Virus record (IMG/VR): IMGVR_UViG_3300033149_006154
Location: 1-47,589 of that record
Direction: 5' to 3' (one strand)
Length of the DNA: 47,589 nt
DNA from: a virus
The translations under genes and the position numbers were made by a program. Numbering within the stretch: position 1 is the stretch's first letter; the number at the start of each line of letters is the position of its first letter. Shown here one piece after another: positions 1 to 47,589 of the stretch. The notes below the pieces were generated by a model. That model saw only the letters and a list, made by a program, of their open reading frames with translations, was not told where the DNA came from and did not search any database.

Positions 1-28
1 AGGCAGAAGAAACACGATGCCCGCATTG
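1..28. repeat. Terminal direct repeat, left copy (circle junction)
   Basis: The first 28 bases are identical to the last 28 bases of the window (47562-47589). An exact end overlap of this size is what an assembler leaves when it closes a circular or circularly permuted genome. The repeat contains the start codon of the ASCH gene at position 17, so genes run continuously through the junction. Confidence 0.9.
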
Positions 29-388
29 AACTTTCAGGGACGGTTCGCCCCACTCGTGGAATCGGGCGAGAAGACGCAGACCATCCGCCCGCCACGGAAG
101 CGGCCTATCTGCGCAGGGGATACGCTGCACCTCTACACCGGGATGCGAACGCGGGCTTGCCGGAAGCTGGGGGAGGGGCTCTGCTATATGGTCAGCCCAA
201 TAACCGTAACGGCAGACTGCTGTTATCTGTACGGATTCCTCGTGAGTAATGTTCGGGCCGAGCGAATCGCTCAGCGTGACGGCTTCGGTTCATGGCGCGA
301 ACTGGCCGCGTGGTTCAAGGCGCAATACGGCCTGCCTTTCAATGGAGTCGTGATTCGGTGGGAGATGCGGAATGCTATACGCGACTAG
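17..388 (+). CDS. ASCH-domain protein
   Basis: This 123-residue protein carries an ASCH-type fold signature: a GEKTQTIRP stretch near residues 18-26, a DTLHLYTGMRT strand near 35-45, and a C-terminal WF-x7-LPF-x-GVVIRW segment. ASCH proteins are small beta-barrel proteins of the PUA-like superfamily proposed to bind RNA; they are common in phages and their exact role is rarely known. The ATG at 17 is preceded by a good AAGGAGG in the circularised sequence. Across the junction the frame is also open upstream, back to a GTG at 47476 in a methyltransferase remnant, so a longer fused product is possible. The next gene starts within its 3' end (372). Confidence 0.75.
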   Translation: MPALNFQGRFAPLVESGEKTQTIRPPRKRPICAGDTLHLYTGMRTRACRKLGEGLCYMVSPITVTADCCYLYGFLVSNVRAERIAQRDGFGSWRELAAWFKAQYGLPFNGVVIRWEMRNAIRD

Positions 389-617
389 AGACGGAAATGG
401 CGAACGAGTTCTCTGGACCGGCAAGCCGGAACTTCAGCTGGACGGCACGTGGGACCTTCCCGCCACACGCAACGGAACGTTCATTTCTGAAACGGATGCC
501 GATATTGTCCGCGCCATCTTCCCCAAGGGCCTCAGGCCCGGTGACTGCGTAAAAGTCGGGCGATTGTCGGTAGTGCGGCGCATAGAGAAGGAGAAGCGAA
601 ATGTTATGGGCGAGTAG
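372..617 (+). CDS. Small protein, paralogue of the next gene
   Basis: This is an 81-residue protein of unknown function. It overlaps the end of the ASCH gene and has a GGGAG ribosome-binding site about seven bases before the ATG. It begins MLYATRDGNG and contains AIFPKGLRPGDCVKVGRL. The following gene begins MLWASRDSDG and contains AIFPRGVKPGQCVKVGRL, so the two are a tandem duplicate. The only clear features are a Trp-rich N-terminal half and the conserved PG(D/Q)CVKVGRL segment. No membrane segment or catalytic motif is visible. Confidence 0.7.
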   Translation: MLYATRDGNGERVLWTGKPELQLDGTWDLPATRNGTFISETDADIVRAIFPKGLRPGDCVKVGRLSVVRRIEKEKRNVMGE

Positions 618-831
618 AGATTCAGATGGGTTTCCCGCGCTGTGGCTGCACAAGCCGACGTGGAATGCGCGCATTGAAGGCTGGGACTATAATCCGCACT
701 CAGAGAGCACAGAGTCATGGTGGGGGAAAGAAAAGTACAAGCTGTTTTCCGCCATATTCCCCAGAGGCGTGAAACCTGGCCAGTGCGTAAAGGTGGGACG
801 GCTGCCGATTGTGGGAAAGGCGAAGAAATGA
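601..831 (+). CDS. Small protein, paralogue of the preceding gene
   Basis: This 76-residue protein is the second member of the tandem pair that starts at 372. Both share the MLxAxRD start, an internal Trp-containing region and a conserved AIFP(K/R)G(L/V)(R/K)PG(D/Q)CVKVGRL block. An AAGGAG ribosome-binding site lies just upstream of the ATG, inside the end of the first copy. Divergence in the middle region suggests an old duplication rather than an assembly error. The function is unknown. Confidence 0.7.
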   Translation: MLWASRDSDGFPALWLHKPTWNARIEGWDYNPHSESTESWWGKEKYKLFSAIFPRGVKPGQCVKVGRLPIVGKAKK

Positions 832-893
832 GTCACACTGAGAAAATGTATCTTCCGCGGCGTTGCTCGGCCCAGCAAGGAGAGGGAGACGGG

Positions 894-1172
894 ATGGGTA
901 CAGACCGCGATGATGTCGTGAGGCTTCACGAGGCGCTCACAAGGCTTCAGGACGCCCAATGGGCGCGCCTCATGGACCGGCGGGCGGCAGGCTACACGGG
1001 TTGGGACAATCCCCGCGACGTGCCGGATGAGGCGCTGATCGCGCGCTTGCGCGAAAACGCAGAGCGCCTGTCGGCGTCCGTTCGTGGCGTAGAATGGTTC
1101 GAGGCGGTTGTGGACATCGCGAACTTCGCGATGTTCCTGTGGTATCGAGAGCGGCATCGCCTGCCGTTCTGA
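894..1172 (+). CDS. Small helical protein, possibly MazG-like
   Basis: A 92-residue, mostly helical protein. The start at 894 follows an AAGGAG about 11 bases upstream. A start at 828 that overlaps the previous stop as ATGA would add 22 residues and cannot be excluded. The core contains RRAAGYTGWDNP followed by a long helix and WFEAVVDIANFAMFLWYR. The acidic, Asn-containing DIANFAMFLW helix resembles the last helix of all-alpha nucleotide pyrophosphohydrolases (MazG/dUTPase-like) found in phages. This is only a resemblance, because the full metal-binding EExxE set is not evident. Confidence 0.55.
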   Translation: MGTDRDDVVRLHEALTRLQDAQWARLMDRRAAGYTGWDNPRDVPDEALIARLRENAERLSASVRGVEWFEAVVDIANFAMFLWYRERHRLPF

Positions 1173-1264
1173 GGCCGCCGGCTTCACTTCAGCAGCGAAA
1201 GGGAGGCAGGGAGCGGGAACAAGTGTGAATGCGGACCGGCCCGCACCGAAAGGAGCGAGATATC

Positions 1265-1390
1265 ATGGCCCGAAATGCACGCGGACGACGAGACGGCACG
1301 GGACCCTACAAGGGTTCCTACCAGCGGTCGAAGTTCGGTATTGGCCGCCGACGCCAGGCGGGGCAGAAATGCCCGAAGCGAAAGCGGTGA
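1265..1390 (+). CDS. Small basic Gly/Arg-rich protein
   Basis: A 41-residue, strongly basic protein starting MARNARGRRDGTGPYKGSY and ending in GRRRQAGQKCPKRKR. It has a clear AAAGGAG ribosome-binding site eight or so bases before the ATG, and it overlaps the next gene by 22 bases in another frame. The GxGPYKGSYQRS and GRRRQAG blocks look like a conserved small phage protein, but I know no function for it. The charge suggests nucleic acid or ribosome contact (inference only). Confidence 0.6.
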   Translation: MARNARGRRDGTGPYKGSYQRSKFGIGRRRQAGQKCPKRKR

Positions 1391-1704
1391 AGGGGCGCAT
1401 CAGGCCGGCAAGCCTCGGTTGGGTCACCTGGGGCACGGGCGTGGAGGTCCTTACCCGTCGGCTCTGCGGCGGCTGCCAGGAACTGAAGCGCCGCCTGCGC
1501 GAGGCGGGCATCCCTTTCCGAGAACTGGACATAGATAGTGTGGACGGCCTTGCCGCGTGGGCCTACTACGGCGCGCCAGCGGTCTCGCCCGCCGTGGCGA
1601 TTGACGGGCGGCTGATAGACAGGGACGGAGACGTGGATGCCCTGTTCGAGGAGGTAGTGCGGGCCGCAGGAGGGCCGATAAATGCCGCGAATGAGCGTAG
1701 GTAG
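1369..1704 (+). CDS. Glutaredoxin/thioredoxin-like protein
   Basis: This 111-residue protein looks like a small glutaredoxin. A beta strand (VEVLTRRLC) leads into a CGGC redox motif at residues 33-36, followed by a helix (ELKRRLREAG), a strand (FRELDID), and an AVSPAVAIDG segment holding the expected cis-proline before the last strand. Such phage proteins reduce disulfides or supply electrons to ribonucleotide reductase. No reductase gene is present here, so the partner is probably from the host. The ATG at 1369 lies inside the end of the preceding small gene, and its own end overlaps the methyltransferase start. Confidence 0.7.
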   Translation: MPEAKAVKGRIRPASLGWVTWGTGVEVLTRRLCGGCQELKRRLREAGIPFRELDIDSVDGLAAWAYYGAPAVSPAVAIDGRLIDRDGDVDALFEEVVRAAGGPINAANERR

Positions 1705-2419
1705 CCGAGTTACTGTTCGGCAGGCGGATGCGCTGGAGTTCCTTGATGAACTCCGCGACGAAGGAGTGCGACCAGGCTTGCTCCTGACTGACCCGCCGTA
1801 TTGGAGTCTGGACAAGTGGCGCTCGATGGGAACGACGACCCGCCTACGCGGACACCGCGACCCGGAACGACGAAAGGGATGGTTTCCGACGATTGACCGG
1901 GAGTACCTGTGGGAGTTTCTCTGCGCGCTCCCGCACGTGCTGGCGGACGACGCGCACGTGTACATGTTTGCGGACCATGAGGTGATGCCGATTATCCTGG
2001 GCTACGTGCGCGAGTCGGCGCTGAACGAATATTTCACGTACTCCAAGCCGCTGGTGTGGGACAAGGTGCATCCCGGCATGGGATATCACTGGCGCGCGCA
2101 GGTCGAGTACATCGTGTTTCTGTGTGCGGGGAAACGGCGATTGAACCACCTGGGTTGGCCCGATGTCCTGCGAGAGTCACGCCTGAAGGGAAAACGGTAC
2201 TATCCTACCGAGAAGCCGGTGCCACTGTTGCGGCGGTTGATTGCGAACAGCAAGAGGGACGGCGACATTGTGTTGGACCCGTTCTGCGGGAGCGGTTCGA
2301 CAGGCGTGGCGGCGGTCGCCGAGGGGCTTGGGGCGATTCTCTGTGACATTTCCACCGAGGCTATTGCGCGGACACGCGAGCGGCTTTTGGCGGACCTGTT
2401 CGAGAGGGCTGGAGTATGA
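1682..2419 (+). CDS. DNA N6-adenine methyltransferase (beta class)
   Basis: A 245-residue S-adenosylmethionine-dependent DNA methyltransferase. The catalytic DPPY motif is at residues 37-40, and the cofactor-binding FCGSGSTG is near 201-208, close to the C-terminus. That motif order is typical of beta-class amino-methyltransferases, and DPPY favours N6-adenine as the target. A YYPTEKPVPLLRRLI segment precedes the cofactor motif, as is usual in this family. AGGAGG lies shortly before the ATG. No cognate restriction enzyme gene is recognised, so this is most likely an orphan enzyme that protects phage DNA from host restriction (inference). Confidence 0.9.
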   Translation: MPRMSVGSRVTVRQADALEFLDELRDEGVRPGLLLTDPPYWSLDKWRSMGTTTRLRGHRDPERRKGWFPTIDREYLWEFLCALPHVLADDAHVYMFADHEVMPIILGYVRESALNEYFTYSKPLVWDKVHPGMGYHWRAQVEYIVFLCAGKRRLNHLGWPDVLRESRLKGKRYYPTEKPVPLLRRLIANSKRDGDIVLDPFCGSGSTGVAAVAEGLGAILCDISTEAIARTRERLLADLFERAGV

Positions 2420-2583
2420 GGGAGAACATCGTCGAACTCTTGGTGGACGTTGGTGACTTCCTTTGGCGGGAGGCGATGGAAGGCGAGAACGCGACCGCGC
2501 GCGAACTGGCAAGAAGGCGCACAAAGAATTACCGCTCTTCGAAAGGAGAAGATGAAAATGGCATCCGAAAAGACTTACATTGA
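2416..2583 (+). CDS. Small protein coupled to the methyltransferase
   Basis: A 55-residue protein whose ATG overlaps the methyltransferase stop as ATGA, an arrangement used throughout this genome. It starts MRENIVELLVDVGDFLWREA and then becomes charged and basic. Its end overlaps the start of the next gene in another frame. The amphipathic N-terminus and coupled start support a real gene, but there is no recognisable domain. Confidence 0.45.
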   Translation: MRENIVELLVDVGDFLWREAMEGENATARELARRRTKNYRSSKGEDENGIRKDLH

Positions 2584-2953
2584 ACCCGCCGACGAGGAAG
2601 GCGAGGAGCCCAAATACGAGTCGCCAATCAAGAAGCCTCTTTGCGACAAGCCTGATTCTCTCATCCGAGAGATGGTCTACCTCGCAGAGGCTCAGGAGCA
2701 TTGGCGGCGTATAGTGCGCTGGTCCGAGGGCGTAATGACCTATGGTGCGTCGAAGGTGTGCCACTTCGCGCGAAAGGCCCTCCAGGTCTGCGACACGCGA
2801 CTGTATGAAGCGAGCAGAGCCCTCGCCCGCCAGGGCTTCAGGCCCTGTCACAAATGCGGGGGAAGTGGTGTCTTGTCCTACGCTGACGCCACGCTCGCCG
2901 CTTGCCGCTGCTACGAGTGTGGTGGCAAAGGCTACGTGAAGAAGGAAGATTGA
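2558..2953 (+). CDS. Helical protein with DnaJ-type zinc finger
   Basis: A 131-residue protein. I chose the ATG at 2558 because AAGGAG sits nine bases upstream; the ATG at 2552 would be too close. An acidic start is followed by a helical module (AEAQEHWRRIVRWSEG, then KVCHFARKALQVCDTRL). It ends with two CxxCxGxG knuckles, CHKCGGSG and CYECGGKG, of the kind that bind zinc in DnaJ. The same module occurs at 47085-47474, and its helical half recurs at 3062-3523. No J-domain is present, so this is not a full chaperone. The function is unknown. Confidence 0.75.
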   Translation: MASEKTYIEPADEEGEEPKYESPIKKPLCDKPDSLIREMVYLAEAQEHWRRIVRWSEGVMTYGASKVCHFARKALQVCDTRLYEASRALARQGFRPCHKCGGSGVLSYADATLAACRCYECGGKGYVKKED

Positions 2954-3061
2954 GGCCGACGCTCGGGCTCTGGGCAGGATGGCGTGGCCCCCTTACCGAA
3001 GGGGGTCGGGACTCCCTGGGCCTGCTCAGGGCCACGCGGACTCGGGAAAGGAGGTTCTATA

Positions 3062-3523
3062 ATGAAGGATGTGGGGAAGTTTCGCTGCGGTGGATGCGGA
3101 ACCACCTACGAAGGCCCTAGTTATCGCCGGATTCGGCTTCAGTTGGTCGTCAAGGACCTCGAAACCGGCCAGTGGGAGGAGGAATGGCGCGCCGGCTTCG
3201 TCTGCGAGAGGTGCTGGCCGGGGGTCGCACGAATGGCGAAAGCCTTGACCTCGGGGCCGTCGCCTTCCGTCTGTGATGCAAAGCCCGAAAAAGAGGCGGG
3301 GGGCGGCGATGCCCCCGACGATGCCAGAGACGCCGAAGGTGCCGAACCAAGCCCGGGTAACCCGCTCTCGAAGATAGCTTGCCTTTGTAAGGCCGCCAAC
3401 CAATGGAAACGCCTGGCGTCCTGGGCAGAGGGCGAATCGCTCGACGTTTTTTTGCTCGCGCGGGCGGCTCAAAAGGTGTGCGAGAAACATCTGCGGAAAT
3501 CGGTCATGGAGTTGCGGGAATAG
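3062..3523 (+). CDS. Zinc-ribbon protein with shared helical C-terminus
   Basis: A 153-residue protein with an AAAGGAGG ribosome-binding site before the ATG. The N-terminus has CGGCG near residue 8 and CERCW near residue 50, which fit a four-cysteine zinc ribbon. A low-complexity acidic/Gly linker follows. The C-terminal helical part (CLCKAANQWKRLASWAEG then AAQKVCEKHLRKS) resembles the helical module of 2558-2953 and 47085-47474, so this gene combines a different zinc unit with a shared helical unit. The function is unknown. Confidence 0.7.
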   Translation: MKDVGKFRCGGCGTTYEGPSYRRIRLQLVVKDLETGQWEEEWRAGFVCERCWPGVARMAKALTSGPSPSVCDAKPEKEAGGGDAPDDARDAEGAEPSPGNPLSKIACLCKAANQWKRLASWAEGESLDVFLLARAAQKVCEKHLRKSVMELRE

Positions 3524-3567
3524 GGCCGGCGGGTCTGCCGACGCCGCGCTCACGTGGAGGGCCGACA

Positions 3568-3963
3568 ATGCCGCGAATCAGCGCAGAAGCCCTACGCCTG
3601 GCTGGCTACGAACTTCGGGACGGGGTTTTTGTCAAGTCCGTGACTCGCCGGACAGGTCGTGGACGCCCGCACAAAAGCGAGTTGGAGGCCATACGGGCCG
3701 CTACACGGGCCGTAGGGGGCGAGGCGTGGGTCCTGCACCAGGTCGGGCGTCTCAGGGGCTCCAGCGGCCTCCCAGACGCCTTCTTGACGTTCCCCAGGGT
3801 GGGGAAGGCGATTTGGTTCGAGGTAAAGGTCCCTGGCGACCGCCTGCGGCCCGCGCAATGGGCCTTTATCGAGGCGGCCGCCAGGTGTGGGCAGGGCGTC
3901 CTGGTCGGCGACGCCCGAGTTCTTATCGGCTGGATGGCTCGCGTTGGCCTCGTGACAGAGTGA
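3568..3963 (+). CDS. VRR-NUC domain nuclease
   Basis: This 131-residue protein matches the VRR-NUC branch of the PD-(D/E)XK nucleases: GLPDAF with the catalytic Asp near residue 70, FEVKVPGD with Glu85 and Lys87, and RPAQWAFIEAA with the usual Gln near 97. VRR-NUC proteins cut branched or flapped DNA and are often stand-alone in phages, where they may act in replication or recombination. GGAGG precedes the ATG. It is the last gene of the rightward accessory unit and meets the leftward unit tail to tail with only 11 bases between the stop codons. Confidence 0.85.
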   Translation: MPRISAEALRLAGYELRDGVFVKSVTRRTGRGRPHKSELEAIRAATRAVGGEAWVLHQVGRLRGSSGLPDAFLTFPRVGKAIWFEVKVPGDRLRPAQWAFIEAAARCGQGVLVGDARVLIGWMARVGLVTE

Positions 3964-3974
3964 GCACATGAGTA

Positions 3975-4418
3975 TCAGAAGCCCTCGCATTCCCACCCTC
4001 TGGCCAATTGCCAGGCCGCCGTGTGCATCAGGAGGCGGTGTGCCAGTTTGTCGGCATACTGCTGGAGCGCCTGCAAGATGGGATTGTCGTGGTTCTCCAG
4101 TAGTTCGTATGCCTGGAAGAGCCAGCAGTCGAGGGCCTTGAGCAAGTTCAACGGCTTCACCCGGACCCGCTTCATCTTGGGGGCTTTCTTCACGTCGGCG
4201 TAACCGTATGCTTCCTCAACTGCGCGGACGTTCATCTCGAACAGGGCTTGCAGAAGCCACTGCTCGATTTCGGCCCTCTCGTCCTCTGATGCCTCTCGCC
4301 AGCCGGGCAAGAGTATCTCGGGCGGCCAGGGGGCGCTCTTGCCCCCGTCGGAGAGGGCCTGGACCAAGCCGCTGACAATCATCCGAAACGTTGATTCCTT
4401 GCAGATGTAGACACCCAT
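3975..4418 (-). CDS. Small protein, paralogue of 4422-4862
   Basis: A 147-residue protein at the promoter-distal end of the leftward unit. It and its upstream neighbour are related: both start with M(G/S)xxxCxExTFxxIVxGL, have LF(E/D)(M/I)NVxAV in the middle and LKALDC(W/F) followed by a YA(D)xLAH block near the end. Related sequences are widespread in phages, but no activity is established that I can name. No membrane segment is visible. The convergent rightward gene ends 11 bases away. Confidence 0.7.
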   Translation of the reverse strand: MGVYICKESTFRMIVSGLVQALSDGGKSAPWPPEILLPGWREASEDERAEIEQWLLQALFEMNVRAVEEAYGYADVKKAPKMKRVRVKPLNLLKALDCWLFQAYELLENHDNPILQALQQYADKLAHRLLMHTAAWQLARGWECEGF

Positions 4419-4421
4419 ATC

Positions 4422-4862
4422 TCACTCCCATCCTGGCGTCGCGTCCCACTGCGGCAACCGGTGAACGATGCTGTGCGCGAGTTCGTCGGCGTACCGCTCC
4501 AGCTCGGCAACGAGGGCCTGATTCGTCCACTTGGTGCTCTCGCACGCCTGGTAGATGAAGCAATCCAGAGCCTTCAGGAATATCATCGGGGTTATCGGTA
4601 CCTTCTTTACCTTCGGCCGGGCGCTCGGAATCATATCCTTTGCGTCGTCGCCGTAGCGCTCCCGAACCGCCGCCACATTGATGTCGAACAGGGTGTTTAT
4701 CAGATAATAGGCGGCCTCGCGCTTTTGTGCCTCGGTCATTTCGTTCCAGTAATCAGCAGGCAGGGGCGGCGGAGGGTACTTACCGGACGTGTCCTGACGC
4801 GCCTCTATCAGGCCGGTCACAATCCGCTGGAACGTAATCTCACTACAGACGAACGCGCTCAT
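4422..4862 (-). CDS. Small protein, paralogue of 3975-4418
   Basis: A 146-residue protein, the second member of the pair with 3975-4418. Shared signatures are the start MSAFVCSEITFQRIVTGL, the block LFDINVAAVRERYG, and FLKALDCFIYQACE. The ATG overlaps the serine recombinase stop as ATGA, so translation is probably coupled. The Tyr/Asn/Arg-rich middle and the DCxxYQ(A/S)CE motif are typical of a common but uncharacterised phage family. Confidence 0.75.
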   Translation of the reverse strand: MSAFVCSEITFQRIVTGLIEARQDTSGKYPPPPLPADYWNEMTEAQKREAAYYLINTLFDINVAAVRERYGDDAKDMIPSARPKVKKVPITPMIFLKALDCFIYQACESTKWTNQALVAELERYADELAHSIVHRLPQWDATPGWE

Positions 4863-5560
4863 TCTCCACTCCTTTCTGCGTGTCGTTTAAGAATTCGATG
4901 GACAGTAGCGGGGTACCACCGCTGGCGTCCGCGGAAGGGGACGCCGTTCTCTTCCATGTACCGCGCGATTTTCCGACAGCCCATGCCGCCGCGCCTCAGC
5001 ATAATCATGCGCTGGAGCGCCATCTGCTCCTCGGGGTTCTCGATGAGCATCGCCGGGTCGTCCGGGTCGCGCTGGAACCCAAAAGGCGGCCGGTCGCTCA
5101 TGCGCCGCTTCTGGGCCTGGTACCGAAGCATCGCCATCTTGGTTCGTTGTGCGATGATTCGCCGCTCGTACTCCGCCAGGGCGGCCAAGATTTGCCGTGT
5201 CATGCGGGCAGCCGGGTCGTCATCTTCACCCACGTGATGTTGAACGGCTTCCAACCTGGCCCGTTTCTGCTTTATCTGGCGGATAATCGTCTCACACAGC
5301 AGGACGTTCCTCGCCAGGCGGTCCAGGTGCGACACGATGAGCACGCGCCCCGGCCGCAGGTCATCAACTGCGGCCCACAGGCCCGGGCGCTCTGCATCAT
5401 CGCCTGACAACGCCTCATCGGTGTAGGTGGCGACGACCTTGTATCCCTTTTGGCGTGCGTACTGCTTACAGGCCGCAATCTGGTTGGCGATACTCTGTGA
5501 ATTCGCGGCATCCGGGCGGTCACTGAACCGCGCGTAGATTATCGCCTCGGTTTTCCGCAT
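4859..5560 (-). CDS. Serine recombinase (resolvase/invertase family)
   Basis: A 233-residue serine recombinase. The catalytic core starts IIYARFS with the nucleophile Ser13 and Arg11, followed by QIAACKQYARQKGY, a DEALSG loop, and SHLDRLARN with the expected arginines. The second part (RPPFGFQRD through GCRKIARYMEENGVPF and a final VHRILKR) is a short recombinase-type DNA-binding region; the zinc ribbon and coiled coil of large integrases are missing. The ATG at 5560 fits the family start. It could integrate the genome, resolve dimers or invert a segment. No att site can be assigned from one sequence. Confidence 0.9.
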   Translation of the reverse strand: MRKTEAIIYARFSDRPDAANSQSIANQIAACKQYARQKGYKVVATYTDEALSGDDAERPGLWAAVDDLRPGRVLIVSHLDRLARNVLLCETIIRQIKQKRARLEAVQHHVGEDDDPAARMTRQILAALAEYERRIIAQRTKMAMLRYQAQKRRMSDRPPFGFQRDPDDPAMLIENPEEQMALQRMIMLRRGGMGCRKIARYMEENGVPFRGRQRWYPATVHRILKRHAERSGE

Positions 5561-5643
5561 CTTCCTTATCGCCTCGAAGAACAGAACCAGATTACCAGCA
5601 CGCAGACAAGCCAGGCCAGAGGGCCGACGACGTAATCCTGCAT

Positions 5644-6117
5644 CTACCATCTCCACTGGCAGTTCTCGATTTCCTTGGCTTTCTTATAGGTCTCGCCGTA
5701 GGTGCCCTTCCAGGCGTTGAGAACCGCTTCCAGGTGCACCAGGATTCTCATTTGCTGGGCGCGGGGCAGCCGCCGCAATTCGTCTTTGGCATGGCGGTAC
5801 GGCACCGACCAGTGGAGCAAGGCGGCCAGGTAGAAGGCCCGCTTTCCGCGCCGCCCGCTTGTGCTGGGCCAGTTTGCAGCGGCGTTCGCCGCCGAAGCGT
5901 ACATGGCACCGTAATCGCCTGCCAGGATGCTGACCAACACTCCCCGCAACGAGGTGGGGCCTTTGCGAAGGGCCGCCGCAAAGGCAGCCCTTCGTTCCTT
6001 CCGCTTTTCAAGCGGGGCCTGATATGCTTCCCGCTCTCGCTTCCTGATGTCCACGGTCACGCGCGCCAGGTCAATCGGCGATACCGGCAGGCGCTTTCCC
6101 TTCCATTTCCTTCTCAT
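5644..6117 (-). CDS. Basic helical protein of unknown function
   Basis: A 157-residue, strongly basic and probably helical protein that begins MRRKWKGKRLPVSPIDLARV. It overlaps the upstream DUF932-like gene by four bases, which suggests coupled translation. The region RRGKRAFYLAALLHWSVPYRHAKDELRRLP has conserved-looking aromatic residues but matches no domain I recognise. An 83-base stretch without an assigned gene separates it from the recombinase. The charge would suit nucleic acid binding, as inference only. Confidence 0.65.
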   Translation of the reverse strand: MRRKWKGKRLPVSPIDLARVTVDIRKREREAYQAPLEKRKERRAAFAAALRKGPTSLRGVLVSILAGDYGAMYASAANAAANWPSTSGRRGKRAFYLAALLHWSVPYRHAKDELRRLPRAQQMRILVHLEAVLNAWKGTYGETYKKAKEIENCQWRW

Positions 6118-6890
6118 ACTGTCGCTCCCAGTTCTGCGAGTTTCCGGGTCGCTCCCGTAATCGCCTGGAATTGGCGACGGGGCGCAACGGTCTTGGCGAC
6201 AAAGGTGACAGCGTTCAGCACGTTCCAGGCGGTGGTGTCGCCGTTCCCACGGAATTCCTCGAAGCGCGGTTCGTGCAATTCGTCGAGCGCCTTCCCGAGA
6301 TGGGTCGCCGTGATAGCGCCCTCTCGGTACAGGTTCGCCAGAACGTCATGGGCCTGTTCGTAGGACAGCCGGGTCGCGCGGAGCCTGGTAACGGTCCCGG
6401 CGATACCCCGAGCGCTCGCCAGCCACCGGTCCATGGCCTCGTTGAGGGCCACATCCAGATCGAGGCCGGTGGTATGGCGGCGGCGGAGCACGAAACTACC
6501 GGTGATCACGCCGTTCTCGCAAATAAACACTCGCGCGCCGACGGAGAGCGTCACCGCGAACCGCGAGTCGTTTGAATTGCGGACCCCGATGCTGTACCCC
6601 ATGCCGTCGGATTTCAGGTCGGGCAACAGCAGCCTCTGCTGGACCTCGGGCGGTATCTCCAGGTCCAGCCCGCCATAGAGCACGTGGCCATTCGCACTCA
6701 CGGCCCAGGTCTCGCGTCTGACCTCGATGTTTCGCCGCTGCACGGCTTCGATAAGACGGTTCGCCAGGACGTGGTGATGCAGCGGTTGCCACCGGGTTCC
6801 CTTCGTGTAACGCCCCGGCTCAGGTGGCTCGAAGCGGGGCAGTTCCTCGCGTCCGACAAAGCGTCCACGACTGGCAGAGATGGAAAGCAT
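6114..6890 (-). CDS. DUF932-like phage/plasmid protein
   Basis: A 258-residue protein with the hallmarks of the DUF932 family found on phages and plasmids: an aromatic/Pro start (YTKGTRWQPLHHHVL), a central IGVRNSNDSRFAVTLSVGARVFICENGV strand-rich block, a long helical segment, and a terminal TTAWNVLNAVTFVAK. The family has no settled biochemical role. The start at 6890 follows GAGGAGTGGAG. It lies upstream of a basic protein and the serine recombinase in the same unit. Confidence 0.75.
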   Translation of the reverse strand: MLSISASRGRFVGREELPRFEPPEPGRYTKGTRWQPLHHHVLANRLIEAVQRRNIEVRRETWAVSANGHVLYGGLDLEIPPEVQQRLLLPDLKSDGMGYSIGVRNSNDSRFAVTLSVGARVFICENGVITGSFVLRRRHTTGLDLDVALNEAMDRWLASARGIAGTVTRLRATRLSYEQAHDVLANLYREGAITATHLGKALDELHEPRFEEFRGNGDTTAWNVLNAVTFVAKTVAPRRQFQAITGATRKLAELGATV

Positions 6891-6965
6891 CACTCCACTC
6901 CTCACGCGGGTCCCTGAAAAGCCCTCACCCGCCCCGCGCGAACGGGCAAGGGCATCTCTCTTCAC

Positions 6966-7265
6966 TTATGAACGACCGTTGTCATCGGCGCTCTCTTTTT
7001 CGGCCAGGTGGGCTTCCTTCGCTCGGACCCACCGCTTGCCGGTCTTTGAGCGGTAGACCCTGAATTCATGGGGCTTGTACTTCAGGCGGATTACCGCCAG
7101 GACGTTCTCAGCCTGCTCTTCAGAGCACTGCAATTGAACCGCTCCGCCGTCGATGCGGTCCGGCTCTGCCTTGACGATTATCCTGTTCGGCACGAGCGGG
7201 CCTATCAGGACCTGCGAGAGAATGGGGTCTTTGGTCATATCCGCGACATTGATTGCGTACAGCAT
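6966..7265 (-). CDS. Small protein of unknown function
   Basis: A 99-residue protein starting MLYAINVADMTKDPIL, with a strong GAGGGAG ribosome-binding site. The centre reads as alternating beta strands (RIIVKAEPD, GAVQLQCSEEQAENVLAVIRL, HEFRVYRSKTGKRW), suggesting a small alpha/beta domain. It ends in charged residues. Nothing identifies its role. It sits between two other small genes of the leftward unit. Confidence 0.65.
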   Translation of the reverse strand: MLYAINVADMTKDPILSQVLIGPLVPNRIIVKAEPDRIDGGAVQLQCSEEQAENVLAVIRLKYKPHEFRVYRSKTGKRWVRAKEAHLAEKESADDNGRS

Positions 7266-7267
7266 CT

Positions 7268-7492
7268 TTACTCCCTCACCTTTGTGGTTCCGCAGACGGC
7301 CACCTCAAGACGGTCGCCGCCCATCACGGCGAATGCCCAGTGCGTTCCGCCGGTCCGCGTTGCTTCCTGAACCGCGCGCTCCAGGCCGCTTACCAGGGCA
7401 GCCGCAGCCGCCACGTGAATCCACATACGATAGGCTCTCTGCCCTTCCGCCTCGCGCAGTTCTTCAATCTTGATGGCTGGGTTCGGTCCCAT
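7268..7492 (-). CDS. Small helical protein of unknown function
   Basis: A 74-residue protein. The start at 7492 (MGPNPAIKIEELREAEG) has an AGGGAAAG purine stretch upstream and overlaps the end of the preceding gene by 29 bases. Its middle is an Ala-rich helix (HVAAAAALVSGLERAVQ) and its end is a strand pair (HWAFAVMGGDRLEVAVCG). No known domain is visible. Confidence 0.55.
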   Translation of the reverse strand: MGPNPAIKIEELREAEGQRAYRMWIHVAAAAALVSGLERAVQEATRTGGTHWAFAVMGGDRLEVAVCGTTKVRE

Positions 7493-8048
7493 GGTTCTTT
7501 CCCTTCGCCAGAACTGAATCCGCCCACTCGATATGTCCCGCCAGGAACAGCCTGATGCGGTCGATATCGCAGGGGTCAGCGGGCATCCCCCTTCGGTGAA
7601 AAAGATACTCTCCGTTCGACGCCAGGCGCAGGCCAACGACAAGGTCCGCAGAATCGATATGATGGAGGGCCACGCCATTGAAGGAGGCGAAGGAACAGAA
7701 GACGGCCTGGACACCGCTTGTTCTCAGGCCCTTCATACACTCCCGGGGGTAATGCCGCCACTCGCAGTACCGGCAGGGGTTACGGACAATGTCGTCCAGG
7801 CGACAGTGCGGGCAGCCGATAGAACCAGACCACCACTCGCACCACTCGTAACCAATCACAATCTCCCCCGGCGCTATGGTTGCGGTGGTGGTGATATCAT
7901 CCCACCCCTCTGGGCGCTCCCCTTCCAAAAGGGCAGGCGTCGCCGCGTCGAGGGCCTGTAGAAGGGCTTCGTTCCGCTCTTTGATAATCTGCGCTTCAAG
8001 ATGCGTCGTTTTGACGTGTTGCAGGGCCTCGCGTTCCTCATTGGTCAT
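7464..8048 (-). CDS. Zinc-finger-like protein of unknown function
   Basis: A 194-residue protein with a helical N-terminus (EREALQHVKTTHLEAQIIKERNEALL, which I give here only as a region near residues 5-30). It has a central cysteine cluster, CPHC then CRYC, spaced like a zinc finger, and another Cys pair further on. The C-terminal half has alternating strands (NGVALHHI, DLVVGLRLASNGEYLFHRRG). It overlaps the upstream gene by four bases. The role is unknown. Confidence 0.65.
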   Translation of the reverse strand: MTNEEREALQHVKTTHLEAQIIKERNEALLQALDAATPALLEGERPEGWDDITTTATIAPGEIVIGYEWCEWWSGSIGCPHCRLDDIVRNPCRYCEWRHYPRECMKGLRTSGVQAVFCSFASFNGVALHHIDSADLVVGLRLASNGEYLFHRRGMPADPCDIDRIRLFLAGHIEWADSVLAKGKNHGTEPSHQD

Positions 8049-8569
8049 TTCTTCGCCCCCTCAGTCTCGGGCCAAAGCACTTGCTGTGCTCCTTCCTGCT
8101 GGAATACCGGCTTGCCGTTCTGATACGTGCCCAGCCTCGCGCCGCCGTTCCTCACCCAGCCCTTCACGTATTCCTGGGCGCTCACAGAGTCGAGCGGCCC
8201 GACGGACTGGGGAGGATTACTCAGCGCTTCGTGAATCATGGCGACGGTGCCGTGAAGGGTTCCCTCAAGAACCTCTTGGAGTTCGGGACCCGCGTATCCG
8301 CCCTTCCGAATTTCGCCAGGCTCCAGGCTCGCATCGCAAAGCGGCCCGATAATACTCCACCGCTTCCCCTGTTCGGTCTCCACGGCCTGCCGAATATCCA
8401 GGACGGGCGTTCCATCCTCGATGCGGAATTCCTCGGTTTCGAGCGGCGGTTCCGGCTCCCGCCCCGTGGCGTATCCGCCGAGGCCCTTTTTCTCCGGCTC
8501 GGGGTAATGGACTCGCCATCCACTCCGGTTCAGGACGACTACTTTGGCCGGTCGCTGTTCGGTCTTCAT
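8045..8569 (-). CDS. Protein of unknown function
   Basis: A 174-residue protein that starts MKTEQRPAKVVVLNRSGW. It is polar and Pro/Gly-rich with no membrane segment. A central PVLDIRQAVETEQGKRW region and a VSAQEYVKGWVRNGGARLG block are the most structured-looking parts. It overlaps the next gene as ATGA. I do not recognise a family. It separates the four-paralogue block (8625-10109) from the zinc-finger-like gene downstream. Confidence 0.6.
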   Translation of the reverse strand: MKTEQRPAKVVVLNRSGWRVHYPEPEKKGLGGYATGREPEPPLETEEFRIEDGTPVLDIRQAVETEQGKRWSIIGPLCDASLEPGEIRKGGYAGPELQEVLEGTLHGTVAMIHEALSNPPQSVGPLDSVSAQEYVKGWVRNGGARLGTYQNGKPVFQQEGAQQVLWPETEGAKK

Positions 8570-8624
8570 CGCTCATCTCCGGCCCCGAGGGGCAAGTCGC
8601 CCCCCGAAGCAGCCTCTTGGAAAC

Positions 8625-9011
8625 TTATTCGTTCGGATTCTCACGCGAATCCATGCTATCCCGAACCTTCTGCATAAGCAGCATCTCGTTCAGCCGCTCC
8701 ATGAGGCGCTTGCAGGCCGGGCATATCTTTCCGCCATGCCCATCGGGCGCGAGGTCGCCGAGCACGTCTCCCTTCTCGCAGTAACTGCACTGGGGGGTGA
8801 CCTCAAGGCCAACGTTTTCCGCCACCCGGCGGCAGAGCCGGTGGAAGGTGGTTATCGGAACGTCCCAGCCCAGTTCGCACTCACTCGGCGGGTCATCGGT
8901 AAGCGTCGCCGTGTATGCGCACCAGTAGACCTTAGCCCCAGGCACGTTCCGTTGCCAGATACGGAACGGCCCGACCGTCAGCAGGTGCTTCCACTTCTTT
9001 TCCTCGCTCAT
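8625..9011 (-). CDS. Zinc-ribbon paralogue 4 of a tandem set
   Basis: A 128-residue protein, last in transcription order of four tandem paralogues. Each starts with a short charged segment and a VGPFxxWxR(x) motif; here it is TVGPFRIWQR. Each then has an LGWD-like motif (ELGWDVPITTFHRLC), a CxxC knuckle (CSYC) and a second CxxC (CPAC), and ends in an amphipathic helix (LMERLNEMLL). The four cysteines fit a zinc ribbon. The start overlaps the previous stop as ATGA. The function is unknown. Confidence 0.75.
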   Translation of the reverse strand: MSEEKKWKHLLTVGPFRIWQRNVPGAKVYWCAYTATLTDDPPSECELGWDVPITTFHRLCRRVAENVGLEVTPQCSYCEKGDVLGDLAPDGHGGKICPACKRLMERLNEMLLMQKVRDSMDSRENPNE

Positions 9012-9361
9012 GTTTGACTCCCTTCCTCAGCATCCAGCATTTCGTGAAGGCGCTGCATCAGCCCCTCACACTCAGCACACACCACCCTGTACCCTTTGTA
9101 TTCGGTGGACGTGCGCGGATTGGCCTCGCCGCAAAAGACGCATATCTCCGGCGCTGGGCTTAGGTTCCGCGCTCGCGCAACGGCCTTGCAGAGCCTCAGA
9201 AGCGTTGGCCCGCTGACATCCAGGCCAAGGTCCCGTTCATGCGGGCGCTTCTCGCCGAGTGTAACGGTGTGTGTGCTGGCGAACCGCTGACCGGCACCTT
9301 CCCGCCGCCAGAGCGTGAACGGCCCGACTGAATACAGGCGAACCCATGAACCCTCGCTCAT
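9008..9361 (-). CDS. Zinc-ribbon paralogue 3 of a tandem set
   Basis: A 117-residue protein, third of the four tandem paralogues. It contains SVGPFTLWRR near residues 11-20, DLGLDVSGPTLLRLC in the middle, and zinc-ribbon knuckles CVFC and CAEC, then the terminal helix LMQRLHEML. Both ends overlap neighbours by four bases. Compared with its siblings the Trp of the LGW motif is replaced by Leu. The function is unknown. Confidence 0.75.
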   Translation of the reverse strand: MSEGSWVRLYSVGPFTLWRREGAGQRFASTHTVTLGEKRPHERDLGLDVSGPTLLRLCKAVARARNLSPAPEICVFCGEANPRTSTEYKGYRVVCAECEGLMQRLHEMLDAEEGSQT

Positions 9362-9738
9362 CTTTGCTCTCCCCCTCGGTCGCGGACCTCTTCCAGCCGC
9401 GCGAGCATGTAGTCACAGGACGGGCATATCACCCGCTCGCGGTCATACGTGGCGAATTCGCCCTTGCGGGCAGTTCGCCCGCAGAAGCAGCACTTGTCAA
9501 TGCGGGACTGGTCGCCAGGCCCATACGCAACCGCTCGGCAAAGCCGCTCCAGAAGCCCGCCAGAGATAGCCCAGCCGAGGCAAGAATCCTTCGGCGCTGG
9601 GTCGCCGATTCTGGTCACGAAGTAGGTCTCGGGACTCACGAGGACGCACTCGGCCATCACCTGCGCCTTCACCTTCCGCTCCCAGACCTGGAACGGCCCC
9701 ACTTGGAACGCCTTCCGCCACTGGTGCGGGCTTTTCAT
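9358..9738 (-). CDS. Zinc-ribbon paralogue 2 of a tandem set
   Basis: A 126-residue protein, second of the four tandem paralogues. It shows QVGPFQVWERK near the N-terminus, CLGWAISGGLLERLCRAV centrally, zinc-ribbon knuckles CCFCGR and CPSC, and a terminal helix (YMLARLEEVRD). I chose the ATG at 9738 because it overlaps the previous stop as ATGA and aligns with the other paralogues' starts. An extra 15-20 residue segment between the VGPF and LGW motifs sets it apart. Confidence 0.75.
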   Translation of the reverse strand: MKSPHQWRKAFQVGPFQVWERKVKAQVMAECVLVSPETYFVTRIGDPAPKDSCLGWAISGGLLERLCRAVAYGPGDQSRIDKCCFCGRTARKGEFATYDRERVICPSCDYMLARLEEVRDRGGEQR

Positions 9739-10109
9739 TCCAATTCTCCCTCTACTTTCTCGTTCAGAAGGTCTAACAGCCGCTTCAGGATGCAGTAGCA
9801 GTCTGGGCAGGCATGTTGACTCCCGTACAGCGGGAAACTTCCCTTCGGCGCGTGTCTGCCGCAGAACGAACAGACATCCAGGGGCTGTTGCTTGGTCCAC
9901 AAGGGAGCAACCGCATCGAGGAGGCGCAAAAGCACCCGTTCGTCAACTTTCCAGCCCAGGTCGAAGTCGCGCGGCCCTTTGTCCGCCAGAAGCGTAACAG
10001 CATACGCTTCTTCGTGCGGTGGTTCCTCGCTGTACTTGGGGTTTACGGTCCGCTTCCATATCTGGAACGGCCCAATGGGTCGGACTTTTTCCCACTGATA
10101 CAGACTCAT
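9735..10109 (-). CDS. Zinc-ribbon paralogue 1 of a tandem set
   Basis: A 124-residue protein, first in transcription order of the four tandem paralogues. It has PIGPFQIWKRT near residues 11-21, DLGWKVDERVLLRLLDAV, zinc knuckles CSFCGR and CPDC, and the terminal helix ILKRLLDLLNEK. Its start overlaps the upstream gene by four bases. The CxFCGR form shared with copy 2 suggests these two copies are closest. The function is unknown. Confidence 0.75.
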   Translation of the reverse strand: MSLYQWEKVRPIGPFQIWKRTVNPKYSEEPPHEEAYAVTLLADKGPRDFDLGWKVDERVLLRLLDAVAPLWTKQQPLDVCSFCGRHAPKGSFPLYGSQHACPDCYCILKRLLDLLNEKVEGELE

Positions 10110-10441
10110 TCTTCCGCTCCCTCTTCGAGAACCGTCAGAGTCTCGGTCGCCGGGTCGAATTCTCCGACGCCGCCTTCGGGGATATCCGCGAATCTCGATG
10201 CGTCAGGTTCGCCCTCTGGGGTGAATCCCGCTATCACGCTCGGCATGATGTCGTCCGGGGTCCAGAAAATCCCTTTACCGACCGCGTTCCCGACTGTTCC
10301 GAAGGCGTGGGCGAACGCTCGCAGGCCGCAACCGGAGGACACGTGCGCGATTCGTCCGCTTTCGAACGCAATCTCCGCCAGACCGGAGCCGTAGGTGCTT
10401 CTGATGCCCTTTATCGTATCGTGGTAGACCTTGAAAGCCAT
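10106..10441 (-). CDS. Small protein of unknown function
   Basis: A 111-residue protein beginning MAFKVYHDTIKGIRSTYGSGLAEIAF. The block IRSTYGSGLAEIAFESG followed by SGCGLRAFAHAFG looks like a widespread small phage protein, but I cannot name its role. The C-terminus is acidic. It is coupled by a four-base overlap to the tandem zinc-ribbon set downstream. Confidence 0.65.
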   Translation of the reverse strand: MAFKVYHDTIKGIRSTYGSGLAEIAFESGRIAHVSSGCGLRAFAHAFGTVGNAVGKGIFWTPDDIMPSVIAGFTPEGEPDASRFADIPEGGVGEFDPATETLTVLEEGAEE

Positions 10442-10453
10442 CGTTCCACTCTC

Positions 10454-10675
10454 CTATTCGAGGTCCAGGTCGTCTTCCGTCGTATACAGGACGGGACAAC
10501 CGAGATAAAACCGGTCCAACTCGTCGGCGCGGCAGATACGCAACGGGTCGTCGTCGTCGCTCGCGTCCAGGACAACAAACCGGTGCTCGCCGGTTCTCAG
10601 TGCCTGCCGCCGCGCCAGAAGTCGGGCTTTCGGAAGCCGCCGTCTCGCCGCCGCCATCCAGTCGAGAACCGCCAC
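10454..10675 (-). CDS. Small acidic-tailed protein of unknown function
   Basis: A 73-residue protein. I chose the GTG at 10675 because GGAGGG lies six bases upstream; an ATG at 10657 has no ribosome-binding site. The N-terminus is Arg/Ala-rich and helical, and the C-terminus is acidic (DASDDDDPLRICRADELDRF). A very GC-rich hairpin (10691-10731) lies just upstream of the ribosome-binding site and may influence its expression. Confidence 0.5.
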   Translation of the reverse strand: MAVLDWMAAARRRLPKARLLARRQALRTGEHRFVVLDASDDDDPLRICRADELDRFYLGCPVLYTTEDDLDLE

Positions 10676-10690
10676 CGCGAACCCTCCAAA

Positions 10691-10731
10691 GCCCGGGGGG
10701 GACGGCCGGAGCCGTCGCCCCCCCCCCGGGC
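10691..10731. other. Strong GC-rich hairpin between two small genes
   Basis: An inverted repeat with arms 10691-10706 and 10711-10731, a four-base loop (CGGA), seven Gs in one arm and ten Cs in the other. It occupies the gap between 10454-10675 and 10740-10943. On the leftward transcript it is not followed by a clear T-run, so it is not a classic terminator. It ends a few bases before the GGAGGG of the next gene, so it may protect the mRNA or limit ribosome access. Confidence 0.6.
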
Positions 10732-10739
10732 GCAGGACC

Positions 10740-10943
10740 TTAGAGACTCTCTCCACGGACGGACTCGCCACGTTCCGCCCGCTCTACATCCTCGGGCCGG
10801 TATCCTTCATCGCCCGGCCAGAGGTCGCGTTCTGTCCAGCCCGGACCCTTATTGCACCGCGCAGCGCAGCGGCACAGGTCGCGGATACGAGCCTTCCGCA
10901 CAGCCGCCATATTCGCCGCGCGGATTTCAGCAAGACCCATCAT
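10740..10943 (-). CDS. Small basic Cys-containing protein
   Basis: A 67-residue protein beginning MMGLAEIRAANMAAVRKARI. GGAGG lies seven bases before the ATG at 10943, which overlaps the stop of the previous gene (ATGATGA). The middle CRCAARC could bind metal, but only three cysteines are close together. The C-terminus is polar with WTERDLWPGDEGYRPED. The function is unknown. Confidence 0.55.
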   Translation of the reverse strand: MMGLAEIRAANMAAVRKARIRDLCRCAARCNKGPGWTERDLWPGDEGYRPEDVERAERGESVRGESL

Positions 10944-11266
10944 GCCTCGCCCTCCGCTTGATAGGACTTTTCGCCGTAGAGAAGAAGCAGCGCCGCAATA
11001 TAGGCCGCGTCGCTCTTTCCCTCCGCGCCGCACGACTCGCACCGACACTCGACCCGATAGAATCCGGGCATTGAATCATCCCGGACCGTGTACTTGTCGC
11101 CGTTCAACCGCGTTAGCCGTAGTGAGCCTTGCTTACGGCATGCCTCGTTCGGACAATGGCCGGGCGCGCGACCGCCGCCCGTCTTCAACGCTTCCTCGAT
11201 CGCATCCTGCCCTTGTTGCGAGAGTTCAATCGCCTTGAACACCGCCGGAACACATGTCAACTCCAT
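10940..11266 (-). CDS. Zinc-binding, Lar-like protein, first gene of the leftward unit
   Basis: A 108-residue protein, first in the leftward unit, about 100 bases downstream of its promoter. A helical N-terminus is followed by cysteines at about 38, 43, 74, 76 and 79 (CPNEAC and CRCESCGAEG) framing a strand-rich segment. The VECRCESCGAEG ending resembles small restriction-alleviation (Lar-type) zinc proteins, but Lar identity is a guess. TAGGAG precedes the ATG. A long hydrophobic helix, AAYIAALLLLYG, near the end could be amphipathic. Confidence 0.6.
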   Translation of the reverse strand: MELTCVPAVFKAIELSQQGQDAIEEALKTGGGRAPGHCPNEACRKQGSLRLTRLNGDKYTVRDDSMPGFYRVECRCESCGAEGKSDAAYIAALLLLYGEKSYQAEGEA

Positions 11267-11348
11267 GGCCCGAATCTCCTACCTGCACCCAAAGAAACAA
11301 CCCAATGCCAACCGTCGCCCGGCGTTCACCTCCCCTCTGTCTAGAGTC

Positions 11349-11362
11349 GTAATGCTCATTAC
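11349..11362. promoter_or_regulatory. Palindromic operator candidate at the leftward start site
   Basis: A perfect 6-bp inverted repeat, GTAATG-CT-CATTAC, lies immediately downstream of the predicted start site of the leftward promoter. This is the position and form expected for a repressor operator. Confidence 0.5.
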
Positions 11363-11369
11363 ATTATGA

Positions 11370-11398
11370 GTTATACCATGCGCCCCCGACAATGTCAA
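11370..11398 (-). promoter_or_regulatory. Leftward sigma-70-type promoter
   Basis: Read on the minus strand there is TTGACA (11398-11393), a 17-bp spacer and TATAAC (11375-11370), preceded by an extended -10 TGG. The predicted start is near 11363, about 97 bases before the first gene of the leftward unit (10940-11266). Confidence 0.75.
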
Positions 11399-11429
11399 GG
11401 GAAAATTTCCAGCGGATTAGACCGCACGG

Positions 11430-11446
11430 TATCATGGCTTGTTATC
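11430..11446. repeat. 17-bp direct repeat, copy 1
   Basis: The 17-mer TATCATGGCTTGTTATC occurs here and again exactly at 11707-11723, 277 bases away, in the same orientation. It lies in non-coding DNA and may be a protein-binding site. Confidence 0.7.
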
Positions 11447-11513
11447 GCGGACCCCCACCCGCAGCGGCCCTGCTCGCGCGCCTGTAGCAGCCCCACGCAA
11501 ACGGCCCGCATGG

Positions 11514-11535
11514 TATCGGTGGGAACGGACCGATA
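11514..11535. other. Hairpin in the divergent region
   Basis: A perfect 7-bp inverted repeat, TATCGGT and ACCGATA, with an 8-base loop. No T-run follows in either direction. Confidence 0.5.
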
Positions 11536-11583
11536 GCGCCCTCAGGTCGAATATTGCCCCCTTTCCGCGCGCGCCTTGCGCAA

Positions 11584-11650
11584 ACCGCCGCCGAAACCGC
11601 CGGCGGCGGTGAACCTCTCCCCCCCGCCCGCTCGCGGGCGTGTGGGAGAG
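11584..11650. other. Two adjacent strong hairpins
   Basis: First hairpin: ACCGCCGCCG (11584-11593) pairs perfectly with CGGCGGCGGT (11601-11610). Second hairpin: CTCTCCC (11615-11621) pairs with GGGAGAG (11644-11650), with an inner CGCCCG/CGGGCG stem. The two stems are only four bases apart. No poly-T tail follows, so a factor-dependent or structural role is more likely than an intrinsic terminator. Confidence 0.6.
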
Positions 11651-11706
11651 ATTATACTTCGCTCTCTGGAGTCACCAGGGGTGGGTTCAGGTCGGTTTCA
11701 GAATGA

Positions 11707-11723
11707 TATCATGGCTTGTTATC
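11707..11723. repeat. 17-bp direct repeat, copy 2
   Basis: Exact second copy of the 17-mer at 11430-11446. It is followed closely by pyrimidine-rich DNA with T-runs. Confidence 0.7.
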
Positions 11724-11872
11724 AGAAAGCCGGCCGTTTTTTTCTTTACCCTTTGGCTGGGTCCGTTTTTCTGGCGGGTTCATAATCGGCTGAATGACAG
11801 CTTGAAAGGAAGGCGTTTACGGTTTTCTGTCAAGCTTTCAGCGCCTTCTTATGATAGATATATATATAAGCT

Positions 11873-11927
11873 ACACATACAGAGTAAGAGCAGCATAAGG
11901 GTCTTATACTCTTACTCCCTTATGTGT
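11873..11927. promoter_or_regulatory. Nested, mutually exclusive inverted repeats
   Basis: The outer arms 11873-11890 and 11909-11927 pair almost completely (ACACATA and AGTAAGAG blocks with TATGTGT and CTCTTACT). Between and overlapping them, ATAAG/CTTAT (11895-11899 and 11903-11907) and CATAAGGG/CCCTTATG (11894-11901 and 11917-11924) form alternative stems. An AT-rich run (11852-11869) precedes the structure. Alternative stems of this kind are seen in attenuators, origins and cruciform binding sites. Confidence 0.55.
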
Positions 11928-12017
11928 AAGTTAAAGATTAAAGGGTATATATTAAGATGGGGGGGGTTCTTAGGGGGGGGAAGAGCGGAGGAAATTTCGG
12001 TGCCAGCGACGGGGGTC

Positions 12018-12046
12018 TTGACAAGCTCGGGCGAATATGCTATATG
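12018..12046 (+). promoter_or_regulatory. Rightward late-unit promoter
   Basis: TTGACA (12018-12023), a 17-bp spacer and TATATG (12041-12046) with an extended -10 TGC. The predicted start is near 12053, only about 20 bases before the first late gene at 12074. Confidence 0.65.
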
Positions 12047-12073
12047 CGAGGCATTGGCATTCGGAGGAGAGAA

Positions 12074-12691
12074 ATGGGTTTGACGAGGGAGCAGCGGCAG
12101 ACGGTCGAACGGTTGAATCGGGAGCTTTACGCGGCCGACCCGGGGCGGTATCGGGTCTGGACGAAGAAGGCTCTGGCTCTTGCAGAGAAGGAGGACATTT
12201 CGGTCAAGGAAGCGAAGTGGCGTTTGATTCCCGAGGTTCAGGGGGACAGTGATGGGGTGGCGCAGGAAGAAGGAGGACGCAGCGCGCCGAAGAAGGCTGC
12301 GGCGCGAAATTCACGGTTGGAAGAAGAAGACTGGACGTTCGGAGCGGAGGACTTCGAGGGAGTAGACGAGAAGTCCGTCAGTCGGAAGCAAATCGTGGAT
12401 TGGGTCGCGGCGAACATTCTGAACCGCGACGTGAAGGTTTCGGACGCCCCGTGCCGCAGGGCCTGGGCGCTTCTTCGGGACGTAAGGCAGTCGAGGGAAT
12501 TTCGGGTGAAGACCTTCTGGCCGCAGGTCTGGTCGAGAATCGTCGAGAGGGCGGACAAGAAGGAAGAGGAACCCGAGAGGGAAGCCGGTGACGCGCAAGT
12601 GCTCGATACTATCCGACGCCTTGCAACTGAAGAGCCAGACGAAGAACCAGCCGACGAGCCTGTACAGTCTGGTTCCGAAGGACAAGGATAA
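12074..12691 (+). CDS. Possible terminase small subunit
   Basis: A 205-residue protein, first in the late unit. GGAGGAGAG lies directly before the ATG at 12074. The N-terminus is a charged helix (LTREQRQTVERLNRELYAAD). An acidic, flexible centre follows, then a helical region with KQIVDWVAANILNRDVKV and RRAWALLRDVRQSREFRVK, and a very acidic tail. Its place directly upstream of, and overlapping, the large terminase gene is the usual position of the small subunit. There is no clear helix-turn-helix, so the role is inferred from position. Confidence 0.5.
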   Translation: MGLTREQRQTVERLNRELYAADPGRYRVWTKKALALAEKEDISVKEAKWRLIPEVQGDSDGVAQEEGGRSAPKKAAARNSRLEEEDWTFGAEDFEGVDEKSVSRKQIVDWVAANILNRDVKVSDAPCRRAWALLRDVRQSREFRVKTFWPQVWSRIVERADKKEEEPEREAGDAQVLDTIRRLATEEPDEEPADEPVQSGSEGQG

Positions 12692-14471
12692 AAACCTCGC
12701 ATACCGGCAGCGGTGCATCGAGGCCGCCGAGGCCGACGCCCGGGTGCGCGATGCGCTGCTGACGGCCTGCCGCCAGGACCTCCTGTTCTGGCTCAACACC
12801 TTCGCGTGGATTCTCGAACCCCTCACCGGCGACGTAAAGCCCTTCATAACATGGCCATTCCAGGACAAGGTCCTCCTCCAGCTCCAAAGCGCGCTGGGAA
12901 AAAAGGACGTTTGTATCACGAAGAGCCGCGGGGTGGGCCTGTCCTGGATGATTCTCTCGCTGTTCGCCTGGAAGTGGCTGTTTTACCCGTTCTGCCACTT
13001 CCTGCTGGTCAGCCGGAACGAGCGGATGGTCTACCACAAGGGTGACCCCGATACCCTGTTCGAGAAGATTCGGTTCCTCATCGAGGGGGAAGCCGGCATG
13101 GCGGGCCTGCCGACCTGGATGAGGCCCGACTTCGACATGCTCGAACTCCGGCTGAAGAACGAACGGAACGGTTCAACCATAACCGGCGCTTCGACGACCG
13201 GCAACGTGGGCCGCGGCGGCAGACGCCTCGCGGCCCTGTTCGACGAGTTTGCGGCATTCGGGCGGGATGATGGTTATAGAGCCCTCTTCGCCACCCAGGC
13301 GGTCACCCACTGCCGAATTTTCAACTCCACTCCGATGGGAACAGGGAACGCCTTCTACGACCAAGCCCACAATCCGAACATCCTCCAACTGCGGGTGTCC
13401 TGGCAAGACCGCCCGGATTGGAGTCGAGGGCTCTATACCTCCAAGAACGGCCAGCTCGTCATCCTCGATAAGACCTACCCGTTCAAGTCCGACTATCCGT
13501 TCATCCTGGACGGCCGAGTAAGAAGCCCCTGGTACGACAACGAGGAGGCCCGGGCGCAGAACCGGCAGATTATCAGCCAGGAACTGGACATGGACTTCCT
13601 CGGGTCGGACTTCACGTTCTTCGACGGCAACATGCTCAATCGGGTCGAGGCCAAGACGAGGCCGCCCTTCCTTATCGGCGACCTACACTGCGACCCCGAA
13701 ACCGGCGAACCGAGGAAGTTCGTCAAGCACATGAAGGGGTGCTTGAGGCTCTGGACGAACCTCGACCCGGTCACCCAACAGCCGCCCCACGACCGCCTCT
13801 ACGCCATCGGCGTGGACGTGTCGGCCGGTACGGGGGCGTCCAACTCCTGTATCAGCGTCGGAGACGCCAGACAGCGCGCGAAGGTGGCGTCGTTCGTCAG
13901 CCCCAACATCCTGCCCTACAATCTGGCCGTCCTCTGCTGCGCTCTCGCGCGCTGGTTCGCTGGTCCCAACGGGCCGGAGCCGATGATTATCGCCGAGTGC
14001 TCCGGCGGTCACAACCGCGTCTTCCTGAAAACCCTTCGAGAGCTCGGTTATGGGAACATCTATCGGCGTCGGAGCGAGGAGCCCGGCGTCACTGGTAAGG
14101 CTGAGCCGCGGCTTGGTTGGTTGCCCACCAAGGACTCCCGCCGGGAGCTTCTGGAACAGTACGGACTGGCGCTCAACGTGGGCGACCTGGTCAACTACGA
14201 CCGACACGCCATCGCCGAATGTCGGGAATACATCTTCTTCCCTGACGGGTCCGTTGCCCATGCACGGAGCAAGAACGTCCTCGACCCATCAGGAGCCAAG
14301 CAGAACCATGGGGACCGCGTCATCGCTGATGCCCTCATGTGGAAGGTTCTCAAAGAGGAACTTCAAACGCCGGTCCCGGCCGAAGAAGGCATTCCGCCCG
14401 GCTCGTTTGCCGAGCGGATGTTGAACCGCCGTAAGGAAGAGGCCAGAAAGAGGTCATTGTGGGAGGATTGA
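12588..14471 (+). CDS. terL: Terminase large subunit
   Basis: A 627-residue packaging motor. The ATPase part has a Walker A-like KSRGVGLSW at residues 112-120 and a Walker B, ALFDEFAAF, with Asp219 and Glu220; STPMGTG further on fits the coupling motif. The nuclease part has GVDVSAGTG with Asp410 and ends with VIADALMW, giving the second acidic residue Asp581. It cuts concatemers and pumps DNA into proheads. The GTG at 12588 overlaps the previous gene by 104 bases; a later start is possible because the first 40 residues look poorly conserved. The circular ends suit headful packaging. Confidence 0.93.
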   Translation: MTRKCSILSDALQLKSQTKNQPTSLYSLVPKDKDKNLAYRQRCIEAAEADARVRDALLTACRQDLLFWLNTFAWILEPLTGDVKPFITWPFQDKVLLQLQSALGKKDVCITKSRGVGLSWMILSLFAWKWLFYPFCHFLLVSRNERMVYHKGDPDTLFEKIRFLIEGEAGMAGLPTWMRPDFDMLELRLKNERNGSTITGASTTGNVGRGGRRLAALFDEFAAFGRDDGYRALFATQAVTHCRIFNSTPMGTGNAFYDQAHNPNILQLRVSWQDRPDWSRGLYTSKNGQLVILDKTYPFKSDYPFILDGRVRSPWYDNEEARAQNRQIISQELDMDFLGSDFTFFDGNMLNRVEAKTRPPFLIGDLHCDPETGEPRKFVKHMKGCLRLWTNLDPVTQQPPHDRLYAIGVDVSAGTGASNSCISVGDARQRAKVASFVSPNILPYNLAVLCCALARWFAGPNGPEPMIIAECSGGHNRVFLKTLRELGYGNIYRRRSEEPGVTGKAEPRLGWLPTKDSRRELLEQYGLALNVGDLVNYDRHAIAECREYIFFPDGSVAHARSKNVLDPSGAKQNHGDRVIADALMWKVLKEELQTPVPAEEGIPPGSFAERMLNRRKEEARKRSLWED

Positions 14472-14473
14472 AG

Positions 14474-14953
14474 ATGCGCAGAGTCTCCGTGACGGTCGCT
14501 CTGGTGTGCCTGCTCGGGGCAAGCTTCGTTGCCGGCTGCGCCTGGCTGAGCAACCTCGAACAGGCCGGAGAGGACCTGAAGGTGGTCGCCGAGAGCATGA
14601 AGGCGGCCGGCGAGAAGATGGAGGCCGTGGCCGAGGGCGCTCCGCCCGGTGCCAAGGAGCCGCTCATCATCGGCGGCTGGGGCCTGCGCTCGCTGGCGGC
14701 CATCATCGGCGCTATCGGCGCAGCCTGGATTGCTTACAGCGAGGCCAGAAAGAAGAAACTCTCCAAACAGGTGGCTGAAGCCGAACAGCTGGCGCTGAAT
14801 AATTACCGAGCCGCTAAATCCCTCACCGACGCCCTCGAATTACTGAAGGTTAAGCTGCCCGAGGATGTCGTGAAGGAGATGCTGGACGTGCTCACGGCCA
14901 TTCAGAAGGCCCGCAACACCCAGGAAACCGTCAACGCCATCCGGAAGGAATAG
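14474..14953 (+). CDS. Predicted lipoprotein with one membrane helix
   Basis: A 159-residue protein. GGGAGG lies eight bases before the ATG at 14474. The N-terminus is a signal peptide with a VAGC lipobox, placing the lipidated Cys at residue 22. An amphipathic Ala/Glu/Lys helix follows, then a membrane segment at about 64-88, then a long coiled-coil-like helix to the end. Between terminase and portal genes this is unusual. It could be an envelope protein for lysis or superinfection exclusion. The membrane helix is not at the C-terminus, so it does not look like a classic unimolecular spanin. Confidence 0.65.
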   Translation: MRRVSVTVALVCLLGASFVAGCAWLSNLEQAGEDLKVVAESMKAAGEKMEAVAEGAPPGAKEPLIIGGWGLRSLAAIIGAIGAAWIAYSEARKKKLSKQVAEAEQLALNNYRAAKSLTDALELLKVKLPEDVVKEMLDVLTAIQKARNTQETVNAIRKE

Positions 14954-14955
14954 CC

Positions 14956-15156
14956 ATGCCGATTCCGACACCAAACCCCGGCGAAAGCGAGCGTGAATTC
15001 ATCAGCCGTTGCATGAGCAGCGACGTGATGCAGCGTGAGTACCCGAGACAGGACCAGCGCGCCGCCGTGTGCTACAGCTCGTTCCGAAGGGCGCGCGAGA
15101 AGGTGGCCAGGAAGAACGCTGTCCGCCGATACCGCCAGGCAACACAAGAAGGATAA
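14956..15156 (+). CDS. Small head-region protein with ESExxFISRCM motif
   Basis: A 66-residue protein starting MPIPTPNPGESEREFISRCM and continuing to QREYPRQDQRAAVCYSSF. The combination GES-x3-FI-x-RCM and Q-x2-AVCY-x-S-x(F/W) is a well-known small phage module, often found next to, or at the N-terminus of, prohead protease or portal genes. It has no proven activity. AAGGA precedes the ATG. It sits directly before the portal gene. Confidence 0.7.
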   Translation: MPIPTPNPGESEREFISRCMSSDVMQREYPRQDQRAAVCYSSFRRAREKVARKNAVRRYRQATQEG

Positions 15157-15159
15157 GCG

Positions 15160-16932
15160 GTGAATCCAAACAACCCGCGACAACTGGTGCGGCTCACAGA
15201 AGCCATCCGGCAGAGCAACCGGCGCTTGCGGCCGTTTCGAGAGAACTACTTCCAGGCCGTCGAGCATTACGTCGGGAGCCGGTTCGGTGAGGTCGGTATG
15301 CGGCGGACCTACGCGAACTTCATCGAGCTGGCCGTCAACATCTATCGGCGGCATCTGGCCGCCCGAAACCCCCACGCGACGATTACCACGCCGAACATCG
15401 CCCTGAAACCGACCGCTTACGACTTCCAGACGGCGGTCAACGAGCGCATCAAGGAGATTAACCTCGTCGAGAACCTCCGAATGGGCGTCACCTACGCCAT
15501 GTTCAGCCCGCTCGGCCTGATGAAAGTGGGGCTGGAGCGGGCCGGATACATCGAGGCGATGGGGTTCCTCCACGACGTGGCTCAGCCGTTCGCCGACCCG
15601 GTCTTGTTCGACGACTGGGTCATGGACATGACCGCCACCTCGATGGAAGCCGTGCAGTTCTGCGGCAACCGTTACCGCCTGCCCATTGATGTGGTCAAGG
15701 AAGAGCCCACTTTCAACAAGACCGCGCGCGGCAAAGTGACCGGCACGGACACGGACAACGAAGGCCCTGACGACGAGTATCACGTCAAGAACATCGCCAG
15801 GGGGCTGGAATCCTACAGCGACGAGTACCAGGACCATGTCACCCTGTGGGATATCTGGCTGCCGGCGGAACGGCTCGTGGTGACCCTTGCATCGGACGAC
15901 AGCGGCGAGTTTCAGGATATACCTCCGCTCCGCATTGTCGAATGGGAAGGCCCGGATGATGGCCCTTATCACCTCCTCCGGTTCCACGAAGTACCCGGCT
16001 CTCCCCTGGGCCTTCCCCCTGTTGCTCTCTGGTACGACATGCACATCCTGGCGAACAACCTGTTCAGGAAGATGGGGCACCAGGCTGAGCGCGAGAAGGA
16101 CATCCTGCTGGTTCGCGGCGCGGCCAAGCAAGACGCCCAGAGAGTGCTCGAAGCGTCCGACGGTGACGCGATTCACGTTGAATTCGCCGACGACATGAAG
16201 GAGCAGAAATTCGGGGGCGTTGACCCGGCCACCCTCGCGTTCTTCATACAGATGAAGAACCTCTTCACATACATGGCCGGCAACCTCGATGCGCTCGGCG
16301 GGCTCTCGCCGCAGGCCGAAACCCTCGGGCAGGACCAGATGCTCCGAGCGTCGGCCTCGCAGCGGCTTGCCGACATGCAGGACCAGGTCATTACCTGGAC
16401 CCGCGGCATCGTCCACGCCATCGCCTGGTACATCTGGCAGGACCCGCTGATTCGTGTCCGGTACGAGCGGAAAATCGAGGGCACGGACATCGTCGTGCCG
16501 GGCGAATTCAGCTCGGAAACCAAAAAGGGAGACTTCAGCGACTTCAAGATTGACGTGCAGCCCTTCAGTATGCGGCACGAAGACCCGACCGTGCGGCTGA
16601 ACCTCATCCGCAGCATTTGGCATGAGGACATTCTCGGGGCCATTCAGCTCCTTACCGAACAGGGCGGGGCTCCGAACATCAAGGAGTATCTCAAGCTCGT
16701 GGCCGAGTACGCCAATCTGCCCGAGCTTCAGTACCTCGTGAACTTTGACGTGCCGCGGCCGAACGAGATGCCGCAACCGGCCGGCCCACAGCAACCGGCC
16801 GGTGGGAAGAGAATTTATGAGCGGGTCAGCAGGCCCGGGGGGACGCCGGCCGGCCGCGAGAACGCTCTTGTGAATCTCCTGTTGGGCGCGCAATTACAAC
16901 AGGGGCAGGCGCGCCAGCTTGCAGAGGAGTAG
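15160..16932 (+). CDS. Portal protein
   Basis: A 590-residue protein starting at GTG 15160 after AGAAGGA. Size, position after terminase and before scaffold and capsid genes, and features support a portal. The N-terminus is helical and Arg-rich (AIRQSNRRLRPFRENYFQAV); the centre is strand-rich with DDWVMDMTATSMEAVQF; later there is a long helical region (RASASQRLADMQDQVITWTRG); and the end is Pro/Gln-rich. The dodecameric ring of such proteins forms the DNA entry channel and tail attachment site. No single motif is diagnostic, so context carries most of the weight. Confidence 0.8.
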   Translation: MNPNNPRQLVRLTEAIRQSNRRLRPFRENYFQAVEHYVGSRFGEVGMRRTYANFIELAVNIYRRHLAARNPHATITTPNIALKPTAYDFQTAVNERIKEINLVENLRMGVTYAMFSPLGLMKVGLERAGYIEAMGFLHDVAQPFADPVLFDDWVMDMTATSMEAVQFCGNRYRLPIDVVKEEPTFNKTARGKVTGTDTDNEGPDDEYHVKNIARGLESYSDEYQDHVTLWDIWLPAERLVVTLASDDSGEFQDIPPLRIVEWEGPDDGPYHLLRFHEVPGSPLGLPPVALWYDMHILANNLFRKMGHQAEREKDILLVRGAAKQDAQRVLEASDGDAIHVEFADDMKEQKFGGVDPATLAFFIQMKNLFTYMAGNLDALGGLSPQAETLGQDQMLRASASQRLADMQDQVITWTRGIVHAIAWYIWQDPLIRVRYERKIEGTDIVVPGEFSSETKKGDFSDFKIDVQPFSMRHEDPTVRLNLIRSIWHEDILGAIQLLTEQGGAPNIKEYLKLVAEYANLPELQYLVNFDVPRPNEMPQPAGPQQPAGGKRIYERVSRPGGTPAGRENALVNLLLGAQLQQGQARQLAEE

Positions 16933-16936
16933 CCTC

Positions 16937-17275
16937 GTGAAGCGCGCCAGAGAAATTCAGCAGCTGATCGAGATGGAGAAAGCCTGGATTGAGAAGCTCA
17001 GCGCCACAACCAGTCAGGCAGCGGTGCTCCTGGCCGACGATGATTCGCGGCCGCAGTGGGCCATTGAATGTCGGCGCGATATCGTGTCCAGGCAGGTACT
17101 CTTCGCCGAGGTCTTGACATTGATGCTCAGGTCGGATGTAATTAGACTTGAGTTATCGCTCGACGAAGTAAACGGTAACGGCGGCGAGTGGTACTGGAAG
17201 GTCCTTTACAAGGCGCTCGAAATCGTCGGTATAGCAATTCTCGCGGTGCTTGGCATCAAGGTGACCGGTGCGTGA
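16937..17275 (+). CDS. Small tail-anchored membrane protein
   Basis: A 112-residue protein starting at GTG 16937 after GAGGAG. Most of it is a charged helix (AREIQQLIEMEKAWIEKLSA and later helices). The C-terminus has one hydrophobic segment (ALEIVGIAILAVLGIKV, about residues 93-109) with almost nothing after it. This is the topology of a tail-anchored protein. A holin-like or virion membrane role is possible, but nothing shows it. A promoter-like sequence lies inside the gene at 17114-17142. Confidence 0.6.
   Translation: MKRAREIQQLIEMEKAWIEKLSATTSQAAVLLADDDSRPQWAIECRRDIVSRQVLFAEVLTLMLRSDVIRLELSLDEVNGNGGEWYWKVLYKALEIVGIAILAVLGIKVTGA
17114..17142 (+). promoter_or_regulatory. Candidate internal promoter for capsid genes
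   Basis: TTGACA (17114-17119), a 17-bp spacer and TGTAAT (17137-17142) inside the coding sequence of the small membrane protein. It would drive the zinc-ribbon, scaffold-like and major capsid genes. Coding constraint could produce this by chance. Confidence 0.4.
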
Positions 17276-17276
17276 C

Positions 17277-17639
17277 ATGATTTACTGCTATCATTGCAAG
17301 AACTGCGGCCGAAAGTTCGAGAAGCACAAGCCGATGCAACACGCCCTTCGCAATGAGCGTTGTCCGCATTGTCGCAGCCGGAACACGGTTCGGGACCTGC
17401 GCGCCGAGCATCTGCCCCGGCCGGGCAAGGTCGAGCGCTGGCGAAACTTCTACAGTGAGGCACTTGCTGTTCATCCCAAACAGATACCCGAGGCCCGCGA
17501 TTTCTTGAAGGCCAGAGGTGTCCAAGACACGCAGTTCGATTCGTGGGGCCGTCCGAAGCTGGTCTCGCGGAAGCATCGGAAGGATGTTTGTAGGGCGTTT
17601 GGCGTCCACGACCTGGATGGAGGCTACGGAGACGCATGA
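17277..17639 (+). CDS. Zinc-ribbon protein of the head module
   Basis: A 120-residue protein. The ATG at 17277 (a GTG nine bases earlier is possible) begins MIYCYHCKNCGRKFEKHKPM, then CPHC, giving a CxxC-CxxC zinc ribbon of the FmdB-like kind. A basic helical region follows. Such ribbons are frequent beside phage head genes, with unknown role. The stop overlaps the scaffold-like gene start as ATGA. Confidence 0.65.
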   Translation: MIYCYHCKNCGRKFEKHKPMQHALRNERCPHCRSRNTVRDLRAEHLPRPGKVERWRNFYSEALAVHPKQIPEARDFLKARGVQDTQFDSWGRPKLVSRKHRKDVCRAFGVHDLDGGYGDA

Positions 17640-18604
17640 GCGGCAAGGAAGACGAAAAGACTCCGGAACAGCAGGCTCAATCGCAGATTGAGAAAACGTA
17701 TGACATCGGGGAAGATGAAGACCCCGATGGTGATGAGGACTTCTCCGAAGTCTTGAATGCCGGAGAAAAGACCGCCGATGAGAAAGATTCCGGCGGGTCT
17801 TCGGATGAAGGCGACACATCCGAGTCCGAAGAAGATGTCGCGCCCGAAGTACCCGAAGAGTTGGCCGAGATAGCGCGGGACTTTGGGCTGGACGATGACG
17901 CAATCTCGGCCCTTCACCAGGCCGGACACCTCGAAAAGCACCTTTCGCTTCTTGCCAAGGAGCTCGAAGAGGAAGAGTCCGGCAAAAAGGGCGACGAAGA
18001 GCAAGAAGAGGAAGAGAAGGAGTCCGAAGAAGAGGATGACCTCATCTCCCTCGACCCCGACTTCTACGACGCGGAGCTTGTGAAGACCCTTCGCAAGCTC
18101 AAGCAGTACGTGGACGAGAAAGTCGGCAGCGTCGCCCAACTGACCGAGGCGCAGCAGCAGAGCCTCGCCGGTCAGCAGTTCGTCGAGTGGTTCGATAGCA
18201 AGTTGGCTTCCCTGCCGGATGAAGAGAAAGCCATCCTTGGGGACCAGCCCGGAACCGAGCTCGATGTGAACAGCGAGCAGATGAAGCTCCGGGAAGCTAT
18301 CGTCCAGGAGATGAATGTCATTGATGCTGGCCGTGACGCGCTGGGCCAACCGAAACTCAGCGACGACGAGCTCTTCGAGCGCGCCAAGACTGTCGTGCTT
18401 ACCCGGGAGGGTAAGGATGTAAACCGAGAACGACTTCGGAAGGAACTTCGGAGGCGCTCTTCGCAAACCATCAGCCGGCCGACTCGCCAGACAGCGCCAA
18501 AGCCCAAGGGCGAGAAGGCCGCGCTTCAGACGCTGAAGACGATGCTCAGCGAGTTTGAAGCGGAGTCCGTTGACGAGGAAGACACCGACGAAGACCTTCC
18601 GTAA
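17636..18604 (+). CDS. Scaffold-like acidic protein
   Basis: A 322-residue, extremely acidic protein directly before the major capsid gene, the usual place of the scaffold. The N-terminal third is dominated by Asp, Glu and Ser (DIGEDEDPDGDEDFSEVL), followed by Glu/Lys-rich coiled-coil-like helices and a basic, Arg-rich segment near 265-290 that could contact the capsid protein. The C-terminus is again acidic. Scaffolds guide prohead assembly and leave before or during DNA entry. No protease motif is visible. Confidence 0.7.
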   Translation: MSGKEDEKTPEQQAQSQIEKTYDIGEDEDPDGDEDFSEVLNAGEKTADEKDSGGSSDEGDTSESEEDVAPEVPEELAEIARDFGLDDDAISALHQAGHLEKHLSLLAKELEEEESGKKGDEEQEEEEKESEEEDDLISLDPDFYDAELVKTLRKLKQYVDEKVGSVAQLTEAQQQSLAGQQFVEWFDSKLASLPDEEKAILGDQPGTELDVNSEQMKLREAIVQEMNVIDAGRDALGQPKLSDDELFERAKTVVLTREGKDVNRERLRKELRRRSSQTISRPTRQTAPKPKGEKAALQTLKTMLSEFEAESVDEEDTDEDLP

Positions 18605-18616
18605 TGGGAGGTAACA

Positions 18617-19675
18617 ATGGCAACCTTGACGATTGACCAAATCGCCGACATGGTTGTCGCCACCCAGAAGGACCTTGGGCGTCTTCGGCTCACGGAGATT
18701 GCAACGGACCTTCAGAGGCATGTGGCTCTGTCGCAGCTGATGAAGAAAAACCGGCGCGTCTTCCGCTCGGGTACGGAGATTCAGTTCAACGTCCTCCTGA
18801 ACGGAGACGACAACACCCGGAACGTCGGCCTGTTTGAGGTGGACAACCTCAACCAGGCGGACGGCCTGGTGCAGGGCTCCGCGCCTTGGCGGCATACCAC
18901 GTCGGGGTACGTCTTCGACCGCCGGCAGGTGAGCATGAACCGCAGCCCCGCCAAGATTCTCGACATCGTGAAAGAGAAGCGGTACATGCAGCTCATCGGC
19001 CTGGCGGAGAAGATGGAAGAGAACTTCTGGGGTCAGCCCGCCAGCTCTTCGGACCTCAAGACCCCGTTCGGCATCAAGTACTGCTTGGTGTACAACGCCA
19101 CCGAGGGCTTCAACGGCGGCAACAACAGCAGGTTCTCGGGCGGCCCCTACGGCATTGACCGGAACGCGCACTCGCGGTGGAAGAACTACACCGCGCAGTA
19201 CACTGCGGTCAGCAAGACCGACCTCATCCGCAAGATGAGGAAGGCGGCCGTGATGACGAACTTCATGCCCGTCATCCCGAACCCGCCCATCCCGGACTAC
19301 GCCGACGGCCACCGGTACGGGTGGTACACCAACTACGACGTGCTCGGGCCGATGGAAGAGCTCCTGGAGGACCAGAACGACCGGCTCGGCAATGACCTGG
19401 CGTCGAAGGACGGACAGGTCCTGTTCCGCCGGACCCCGGTGACGTTCGTTCCGTACCTCCAGCAGAACGATTCCACTTCGGACCCGGTCGTCGGCATTGA
19501 CTGGGGGGTCTTCAAGACCGTCGTGCTCCAGGGTGAATACCTGCGAGAGGAACGGCCGCGGCCTGCGCCGTTGCAGCACAACGTGCTCCAGGCTTTCCTG
19601 GACCTGACCTACAACTGGGTGTGCTACGACTGCCGTAGGCTCATCCTCATCGCCAAGTCGGACTGGGCTTCGTAA
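18617..19675 (+). CDS. Major capsid protein
   Basis: A 352-residue protein with a strong GGGAGGTAAC ribosome-binding site. It matches a known phage capsid type by blocks such as FGIKYCLVYNATEGFNGG, NYTAQYTAVSKTDLIRKMRK, RYGWYTNYDVLGPMEELLE and DGQVLFRRTPV. The fold is expected to be HK97-like. There is no long N-terminal delta domain, consistent with the separate acidic scaffold. It follows the scaffold gene and begins a series of structural genes. Confidence 0.88.
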   Translation: MATLTIDQIADMVVATQKDLGRLRLTEIATDLQRHVALSQLMKKNRRVFRSGTEIQFNVLLNGDDNTRNVGLFEVDNLNQADGLVQGSAPWRHTTSGYVFDRRQVSMNRSPAKILDIVKEKRYMQLIGLAEKMEENFWGQPASSSDLKTPFGIKYCLVYNATEGFNGGNNSRFSGGPYGIDRNAHSRWKNYTAQYTAVSKTDLIRKMRKAAVMTNFMPVIPNPPIPDYADGHRYGWYTNYDVLGPMEELLEDQNDRLGNDLASKDGQVLFRRTPVTFVPYLQQNDSTSDPVVGIDWGVFKTVVLQGEYLREERPRPAPLQHNVLQAFLDLTYNWVCYDCRRLILIAKSDWAS

Positions 19676-19695
19676 TCTAGTCAGGAGGGAAGATA

Positions 19696-20469
19696 ATGCC
19701 TACCGGCATCCGAATGTACATGGGTGAGCCGACGGGCAATACCGGCCCCAGCCCGCTCATCTGGGCGGACTGCCCCGTCCTCGAACTGATTGAAGACCCC
19801 TCCAAGGGGTACTACTACTTCGAGGACTTCGTTGGCCCGCTCAACCCGACGGACGACGATGGCTACGCCATCACGACCACCACGTCGGGCGAGCTCAGGA
19901 AAGCGGACTACGCTGGCGGCGCGATGGTCGTGGACAGCGCTGGCCACGCCAGTGCCGACGACGGCATCGAGGCCCAGCTGGCCGGTGAGTGCTGGAAGCC
20001 CGCCGCGAACAAGACCCTCTGGTTCGAGGCGCGAGTGAAGTTCTCGGACGTTGCCACAACGCCCGACCAGTTCTTCATCGGCCTCGCAACCACCGACACG
20101 TCTCTGTTCGCCGGCGGCGAGCTCGACGAGTCGAACAACAGCCTCCTCGGGTTCTACACGGACGCGAACTCCACGGCCGGTGACATCGAGTTCATCAGCT
20201 GCAAGGCGGGTTCGGCCGAGATTGACACCGATGGAGGTGGCGGCGACGCCGAAGACGACACCTGGTACAAGTTGGGCTTCAAGGTCTACACCGAGGAAGG
20301 CCAGCTGAAGGTGGACTACTTCGTTGACGGCGAGCTCGTCGGGACCATCACGGATACCGACGACATTCCCGTCACGGAGATGGCGCTCAGCTTCGTCGCC
20401 AAGTGCGAGCAGACCAGCGCCGACGCCGAAATGACGGTGGACTGGGTGCGTATCGCCCAGCTGAGGTAA
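19696..20469 (+). CDS. Lectin-fold (jelly-roll) virion protein
   Basis: A 257-residue, strand-rich protein with KTLWFEARVKFSD near the middle and MTVDWVRIAQLR at the end. The same frame (LWFEARVKFS, then VDWVKVVQLR) recurs in the C-terminal half of 22270-23298, so the two share a concanavalin-like/LamG-type module. It follows the capsid gene, so a capsid decoration or fibre role is likely. AGGAGGG precedes the ATG. The module probably binds carbohydrate or other surfaces (inference). Confidence 0.7.
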   Translation: MPTGIRMYMGEPTGNTGPSPLIWADCPVLELIEDPSKGYYYFEDFVGPLNPTDDDGYAITTTTSGELRKADYAGGAMVVDSAGHASADDGIEAQLAGECWKPAANKTLWFEARVKFSDVATTPDQFFIGLATTDTSLFAGGELDESNNSLLGFYTDANSTAGDIEFISCKAGSAEIDTDGGGGDAEDDTWYKLGFKVYTEEGQLKVDYFVDGELVGTITDTDDIPVTEMALSFVAKCEQTSADAEMTVDWVRIAQLR

Positions 20470-20481
20470 TGTCCCGGATCA

Positions 20482-20520
20482 GGGAGGGGGTCTCACCGTT
20501 TATGCCCGAGGCCCTCTCCC
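20482..20520 (+). terminator. RNA hairpin between virion genes, possible attenuator
   Basis: Arms 20482-20494 and 20508-20520 form a 13-bp RNA stem if two G-U pairs are counted, with a 13-base loop. There is no T-run afterwards, so it may process or partly terminate the late transcript rather than end it. It lies between the lectin-fold gene and the next ribosome-binding site. Confidence 0.45.
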
Positions 20521-20538
20521 CCAGGGTGAGGAGTGATG

Positions 20539-20907
20539 ATGCTTCCCGAGGACCGACGGGCGTTCGAGCGTATCTTGGGCATCTCTGATTCGGACGAGTA
20601 TGCCATCAGCGATGAGCTCAACGACATGTACGAAGCCGCGGTGAAATTGCAGGCCAACTGTGGCCGCGTGAGCGGTTTCACGCGAGAGGCCATGATTCTC
20701 ATGTGCCTCATGTGTAAGAACCCGAAGAAGAGCCTCAAGAAGCAGCCGCCTCCGCCTCCGCGGAAGGAATACGTGCCCGATGAGTCGCGTCCCCAGGTGA
20801 GCGTCGCCGAGGACGACTCGAAGCCCATCGTCACGCACGTGACCTACGACGACGAGCCGCAGGAGAAGAAGCGTGGCCGAAAGCACTCTGGCGCTCGGGT
20901 ACAATGA
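20539..20907 (+). CDS. Small virion-module protein of unknown function
   Basis: A 122-residue protein. GAGGAG is best spaced for the ATG at 20539, though 20536 is also possible. The N-terminal half is helical (EDRRAFERILGISDSDEYAI, then ELNDMYEAAVKLQANC). The second half has a PPPPP stretch and a polar, charged tail. It overlaps the tail-tube gene start. Its place between capsid-associated and tail genes suggests a head-tail accessory role, but no family is recognised. Confidence 0.6.
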   Translation: MLPEDRRAFERILGISDSDEYAISDELNDMYEAAVKLQANCGRVSGFTREAMILMCLMCKNPKKSLKKQPPPPPRKEYVPDESRPQVSVAEDDSKPIVTHVTYDDEPQEKKRGRKHSGARVQ

Positions 20908-21667
20908 CTTTCTTCGGACCATCGGCCGGTATCTCGGATTTCTCGGCGAAGGCGAAGACGCGAGCTCCCTGAGCAGCGGCGAACTGACCCTTTGTGAGGA
21001 AATCCTCGACGCCGCGCTGTTGATGGTCTACTCACCGCCGATTCTTCCGCGGGAAAAGAGCCAGCATCAGTGGAGCTGGCTCTATCCCACCACGACGCTT
21101 GCCATCGTCGCAAACACGGAAGATTACGACCTGCCCGACGACTTCGGCGGTATACAGGGCATGTGCACGCTCGACGCCACGACGCGGTATCTTCCGGTGC
21201 CCGTCATCTCCGAGGTGGAGATTCGCAAGATGCGGGCGGGGGGTACGACGACCGGACATCCGCAATTCGTCGCCACGCGCCCCAAGGACACCAGCGTCAC
21301 CTCGGACGAAGGTCAGCGGTGGGAACTCCTGGTCTACCCGACCCCGGACGGAAGTTACACCCTCCAGTACACGTATGCGGTTCTGCCGAACAAGCTGAGC
21401 AGCTCGAAGCCGTATCCGCTCGGCGGGATGAGCATCGGCAAGCTTGTGCGGCAGGCTTGCCTGGCTGTGGCCGAACAGCAGGAGCATGACGGCGCAGGTC
21501 ATCATACGGCGCTTTTCATGCAGATGCTCCAGGCTGAAGTCGAGGCAGACCGCGCGCGTCACACACCTGAGTTCTTCGGACAGAACCTCAACTACCAGGA
21601 TAGCCTGATGCGTCGCGTGCCATCGGGTAAGGTGGCAACCTACAACGACACGGAATGGGGAGATTAG
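20873..21667 (+). CDS. Tail tubular protein A-like adaptor
   Basis: A 264-residue protein starting at GTG 20873 after AGGAGAAGAAGC. The order (helical N-terminus, YDLPDDFGGI strand motif, WELLVYPTPDGSYTLQYTY strands, then a long helix ending near the C-terminus) resembles T7 gp11-like adaptors that form the ring between portal and tail nozzle. It is followed two structural genes later by a gp12-like nozzle protein, as expected. Sequence similarity to T7 itself is not obvious by eye. Confidence 0.7.
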   Translation: MAESTLALGYNDFLRTIGRYLGFLGEGEDASSLSSGELTLCEEILDAALLMVYSPPILPREKSQHQWSWLYPTTTLAIVANTEDYDLPDDFGGIQGMCTLDATTRYLPVPVISEVEIRKMRAGGTTTGHPQFVATRPKDTSVTSDEGQRWELLVYPTPDGSYTLQYTYAVLPNKLSSSKPYPLGGMSIGKLVRQACLAVAEQQEHDGAGHHTALFMQMLQAEVEADRARHTPEFFGQNLNYQDSLMRRVPSGKVATYNDTEWGD

Positions 21668-21677
21668 GAGGGTTCTG

Positions 21678-22163
21678 ATGATTGATAACCCCATCCGCAA
21701 GGACACCAGAGCGAACATCGCACTGGGTGACGGCTACCACGCCCCCGCTCAGCTGACGGCCAACGGAGACCTGCGGGTCCGCGATGACGACCTCCTCAGC
21801 ACGCTTGCCGGCGCGAGTGCCCCGAACGTTGCCTCGTACCACAGCGTAGCGCTGAACCTGTCGGCCAACACGGCCAACCAGCAAATCGTTGCTGCGCCTG
21901 GCGAGAACAAGCAGATTTGGGTTTACGCCATCGCCGGGCACGCAGATACCGGCGCGGGTACCGTCGCCTTTCAAGACGAGGACGACAACGCTCTTACCGG
22001 CGCGATTGCTGTCAGCGATGAGCGTGGCTTCGTTCTTCCGCACAGCGGAAGCTTCGCCATGCCCTGGTTCAAGGTGGCCACAAACAAGGCGCTGGAAGCA
22101 GACACCGTCACCTGTTCCTTCACCGGCGTCCTCTGTTACGCCATCGTCAACGTGTCCAGCTAA
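21678..22163 (+). CDS. Beta-sandwich decoration-like virion protein
   Basis: A 161-residue protein with AGGAGGG before the ATG. It has alternating polar and hydrophobic strands (HSVALNLSANTANQQIVAAP, IWVYAIAGHADTG, GTVAFQDEDDN, LCYAIVNVSS), typical of small beta-sandwich phage structural proteins. No cysteine cluster or membrane segment is present. Its place among tail and decoration genes supports a virion role. Receptor binding versus decoration cannot be decided. Confidence 0.6.
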   Translation: MIDNPIRKDTRANIALGDGYHAPAQLTANGDLRVRDDDLLSTLAGASAPNVASYHSVALNLSANTANQQIVAAPGENKQIWVYAIAGHADTGAGTVAFQDEDDNALTGAIAVSDERGFVLPHSGSFAMPWFKVATNKALEADTVTCSFTGVLCYAIVNVSS

Positions 22164-22269
22164 AACGAGACACTCTTCGTCGTTTGTTGGTAAGCAGGAC
22201 TAGCTTCGTTACGGTGCCGGACGGTGCGCCCATCCCGTCTTGGGCTCCAAAGCGCAGAAGGAGAAAACC

Positions 22270-23298
22270 ATGTTGTACCGAGTGAGATGGCTGCTCCAGC
22301 GCCTCAGCGAAATGAGGGATTTGCGCCTGGGGCATGACGCAGACTTTACCGTCGAATGGGACGACACAAACGGTATCCTGAAGCTTGTTCCGAAGGCTGA
22401 TGATACCGGTCTCATTCAGCTCGGAACGGGCTCTAAGGATGCCGACTTCAAGGTCTTCCTGGGCTCGACGAGCAAGTACGTGTTGTACGACGTTGGCAAC
22501 GGCCGCGTTCAGTTCGAGGGAGTCGGTGCTCTGCTCGGCGATAACGATGCCCTCGTCTTCGGTGACGGCTCGGACCATCGCTACCGGTGGAACGGGTCGT
22601 ACTTCGAGGCCGGGCCAGCCTCGGGCCTGTGGGCCGGTGTGCCCGCGGCCATCCCGTCGCAGAAGGGACTCATCTACCATGAGTTCTTCGACGACTTCCT
22701 GAAGTTCACGGCGACGGATTGGGACATCGTGACCGTCGAGGCTGGCAGCGGTAATGCTTCGGAAGCCGTCGGCGATGCGGTGGGCGGCGTTCTGGTGCTG
22801 ACCAACGACGACGCCGACGACGACTTCGACAGCATCACCTACAAGACGGAGAGCTTCAAGCTGGCCGAAGGCAAGAAACTGTGGTTCGAGGCGCGGGTGA
22901 AGTTCTCCGAGGCCACCAACGCCGACTGGATTGTGGGCCTGATTGCCCACGAGGACCTCAGCGCCGTGGCCGACAACAAGCCCGCTGACGGTGTCGTCTT
23001 CCACAAAGAAGACGGTGACACCCATTTGGACTTCTCTCACGCCTCCGGCGGGAACAATGACGACAGCAACAGCATAGCGACGGCTGCGGCCTCGTATGTG
23101 CGCCTCGGCTTCTACTTCGACGGCGGAGCAAGCGGTTCGGCGACCATCACGCCCTATGTGGACGGCGTGGCGAAGACCGGTCTCACAAGCCTGGCGTTCA
23201 GCACGGCTGAACTGGCCCCCTACATCGCCATTCGGAACGGCGATGCAAACGCCAGAAACGTCGAGGTGGACTGGGTGAAAGTGGTGCAACTGCGCTAA
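22270..23298 (+). CDS. Virion protein with C-terminal lectin-fold module
   Basis: A 342-residue protein; AAGGAG lies seven bases before the ATG at 22270. The N-terminal part (to about residue 135) is strand-rich with repeats of the kind FKVFLGSTSKYVLYDVGNG and ALVFGDGSDHRYRW. The C-terminal part contains KKLWFEARVKFSEA and ends VDWVKVVQLR, matching the gene at 19696-20469. The fibre-like front plus lectin-fold back suggest a fibre or decoration protein exposed on the particle. Confidence 0.7.
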   Translation: MLYRVRWLLQRLSEMRDLRLGHDADFTVEWDDTNGILKLVPKADDTGLIQLGTGSKDADFKVFLGSTSKYVLYDVGNGRVQFEGVGALLGDNDALVFGDGSDHRYRWNGSYFEAGPASGLWAGVPAAIPSQKGLIYHEFFDDFLKFTATDWDIVTVEAGSGNASEAVGDAVGGVLVLTNDDADDDFDSITYKTESFKLAEGKKLWFEARVKFSEATNADWIVGLIAHEDLSAVADNKPADGVVFHKEDGDTHLDFSHASGGNNDDSNSIATAAASYVRLGFYFDGGASGSATITPYVDGVAKTGLTSLAFSTAELAPYIAIRNGDANARNVEVDWVKVVQLR

Positions 23299-23325
23299 AC
23301 CGCGAGATGGCCTCACTGAAATGCC

Positions 23326-25689
23326 ATGGCGCAGCAACACGTACAAAGGCTACGGTTTCCCGTAGGCGGTGTGAACCGCAGGTATGCTTACCGTCAGCAG
23401 CCGCCGTTCACGTGTGTTGAAGCCGTAAACGTCAGGGCCGACGGGACCATCGAGGGCCGGGAGAGGGGAGGCTCCCGGCCCGGTCTCGTCAAGTGGGCCG
23501 ACGAGCAGATAAGCGGGGCTTCCAATCCCATCCGGATGCTTGGGGTTGTTACCGTCGCCAAGAGTACAACCCGCCTGGAAGTTTCCGATAACTTCGACAT
23601 CGCTGGTTCGGAGGGTTCGCTCTCTACGGCCTGGAGCCAGGCGTCCTGGGAAGGGGCCAAACCAGAGGTTACCGACAATCTTGCCAACGCCGACACGGAA
23701 ACCGGCCGGACGGGGGTCGTCTACAAGAGCGTTGACATTGACACGTCGCAACCATACTCCGTCGCCATAAAGATTGTGCCGTATCGTGGCCAGTTCTACG
23801 GCAAATACCGAATGTTCGCTCGGATGGACGACACGAACCCCGATGTGACCAACGAGGGGATTGTCGTCGAGCTGGACATGACCGGCAGCTCCGGCGACTA
23901 CGACGGGTTCGTGCGAAGCTACTCGGGAGGCGTTCCGACAGAGTACGCTTTCACGGCCGGGACGAAGAGCCCGCCCGATGTCGGCTGGCTGAAGGTTCTG
24001 ATAGACGGGAACGACATCACGGTGACCTGGCGCGGGACCACGGTCCTGAGCCAGACAATCTCGGCCCACACCGGCAAGAGGGTGGGCTTTGGCTTACATG
24101 CGACCCAGCCCGGCGGCCCGGCCGCCATAGCAGAGTTCAGGCTCTTTTACTGGCTGTCGAACCCGACCTACGTTGCGCGGCAGGAAGTGGTTGCTTCGGC
24201 CAACGGGGAGCTCTGGCGGTTGAATGCGTCAGGCAAGATGGAGAAAGTCACCACGGACCTGACGCTCGCCTCGGACCGGAACATTCAGTGCGTTGAACGC
24301 GGCCAGAAGCTCTACATCGCCGATTACGGCGACATCGCAGCCGAGGGAACCGATGGCTCGATTGACGCCACGGGGTTGCAACTGGACGCCACGAGCATCT
24401 CCGATTGGACCACTCTGGGGATTCTTCCGAAGGATATGGCGGTCGTAATAACCGACGGCACCGGGGACGTGGTCAACGGCACATACAAGATATCCTCGGT
24501 CTCGGCCGACCATGTCACCCTGGCCTCGTCGGCCGGTGGGGCGGGGACATGCTCCTACCGAATCGAGCGCGCGCCGAAAGTGTACGACCCGGCCACGGAT
24601 ACTCTGTCGCTCTGGTGGCCGACCGCGGGAGAGATACCTGTGGGCTGCCCGATGATAGCCCTATATCGAGACCGGCTGGTTCTGGCCGGCCGCGACCCGT
24701 ACTGCTGGTATATGAGTCGGTCGGGTGACCCGCTGGATTTCGAGTATTCCAGCGACGTGAGCGATTACACGCGAGCGATTGACGGCAGCAACTCGGACGC
24801 AGGGCTCCTCGGTGCGCCGATTCGGGCGATGGTCAGCTTCACCGACGACAGGCTGCTTTTCGGTCATTACGGTGAAATTCGGGTCATGCGGGGCGACCCG
24901 GCATACGGCGGCCAGATTGACCTGGTATCGAAGAATGCTGGTATCCTGGACAAGCAGGCGTTTTGTACGACGCCCGAGGGGGGGCTGCTGTTCCTGAGCC
25001 ATGACGGGCTCTACTACCTGGAGCCGGGAGAGGCTACCGTGCCGCAGCCCATCAGTCCTGTTCTGATGCCCAGGGAGCTTCGGAACATCAACGCTCAGAC
25101 CTGTACCATTCTCATGGGCTACGATGCCGATGGCCACGGCGCGCATATCTGTGTCAGCCCGACCGACAGTGGCACGGGCACGCATTGGTTCTTTGACTGG
25201 CGGAACAAGAGTTTCTGGGCGCAATCCTTCGCCGAAGACCACGAGCCGACGGCGATGCTCGTGTACCATTCGCACCTGACGAACAAGAGCACGCTGCTCT
25301 TTGGCTGCCGCGACGGCTACATTCGCCAGTTTGACTTCGAGGCCAACACGGATGATGGGAGCGCCATCTCAAGCTACGTGCTTTACGGCCCGATAACCCT
25401 GTCGCCGAACGATTACGAGAACCACATTTTGGCGGAGCTGAACGCTGATGTGGCAATCTCGTCCGGCGACATTTCGTGGGAGATTCGTCGAGGCGACACC
25501 GCCGAGGAGGCAATGTCGGCCGACGCTGCGGCGAGTGGGACCTGGTCTGCCGGACGCAACACGGCGAATTTACCGAGAGTCCGCGGACCTCACGTGTTCC
25601 TGAAGCTCGCCAATGCCGACAATGTTCGATGGGCTGTCGAACAGGTTCTTGCACGAACGGTGTTGGCGGGGAGGGTTCGTAAATCGTGA
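23326..25689 (+). CDS. Tail tubular protein B-like nozzle with inserted lectin module
   Basis: A 787-residue protein resembling T7 gp12-type nozzles: it opens with FPVGGVNRRYAYRQQPPFTC and NVRADGTIEGRERGG, and later has blade-like repeats (ALYRDRLVLAGRDPYCWYMS, AMVSFTDDRLLFGHYGEIRV, DGLYYLEPGEATV). After about residue 75 a 200-residue, strand-rich insertion with concanavalin-like character (KRVGFGLHATQPGG, AEFRLFYWL) interrupts the family pattern. That could place a carbohydrate-binding domain on the nozzle. The next gene overlaps its stop. Confidence 0.72.
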   Translation: MAQQHVQRLRFPVGGVNRRYAYRQQPPFTCVEAVNVRADGTIEGRERGGSRPGLVKWADEQISGASNPIRMLGVVTVAKSTTRLEVSDNFDIAGSEGSLSTAWSQASWEGAKPEVTDNLANADTETGRTGVVYKSVDIDTSQPYSVAIKIVPYRGQFYGKYRMFARMDDTNPDVTNEGIVVELDMTGSSGDYDGFVRSYSGGVPTEYAFTAGTKSPPDVGWLKVLIDGNDITVTWRGTTVLSQTISAHTGKRVGFGLHATQPGGPAAIAEFRLFYWLSNPTYVARQEVVASANGELWRLNASGKMEKVTTDLTLASDRNIQCVERGQKLYIADYGDIAAEGTDGSIDATGLQLDATSISDWTTLGILPKDMAVVITDGTGDVVNGTYKISSVSADHVTLASSAGGAGTCSYRIERAPKVYDPATDTLSLWWPTAGEIPVGCPMIALYRDRLVLAGRDPYCWYMSRSGDPLDFEYSSDVSDYTRAIDGSNSDAGLLGAPIRAMVSFTDDRLLFGHYGEIRVMRGDPAYGGQIDLVSKNAGILDKQAFCTTPEGGLLFLSHDGLYYLEPGEATVPQPISPVLMPRELRNINAQTCTILMGYDADGHGAHICVSPTDSGTGTHWFFDWRNKSFWAQSFAEDHEPTAMLVYHSHLTNKSTLLFGCRDGYIRQFDFEANTDDGSAISSYVLYGPITLSPNDYENHILAELNADVAISSGDISWEIRRGDTAEEAMSADAAASGTWSAGRNTANLPRVRGPHVFLKLANADNVRWAVEQVLARTVLAGRVRKS

Positions 25690-25925
25690 CTTGGAACACT
25701 ACACCGGCAACCGGGTTGCGTCGCATAAAGGTCCGCTCGGACTCTCTTACAGAGATTCGTCGCATAATCATGCAGATTGACATGATTCTCCAGAGCCTCG
25801 ATGCTGCGGCTCTGCCTTACGACTCGAATCAGAGCATCAAGGACAAGCTGGACGAGCTGGAGTCGAGGATTGCGGCGCTTGAGGCTTCCCCAAGCCCTTC
25901 GCCTTCGCCCAGCCCGTCGCCGTAA
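25686..25925 (+). CDS. Small coiled protein ending in Ser-Pro repeats
   Basis: A 79-residue protein starting at GTG 25686, overlapping the nozzle stop, with GGGAGGG nine bases upstream. A basic start and a coiled-coil-like stretch (LTEIRRIIMQIDMILQSLD, IKDKLDELESRIAALE) end in an (SP)6-type tail. The tail has the same sequence type as the repeat region of the next gene, 12 bases downstream. It may be a trimerising neck or fibre-stem piece. Confidence 0.6.
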   Translation: MTWNTTPATGLRRIKVRSDSLTEIRRIIMQIDMILQSLDAAALPYDSNQSIKDKLDELESRIAALEASPSPSPSPSPSP

Positions 25926-25937
25926 AGGACGGTTGCG

Positions 25938-26606
25938 ATGCCATACGCATACTCTTACGCGAGCGCCGACACGACACCTTCGCCGAGCCCGGCACCGTGG
26001 CCTTCTCCGTCGCCTTCGCCAAGCCCCTTCCCTTCGCCGAGCCCGTCCCCGAGCCCGAGCCCGAGCCCGTCGCCTTCACTGTCGCCTTCGCCGAGTCCGT
26101 CCCCAAGCCCATCGCCGAGCCCGTCCCCGAGCCCGAGCCCGAGCCCGAGCTTGTCGCCGTCCCCGAGCCCAAGTCCGTCGCCTTCACCGAGCCCGAGCCC
26201 AAGTCCGAGTCCGAGTCCGAGCCCTTCACCGTCGCTGTCGCCGAGCCCGTCAGCGCCCAGTCCGTGCGGGTACTGTGCGAGCACACCGGCCTCGGTAACG
26301 GTAAGCTTCGACTCGTTGGGGCCGACCTGCGGAGACCTTGTGACCGCCAGCCCGATTGTCTGCGACGAGTACACCGAGGAATGTCGCTGGCAGTCGGAAT
26401 ATCCGGTGGCCTATCCTTATGCGGTTTTGATAATCCCTGGCGTGATACAGGTAACCGGATATCATTCCAGCACCGATTATGTCGTGTTCGAGAAAGACCC
26501 CTCGCCGACAGACCCGTGTACTTACACGGGTTTAGTGGACGACAGTGTCACCGCGTATGGCGACTGTCTGGAGGGCGACTGTAGCATTGATTCGTGGAGT
26601 GCGTGA
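25938..26606 (+). CDS. Ser-Pro-repeat protein with Cys-rich C-terminal domain
   Basis: A 222-residue protein. Residues about 13-108 are nearly pure Ser-Pro dipeptides with occasional Ala, Phe, Leu and Trp. The remainder is Cys-rich (CGYC, then six further Cys) and strand-rich, starting with [15 protein letters not shown]. Ser-Pro runs form extended, often O-glycosylated stalks, and the C-terminal domain looks like a small disulfide- or metal-stabilised head. It lies in the tail region, directly before a glycosyltransferase fusion two genes on. AAGGA precedes the ATG. Confidence 0.65.
25974..26262 (+). repeat. Ser-Pro codon repeat tract
   Basis: About 290 bases of degenerate hexamers coding Ser-Pro (for example ccgagc, cccgtc, ccttcg). 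All codon variants are used, so it is degenerate rather than a perfect microsatellite. Such tracts can expand or contract by slippage or recombination. Confidence 0.8.
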
Positions 26607-27049
26607 TGGCCAGGGAAGTGATACCGACTGCTGAAGAACAGCGGATTCTCGACGAGGGACCGTTTTGCCATCGGGCCAAATGGGTCCAGCACCACATCAC
26701 CGGCCAGCGGATTATCGCCTGCAAGCTCTTCTCTGAGGTGTGCTATTTCCCGCGGCCGGACAAGCCCGGGTGCAAACGCTGCCGGTTCAACACTCACCAG
26801 CTGCCTGTGCCCGAGCCAGATTGGGTGACCAGGATGCAAGACGCAATCGCCGAGGGCATTCCACCTGAGGGCAACAGCGCTCGGGAGGTCATACGAGCGC
26901 ACATGAACAAAGCCGAGCGACCGGACATGTCGAACCCCGAAGTCCGCGATTTCTGGCGGGGGGTTGTCCTCGCGGCGGTTGCGCGAGGACTGGCACCGCA
27001 TGATGCGACGGCCATGGCGGTCGAGGAGGGCATGGTTGAAAGCGAATGA
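26606..27049 (+). CDS. Protein of unknown function, coupled to the glycosyltransferase fusion
   Basis: A 147-residue protein whose ATG overlaps the previous stop (TGATG). The N-terminal half has Cys residues (FCHRAKW, IACKLFSEVCYFPR, CKRCRF), perhaps a metal site. The C-terminal half is helical (RDFWRGVVLAAVARGLAPHD). Its last 14 bases overlap the start of the next gene, which argues for coupled synthesis and related function. No domain is recognised. Confidence 0.6.
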   Translation: MAREVIPTAEEQRILDEGPFCHRAKWVQHHITGQRIIACKLFSEVCYFPRPDKPGCKRCRFNTHQLPVPEPDWVTRMQDAIAEGIPPEGNSAREVIRAHMNKAERPDMSNPEVRDFWRGVVLAAVARGLAPHDATAMAVEEGMVESE

Positions 27050-29642
27050 GTTCCTGGCGAAGGCAGAGACGGTCCATCAGGAAGGCATATCAGCTTTCCG
27101 AGCGAAGCCCACCTGTGTGACCTGTCGCCAGGCGCGCCGGCCGAAGCGGTCGGTGCTCCTTCTCGGCCGGTACAGGCGGCACGAAGGTCCGATGAAAGAG
27201 ATAATCAGCGCACTACTGAAGGCCGGGTGGGGCGTTCGGCACGTCTATGAGGACCGTCAAGCGCCGCTGTGGAACATAGACAAGCTGGTGGCCGAGATGG
27301 ACCCGAAGCCCGTTGCAGTCACCCGCTGGGAAGAGGCCGGGTGGGTGTTTACCAACCGACAGTGGCGCGAAGCCTGCCGCTGGTGCTATGAGAACGCCAT
27401 CGTGCCGATGCAGATAGACTTCGGGTACTGGGACCACTACAAGACCATCATACTCGATGCCTACGACAAAAATGGGGAGAACAGCATCAAGAAACATTGG
27501 CCGAATCTCTCGCCTGTTCCGCGGTGGCAGGATGCCGATGAGGTGGCGCTGGCCTATCGGGACCGGCAGGCGGAGTCGTGGAAGAGGGCGGGGGAGCTCG
27601 GCCCGGTTCCTGGGACTGAACCCGGATACATCCTGGTCTACCTCCAGGGGAGCGCTTACGCCTCGGTGTTGCCGGGGCCTCACCCTAACATGTACGACGA
27701 TTGGGTGGCCAGGTGTCAGAAGGAAATCACCAGCCGCGGCGAGCGGGTGGTGTGGAAGTACGCCGACATTCACAAGCGCATCATGCCGGAGGCGCACGTC
27801 GGTTTCGGCCGGCGAGTGGAGCCCGGCCGGGGGATTCCGGAGCTCAACGCGCGGTTGCTGCGGTATGCGAAGCACAGCGTCATCGTGACCTCCAGTGTGA
27901 GCAACGAGGCCGTTCTGCGTGGTTTGCCTGTCGTCGCCTGCGGCAAGGGCTGGCACAGTGGGCTCGGCGTCTTTGCCGAGGCCAGGGATTGGGCCGATTT
28001 GGTCTGGACCCCTGTTGTGGACCACGCCGCTCGCGGCAAGTGGATAAACTGGTGGATTCAGCGCCAGCGACCTATTGAGCGGTTCCCTGAACAGCTGGAG
28101 CGCGTGCTCTGGGAGACAAAACCTACGAAGCGTACCTGCTTCACGATTGGCTGCGGCTTGGGGAACCTGATAATGGCGATGCCTACCATCAAGGGACTCG
28201 CGCAGCACACCGGGGGCAGGGTTCACATCGCCTCGATGAAGTCCATGCCGAAGGGCTACCGAGACATTGCGGTGGAACAAGATCGCTTTGTCAGCGGGGC
28301 CAGTAAGGAGCTTCCGTTGCTGGAGGACTTCGACACCGTGACTGGGGCCGCCTGGTCCGCCTACGTCCCGCCAGACATCCCTGAGGAAGTGTACTCAATC
28401 CCGCCCGGGCCGGACAGCCGTCTGCCCCGAGAGCCCATTGCCGACGCCGTTGCGCTCCGGAGAGCGGGCTACGGTGGCATTCTGCCGAGCACACGGCTTG
28501 AAATCTGTGCCCCGGCTCCGCGCACTCTGCCGGCCGCCTACGTCGTAGTCGGCATGGACTGCACGGATGGCAAGACCTGGAGCAAGAGACGGTGGCCTCA
28601 CTGGGAGCGGTTTGCTCAACTCTGGGCGGGCCGCGTACCGCTCGTGTTCCTCGGGAAGACTCCCGCGCCATGGGCGAAGAACTACGGCATTGACCTGATA
28701 GGCATGACGGAACCACATCGGGCGGCCGCAATCATCCAGCAGGCCGAGGCGTATGTCGGCATAGACAACGGCCTCAGCCATCTCGCCGGCGCAACACGCT
28801 GCCCTGCTCTTGTGCTGTACGGCCCGACGACCAGCCTTGAGTCTGGACCCTGGTTCGGGGGTTTGACGGCCCTGGCGGCCGACATTCCCTGTCGCTCTTG
28901 CTTCGGCATGGTACAGTGGGACACATGTCAGCACAACCGCTGCATGGAGCAGCTCGCACCGGAAACCGTTGTTGAGGCCCTTGAGAAGGTTTTGAACCTT
29001 CGCGGCCAGCCGCTCCGGGACCTGACGGCTCAGGAGCAAACCAGGGCAAGATTGACGCGCGCCAATCGGACACATTTCGGTCCCTTTCAGGACCTTGAAG
29101 AGATACGCGCTGTGTGGCCCATCATTGAGGAACTTCGGCCGCAGCGGATTGTCGAAATCGGCACCCGACATGGTGGCTGGTGCTACTTGATGGCACCCAT
29201 CTGTGCCGAAGGGGCTTCGTTCGTGACGGTGGACACCGAACAGACGGACGCTTACGCGCTGATGAAGCAGCAGCTGATGTTGGAGGGCTATGGCCTCACG
29301 ACAATCGTCGCGGACAGCCAGCAGGAGGAAACCGCCGAGGCCGTGCGATGCGCACTCAACGGTGCGCCGGCCGACCTCCTTCACATTGACGGCAGACATC
29401 GTGAGTCGTTCGTCTTGCGAGATTGGGAGCTCTACAGTAAGATGGTGCGCCCAGGAGGGGTTGTACTCTTCCATGATGCGGACCCCTTCCGGCGTAGCAG
29501 CGGAGTCTATCGTGCGATACTGAGGATTCAAACGGAGAAACGACACACGGACCGAGTTTACAGGTGGCGCGGCGTCTGGAATGCCCACGTTGTGAGCGAC
29601 CGTCACCGGATGGGAATCTACGTTGCCGAGATGAAACCCTGA
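27036..29642 (+). CDS. Trifunctional protein: GT-B-like glycosyltransferase, GT9 heptosyltransferase-like and SAM methyltransferase
   Basis: An 868-residue fusion. I chose the TTG at 27036 because GAGGAGG lies six bases upstream. Residues 1-360: a polysaccharide-synthesis-like part with CVTC near the start and SVSNEAVLRGLPVVACG, the motif that places a nucleotide-sugar site. Residues 370-680: a GT9/heptosyltransferase-like part with GLGNLIMAMPTIKGL, WPHWERFAQLW, VGIDNGLSHLAGA and LYGPTTSLESGPW. Residues 695-868: a class I methyltransferase with IVEIGTRHGGW and ADLLHIDGRH, then RPGGVVLFHD, like CmcI/sugar methyltransferases. It may build and cap a glycan on virion or host surface. Confidence 0.75.
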   Translation: MKANEFLAKAETVHQEGISAFRAKPTCVTCRQARRPKRSVLLLGRYRRHEGPMKEIISALLKAGWGVRHVYEDRQAPLWNIDKLVAEMDPKPVAVTRWEEAGWVFTNRQWREACRWCYENAIVPMQIDFGYWDHYKTIILDAYDKNGENSIKKHWPNLSPVPRWQDADEVALAYRDRQAESWKRAGELGPVPGTEPGYILVYLQGSAYASVLPGPHPNMYDDWVARCQKEITSRGERVVWKYADIHKRIMPEAHVGFGRRVEPGRGIPELNARLLRYAKHSVIVTSSVSNEAVLRGLPVVACGKGWHSGLGVFAEARDWADLVWTPVVDHAARGKWINWWIQRQRPIERFPEQLERVLWETKPTKRTCFTIGCGLGNLIMAMPTIKGLAQHTGGRVHIASMKSMPKGYRDIAVEQDRFVSGASKELPLLEDFDTVTGAAWSAYVPPDIPEEVYSIPPGPDSRLPREPIADAVALRRAGYGGILPSTRLEICAPAPRTLPAAYVVVGMDCTDGKTWSKRRWPHWERFAQLWAGRVPLVFLGKTPAPWAKNYGIDLIGMTEPHRAAAIIQQAEAYVGIDNGLSHLAGATRCPALVLYGPTTSLESGPWFGGLTALAADIPCRSCFGMVQWDTCQHNRCMEQLAPETVVEALEKVLNLRGQPLRDLTAQEQTRARLTRANRTHFGPFQDLEEIRAVWPIIEELRPQRIVEIGTRHGGWCYLMAPICAEGASFVTVDTEQTDAYALMKQQLMLEGYGLTTIVADSQQEETAEAVRCALNGAPADLLHIDGRHRESFVLRDWELYSKMVRPGGVVLFHDADPFRRSSGVYRAILRIQTEKRHTDRVYRWRGVWNAHVVSDRHRMGIYVAEMKP

Positions 29643-29658
29643 CACAAGGGAGAGCAAG

Positions 29659-30183
29659 ATGCCTACGGACGAATGGGAAGCAAGGAGAAAAGGGCGCAAC
29701 CGAAGAAGCCGGGTGGGCAAGGTGTTCGAACTAGTAATGGCCTTTCCCGGGAATCAACAATTGAAGAAAAAGATTCGCCGGTGGCGGGAAATGCACGGCG
29801 TACCAAAAACCTTTAAACGCCAATACGCTCAGTGGCTGTCCCTCCACAAACGAGCGCACCAAGGGGCCACCCGGGAAGAAGCGGTGAAGAGAAAGCACGC
29901 GCTCTTCAAGGAATGGGAAACCCGCGCCAAGGCGAAGAGGTGGCAAAACCCTGAATGGAGAGCCACCTACCGCCGCAAGATGGCGAGAAGGAAATGGCGG
30001 GAATACGAGGAGAAGCACAAGCGCACCGGCTGGCAACCTCCGCGGCCACCGGAAAAGGAGCCGGAGGGCGGCTACACACACGAGCAAGCGGCGGCAAAGC
30101 TCTACTGGGCGCAGCGTGCACGCGCGGCGAAAGAGAAGCCTTATGTATCCCCAGCCGCGCGCCGTAAGCGCCGTCGTACTTAA
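29659..30183 (+). CDS. Very basic protein of the internal virion module
   Basis: A 174-residue protein unusually rich in Lys, Arg and Trp (for example KKKIRRWREMHG, RRKMARRKWREYEEKHKR and a final AARRKRRRT). It has a GGGAGAG ribosome-binding site. No known domain is visible. Sitting directly before the three large internal-virion genes, it might bind packaged DNA or be ejected with it. That is inferred from charge and position. Confidence 0.6.
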   Translation: MPTDEWEARRKGRNRRSRVGKVFELVMAFPGNQQLKKKIRRWREMHGVPKTFKRQYAQWLSLHKRAHQGATREEAVKRKHALFKEWETRAKAKRWQNPEWRATYRRKMARRKWREYEEKHKRTGWQPPRPPEKEPEGGYTHEQAAAKLYWAQRARAAKEKPYVSPAARRKRRRT

Positions 30184-30206
30184 GGATAACCGGCTGGGAG
30201 AAAGTC

Positions 30207-31475
30207 ATGGCAATGACCACCGAACAGTTCAGGAAACTTTGGGCTCAACAGCGGCAGCGAGCCTTGTACACATACCGCCCGCAGGGCATCCAGGGTTATC
30301 ACGGACTTCTGAGCGCTATGCGAAATGTTCCGTCCTACAGGACCGCGGTAACACCGAAGCCAAAGCCCGCAAAGCCCTCCAGCACGCTGCCGACAAGCAT
30401 CACGGAAGCCTACGAAAGGGCGAATAAGGCCAACGAGCGGCGGTACCAGGAGGTTCTCGGCACTTACCGGGACTGGGAAAAGGATGCCTTTGCGCGGCTT
30501 GATGACCTTGCCAGGACTTATGCGCGCTCTGCGGCGACCAAAGTCCGCCAATGGGCAATCACGCATGGACTGACGGGCACCCGAGTGGCTCCGACGATGG
30601 AGGCGGCTGCTGAGGCTGCCGAGCGCCGCAGGCTCGCCGACAAGTATCTGGACGTGATGGCAAGGACCCGGGGAGGCAGAGCAAGAGCAATCGAGGCTCG
30701 GACTGATGAAGGCCCGGACCTGACGACCGCTTTGGAGCTGACCCGGCAGGCAGCCCAGGCGCGCGCAATGACACCGAAGAGCGAAAAGGTTACGAGATTC
30801 CCTATTCGCAAGGAGAAGGAGCAGGACAGGCGGCCGGTCTCGTACCAGGAGCTCATCAGACAGGAAATCAGGAAAGCCTTGAAGGGCGTAGCGCCGAAAA
30901 CCTCTGGAGCGAAGCCGAAAGAAGTCAAGCCGCGAAGCCCTGGTGGTAAACCCGAGCCCAAGAGCGTTACGAATATCACTCCCAGGCGCGGCAAAACCAC
31001 GACTGTACCAGCCAGAAAATACGCGCCGCGATCCCCGAGTCCGAGCACGCCAGCCTTGCCGGAGAGCTACGTTTCGATTGGCCACCAGACCGCAGAATAT
31101 TGGGCTGAGCGCGGTGGTGTTCCGCCGCAGATGGTTGCCGAAGCCCAAAGATATGCGGAGCTTGCTGACGACGCACTTCTGCACTTTCGAGAGGCAATCT
31201 ACACCCCAACGACCCTTGCGAATCAGGTAACCCACTTGAACTCGCTGAGACAGCATCTTGGGGCTGCTTTTACCCGGCTAGCTTCGGCGCTAAAAAGCGG
31301 TGTGTTTGCTGGCCAGCCACAAGAGAAAGCTCTCGCCACCAAGATGGAGACGATTCAGGAAGTGTTGACGAAAGTAAACCGTGCCTTGGCGGAGGCCCAA
31401 AAAGGCGACCCGGGAGACATGGTTGAGGTCATATTGAACGACATCCGCCGGAACTATCTCGATACGCTGTACTAA
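30207..31475 (+). CDS. Internal-virion-like helical protein
   Basis: A 422-residue, mostly helical and basic protein with an acidic/basic linker (residues about 180-290 Lys/Pro/Arg-rich). Its N-terminus reads MAMTTEQFRKLWAQQRQRAL and the C-terminus has long helices (RYAELADDALLHFREAIYTP, AEAQKGDPGDMVEVIL). It opens a row of three increasingly large proteins after the tail genes, where podoviruses encode core proteins ejected into the cell. The assignment rests on position and composition. Confidence 0.6.
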   Translation: MAMTTEQFRKLWAQQRQRALYTYRPQGIQGYHGLLSAMRNVPSYRTAVTPKPKPAKPSSTLPTSITEAYERANKANERRYQEVLGTYRDWEKDAFARLDDLARTYARSAATKVRQWAITHGLTGTRVAPTMEAAAEAAERRRLADKYLDVMARTRGGRARAIEARTDEGPDLTTALELTRQAAQARAMTPKSEKVTRFPIRKEKEQDRRPVSYQELIRQEIRKALKGVAPKTSGAKPKEVKPRSPGGKPEPKSVTNITPRRGKTTTVPARKYAPRSPSPSTPALPESYVSIGHQTAEYWAERGGVPPQMVAEAQRYAELADDALLHFREAIYTPTTLANQVTHLNSLRQHLGAAFTRLASALKSGVFAGQPQEKALATKMETIQEVLTKVNRALAEAQKGDPGDMVEVILNDIRRNYLDTLY

Positions 31476-31493
31476 GCATCGTCAGGAGTCGCC

Positions 31494-33623
31494 ATGGCAA
31501 TTACAGTCAGGCACTACCCAGTCGCGCCTTTGATGCAGCAGGCGAGGATTGCTGGCAAGGGTATCGGGAAACGGCTGCTGCGGGAAGAAGAGGCTCAGCG
31601 GGAACAACAGGCACTCGCAGAGCAAGAGCGTGAATACCGGCGCGCCATGGAGATAGCGCGCTTCGGCGAAGACGTTCGCGCTCGACGGCTCGCAGAAGCC
31701 GAGCGCCAGCAAGAGATGGAGCTCGAAAAAAAGAAGTTCGGGCTCGCAGAAGAGCGCTTCGAGCTCGACAAACACCGGTTCGAGCTCGACAAGAAGATTA
31801 CGGAACAGCGCACAGAGCTTGCGCGGCGCAGGGAAGAACGAGACAGGCTTCAACAGGAGTTCGAGATGGCCACTACGGTGGCCGACAAGGTTGCCCTGAT
31901 TGAAGCCATGCTGAAAACGAAGACGGGCTACAGCTACCCTGAGGAGGTTCGGCTGCGGGTCGAGCAGCTTCGAAAGCAGGCCCAAAGAATCGCCTCTGCT
32001 GAGGACCTGAGCGCCGCCCAAAAGGCGACCGCCCTGGCCCAGCTTTATGCCGAAGCGATACAGCTCAATGACCAGCAACAGATGGACCAGGAGAAAATCA
32101 AGGAGCACGTCAACAACCATTTCGTTCCTGTTGAAGACGAGAATGGCAACGTTCTCGGCTACTGTACGGTGGGGCCGAACGGTGAACTGAAGTTTATACC
32201 GAAGTCGCAAATAGAAGGAAAAGCGGCCTCGGCCGTCCCTTCTGCGAAAGAGCTCGCAGACAGGTTCAAGACCAGGCTCGAAACGATTTACGGCGGCGAT
32301 GTAAACGCAATGATAGACAGCCTGGCTGACTATGTGCTGCGGAACCGTCATCTGCCGAAAATCGAATATCAGACCTTGATGGCCGTGGACCCGGCCCTGG
32401 TTGACCGTCTCGGTATGACAATCCTTGCGAAGCGTGGTGGGGTGCGCGCAGAGGACATGGCTGATGCCATGAAGATGATAATGCAGAATCCGAATACGGC
32501 GACAGAAGAGCCCGCCGTGCAGAGAACGTTGCAAGACCCGGGAGCGGTTCGGCTTTTGATTGCACGCCCAGAAGGCCAGAGAATTCTTCAAATGATGGCT
32601 TATGCGGGTCGGCCAGCCCAGGCAGCCTTGGCGCGAGCACTCAGGACCTATTTCGAGAGCCTGGACCAGGGAGAAAGGGAGGCGAAGTTCCTGAATTACG
32701 TTGAGGTCCTGGAGGAACCCGAGAGATTCGCTGAAAAGCTCGATGACATGGCGAAACCATTGATTGTTACCGATAATCCCGAGGGGGCTGGCTGGCTGAA
32801 GGAGGAGAGCATCAAGGTGCCAGCGTGGATGCCTGCGGAGGACGCCGAGAAATACAAGAAGCGTATGCTTGAAGCGAAGCGCCAGTTCTCGACCTTTGAG
32901 GTGGGCGGCAAAACACTCTACGTCGAGCCCGAATATGCCTGGCTCGTGAGACTCTTGCCTCCACATCGGCAGGAAATCTTGCTCAAGGCCGCCCTGGGGT
33001 ACAAGCGGGAAGCCGAGGTTGTGTCGCAACAGTCCCAAGAGGGTGTCGCACACGAAGAAGCGTTTCAAAAGCAAGCCAGAGCAAGGACGCGGCAGCTACA
33101 CGAACGGCTTCAGAAGGTAGCGCCGCACCGGGCCGATTTCTACCAGCGGGTTGCTGCGGCGGTTGCGGCCCACAAAACTAGCAGCCCCGCCATGCCGCGC
33201 CATATAAAGCCTCGCGTCTGGCAGCAGGTTTATCACGACCTGCTTCAGACGATAACGAAGCGGCACACCATTCGTAAGCAGGCGAAATCGCGGATTGAAT
33301 ACTGCCGGAAAGCGGTGCCTTTGCTCCGGCAGGAGCTTCAAATTCTGCTTCCTCCAGATGAATTTGAAGAGTTCCAGGACAGGATTCAAAGGCGCTATGG
33401 CTCCCTGCCGCACTTCAGAACCGAAACCAGAAGGTATTGGGACCGGTTAATGGCCGAATATCTCCCAGCCGTCATAACAGCCGAAGCGCGCTTTGAAAAA
33501 CAATGGTGGCAAACCAGGGAGCAGAGTCAAGAGGAAGCCTGGCGCTCGCTGAATCCGCCGCCGCCAACGTTTACGGAAACCATGCTGCAATCACCCGTTA
33601 TACTTGGGCCTGGCCCGATGTAA
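31494..33623 (+). CDS. Internal-virion-like coiled-coil protein
   Basis: A 709-residue protein. Residues about 20-140 form a long heptad-rich coiled coil (REEEAQREQQALAEQEREYR, ELDKHRFELDKKITEQRTEL). The rest is helical, with charged regions, and ends in GPGP. No catalytic motif or signal peptide is visible. As the middle member of the last structural cluster it probably forms part of the internal core. The following gene starts 19 bases after its stop. Confidence 0.65.
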   Translation: MAITVRHYPVAPLMQQARIAGKGIGKRLLREEEAQREQQALAEQEREYRRAMEIARFGEDVRARRLAEAERQQEMELEKKKFGLAEERFELDKHRFELDKKITEQRTELARRREERDRLQQEFEMATTVADKVALIEAMLKTKTGYSYPEEVRLRVEQLRKQAQRIASAEDLSAAQKATALAQLYAEAIQLNDQQQMDQEKIKEHVNNHFVPVEDENGNVLGYCTVGPNGELKFIPKSQIEGKAASAVPSAKELADRFKTRLETIYGGDVNAMIDSLADYVLRNRHLPKIEYQTLMAVDPALVDRLGMTILAKRGGVRAEDMADAMKMIMQNPNTATEEPAVQRTLQDPGAVRLLIARPEGQRILQMMAYAGRPAQAALARALRTYFESLDQGEREAKFLNYVEVLEEPERFAEKLDDMAKPLIVTDNPEGAGWLKEESIKVPAWMPAEDAEKYKKRMLEAKRQFSTFEVGGKTLYVEPEYAWLVRLLPPHRQEILLKAALGYKREAEVVSQQSQEGVAHEEAFQKQARARTRQLHERLQKVAPHRADFYQRVAAAVAAHKTSSPAMPRHIKPRVWQQVYHDLLQTITKRHTIRKQAKSRIEYCRKAVPLLRQELQILLPPDEFEEFQDRIQRRYGSLPHFRTETRRYWDRLMAEYLPAVITAEARFEKQWWQTREQSQEEAWRSLNPPPPTFTETMLQSPVILGPGPM

Positions 33624-33641
33624 GCAAGAGGTAAGTCACAA

Positions 33642-36600
33642 ATGCCTGCGCACACTGAGAATATCGAAGAGCTACTGAACGTGCTTGCCTGGGGGCGGCC
33701 AGAACTTACGCCGCCCCCAGGGGCAGAAGGCGTCGGCCAGAAATCGGGTGGTGCACTGCCTTCCGACGACGAGTCCATCCCGTTGGAGCTCCTGATTCAG
33801 GCTTACGACCCCACTCAGGGCCGCTTGGCTGGCCTGGAATCTCTCTCCGATTGGGAAGCCCCGGAAGACTACGACTACACAACCCAGACCGGCATCAAGC
33901 CGCTGGTGAGAGACATCTGGGGCGGAACCCTCGAAACCATCGGGAAGTTTGGCACAAGCGTTGGTCGTGTGTTCCGAAGGGGCTTGGGGGGGCAGCCCGT
34001 GAGGCCGTTCTCTGAAAAGCATCTCGCCCAGATGACGCCCGAACAGCTTGTCGCGGCGGCGGAATATCAAACGGAGCTTGAGCGGCAGATAAGGCCCGTC
34101 GGCGAAATGCGGAAGTACCACTGGGTTTACAACACTTTTAAGGGCCTCGAAGATTATGTTCAGACCACCGCGCACCTGCAACCGCAGAAGATTGACCGGT
34201 GGACGCAGCTTTTGAACCCCATGCGGCTGGCGCGCGCTGTCGTGCGGACCCTTCCTTATATGGCCATGACGGTCGGGGCAACGTTCGTTCATCCCGCATT
34301 GGGTTTCGCTGTTACAGGGGCAATTGAGGGCGAAGACGCCATCGAGGCGGCGGAGGCTCGCGGCGCGTCAAGTCGGGACGCCCTGCTGGAGGGTGCGGCG
34401 GTAGGCGTCGTCAGCGGTGCCATCGAGTTCCTGACGCTGCGTGGTGTGTTGCGGGTTGGCCGCAAGCTGGGCAGGGCTGGCGGCCGGATATTCGGCATCG
34501 CCAGGAACGCCGACGATGTCGCCAAGCTTGCGGCAGTCGGCAAAGCGGCGAAAAGAGGCATGGTTGAGTATGCCCAGGCGATGCGCAGGCTGCACGGCGC
34601 AGGCTTTGCCAGGGAAGTGCTCCACGGCGGATTGATGGAAGGCATCGAGGAAATCCTCCAAGGCACCGCTCAGGAGCTTGGGGCTCAACTCTTCGAGGAT
34701 GAGCCGATTCCGCCTGGCTTTTTCGGCCGACGAATTCAGGAATTCCTGGTGGCTGGCGTGGCGGGCTCCATAGCGACCGGCGTAACGCTGACCGCGATAC
34801 GGTACAAGCACCGGCCGCCCGGGGCGCTTTACGAGGACTTCCTGCTGACGGCCGGTCGAGCGAAGGGCTGGAGCCGCGCGGAAATTGAGCGCGCAATAGG
34901 CCACAAGCTTCCGCCGTTCCTAAGAAGCGAGCGGAACCGGCAGCAGTGGTATAACGCCGCCAAACTTACCGTGAGCCGCGCGGTACACCTTTTGAACAGC
35001 ACAGACCCCGCGGCTGGTTTCGCTCAGCTGATGCAGCTGGCAGCGGCCGAGAACGTTATCCAGAACATCGCCGAGGCGGACGAAGCGGCGGGGGCGCGCA
35101 ACAGCCCCATGGAGCAAGTTACGCGGAAGCTTCTTGAGCACGGAGCCGTTCGGTCCCTGGTCCAACAGGGAGCGCAGAAAAACCCCAATCTGGCTCGCGC
35201 GCTTGAGGCTGCCGATGCGGGTGAGCCGGTTGCGGACATCTTGGCTGATGAGACCTTGGCTGCGGCTGCCTACGTGACAGATAACCTTCTGGCGCGGGGC
35301 AAGCCCGACCTGGAGACAATCAAAGGCTCGCCGTTCCTGACAATTGACGGAGCGCCACTACCGGACCTGTATGCGCTTGCGAACGATGCGCGTAGGCGAA
35401 TCAAGGCCGGTCTCACGGTAGACGGCTACCGAGCGCTCGTCGAGGAATACGTGAGCAAGTTCGGCCTCACACCCGAGGCGAGGGAACTTTACACTGCCCT
35501 TGGCGGTCTCGTACCCGAAGCGCCGGGAGCCCTGGGCGAGGTTGCGGCAGAGACAGAAGGTGGCGTCCCGCTCGTTCCAGCCGGGTACATCACCGATTCA
35601 ATATGGAATCAGCTCGTTTCTTTGTCTCGCTCGCTTCTTGAAAAGAATCGCCAAGCCAGGACCTCCGGACAAGGTCCCATCTTTTCGGCGCAGACATTGA
35701 ACAGGGCGCGCCAAATTTTGGAGCGCGAAGAGCGCAGTGCCGCACAGCGCGAGAGACTTGGAAGGCTTCTGAGGCTCATAGATAGGATAGAGGAAAGGCT
35801 GAACCGGCCGCTTGACGAAGCTGAAGCCGAAATCATACGTGGCCGGAAGGAGCAGGTTGTCAGAGGTCTGGCTGAAACGCTCGGTTTAGACCCCTCGAAC
35901 TTCCACGATGTCGAACTCCCGTGGTTGCGGAGAATCGCCGAATCTGCCTTGACCAGCGCAGACTACCGCCGCTTGTTCCGCCAGAGCATGGCGTGGAGCG
36001 AATACGCCCTCATTGAGAAAGCTCGCCAGGAACGCGCAGCGGGCGAAGCCGAGGCAGAGAAAGCCGCCGAGGGCGCGGAGGAGGGGGCCGCGGAAGAGAA
36101 GACCGAGGAGCAGCGACAGGCCGAAGAGACTGAAGAGATGGAGGAACCTCAGGAACCTCAGGCCGAGGAGGCTGAGGGCGAGAAGCCCCCGGTCGAGGTG
36201 GCCGAACGCAAGAAGCCCACAGAGGTTGGTGCTCCTCCGCCGATGGAAGAGCCTGTGGCCAAGCCGCCAGGCGCGGGCGTTGGTCAAAGAGTCAGCATGG
36301 GAGAGAAGGGCCTTCCCATCGTGACCAATAAGCCTTTCGACGGGGATATTGACGAGCTGCGAAAAGAATATGGGCTCACTCAGGATGCGATGAAGCGCAG
36401 CCCTGAACGATCTGCGCGCAAAGACGTTCCAGCGCTCAGTGCTGCCCTGACGTGGGAAGAGCACGACTATAGATATCCGGAAATCGGCGCGCTTGCCCTC
36501 GACGATAAGTTTGTGGACGCCCTACGAAAGAGACTCGAACAGCTACCAGCCAAGGGCACTGGCGCGTTTCTTGCCCTGTTTCAGGAGCGATATCAGGAGT

Positions 36601-39600
36601 ACCTGGAACGTGCCAAGCAAAAGGGCGGCCATGAGGCGCTGCGGGATTATCTGCTGGCGCGCAGGATGTACGTGGACCCGAAGACCGGCCGGTTCGCGTT
36701 TGCTGGCACCGGGGAGGCAGACGAGGTCTTTAAGCGCCAGATGGCGTTCGCCCTGGCTTTCTCGGAAGTAGCGGCTTTGCTGAAGAGGGAGCCAGGCGTA
36801 ACCAACACTGAATTCGGGGCGTTCTTCCGTAAGCTGGTGTTTGAGCCACTGCAACGGCTTCGGGACGAACATCTCGGGCAATCGAAAAAAGGTGCCCGTA
36901 ATCTTACGCGAACAGAACGAGACGAACTTCTTCGGTACCTCACCGATAATGCCCCGGCCCCGGGCCTGACGCCAGACATCTGCCAGAAGCTTCTCCAAAA
37001 CGATGGCGAGACGGGCACGGTTGCGGCGGTATGCGTAGCGCTCGGAATTGACCTGAGCGGTGACATTAGCTCCGCGCACCAGGAAGCGTACCAGCTCGGC
37101 GGCCTGTTCTTTGCGGCTCCTCACATGCTTACTGAGCGCACGTCCAGGGTGGATAATGCGCTTACCTCGAATATCAGGCTTCGGGTAGCTGTACCGCTTT
37201 GCCCATTCTATACATGGTTCAAGACCATCAAGGAACTGGACGCAACATACAAACGCGACCTGAAGAAGGAGAACGCACGGAAGATTTTCAGAGCCGCACT
37301 GAAGAAAATACAGAAGAAAACCGCAACGCAGCGCCCGCTCAGCAAGAACGAAGACAATCTGCTGATGCACTATGGAGCGTTTCTCGGCGAGCTTCTGCAT
37401 GTGCTGCGCACCAGGCCCGAAATGCTGACGGGTGGAAAGAAGGCGGACGAGAAGACCGGGAGGATTCGGTTCAGACACTTCGAGAAGGTTGGGCGCTACA
37501 CGTTGCTGTCCTACTTGGAGTCGAAGGACAACACTCCGCGGCGGATTCCCATTCATCCCGAACTACGCGCAAAGATTGATGCTTTCTTTGAGCTCGCTAC
37601 CGGCAACGAAAAGCCCGGGGCCAACGACCCAATAGTGCCGCTAAACCCCGCGGAACTGAACGCGATTGTGGACTACTTTGCCAGGAACCAGGAAACCTAC
37701 TTCCTCCACAAAAGCCCGCAAAGGACTCGCTATACGGTAATTCCCGGACGTGAAATAAGAGTGACGGCTGAGTGCCTAAGACGCGCCGCCTTTACCTACA
37801 TGCGTAATGCCGCGCGCCGGCTGGTCACGAACAAGGAGCACTTCGAAGCTGCCAGCGAGGTCCTCTTTGGTCACAAAGGCAAGGAGGCGGGAACGCCTGG
37901 CGAACAGAAAGTAACAAAACTTCACTACATAAGCCCCGAAGCCAGGTTGGACGTGCTGGTGAGGTCCGGGGCCGCGGAACAAATGGCCACGCTTCGGGTG
38001 TGGGAGTGGGGCGACCCCAACGCTGACATTGAGGGACCGGGAGACTACAACACCTGCGCTCAAGTGGCCAGGCTTCTCTTCCAGGAAAAGGTAAGCAAGG
38101 AAGACTACGAGAAGGCGATAAGGCTTTTCGAGGAAAACCCGCACAAGTTCTTGTTCGAAGAGCCGCAACCATATGACCCCTACAAATCTGGCAGGCGGAT
38201 AGTACGGCGGTCAAAGCCGCGCAAGCCAAAGGGTCCTGAGGGGGAGCCTGGTGAGGGTGCCTTTGCCGCCCCCGGCCGGGAAGAGGAGGTTCTCTTGGGC
38301 ACGGAGAACGTTGTCCGTGCTGCCAAGGCTATCAGAGATGCCGCCACCGGTGTCGGCAAGGTTGTCGGAAGCTGGGAGGCGCTCGGGGGCCGCGTCACCA
38401 AGAAACTGCCTGAGCCCAAAACTTTGGTGGACGAGGAAACGACGAGCGAAGCTGAGAAGGAGAATGTCGACGCGGCAGACAAGGCCGAGCGGATAGCCGA
38501 AGCGTTCCGGTTGAGCGAGCGGCCTATTGGCAAGGGCGACCTTCCCAAGGAAGACACTGAGGCCATCCGGAAGATGGTCCGCAAGGACATGAAGTACTTG
38601 TTCAACCAGATTTTCCGGCCCTACGCCCTGCCAAACGTCAAGAGCATCGCCATGGAACTGCGGAGCCGCAACGGCGCACTGATACGCTTCGGGGTTGCCC
38701 TGGCGGAGCTTTTCAAGGACTGGGAAGTCTACAGCCAGATGCTCGGAACCGGCAAGAAAGCCCTCGATATGATTGCCAGGTACGAGTCCGGGCACGAAGG
38801 CATCAACGAGAAGGAACGACGACTCTTTGCTCGGGCGAGAGCCGTGGACGAAGTCATTCAGAAGATGTGGGACAAGCTCGGCGAGCCCATGAAGCTGAAC
38901 TTCATGGAGAACTGGTGGCCGCGCGTCTGGGCTGACAAGATATCGGCCGAAGAGGCCATCCGTAGCGTCATGGGCCGGAACCCGATAGCGACGGCCAAGA
39001 TGTTCGCCAAGCCCCGCATTTACGCGACCATCCCGGAGGCCATGAAGGCCGGGCACACGCGGCTTGCGATGGACCCGGTCTCTTGCCTCAAGCTTCGCTA
39101 CAACGAGATGGCCCGCTACCTTCTGTTCCACAATCTGCCGAAGGTGCTCAAGGATGCTGGCATCATCTACTTCGTGCGCGTGGGTCAAAGACCAAGAAAT
39201 GGCCGGGACGTGAAGATAAAGCACCCGTTCTTCACGGTTACCGAAGCTCCCGGCTCCAAGGAGTTCTTGTTCGTCGAACATGTGGACACCATCAATGCTA
39301 TCCAGAGAATCCTGAAGCGCCTCGGCATTCCTTATGAGGTCGTCCGCAGAACGAACGACAAACAGCACCCGGGCGAAATCAAAAAGAAGAAGGAGCGCGG
39401 CTGGTTCATAAGGTGCACCGATGATGCCACTGCGCGGGTTTGGGCGCATGAGCTGGGCGAAGCGCTCGAAAGGTATTTCGGGGTGGGCAGGCGGCTCTTC
39501 AGGGAGCGCAGCGGCCAGACAGCCGAGCGAGCTGCGAGACTCCGAACCTTGCGCGAAGCCATGGGTTTCCTGTTCGACCTCAAGATGAAGAACGTTGATT

Positions 39601-41744
39601 GGAAATCGGAAGAGTCGAGGCTCAAAGCCAGGCGCGGCGTTACGCATCCACGAGGGAGGCTTCAGTATGCAGAAGCGCTGGGGCTTTTGATGGAGGGATA
39701 CGTCTCGGCTTACTCAGTGCTCAACGACAAGTACGCGGACGCTCTGAAGGAATTCGAGTTCGTTCTTGAGGAATTCGAGGGGGGCAAGGATATCCGGGAT
39801 AATCTGGCGAAAGACCTACCAGACCTCGCCGAGGACCAGCGAGCCGCACTCAGGAACGTTCCGAAAACGCTCCGAGGCCGGGCCGACCTTACGGCCCAAA
39901 TCGTACAGCGCGCGCCTCGAACGAAGCCTGGAAGTCCCATTCGGCAGACTATCGGCCACTACTACGCGCCGCCCGAGGTGGCCCTGCTTATCGAGAACCA
40001 TTTTGGTCCTGGCCTCTGGGGCAGCAAGCTTGGAGGCGTTCGCGCGGTCTACGGCACGCTGCGGTCGGTCAACGCCATGATGAACATGATGAACCTCGGC
40101 TTCTCGCTCTTCCACTGCATCAACACGGGCGTGGACCTGCTCGGGACTATCAGCGGAGTGTCGCTGCGCGAGCTCGCTGACCCTAAGCTGCGCAAAGGAG
40201 CGCTCGCGCGGTTCGCCAAGAACATGGCGACCCTGGGAATCCCGCGGATGATTCAGGCGCGGCGTATCATAAAGGCGTACAAGCAGGCCGCGCCGGTGCT
40301 GGAGGGGGTCATGGACCCCTCGGTCACGCTGACCGAGATTGACAGGCAAATCGCCGATGCGATTCAGCAGGCTGGGGGCCTGATAGGGCTCCACCGGCTG
40401 GACCTCATTACGAGCGAGAGGTTATTCCTCAAGACCATCGGCCAGATAAAGGACGGGGCCGAGTCGCCACTTCGCCGCCTGGTGGCCGCCGTTGCGTTGC
40501 CTCACCGAACGCTGATGAGCTTTGCCCAATGGTCCTCGGGCTTCGTGATGAAGTTCTGGGTGCCGACCGTGAAGGTCGCAGCCTTTATGACTATGTACGA
40601 ACACGAGCTCAGGCGGCTCAGCGCTGGCGAAATTTCGAGGGACCAGTTCGAGGAGAACGTCATTGACTGCTGGGACGAAGTGGACAACCGGATGGGGCAG
40701 CTGAACTACGACAACCTGTTCTGGAACCGCACGATGCGGGACCTCTTGCACCTTATGGTCCGGTCGGTCGGTTGGAACCTCGGAACCATCCGGGCGCATG
40801 GCGGGTCTATTGTGGACCTGATAATGACCAGGTACCGCATCAACGAGAAGAGCGACCTCTGGCTTTCGCACAAGATGGCCTACACGGTGAGCCTTGTGTT
40901 CCTGTATGGGCTTGCCGGCGCGATTACCATGTTCCTGTTCGGGTTGAAGCCGCGGGAGCTGAAAGACTACTTCTTCCCGCGTACCGGCCGGAAAAACCCG
41001 GACGGGTCGGACGAGCGCATTTCGTACCCGTTCTACTCGAAGGACTGGGTGTCTTTCCTTCAGAATCCGCCCCAGACGGTTCAGAACAAGCTGAGCCCGC
41101 TGTTTTCCAGTCTGTCCGCCATTTTCAACAACGAGGACTACTACGGCCGCGCCATTGCCTCTGTGCAGATACAGAGCGAGCCGATAACGTATGTCGCTGA
41201 GGTGGCGAAGTATGCAGCGGCCCAATTCGTGCCCTTCAGCGTCAGAAACTGGATGCGGTTCCGTGAGGCTGGTGCCGGTGAGCTGGTCTCTGCGGCGCGG
41301 GCCTACGCCGGCATCCTCAGTGCGCCTGCCTACGTAACCAGAACCCGCGCGCAGAAGCTGATGTACCAGATTCTGCGCGAACAGCGCCCCCGACGGGCCT
41401 TGACCCCGAAGGAAGTGCGACGACGCCGCGCCCGGCGCATGATAATGGACCACTACAAACTTGGCAGGCCGATTGACTGGAAGGAAGTCCGCAAGCACTT
41501 GTCTCCCAAAGAGATAAAGCGAACGACAAAGGATGCCAAGACGCCGTCGCTGGAGGCGAACTTCAAGCGGCTGCCCGGCTTCGACAAGAAGCTCGATGTC
41601 TTCATGCTCGGGAGTGATGAGGAACGGAGAATCTGGTGGCCGCTTCTGAGGGACTCGTTCAGGAGGCTGGACCGCCAGCATCCCGACTATCCTTTGTACC
41701 GAGAGATTTTCCGGGAGGTAAAGCGAGAGTGCCTCGGAAGATGA
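33642..41744 (+). CDS. Giant internal virion protein with tyrosine-recombinase-like region
   Basis: A 2,700-residue protein, about 17% of the genome. Residues 1-800: helical, with hydrophobic segments near 204-225, 245-262 and 365-383. Residues 801-870: an acidic Glu/Ala linker. Residues about 885-1500: a module whose end fits a tyrosine recombinase: Arg1258 (TRPEML), Lys1295 in a turn before RRIPIHPEL, ECLRR with Arg1380, GH at 1410-1411 and Tyr1429 (HYIS). A basic linker (1505-1550) follows, then a helical C-terminal part with a membrane helix near 2412-2435. It probably belongs to the ejected core. The recombinase assignment is by motif spacing; the usual HxxR has Glu for His. Confidence 0.7.
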   Translation: MPAHTENIEELLNVLAWGRPELTPPPGAEGVGQKSGGALPSDDESIPLELLIQAYDPTQGRLAGLESLSDWEAPEDYDYTTQTGIKPLVRDIWGGTLETIGKFGTSVGRVFRRGLGGQPVRPFSEKHLAQMTPEQLVAAAEYQTELERQIRPVGEMRKYHWVYNTFKGLEDYVQTTAHLQPQKIDRWTQLLNPMRLARAVVRTLPYMAMTVGATFVHPALGFAVTGAIEGEDAIEAAEARGASSRDALLEGAAVGVVSGAIEFLTLRGVLRVGRKLGRAGGRIFGIARNADDVAKLAAVGKAAKRGMVEYAQAMRRLHGAGFAREVLHGGLMEGIEEILQGTAQELGAQLFEDEPIPPGFFGRRIQEFLVAGVAGSIATGVTLTAIRYKHRPPGALYEDFLLTAGRAKGWSRAEIERAIGHKLPPFLRSERNRQQWYNAAKLTVSRAVHLLNSTDPAAGFAQLMQLAAAENVIQNIAEADEAAGARNSPMEQVTRKLLEHGAVRSLVQQGAQKNPNLARALEAADAGEPVADILADETLAAAAYVTDNLLARGKPDLETIKGSPFLTIDGAPLPDLYALANDARRRIKAGLTVDGYRALVEEYVSKFGLTPEARELYTALGGLVPEAPGALGEVAAETEGGVPLVPAGYITDSIWNQLVSLSRSLLEKNRQARTSGQGPIFSAQTLNRARQILEREERSAAQRERLGRLLRLIDRIEERLNRPLDEAEAEIIRGRKEQVVRGLAETLGLDPSNFHDVELPWLRRIAESALTSADYRRLFRQSMAWSEYALIEKARQERAAGEAEAEKAAEGAEEGAAEEKTEEQRQAEETEEMEEPQEPQAEEAEGEKPPVEVAERKKPTEVGAPPPMEEPVAKPPGAGVGQRVSMGEKGLPIVTNKPFDGDIDELRKEYGLTQDAMKRSPERSARKDVPALSAALTWEEHDYRYPEIGALALDDKFVDALRKRLEQLPAKGTGAFLALFQERYQEYLERAKQKGGHEALRDYLLARRMYVDPKTGRFAFAGTGEADEVFKRQMAFALAFSEVAALLKREPGVTNTEFGAFFRKLVFEPLQRLRDEHLGQSKKGARNLTRTERDELLRYLTDNAPAPGLTPDICQKLLQNDGETGTVAAVCVALGIDLSGDISSAHQEAYQLGGLFFAAPHMLTERTSRVDNALTSNIRLRVAVPLCPFYTWFKTIKELDATYKRDLKKENARKIFRAALKKIQKKTATQRPLSKNEDNLLMHYGAFLGELLHVLRTRPEMLTGGKKADEKTGRIRFRHFEKVGRYTLLSYLESKDNTPRRIPIHPELRAKIDAFFELATGNEKPGANDPIVPLNPAELNAIVDYFARNQETYFLHKSPQRTRYTVIPGREIRVTAECLRRAAFTYMRNAARRLVTNKEHFEAASEVLFGHKGKEAGTPGEQKVTKLHYISPEARLDVLVRSGAAEQMATLRVWEWGDPNADIEGPGDYNTCAQVARLLFQEKVSKEDYEKAIRLFEENPHKFLFEEPQPYDPYKSGRRIVRRSKPRKPKGPEGEPGEGAFAAPGREEEVLLGTENVVRAAKAIRDAATGVGKVVGSWEALGGRVTKKLPEPKTLVDEETTSEAEKENVDAADKAERIAEAFRLSERPIGKGDLPKEDTEAIRKMVRKDMKYLFNQIFRPYALPNVKSIAMELRSRNGALIRFGVALAELFKDWEVYSQMLGTGKKALDMIARYESGHEGINEKERRLFARARAVDEVIQKMWDKLGEPMKLNFMENWWPRVWADKISAEEAIRSVMGRNPIATAKMFAKPRIYATIPEAMKAGHTRLAMDPVSCLKLRYNEMARYLLFHNLPKVLKDAGIIYFVRVGQRPRNGRDVKIKHPFFTVTEAPGSKEFLFVEHVDTINAIQRILKRLGIPYEVVRRTNDKQHPGEIKKKKERGWFIRCTDDATARVWAHELGEALERYFGVGRRLFRERSGQTAERAARLRTLREAMGFLFDLKMKNVDWKSEESRLKARRGVTHPRGRLQYAEALGLLMEGYVSAYSVLNDKYADALKEFEFVLEEFEGGKDIRDNLAKDLPDLAEDQRAALRNVPKTLRGRADLTAQIVQRAPRTKPGSPIRQTIGHYYAPPEVALLIENHFGPGLWGSKLGGVRAVYGTLRSVNAMMNMMNLGFSLFHCINTGVDLLGTISGVSLRELADPKLRKGALARFAKNMATLGIPRMIQARRIIKAYKQAAPVLEGVMDPSVTLTEIDRQIADAIQQAGGLIGLHRLDLITSERLFLKTIGQIKDGAESPLRRLVAAVALPHRTLMSFAQWSSGFVMKFWVPTVKVAAFMTMYEHELRRLSAGEISRDQFEENVIDCWDEVDNRMGQLNYDNLFWNRTMRDLLHLMVRSVGWNLGTIRAHGGSIVDLIMTRYRINEKSDLWLSHKMAYTVSLVFLYGLAGAITMFLFGLKPRELKDYFFPRTGRKNPDGSDERISYPFYSKDWVSFLQNPPQTVQNKLSPLFSSLSAIFNNEDYYGRAIASVQIQSEPITYVAEVAKYAAAQFVPFSVRNWMRFREAGAGELVSAARAYAGILSAPAYVTRTRAQKLMYQILREQRPRRALTPKEVRRRRARRMIMDHYKLGRPIDWKEVRKHLSPKEIKRTTKDAKTPSLEANFKRLPGFDKKLDVFMLGSDEERRIWWPLLRDSFRRLDRQHPDYPLYREIFREVKRECLGR

Positions 41745-41803
41745 CGGAATTCGCGCGCTGCCACGCCAAAATCACCAAATAACCTTATGTGTGTAGAGAG
41801 GAG

Positions 41804-41826
41804 GCGCTCGGCGGCGCGCATTTTTT
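41804..41826 (+). terminator. Candidate late-unit terminator
   Basis: A short GCGC/GCGC stem (41804-41807 with 41814-41817, loop TCGGCG) is followed at 41821 by six Ts. The stem is weak for an intrinsic terminator, but it lies just after the last late gene. Confidence 0.4.
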
Positions 41827-41839
41827 CTGGATTTATGCC

Positions 41840-41868
41840 TTGACACATGACTCGGGGCATGGTAGAGT
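41840..41868 (+). promoter_or_regulatory. Rightward promoter of the accessory/replication unit
   Basis: TTGACA (41840-41845), a 17-bp spacer and TAGAGT (41863-41868) with an extended -10 TGG. The sequence leading into the -10 (cggggcatgg) resembles that of the leftward promoter. The first gene starts at 41915. Confidence 0.65.
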
Positions 41869-41874
41869 ATACTC
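41865..41874. promoter_or_regulatory. Palindrome overlapping the -10 box
   Basis: A perfect 10-bp palindrome, GAGTATACTC, overlaps the end of the -10 element of the 41840-41868 promoter. A protein bound here would block RNA polymerase. Confidence 0.5.
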
Positions 41875-41914
41875 AGAGAGGCATCAGCGTGGAGTAGGGT
41901 AGAAGGAGTGACGT

Positions 41915-42154
41915 ATGCAGCCCATCCAGCTTCCGGTCGTGACGTGCAGAATGTGCGGCTATCAGTGGACCCCTCGCATCTCGCTGCCGCGGGTTTGCCC
42001 CGGCTGCGGCAGCCAGCGGTGGGACCGAGGGCCGATGGTAAGTCGGCGCAAGCAGTTCATCGAGCACATGAAGAAGATGCAGCAGGAGCAAGAGCAGGCT
42101 CAGGGGCAGGAGCAGAACCAAGAACAAGAGGATATTCCAACGCGGGTAGAGTAA
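41915..42154 (+). CDS. Zinc-ribbon protein, first gene of the rightward accessory unit
   Basis: A 79-residue protein with AAGGAG before the ATG. The first half has CRMCGYQW and CPGCGS, a four-cysteine zinc ribbon. The second half is a Gln/Glu-rich helix (EQEQAQGQEQNQEQE). As the first gene after the promoter it is well placed for a regulatory role, but the ribbon alone does not prove DNA binding. Confidence 0.7.
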   Translation: MQPIQLPVVTCRMCGYQWTPRISLPRVCPGCGSQRWDRGPMVSRRKQFIEHMKKMQQEQEQAQGQEQNQEQEDIPTRVE

Positions 42155-42158
42155 ACAG

Positions 42159-42953
42159 ATGGCAGGGCTCGGGCATATCTCGGCGACACAATTGGCCATG
42201 TTCGGCCGGTGTCCCGCACAGTATGAGTTTCGCTACATTCGGGGCATGATTCTCCCCCCGGCCGTTGCGCAGGTTCGTGGGCGAGCCGCGCACAAGGGGC
42301 GCGAGGTCGGACTTCGGTATCGCCAGGAGACCGGTGAAGTCGCGCCGGAAGACCTCGTGTGCGATGCCGCCCGAGACGAAGCCAAGACGCTTTTCCGGGG
42401 TGGGCCGGTTCTTCTCGGGCCAGAGGAAGAGGGGCTGAACATTCGCCTGGTCGAGGGGCAGACCATTGACAAGGCGGTGGCTCTCGCGGCCGTTGACCGG
42501 CTTGTCTTCCACCCAAGGATACACCCCCTGTCCGTCGAGACCATGATACGACGCTCTCTGAGGCCGCTTGGGGCCGATGTAATGCTCGTGGGCATCATTG
42601 ATGCCCTTGACCACGACATGGTCGTCCACGACCTCAAGACGGCCACGAGAGCGCCTCAGAGGGCCGGTGCAGAACACAGCCTCCAGGCCACCGTCTACCA
42701 CGTACTCTGTTGCCTCTCCGGCCTCAACGTTAGGCGGATATCCTTCGAGTATCTCGTCGAGAAGAAAAAGGGCTTCGACACCCACGTCGAGCGTGTCAGC
42801 CGGGACAGCCGTGACGTGAAAGCGCTTGTCTATCGAATTCGGGCGCTCATGCACGCCCGAGAGACTGGGTCGTTCCCGCCGACCCTGCCAGAGAACTGGT
42901 GGTGCAGCGAAAGATTCTGCGGGTATTACAAGGAGTGTCCGTATGTCCGGTAG
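42159..42953 (+). CDS. RecB/Cas4-like PD-(D/E)XK nuclease
   Basis: A 264-residue nuclease. It has a conserved N-terminal Cys18 (FGRCPAQYEFRY), the active-site Asp148 (GIIDALDHD), DLKTAT with Asp158 and Lys160, a QATVYH motif near 175, and C-terminal Cys249, Cys254 and Cys260. The four cysteines are laid out like the iron-sulfur cluster of AddB and Cas4 exonucleases. Such phage enzymes resect DNA ends for recombination. The following gene overlaps it and may supply the annealing partner. Confidence 0.82.
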   Translation: MAGLGHISATQLAMFGRCPAQYEFRYIRGMILPPAVAQVRGRAAHKGREVGLRYRQETGEVAPEDLVCDAARDEAKTLFRGGPVLLGPEEEGLNIRLVEGQTIDKAVALAAVDRLVFHPRIHPLSVETMIRRSLRPLGADVMLVGIIDALDHDMVVHDLKTATRAPQRAGAEHSLQATVYHVLCCLSGLNVRRISFEYLVEKKKGFDTHVERVSRDSRDVKALVYRIRALMHARETGSFPPTLPENWWCSERFCGYYKECPYVR

Positions 42954-44034
42954 GAAAAAGGAGCCGAACATGGCCGTGCCTGCGCAGACCGACATGTCCT
43001 CGGGGGCATTGGCGGTGACTGACGTGGACCCGGGGACCGCTCTGCTGCGCCTTGGCGAGGAGAAAATCGTCGCCATGGCGCGAACGTATCCGCGAGATGA
43101 GGCAGCCATCCTCCAGGAATGCCTCGATGAGATGGAACTTGTGCCCGAGATGGCACAGCAGGCGGTCTACAGGAAGCCCGTGGGAGAAGACAAGCACGGC
43201 AAGATGCAGTATGCCGAGGGGCTCAGCATCCGAGCCGCCGAGATGATTCTCTCGAAGTGGGGCAACTACGACCTCACGACCTCGATGGAGGAGCCTGACG
43301 AGGCTGGTGTGACCATTCACGCCGACTTCGTGGACTTCCAGCGCATGACGCACCGGCGGGTCAGCGAGCGAGTGAGCCGATACTACAAAGACCGCCACGA
43401 CAACATCCGCAAGTGGGCCGACGACCGGTTCTTCGACGTGGTGGTGCCAAGTCGCCGCAGCCGCATGGTCCGAGAACTGGTGCTCCGAAGCATCAGCCCG
43501 GCGGTCCGCCTGAAGATTCAGCGGAAGGCCGAGCAGGTGGTGGCCGGTGTCGGCCGGAAGGTCACGCTGCCGCCCTTGCCGGAGCGCAGGAAGCAGATGC
43601 TCGAAGCATTCAAGGAACTGGGCGTCACGAAAGAGCAGATTTGCAAGCATCTCCGTGTCAGCGTCCGCGGAATTACGGAACAGCACCTCGTCACGCTGCG
43701 CGGCCTGTACAACGCCATCAAAGAGGGCACGCCGGTCGAAGAGGTGTTCGGCAAGGAAGAACCCGAAGCCCCTGCGCCTACGGGACCCGAGCCGACCCCG
43801 GAAGCCGCACAACCGGCAGAAGAGCAATCGGAGCTCCTCACCAAGTTCAAGTATCTCGTCGAGTTGCTCAACCAGCATCAGTGGACCGACGAGCAAGTCT
43901 ACGAGCTGTGTGGCTACAAGGGCGGCGAACCCACCGAGAAGATGGTCGAGAAGCTCGACCGCGCCGAGTCGCTCGCCGCGAACGGCTTCACTTACGAGCA
44001 GGTCAAGTCCTGGTTCGAGAAGAAGGGAGAGTGA
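42943..44034 (+). CDS. Phage recombination-associated protein candidate
   Basis: A 363-residue protein starting at ATG 42943, with AAGGAG upstream, overlapping the nuclease end. It has a helical opening (EEKIVAMARTYPRDEAAI), then AVYRKPVG and YAEGLSIRAAEMILSKWGN, followed by strands and an Arg-rich helix (SRRSRMVRELVLRSI). A Pro/Glu-rich linker leads to a small helical C-terminal part. The (N/Y)(V/A)EGLSIRxAExIxxxWGN block recurs in phage proteins next to nucleases, sometimes thought to be annealing or replication proteins. I cannot assign a RecT or Erf family. Confidence 0.6.
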   Translation: MSGRKKEPNMAVPAQTDMSSGALAVTDVDPGTALLRLGEEKIVAMARTYPRDEAAILQECLDEMELVPEMAQQAVYRKPVGEDKHGKMQYAEGLSIRAAEMILSKWGNYDLTTSMEEPDEAGVTIHADFVDFQRMTHRRVSERVSRYYKDRHDNIRKWADDRFFDVVVPSRRSRMVRELVLRSISPAVRLKIQRKAEQVVAGVGRKVTLPPLPERRKQMLEAFKELGVTKEQICKHLRVSVRGITEQHLVTLRGLYNAIKEGTPVEEVFGKEEPEAPAPTGPEPTPEAAQPAEEQSELLTKFKYLVELLNQHQWTDEQVYELCGYKGGEPTEKMVEKLDRAESLAANGFTYEQVKSWFEKKGE

Positions 44035-44038
44035 TTCT

Positions 44039-44194
44039 ATGTACGAGCACTACAACCCGACCAACCCCTGGCTGCTGAAGGCCCCTGATTTTTGCCCTCC
44101 CATTGAGGAACTCCTGGGCAAGCACAAGAGAGCCTTCAAGGGGCACCACAAGAACAACGGCCGGAAGACGCGGCCCAAGCGCCGGAGATTCTGA
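44039..44194 (+). CDS. Small basic protein of the replication module
   Basis: A 51-residue protein with GGGAGA upstream. It begins MYEHYNPTNPWLLKAPDFCP and ends in a strongly basic tail (KNNGRKTRPKRRRF). It sits between the putative recombination gene and a G39P-like gene, so nucleic acid binding is possible. No known domain is visible. Confidence 0.55.
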   Translation: MYEHYNPTNPWLLKAPDFCPPIEELLGKHKRAFKGHHKNNGRKTRPKRRRF

Positions 44195-44197
44195 GCC

Positions 44198-44794
44198 GTG
44201 GATTACGACAGCTACAAAGACATCATGCAGAATATCCTCATGGTGCGCTGGCCGGGCCTGAAGAAGGCCACGCCTGAATACCACCGTGAGGTCATGTACC
44301 CGCCGCTTGCTACCTTCCCGACCACGGTCGTGCGCCAGGTGGCTGTTGAGATGGCGCGAGACGAGGCACGGAAGTTTGCGCCCAGCGCCAACGAGATACG
44401 CAAAGCCTGCCTGGCCGCCCAGGGCCGCAATAAGGGCAGACTCGAAAGCCGTGCCATCCCGCACTGCCATTATTGCAGCGACAGCGGCTACATGTCGGTG
44501 TTCGTCGCCTGTGACAAGGATGGCACGCTTACCTGGGAAGGCATCTGGCACCACATGGATTTGGAAGGCGTTAGTGGCGTGCAAGCGCGGAACGTCGCCC
44601 TGCCTTGCGGCTGTGAGTGGACGCCGTATGATGCGCCGCGCTTGCCTCAGGACTTGCAGCAAAGAGTGCGGCAGGTGATTGATGATTTCCAGGACATGCT
44701 CATGGGCAAATATCCGGTCCAGAGCATCCAGGACGCGGCCAAGGCAGAAGCGCCCGCCCCGCCGCCCATTGATGACGACGACATTCCTTTCTGA
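44198..44794 (+). CDS. G39P-like replication accessory protein with zinc motif
   Basis: A 198-residue protein starting at GTG 44198. The first 75 residues fit the helical G39P-type helicase-loader/inhibitor pattern: MQNILMVRWPGLKKATPEYH, then VVRQVAVEMARDEARKFAPSANEIRKAC. A cysteine cluster (CHYCS, then CGCEW) follows, with a helical, acidic end (PIDDDDIPF). Together with the downstream replication protein it may recruit the host helicase. No helicase gene is encoded here. Confidence 0.6.
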   Translation: MDYDSYKDIMQNILMVRWPGLKKATPEYHREVMYPPLATFPTTVVRQVAVEMARDEARKFAPSANEIRKACLAAQGRNKGRLESRAIPHCHYCSDSGYMSVFVACDKDGTLTWEGIWHHMDLEGVSGVQARNVALPCGCEWTPYDAPRLPQDLQQRVRQVIDDFQDMLMGKYPVQSIQDAAKAEAPAPPPIDDDDIPF

Positions 44795-44806
44795 CAGGAG
44801 ATGCCT

Positions 44807-45349
44807 GTGAAAGACTACAAGGAAGTGCTCGGGCCACTTCGGAAGCGGTTTGCCTCGACGGCCAACGCTCTGGCCCTCCGTGGGTCCTACCTGGCGACCT
44901 ATTATCTCCTTCGGCATGACGTGCGGCGTCTCATGCGGCACAAAAAGGTCGTCGGGTGGACTTTGAGCCCGGGCGGACAGGTGGCATCGCGCATGACGAT
45001 TTGCGCCTTTCCTGGCTGCACAGGTGTTTGCTTCCAGTGCGAATGGCCGGGCTACGTGGACGTAGAAGACCCAACGCTGGCTTGTGAGGCCATCTCCTGG
45101 GGCGGCGTCACACTCAAAGACATCTCTGGGCCGCCACTGGCCTATGTGCGGGTGCCTCGGGTTCACGGTTTGCAGCTTGCGGGCGTCATGCCGAGTCGCA
45201 AGCGCGTCAAGCAAATCGAAACCTTCCTGCTGGCGCACCTCGATTGGGCGGATTACTTAGCGCTCGGTTCGTGGGCGGCAAGTCTCGAAACGGTGAAGCG
45301 GCAGGCTCGGCAGATTCTGCGTGGTGTGGCCAAGGCGCGAGGAAAATAG
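44807..45349 (+). CDS. Protein of unknown function in the replication module
   Basis: A 180-residue protein. I chose the GTG at 44807 because AGGAG is six bases upstream; the ATG at 44801 abuts it. The centre has scattered Cys residues (CAFPGCTGVCFQC) and the C-terminus is helical with basic patches (SRKRVKQIETFLLAHLDWAD, KRQARQILRGVAKARGK). A replication-associated role is inferred from neighbours only. Confidence 0.55.
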   Translation: MKDYKEVLGPLRKRFASTANALALRGSYLATYYLLRHDVRRLMRHKKVVGWTLSPGGQVASRMTICAFPGCTGVCFQCEWPGYVDVEDPTLACEAISWGGVTLKDISGPPLAYVRVPRVHGLQLAGVMPSRKRVKQIETFLLAHLDWADYLALGSWAASLETVKRQARQILRGVAKARGK

Positions 45350-45470
45350 GAAATACTCCGGGCGGTCGTGGCGGTCCCTGCACCCGCCTTGGCCCAAACA
45401 CCGCCACATGCCCGAGGCCGCCCGGAGACAACTGGAAGAGGCGTAATTGGTGGATGAGGAGAACGGTGTC

Positions 45471-46208
45471 ATGTACGGCAAAATCTTCAGGGCGACCTTC
45501 AATGGGTCTATGGCCGGTGCCGGCCCAACTGTCTTTGCGGTCTGGGCGTACATCCTGGCCCACACAGAGAGTGGCAGCGTGGTGCTCAGACCTGAAGTGC
45601 TATCCCGCGCCATCGGCGCACCGGCCGAAGACATCAAGAAAGCCATCGAGTACCTGGCGTCGCCTGACCCGAAGTCGAGGTCAAGAGCCCACCAGGGAAG
45701 GCGCATCATAAAACTGGACGGACACCGTTATCGGGTTCCGAACCACGCGATTTATCGGGACATCCACGACGAAGAGCAACTGCGGGACTACTACCAGAAT
45801 CCCCAATCATGGCTGTTGAAGCGCGCGCCCCGAGGAAAAAGCACCGAGGGCAAGAACGGCGACAATGAGAAGGCCGAAGGGCCACCGCCGCCAGAGCTCC
45901 GAAAGCAGCTCGATGCACTGATGGACGCCTGGAATAAGATGGCCGGGGAGACAGGGCTTCCCAAGGTGCGGGTTATCAAGGCGGGCACTACGCGGTACAA
46001 GTCTGCGCGACGGCGGCTCGCCGAGAAAGACTGGGCGAAGCATTACCTGAAAGCCCTCGGAGCGATTCCCCAGAGGCCCTTTCTACTGGGCCACAACTCG
46101 TATGGTTGGCGGGCGAGTTTCGACTGGTTTGTCAAGCCTCAGTCGGTGGACAAGATTCTCGAAGGCGTGTACGACGGGCCGGGACGGGACGATATTCCTC
46201 GGTTTTAG
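45471..46208 (+). CDS. Replisome organiser-like replication protein
   Basis: A 245-residue protein starting at ATG 45471 (GAGGAG upstream). The opening MYGKIFRATFNGSMAGAG is typical of phage initiator/replisome-organiser proteins, followed by a winged-helix-like domain (PEVLSRAIGAPAEDIKKAIE, with a basic PDPKSRSRAHQGRRI wing). The C-terminal part is helical and basic with FVKPQSVDKILEGVYDG. Such proteins bind the origin and recruit the helicase. The phage lacks its own polymerase and helicase, so host proteins probably follow. Confidence 0.75.
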   Translation: MYGKIFRATFNGSMAGAGPTVFAVWAYILAHTESGSVVLRPEVLSRAIGAPAEDIKKAIEYLASPDPKSRSRAHQGRRIIKLDGHRYRVPNHAIYRDIHDEEQLRDYYQNPQSWLLKRAPRGKSTEGKNGDNEKAEGPPPPELRKQLDALMDAWNKMAGETGLPKVRVIKAGTTRYKSARRRLAEKDWAKHYLKALGAIPQRPFLLGHNSYGWRASFDWFVKPQSVDKILEGVYDGPGRDDIPRF

Positions 46209-46217
46209 GAGAAGGTG

Positions 46218-46577
46218 ATGGAACAAGAGAAGGTATTGGAGATTGCCAGCAGAGTGATGCACCGCATCGGGACAGCCCTCGAAAGCGCCGTCCTCCAGGA
46301 AGTGAGCCGGGCGGTACCCCAGGATGACTTCCTTAATGGTGCCACTGAAGTGGGCTTCGTCGTGTGGGGCGAAATGTGCGCGGAGTCTTTGGCGCGGATT
46401 CTGGCAACACACCCGCAAGTTATACCCGCCGTGTTCAAGGAAGCCGCGCGCCGCACTGTAGAATACAGCAAACAAACCGAGGAACAGTTGAAAAACCGCA
46501 AAACCGCCATGTACAAAACCCGAAACCTGCTCTATCGGTTGCTGGCCGAACAGCAGAAGCAAGACGAGGGTGAGTAA
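46218..46577 (+). CDS. Helical protein of unknown function
   Basis: A 119-residue protein with AGGAG six bases upstream of the ATG. It is almost entirely helical (KVLEIASRVMHRIGTALESA, EMCAESLARILATHPQVIP) and ends in a charged helix. No recognised domain is visible. It separates the replication protein from a membrane protein. Confidence 0.6.
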   Translation: MEQEKVLEIASRVMHRIGTALESAVLQEVSRAVPQDDFLNGATEVGFVVWGEMCAESLARILATHPQVIPAVFKEAARRTVEYSKQTEEQLKNRKTAMYKTRNLLYRLLAEQQKQDEGE

Positions 46578-46589
46578 GGGACCAGAATC

Positions 46590-47081
46590 ATGGACGCAGA
46601 CCTGATTCCGACCATCATCATCTTTGTGTGCCTCATCTACCTGAACGTGAGGCTGTGGCAGGATGAGAAGCTGCTTCGCAAGCGCGGCATCAAGCCCGAA
46701 GAGCCAGTGAGCCCATACAATTCGCCGCTTGGCCGGGCCGCCCTGCGCAAGGCCGACGTGACCGACGTGTGGTGGTCGCTGTGCTTTCAAAGCACTGACA
46801 CCCTGGACGCGCGCGTCTATCGCAGCCTGGAAGATGAATATCCGGCTGTCTGGGTGAACCGGGATGTCGAAGGCGGAACGTATCACATCCGCGCCAAGCT
46901 CGAAGATGGCAGCACAAAGGAGCTCGGGAGTGGGCCAACCTATTCCGACGCCCTGATTGCAGCGCGGTTGGGCGAATCCCAGGCGAAGGGCAAGATCGAG
47001 AGGAAGTCCGACAGACCGCCCATCTTGCGTGATGGCGAGTGGAAGGATGGTAAGTTTGTGCCCAAGAAGGAAGGAAGCTGA
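46590..47081 (+). CDS. Single-pass membrane protein of unknown function
   Basis: A 163-residue protein. An N-terminal hydrophobic segment (IPTIIIFVCLIYLNVRLW, about residues 6-23) is followed by a charged region and a strand-rich domain (AVWVNRDVEGGTYHIRAKLE) with a Lys-rich end. The N-in or N-out topology cannot be fixed. It could act in the host envelope. Confidence 0.6.
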   Translation: MDADLIPTIIIFVCLIYLNVRLWQDEKLLRKRGIKPEEPVSPYNSPLGRAALRKADVTDVWWSLCFQSTDTLDARVYRSLEDEYPAVWVNRDVEGGTYHIRAKLEDGSTKELGSGPTYSDALIAARLGESQAKGKIERKSDRPPILRDGEWKDGKFVPKKEGS

Positions 47082-47084
47082 CTG

Positions 47085-47474
47085 ATGACCAGTGAACAGC
47101 AGATTCTTCCAAAAGTGCGTCTTCCTGGGTTTGTGCTTCTTGAAGAAATAATGCAGACCCGAGAGGAAGCGGAGCGATGGAACCGCTTGCTAATGTGGGC
47201 AGAAGGTATGCAAGACACTCCTACGCTTGCCCTTGGAGTAGCACGTTCGATGCTGGAGGTATGCGCGAATCGTGAGAAAGCATGTGTAGAAAAACTGGAA
47301 GAACTGGGCTATCGCCTCTGCATTGACTGTCGAGGCACGGGCCAAAGGTTGTACCTGCCCAACCTACGGCCCGTGACGTGCCACGTGTGCAATGGACGAG
47401 GATACATCGCGCTGGATATCGCTGTAGAACGCCTCCCGGGCATGTGCCCCCGCGACTGCGGGGCGAGGTGGTGA
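47085..47474 (+). CDS. Helical protein with DnaJ-type zinc finger
   Basis: A 129-residue protein. Its helical part (REEAERWNRLLMWAEGM, then ARSMLEVCANREKACVEKLE) aligns with 2558-2953, and it ends with two CxxCxGxG knuckles, CIDCRGTG and CHVCNGRG. A further Cys pair follows at the C-terminus. It shares a unit with its paralogues across the circle junction (2558 and 3062). The stop abuts the GTG of a methyltransferase remnant. Confidence 0.75.
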   Translation: MTSEQQILPKVRLPGFVLLEEIMQTREEAERWNRLLMWAEGMQDTPTLALGVARSMLEVCANREKACVEKLEELGYRLCIDCRGTGQRLYLPNLRPVTCHVCNGRGYIALDIAVERLPGMCPRDCGARW

Positions 47475-47475
47475 G

Positions 47476-47589
47476 GTGCCACGAACGCATGTTGACCTGT
47501 TCACCGGCTTGGGCGGCTTCAGTCTGGCCGCTCGCGGCGCGGCTGATTGCAGGAATGAAGGAGGCAGAAGAAACACGATGCCCGCATTG
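47476..47589 (+). pseudogene. C5-cytosine methyltransferase N-terminal remnant, in frame with the ASCH gene
   Basis: From GTG 47476 the frame reads HVDLFTGLGGFSLAA, which is the conserved motif I of C5-cytosine methyltransferases, normally the first 20 residues of the enzyme. After about 25 residues the family pattern stops and the frame continues, in register, across the circle junction into the ASCH gene. The PCQ catalytic motif and everything after it are missing. GAGG lies seven bases before the GTG. This is either a deletion remnant or a join artefact at the assembly ends. Confidence 0.6.
47562..47589. repeat. Terminal direct repeat, right copy
   Basis: The last 28 bases repeat positions 1-28 exactly and contain the ATG of the ASCH gene. 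See the left copy for interpretation. Confidence 0.9.

Follow-up and report, generated by a model that had tools for sequence, protein, structure and literature searches.

Four neighbouring genes of a phage genome record, designated P1 to P4, are, as judged from their sequences, true paralogues, that is, old tandem duplicates of one orphan phage gene, and the family that they form looks undescribed. Each encodes a small protein with a predicted N-terminal βββα domain and a C-terminal C4 treble clef, both modelled on P1, and from the genomic context a host-interaction or counter-defence function is plausible.

Genes and genomic context

The window (the whole stretch of DNA that was analysed; 47,589 bases) is the entire IMG/VR virus record IMGVR_UViG_3300033149_006154. 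Because a direct terminal repeat of 28 bases was found at its ends, it is probably a complete phage genome. The terminase and structural genes run rightward from about 12 kb, and P1 to P4 lie on the opposite strand, in a leftward block of short genes with a polycistronic layout (Table 1). This block is accessory, since eight records with a related terminase share only its recombinase, and it is probably an early operon, the "early" part being deduced from orientation only. A promoter scan gave four hits against 2.2 expected, which is near chance.

All four genes are open and intact; inactivating frameshifts in most copies, which the initial annotation had named as evidence against its reading, were looked for and found in 0/4. 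Neighbouring copies overlap by 4 bases each. These overlaps, which had been pointed out as linking the four genes, are present but ordinary, because they are repeated throughout the leftward operon (10106/10109, 8045/8048, 6114/6117 and 4859/4862), and they signify only that it is tightly packed. A purine-rich Shine-Dalgarno (SD)-like stretch was found at each start, within the 3' end of the gene before it (GAGGGAG, AGAGGGAG, GAGGGGGAG and GGAAGGGAG). As for P2, an in-frame upstream GTG at 9900, within P1, is unlikely to be the start. Codon usage in all four genes is in keeping with that of the genome, if only weakly in P3 (positive scores of 0.02-0.18, P3 lowest), whereas the antisense ORFs scored below zero (-0.07 to -0.28). 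The pI ranges from 5.9 to 8.8 across the four proteins; the N-terminal domains of P2 and P3 are basic (pI 9.3 and 9.8, respectively), and those of P1 and P4, which are acidic as whole proteins, are near neutral. In P3 and P4, the loop between β2 and β3 is shorter than that of P2 by about 7-8 residues.

Several other features of the window were recorded. The serine recombinase has only 265 aa, with the resolvase domain and the first half of the Recombinase domain; it is shorter than the large serine integrases and is perhaps truncated or invertase-like. At 47475-47589 and 1-28, a short stretch (HVDLFTGLGGFSLAARG) resembles motif I of cytosine-C5 methyltransferase and ends just ahead of the 28-base terminal repeat; it may be a gene remnant or an assembly junction. 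The ORF at 17-388(+), which resembles an ASCH-type phage protein (GEKTQTIRPPRK...LHLYTGMRT), matched phrog_8581 (E 3.8e-10) and no Pfam family at E 0.01.

Table 1. Coordinates of the paralogues, their predicted domains and the surrounding genes in the window
Feature	Position	Strand	Basis or remark
P1, first paralogue, 124 aa	10109-9735	-	ORF and translation; SD-like GAGGGAG; AlphaFold pLDDT 82
P2, second paralogue, 126 aa, ATG at 9738	9738-9358	-	ORF, tblastn, SD-like
P3, third paralogue, 117 aa, LGL replaces LGW	9361-9008	-	ORF, tblastn, SD-like
P4, fourth paralogue, 128 aa	9011-8625	-	ORF, tblastn, SD-like
Predicted N-terminal βββα domain of P1, residues 1-76	9882..10109	-	AlphaFold, folded alone
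Counterparts of this domain in the other copies	9502-9738, 9152-9361, 8793-9011	-	
Predicted C-terminal C4 treble clef of P1 (C80, C83, C101, C104)	9738..9881	-	Alignment, AlphaFold, hhalign
Leftward block of short genes, contains P1-P4	3975..11266	-	Genes mostly without an assigned function
Gene directly upstream of P1, 111 aa, non-paralogue	10106..10441	-	Overlaps P1 by 4 bases
Gene downstream of P4, 174 aa	8045..8569	-	Starts 55 bases past P4; without family match
DUF932 protein, in leftward block	6114-6965	-	
Serine recombinase, in leftward block	4859-5656	-	

Paralogy and selection

A tblastn search of the whole record with P2 recovered the other three copies (E 1e-22, 3.5e-15 and 6.8e-14) and nothing else. 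The shuffle z-scores among the four proteins were 18-37, with both halves of the proteins contributing, and a three-part motif pattern built from them had exactly four matches in the window (expected 0); a profile search of the window found no fifth copy. The repeated duplication of a small protein proposed in the initial annotation is thus borne out. Pairwise identity is 30-39%. It is highest between neighbours (39% for P1-P2, 36% for P3-P4 and 34% for the remaining neighbour pair) and 30-32% between non-neighbours (30% for P1-P4), and this drop with gene distance is consistent with serial tandem duplication. Twenty columns are invariant (in P1 numbering, W6, G13, P14, F15, W18, R20, T39, P46, L51, G52, R62, L63, V67, A68, C80, C83, C101, C104, R110 and L111). 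Because 20 columns are invariant while identity is only 30-39%, every copy was retained under constraint as the remaining positions changed. As to the motifs that had been ascribed to all four proteins, the two CxxC knuckles occur in each copy; the VGPFxxWxR start holds for P2, P3 and P4, but P1 has IGPF, and the LGW centre holds for P1, P2 and P4, but not for P3. The Glu/Gly-rich C-terminal tails probably reflect in part the embedded SD sequence and were therefore not taken as homology.

Between copies, the NG86 method gave dS of 0.9-2.7 or undefined, dN of 0.64-0.90 and, where defined, dN/dS of 0.29-0.88. The synonymous sites are saturated and the comparison thus has no power to detect positive selection, so that past positive selection is neither supported nor excluded by dN/dS. 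The diversifying selection that had been suggested for these genes is accordingly not supported, dN/dS being below 1 wherever computable. Charge divergence and the change in loop length fit a functional separation of the copies.

Three further pairs of small paralogues, two of them adjacent, were seen in the window: 3975-4418(-)/4422-4862(-) with 38%, 372-617(+)/601-831(+) with 39% and 2450-2953(+)/47085-47474(+) with 32% identity. Duplicated accessory genes seem abundant in this phage when it is set beside the eight related-terminase records, each of which has no more than a few pairs at the protein level once DNA repeat arrays are left aside. In the structural region, the ORFs 19696-20469(+) and 22240-23298(+) are weakly similar to each other (E 2.6e-7; 28% over 253 aa) and may be tail or decoration paralogues.

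Predicted structure

AlphaFold2 was run on the four-row alignment of P1 to P4. The resulting model of P1 (mean pLDDT 82) has strands at residues 4-12, 15-22 and 36-40 and a helix at 57-74, followed by a cysteine knuckle, a hairpin and the terminal helix that the initial annotation had described (102-123). The N-terminal domain folded alone gave pLDDT 86 and pTM 0.74; VGPFxxWxR maps to the β1-β2 hairpin, and LGW runs into the first helix. Foldseek returned no match at E < 0.001 for the whole model or for the N-terminal domain, and in the VIA fold comparison Z was below 5 throughout and below 4 for all matches of the N-terminal domain, low Z alone being no proof of a new fold. The top rows for this domain, namely the methane monooxygenase inhibitory subunit (Z 3.8) and PEIP, an enolase inhibitor of phage origin (Z 3.4), were rejected, as the scores were too weak.

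For the C-terminal part, the model predicts a C4 treble clef, in which a knuckle and a hairpin are followed by a second knuckle on a helix, and P1 to P4 presumably bind zinc. The knuckles are separated by 17-18 residues in 4/4 copies, and in the P1 model the second (C101, C104) lies at the start of helix 102-123. The earlier assignment to zinc ribbons was therefore replaced, since a classical ribbon has both CxxC on β-hairpins and no helix with the second knuckle. In structure this part is similar to treble clefs of various kinds, with Csm1 scoring best (Z 4.4, 42 residues), ZAD at 4.2 and the zinc-binding domain (ZBD) of ClpX at 3.5. The hhalign probability was 95% for the ClpX ZBD (over 35 columns) and 90% for the Csm1 zinc finger; the negative control, a zinc-knuckle neighbour at 2450-2953 in the same genome, gave 0.4%. 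The likeness of the zinc half to the ClpX ZBD is weak, and so, to about the same degree, is its likeness to the zinc finger of Cas10/Csm1; any C4 treble clef would be expected to show this. Because shared C4 spacing can yield such scores, P1 to P4 were not filed as relatives of the ClpX domain.

Search for relatives

No described family in Pfam or NCBIfam matches P1 to P4, the best match in PHROGs (E 0.085) was not significant, and the PADLOC anti-phage defence HMMs gave no match at E 1 for any copy, in agreement with the view of the initial annotation that no described family has this layout; a match to a well-described family had been named there as counter-evidence. No anti-defence or takeover protein was matched, and no description of such a protein family was found in the literature. 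In IMG/VR, profile and single-protein pattern scans gave chance matches only, as did three composite motif patterns, verified ORF by ORF. One scan of GTDB gave a Bacteroidales clpX as its sole match; tblastn against INPHARED with P1 to P4 gave nothing at E < 1, and a search of PLSDB with P2 gave nothing. Note that the pattern scans depend on exact short patterns and may therefore overlook distant relatives.

In IMG/VR, 190 relatives of the terminase were found. Of these, 28 of the longer records were searched for the P1-P4 family, with no match, and eight of the 28 were read in large part, at least 40 kb each. These eight have in common with the window the terminase and the gene upstream of it, together with several structural genes. 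Apparent tandem paralogues in two related phages (G008 and G012) were rejected, being ORFs read through DNA repeat arrays. Two arrays were also recorded. IMGVR_UViG_3300037506_000199, a phage contig with a related terminase, has an 18-copy CRISPR-like array at 8621-9856, in which the repeat of about 35 nt reads GTTCAATGCCTGCATAATGGCTTTGTGATTATGAC and the copies are mostly spaced at 64-75 nt. IMGVR_UViG_3300044577_000130 has an unusual array with a period of about 35 nt in two blocks around one ORF (13996-14844 and 15884-16589), in which about 30 repeats consist of GTGCAGCCA, about 8 variable bases, GTGATAACCA or GTTTTAAACA and about 7 variable bases; the unit is too short for CRISPR.

Possible function

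We tentatively regard P1 to P4 as host-interaction (takeover or counter-defence) proteins with a conserved scaffold and copy-specific partners, probably encoded in an early accessory operon. The zinc module would serve for structure or for protein docking, and the N-terminal domain with its variable loops would bind a protein of the host or of a rival element. Each copy may have specialised on a partner of its own, be it a different protein or a variant, and the four together would make up a small takeover or counter-defence kit. The site among short, mostly unassigned genes on the strand opposite to the terminase makes this plausible, as does the fact that all four copies are intact, carry SD-like sequences and show coding bias. 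Absence from all related-terminase records searched is typical of fast-turnover accessory genes, and the spread of pI and the loop differences, unlike what simple dosage copies would show, fit specialisation. Counted against this reading were the near-chance promoter scan, dN/dS without a sign of positive selection, and the lack of an anti-defence or takeover match.

A three-stranded sheet and a helix with a zinc module are a common arrangement in DNA-binding proteins. P1 to P4 might accordingly be nucleic-acid-binding regulators: the βββα sheet, stabilised by the treble clef, would touch DNA or RNA, and the four copies would recognise different sites or assemble into hetero-oligomers to control transcription of the phage or the host. 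The basic N-terminal domains of P2 and P3 and the conserved R20 and R62 agree with this, but P1 and P4 lack such charge, no DNA-binding fold was matched (all Z < 4), and the Pfam DNA-binding families gave nothing for the N-terminal domains even at E 10; we consider it somewhat unlikely. It is distinctly unlikely that the family, joining a βββα domain without known structural relative to a ClpX-like treble clef, is a modular adaptor scaffold whose four versions each recruit or block a different host protein.

The C-terminal module might instead mimic the zinc-binding domain of ClpX; by docking on or capping the ClpX of the host or the adaptors of ClpX, it would shield or redirect proteins of both phage and host. 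Pfam zf-C4_ClpX is the top weak match for P1 (E 0.044; 0.0023 in the record alone), PDB 2ds7 is the top match for the family profile (E 0.046), and the GTDB match and the hhalign probability point the same way. However, P1 scores only 14 bits against a cut-off of 27, P2 to P4 have no match, and the similarity consists mostly of the cysteines and the FCG and IC motifs. Because Csm1 scores nearly as well in hhalign and better in structure (Z 4.4 against 3.5), the likeness may be a generic treble-clef resemblance, and we give a direct action on ClpX a slim chance. Equally improbable is simple dosage, in which the copies do one job, were retained for expression level and drifted apart: tandem order, a common gene block and the same fold expected in 4/4 would suit it, but the divergence in identity, pI and loop length exceeds that of recent dosage copies, and redundancy of four genes would seldom be retained so long in a 47-kb genome.

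Tandem small accessory paralogues are of a familiar kind in phages, and the data do not carry the claim of an arms race; the findings so far overturn none of the known ideas. Where small diverged phage proteins stand in tandem runs, the search for host-takeover and counter-defence factors is productive, and here one operon offers four natural variants of one undescribed scaffold, with which partners could be compared directly across copies.

Comparison with known systems

With the ClpX ZBD (PF06689; PDB 2ds7, 2ds5 and 1ovx), P1 to P4 share C-x2-C-x17/18-C-x2-C with FCG after the first knuckle and, in the predicted P1 model, the second knuckle at the helix start, so that treble-clef topology is combined with C-x2-C-x~18-C-x2-C. 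They differ in that P1, the only copy with a match, stays below the Pfam cut-off at 14.1 bits, in that the proteins have no AAA+ domain and end no more than about 30 residues after the last cysteine, and in that the module follows an unrelated βββα domain at the C-terminus, whereas it is N-terminal in ClpX. In ClpX the domain is a constitutive dimer and binds adaptors as well as substrates. The zinc finger of Cas10/Csm1 has the same C4 treble-clef arrangement and the best structural Z, but it is one small module of a large nuclease that has nothing else in common with P1 to P4. The Lar restriction alleviation protein (PF14354) and the DksA-like phage zinc fingers (phrog_54) are likewise small phage zinc proteins. 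Both matched P3 weakly (Lar in P3 only, E 0.12, 13.0 bits against a gathering cut-off of 28.6; phrog_54, E 0.11), and these matches of 13-14 bits cover the zinc region only and are at chance level for the libraries. To our knowledge, the host takeover module of SPO1 is not a set of tandem zinc paralogues; the likeness is a functional analogy only, in that a gene cluster encodes proteins acting on host machinery, and no sequence similarity to P1 to P4 is claimed. That module encodes growth-attenuating proteins, and its Gp53 is an adaptor-like protein for ClpC (PMC6873191). By analogy, the precedent of Gp53 and ClpC indicates only that Clp targets occur.

Follow-up and report, generated by a model that had tools for sequence, protein, structure and literature searches.

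Can a phage protein that enters the host cell with the genome also bring a tyrosine recombinase along? The question is raised by a 2,700-aa open reading frame (33642..41744, + strand) in a single metagenomic viral contig from IMG/VR, all 47,589 bases of which make up the window analyzed here. A preliminary description had placed a tyrosine-recombinase-like module inside this megaprotein, and had proposed that the phage carries a recombinase into the cell. The recombinase-like module in an ejection-type protein is retained here, but an active recombinase goes beyond the evidence. As a whole, we favor with reasonable confidence that the megaprotein is a polyvalent-type ejected protein with a degenerate, recombinase-derived DNA-binding cargo.

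Megaprotein and its gene neighborhood

The window contains a gene for the terminase large subunit (12588-14471) and genes at 15160-16932 and 18617-19675 that are conserved across many related phages. The structural gene block ends at the megaprotein ORF, which lies directly 3′ of the virion structural genes and is followed by a PD-(D/E)XK nuclease gene.

About 70 related megaproteins were gathered by collection searches with the terminase and the C-terminal part of the megaprotein. They have in common a C-terminal region (about residues 1706-2690, 38757..41711, + strand), mostly at ~25-35% identity, and their N-terminal parts vary from phage to phage. The C-terminal region has no match in Pfam or PDB, and its assignment to LPD38 was rejected because LPD38 is not detectable there.

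Pfam domains found across 22 of the megaproteins are InPase, ddrB-ParB, ART-PolyVal, SNF2, N6/N4 methylase and SLT, as well as lysozyme, RadC, zeta toxin, GGDEF and Rho_N, and DarB-like antirestriction is found by PHROGs in 4 of these 22. LPD38, SNF2 and Eco57I occur additionally among terminase-level relatives. In the recombinase-free siblings G011 and G024, the corresponding protein carries the nucleic-acid-binding Rho_N domain in an upstream position. Many of the sibling cargo domains are a hallmark of polyvalent proteins, a class for which packaging and injection are predicted (PMC5512222).

The megaprotein itself is a very long multi-domain ORF inside the structural gene block, sharing domains with proteins that bear known polyvalent cargo. 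Because the siblings carry interchangeable polyvalent cargo, the megaprotein is likely packaged in the virion and delivered to the host alongside the phage DNA. This virion or ejection-type setting, already suggested in the preliminary description, is thus supported by gene order and by the siblings. In such a protein, the C-terminal third would be the conserved delivery or scaffold part, and residues 885-1505 would be swappable cargo between low-complexity linkers.

Both linkers had been described before. The acidic linker (residues 801-870, 36042..36251, + strand) is genuine, with 37% D+E and a net charge of −19. The basic linker (residues 1505-1550) is locally basic in a short patch at K1515-K1530 (KSGRRIVRRSKPRKPK, 38184..38231, + strand), but its net charge is only +1 overall.

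Since the source is a single metagenomic contig and the closest sibling, G011 (2,154 aa), has no module of such type, one could suspect that an assembly or frame artefact fused a recombinase remnant to the megaprotein. However, the ORF is uninterrupted, and the GC content of the three codon positions is constant along its whole length, through both module junctions, arguing for no frameshift in 33642-41744. With linkers flanking the module on both sides and other domains occupying the cargo region in siblings, such an artefact is very improbable.

Recombinase similarity of the cargo module

The cargo module (residues 885-1505, 36294..38156, + strand) is without detectable homologue. No relative of it was found in viral contigs, annotated phages, plasmids or genome contigs, in 395 Desulfobacterota genomes or 50 sibling phage records, and it is absent from the sibling megaproteins too. 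Its catalytic half likewise has no homologue in viral contigs or genome contigs, where the single-sequence searches used short exact peptide patterns and reach close relatives only. Matches in the 395 Desulfobacterota genomes were identified by eye as GatB, with a shared EEHDYRY, and FabZ, and were set aside as chance.

The module was missed by Pfam, PHROGs and PDB sequence searches. It does not score above the cut-off of PF00589, and Pfam gave no match to any Phage_int_SAM model for an N-terminal core-binding SAM-like domain. The single sequence is the main weakness of this analysis.

The residues that had drawn attention to the module, Arg1258, Lys1295, E1377-C-L-R1380-R1381, G1410-H1411 and Tyr1429, are all present in the ORF. 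Their order as such is uninformative, because the literal motif R..K..[HE]xxR..GH..Y occurs in 30 of 3,263 unrelated proteins versus 33 of 3,263 shuffled ones, and is not rarer than chance. The bare motif order was therefore rejected as evidence, and a recombinase profile was built instead. Its members are non-redundant catalytic domains taken from phages and from bacterial genomes, 22 at first and 112 later, gathered without use of the window; some of the 112 are phage recombinases from sibling contigs. Ordered blocks were scored for the Arg-I helix, Lys hairpin, HxxR helix, Gly-His and Tyr.

With the 22-member profile, the module scores 35.8, narrowly above every unrelated ORF. With the 112-member profile, the score rises to 45.5, most of it supplied by the Lys block, for a tyrosine-recombinase-like catalytic segment at residues 1235-1440 (37344..37961, + strand). 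This widening of the gap as the profile deepens is expected of real homology.

Under the 112-member profile, 45.5 is reached by none of 4,000 unrelated 271-aa windows (maximum 33.3) and none of 500 shuffles (maximum 30.8), and the best of 1,491 reversed proteins scores 32.1. Unrelated ORFs scored over their full length, about 1,460 in number, reach 33.0 at most. Among 1,491 ORFs, the module ranks with true recombinases, level with the divergent members L215 (46.0) and L216 (44.9), two closely related sequences that are themselves part of the profile. When hhalign is used with the 112-member profile, the module scores 25.7, unreached by any of 700 unrelated windows (maximum 21.5). A profile HMM check thus has two outcomes; Pfam and PHROGs give no match, but the profile of 112 recombinases recognizes the module.

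Structure prediction adds little. The AlphaFold2 model of the module from its single sequence is uninformative (pLDDT 36), and no recombinases were among the Foldseek matches of this unbiased model. Residues 1210-1460 were folded with an alignment seeded with real recombinases (pLDDT 41, pTM 0.31), giving helices and strands that follow one another much as in recombinases, an order that appears only in this seeded model, which is biased by its own alignment. In that alignment (A7), the Arg-I helix, ECLRR and Gly-His are in register, but the Lys and Tyr blocks are not; another alignment (A6) was set aside with its HxxR block mis-registered. The top five Foldseek matches of the seeded model are XerH, an integrase, topoisomerase I and IntI (two chains), and with E values of at least 0.06, TM of about 0.22 and the bias from the alignment, they count for little. 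Both models were set aside as too weak to serve as evidence.

The module could instead be an unrelated, mostly helical cargo domain with motifs matching by chance, as curated HMMs give no match, no fold is confident, the bare motif order is about as common as expected by chance, and other spurious motif-like stretches occur in the same protein. Against this, the calibrated profile sets the module 12 bits above every unrelated ORF, and the result is stable with half the profile omitted, the module staying at 39.3-45.1 in the replicates. An unrelated domain is therefore unlikely, if still to be reckoned with.

The proposed similarity to tyrosine recombinases is thus supported statistically by the profile, but by neither a curated HMM nor a confident structure. 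From its sequence, the stretch of residues 885-1505 is probably a degenerate tyrosine-recombinase domain, in which the second half of the cargo (~1235-1440) would, on this statistical basis, descend from a tyrosine recombinase catalytic domain.

Catalytic positions and possible action

Lys1295, ExxR 1377-1380 and His1411 were picked by the profile unaided. The Lys beta-hairpin block SYLESKDNTPRRIPIHPELRA (37509..37571, + strand), with Lys1295 in the position expected in the beta2-beta3 hairpin, scores 19.8, the top position in the entire 2,700-aa protein (runner-up 10.2). The HxxR-equivalent block ECLRRAAFTYMRNA (residues 1377-1390, 37770..37811, + strand) scores 10.5, the protein's best position for that block, and the maxima of the Lys and ExxR blocks stand in the correct order. 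Arg-II is retained as Arg1380 in ECLRRAAFTYM. The Gly-His block ASEVLFGHKG (residues 1404-1413, 37851..37880, + strand) has His1411 at the His/Trp-III position with a modest block score of 5.2.

Two other positions differ. In the Arg-I helix block DNLLMHYGAFLGELLHVLRTR (residues 1238-1258, 37353..37415, + strand), which has Glu1250 at the conserved acidic position, the best-placed residue for the arginine of the TGxRxxE helix is Phe1247. Arg1258, which had been taken for Arg-I, was rejected on profile score (1.1 versus 6.1 for Phe1247), and is preferred in one of five half-profile replicates. At His-II stands Glu1377, a change for which caution had been advised; Glu occurs there in none of the 112 real recombinases. 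His-II is kept in 104 and Arg-I in 109 of the 112.

Tyr1429 (in HYISPE, 37926..37928, + strand) is a candidate nucleophile. It is present as proposed, and in register in one MAFFT alignment, but weakly placed, with a block score of 1.1 below that of nearby V1424 (3.9). The spacings are longer than usual, with 48 from R to K and 18 from GH to Y. Another motif-like stretch of the megaprotein, the spurious FLHKSPQRTRY, was aligned to the Gly-His/Tyr columns. The module would thus have retained Lys, Arg-II, the His of Gly-His and probably Tyr, and apparently lost Arg-I (Phe1247) and the His of HxxR (Glu1377).

Could the module still be an active enzyme, a non-canonical tyrosine recombinase or one like topoisomerase IB, that circularises, resolves or integrates the entering genome? 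Such an enzyme has some chance because as many as four of the catalytic positions are retained (Lys1295, Arg1380, His1411 and Tyr1429), and the adjacent Arg1258 could serve as Arg-I in a shifted alignment, as in the one replicate above. In four sibling phages (L141-L144), a standalone recombinase-like protein of 400 aa with like losses is encoded directly after the megaprotein gene; its Arg-I is replaced by Tyr and its His-II by Gly, and its Lys, Arg-II, His and Tyr are kept. An ejected protein of phage 80alpha protects genome ends and is modelled to promote circularisation (PMC7290940).

On the other hand, Arg-I and His-II are apparently substituted in the module, its Tyr is weakly placed, and no recombination site was identified. 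The phage owns a separate serine recombinase (4859..5656, − strand; PF00239, partial PF07508), its recognizable integrase-type gene, so that integration need not rest on the module; PF00589 has no match anywhere in the phage genome. An active enzyme is rather unlikely on these grounds. Its more specific form, in which a functional recombinase packaged in the ejection megaprotein circularises, end-joins or integrates the linear DNA before phage gene expression, is quite improbable. To say that a recombinase is carried into the cell overreaches, since Arg-I is apparently lost, His-II is Glu, Tyr is weak, neither a site nor a homologue was found, and the serine recombinase is separate.

An active recombinase is thus possible but less likely than a degenerate DNA-binding domain, and strand cleavage by the module is doubtful. 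For the degenerate domain, the most likely action would be to bind the phage DNA as it enters, or host DNA, with the surface by which the ancestral recombinase gripped DNA, for instance so as to hold genome ends or bring them together, or to block host enzymes. The domain would most likely serve to hold or process incoming DNA.

Comparison with known systems

A limited literature search gave, among the papers listed, no case of a recombinase in an ejection or polyvalent protein. Among the cargo that polyvalent proteins are known to bring in are methylases, helicases, ARTs and anti-restriction domains. If our reading is true, a recombinase-derived domain would extend the activities that enter the cell with phage DNA by one that rearranges or grips DNA, with a bearing on the protection and circularisation of linear phage genomes in the first minutes of infection.

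The megaprotein resembles polyvalent proteins (DarB-like, LPD38-type; Iyer et al. 2017, PMC5512222) in being very long and multi-domain, in its place in the virion block, and in its conserved C-terminus and swappable cargo, and its siblings carry DarB-like, InPase, ART, ddrB-ParB and SNF2. It differs in its tyrosine-recombinase-like cargo and in a C-terminal domain in which LPD38 could not be detected. The main text of that survey (PMC5512222) contains neither 'recombinase' nor 'integrase'.

The Arg-I helix, Lys hairpin, xxLRR helix and Gly-His of the module follow one another as in canonical phage tyrosine integrases (PF00589), and stand in the same local context. Unlike these integrases, the module is invisible to PF00589, has Arg-I and His-II substituted, and is embedded in a 2,700-aa protein. 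The standalone protein of L141-L144 resembles the module in its pattern of replaced and kept residues, and it is encoded beside the megaprotein gene. However, it is encoded by a separate gene, matches PF00589 and SAM-like models weakly, and has no direct sequence match with the module.

As to what such a cargo might do, 80alpha gp44 is an analogue in working rather than in sequence, an ejected virion protein that acts on genome ends after entry, although no recombinase domain is reported for it in the part of the source used here (PMC7290940).

A parallel to the residue losses is MrpR (YopR) of SPbeta, a DNA-binding repressor that has the tyrosine-recombinase fold and keeps Lys and Tyr among lost catalytic residues, but performs no recombination (PMC10516654). 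MrpR is a separate repressor rather than a part of a virion megaprotein, and it has lost Arg-II, whereas the module keeps it. By analogy, MrpR is a precedent for a recombinase fold turned to DNA binding, and the cargo module would be another such reuse of the fold.

Conserved megaprotein C-terminus and a possible host

A conserved C-terminal region of ~950 aa (window 38757-41711) is common to about 70 phage megaproteins, and searches of Pfam and PDB with it returned no match. The sole bacterial-genome locus found to encode a related C-terminus is L137, which is the Syntrophaceae MAG contig PLLV01000025.1. Because of this occurrence, a Desulfobacterota host is hinted at for part of the phage group.

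Recombinase-like genes outside the megaprotein

Just downstream of the megaprotein gene in sibling phages lies a gene for a separate tyrosine-recombinase-like protein of ~400 aa, as seen in the related-phage loci L144 (5613-6818), L142 (13774-14976) and L141 (8400-9602). This standalone protein has Tyr at the catalytic Arg-I position and Gly at that of the HxxR His. A serine recombinase of 265 aa is encoded on the minus strand of the window (4859-5656); it contains a resolvase domain and a Recombinase domain of which only about half is present, and is possibly truncated or split.

Other enzyme domains

Within the structural block, an 892-aa ORF on the plus strand (window 26964-29642) combines heptosyltransferase-like (Glyco_transf_9) and CmcI/Methyltransf_24 domains, and has no relative among the related phages compared. 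Separately, the 2,631-aa sibling megaprotein of L159 (on contig G444) contains a GGDEF (diguanylate cyclase) domain at contig bases 13871-14155, a c-di-GMP-type enzyme domain within a phage protein predicted to be injected.
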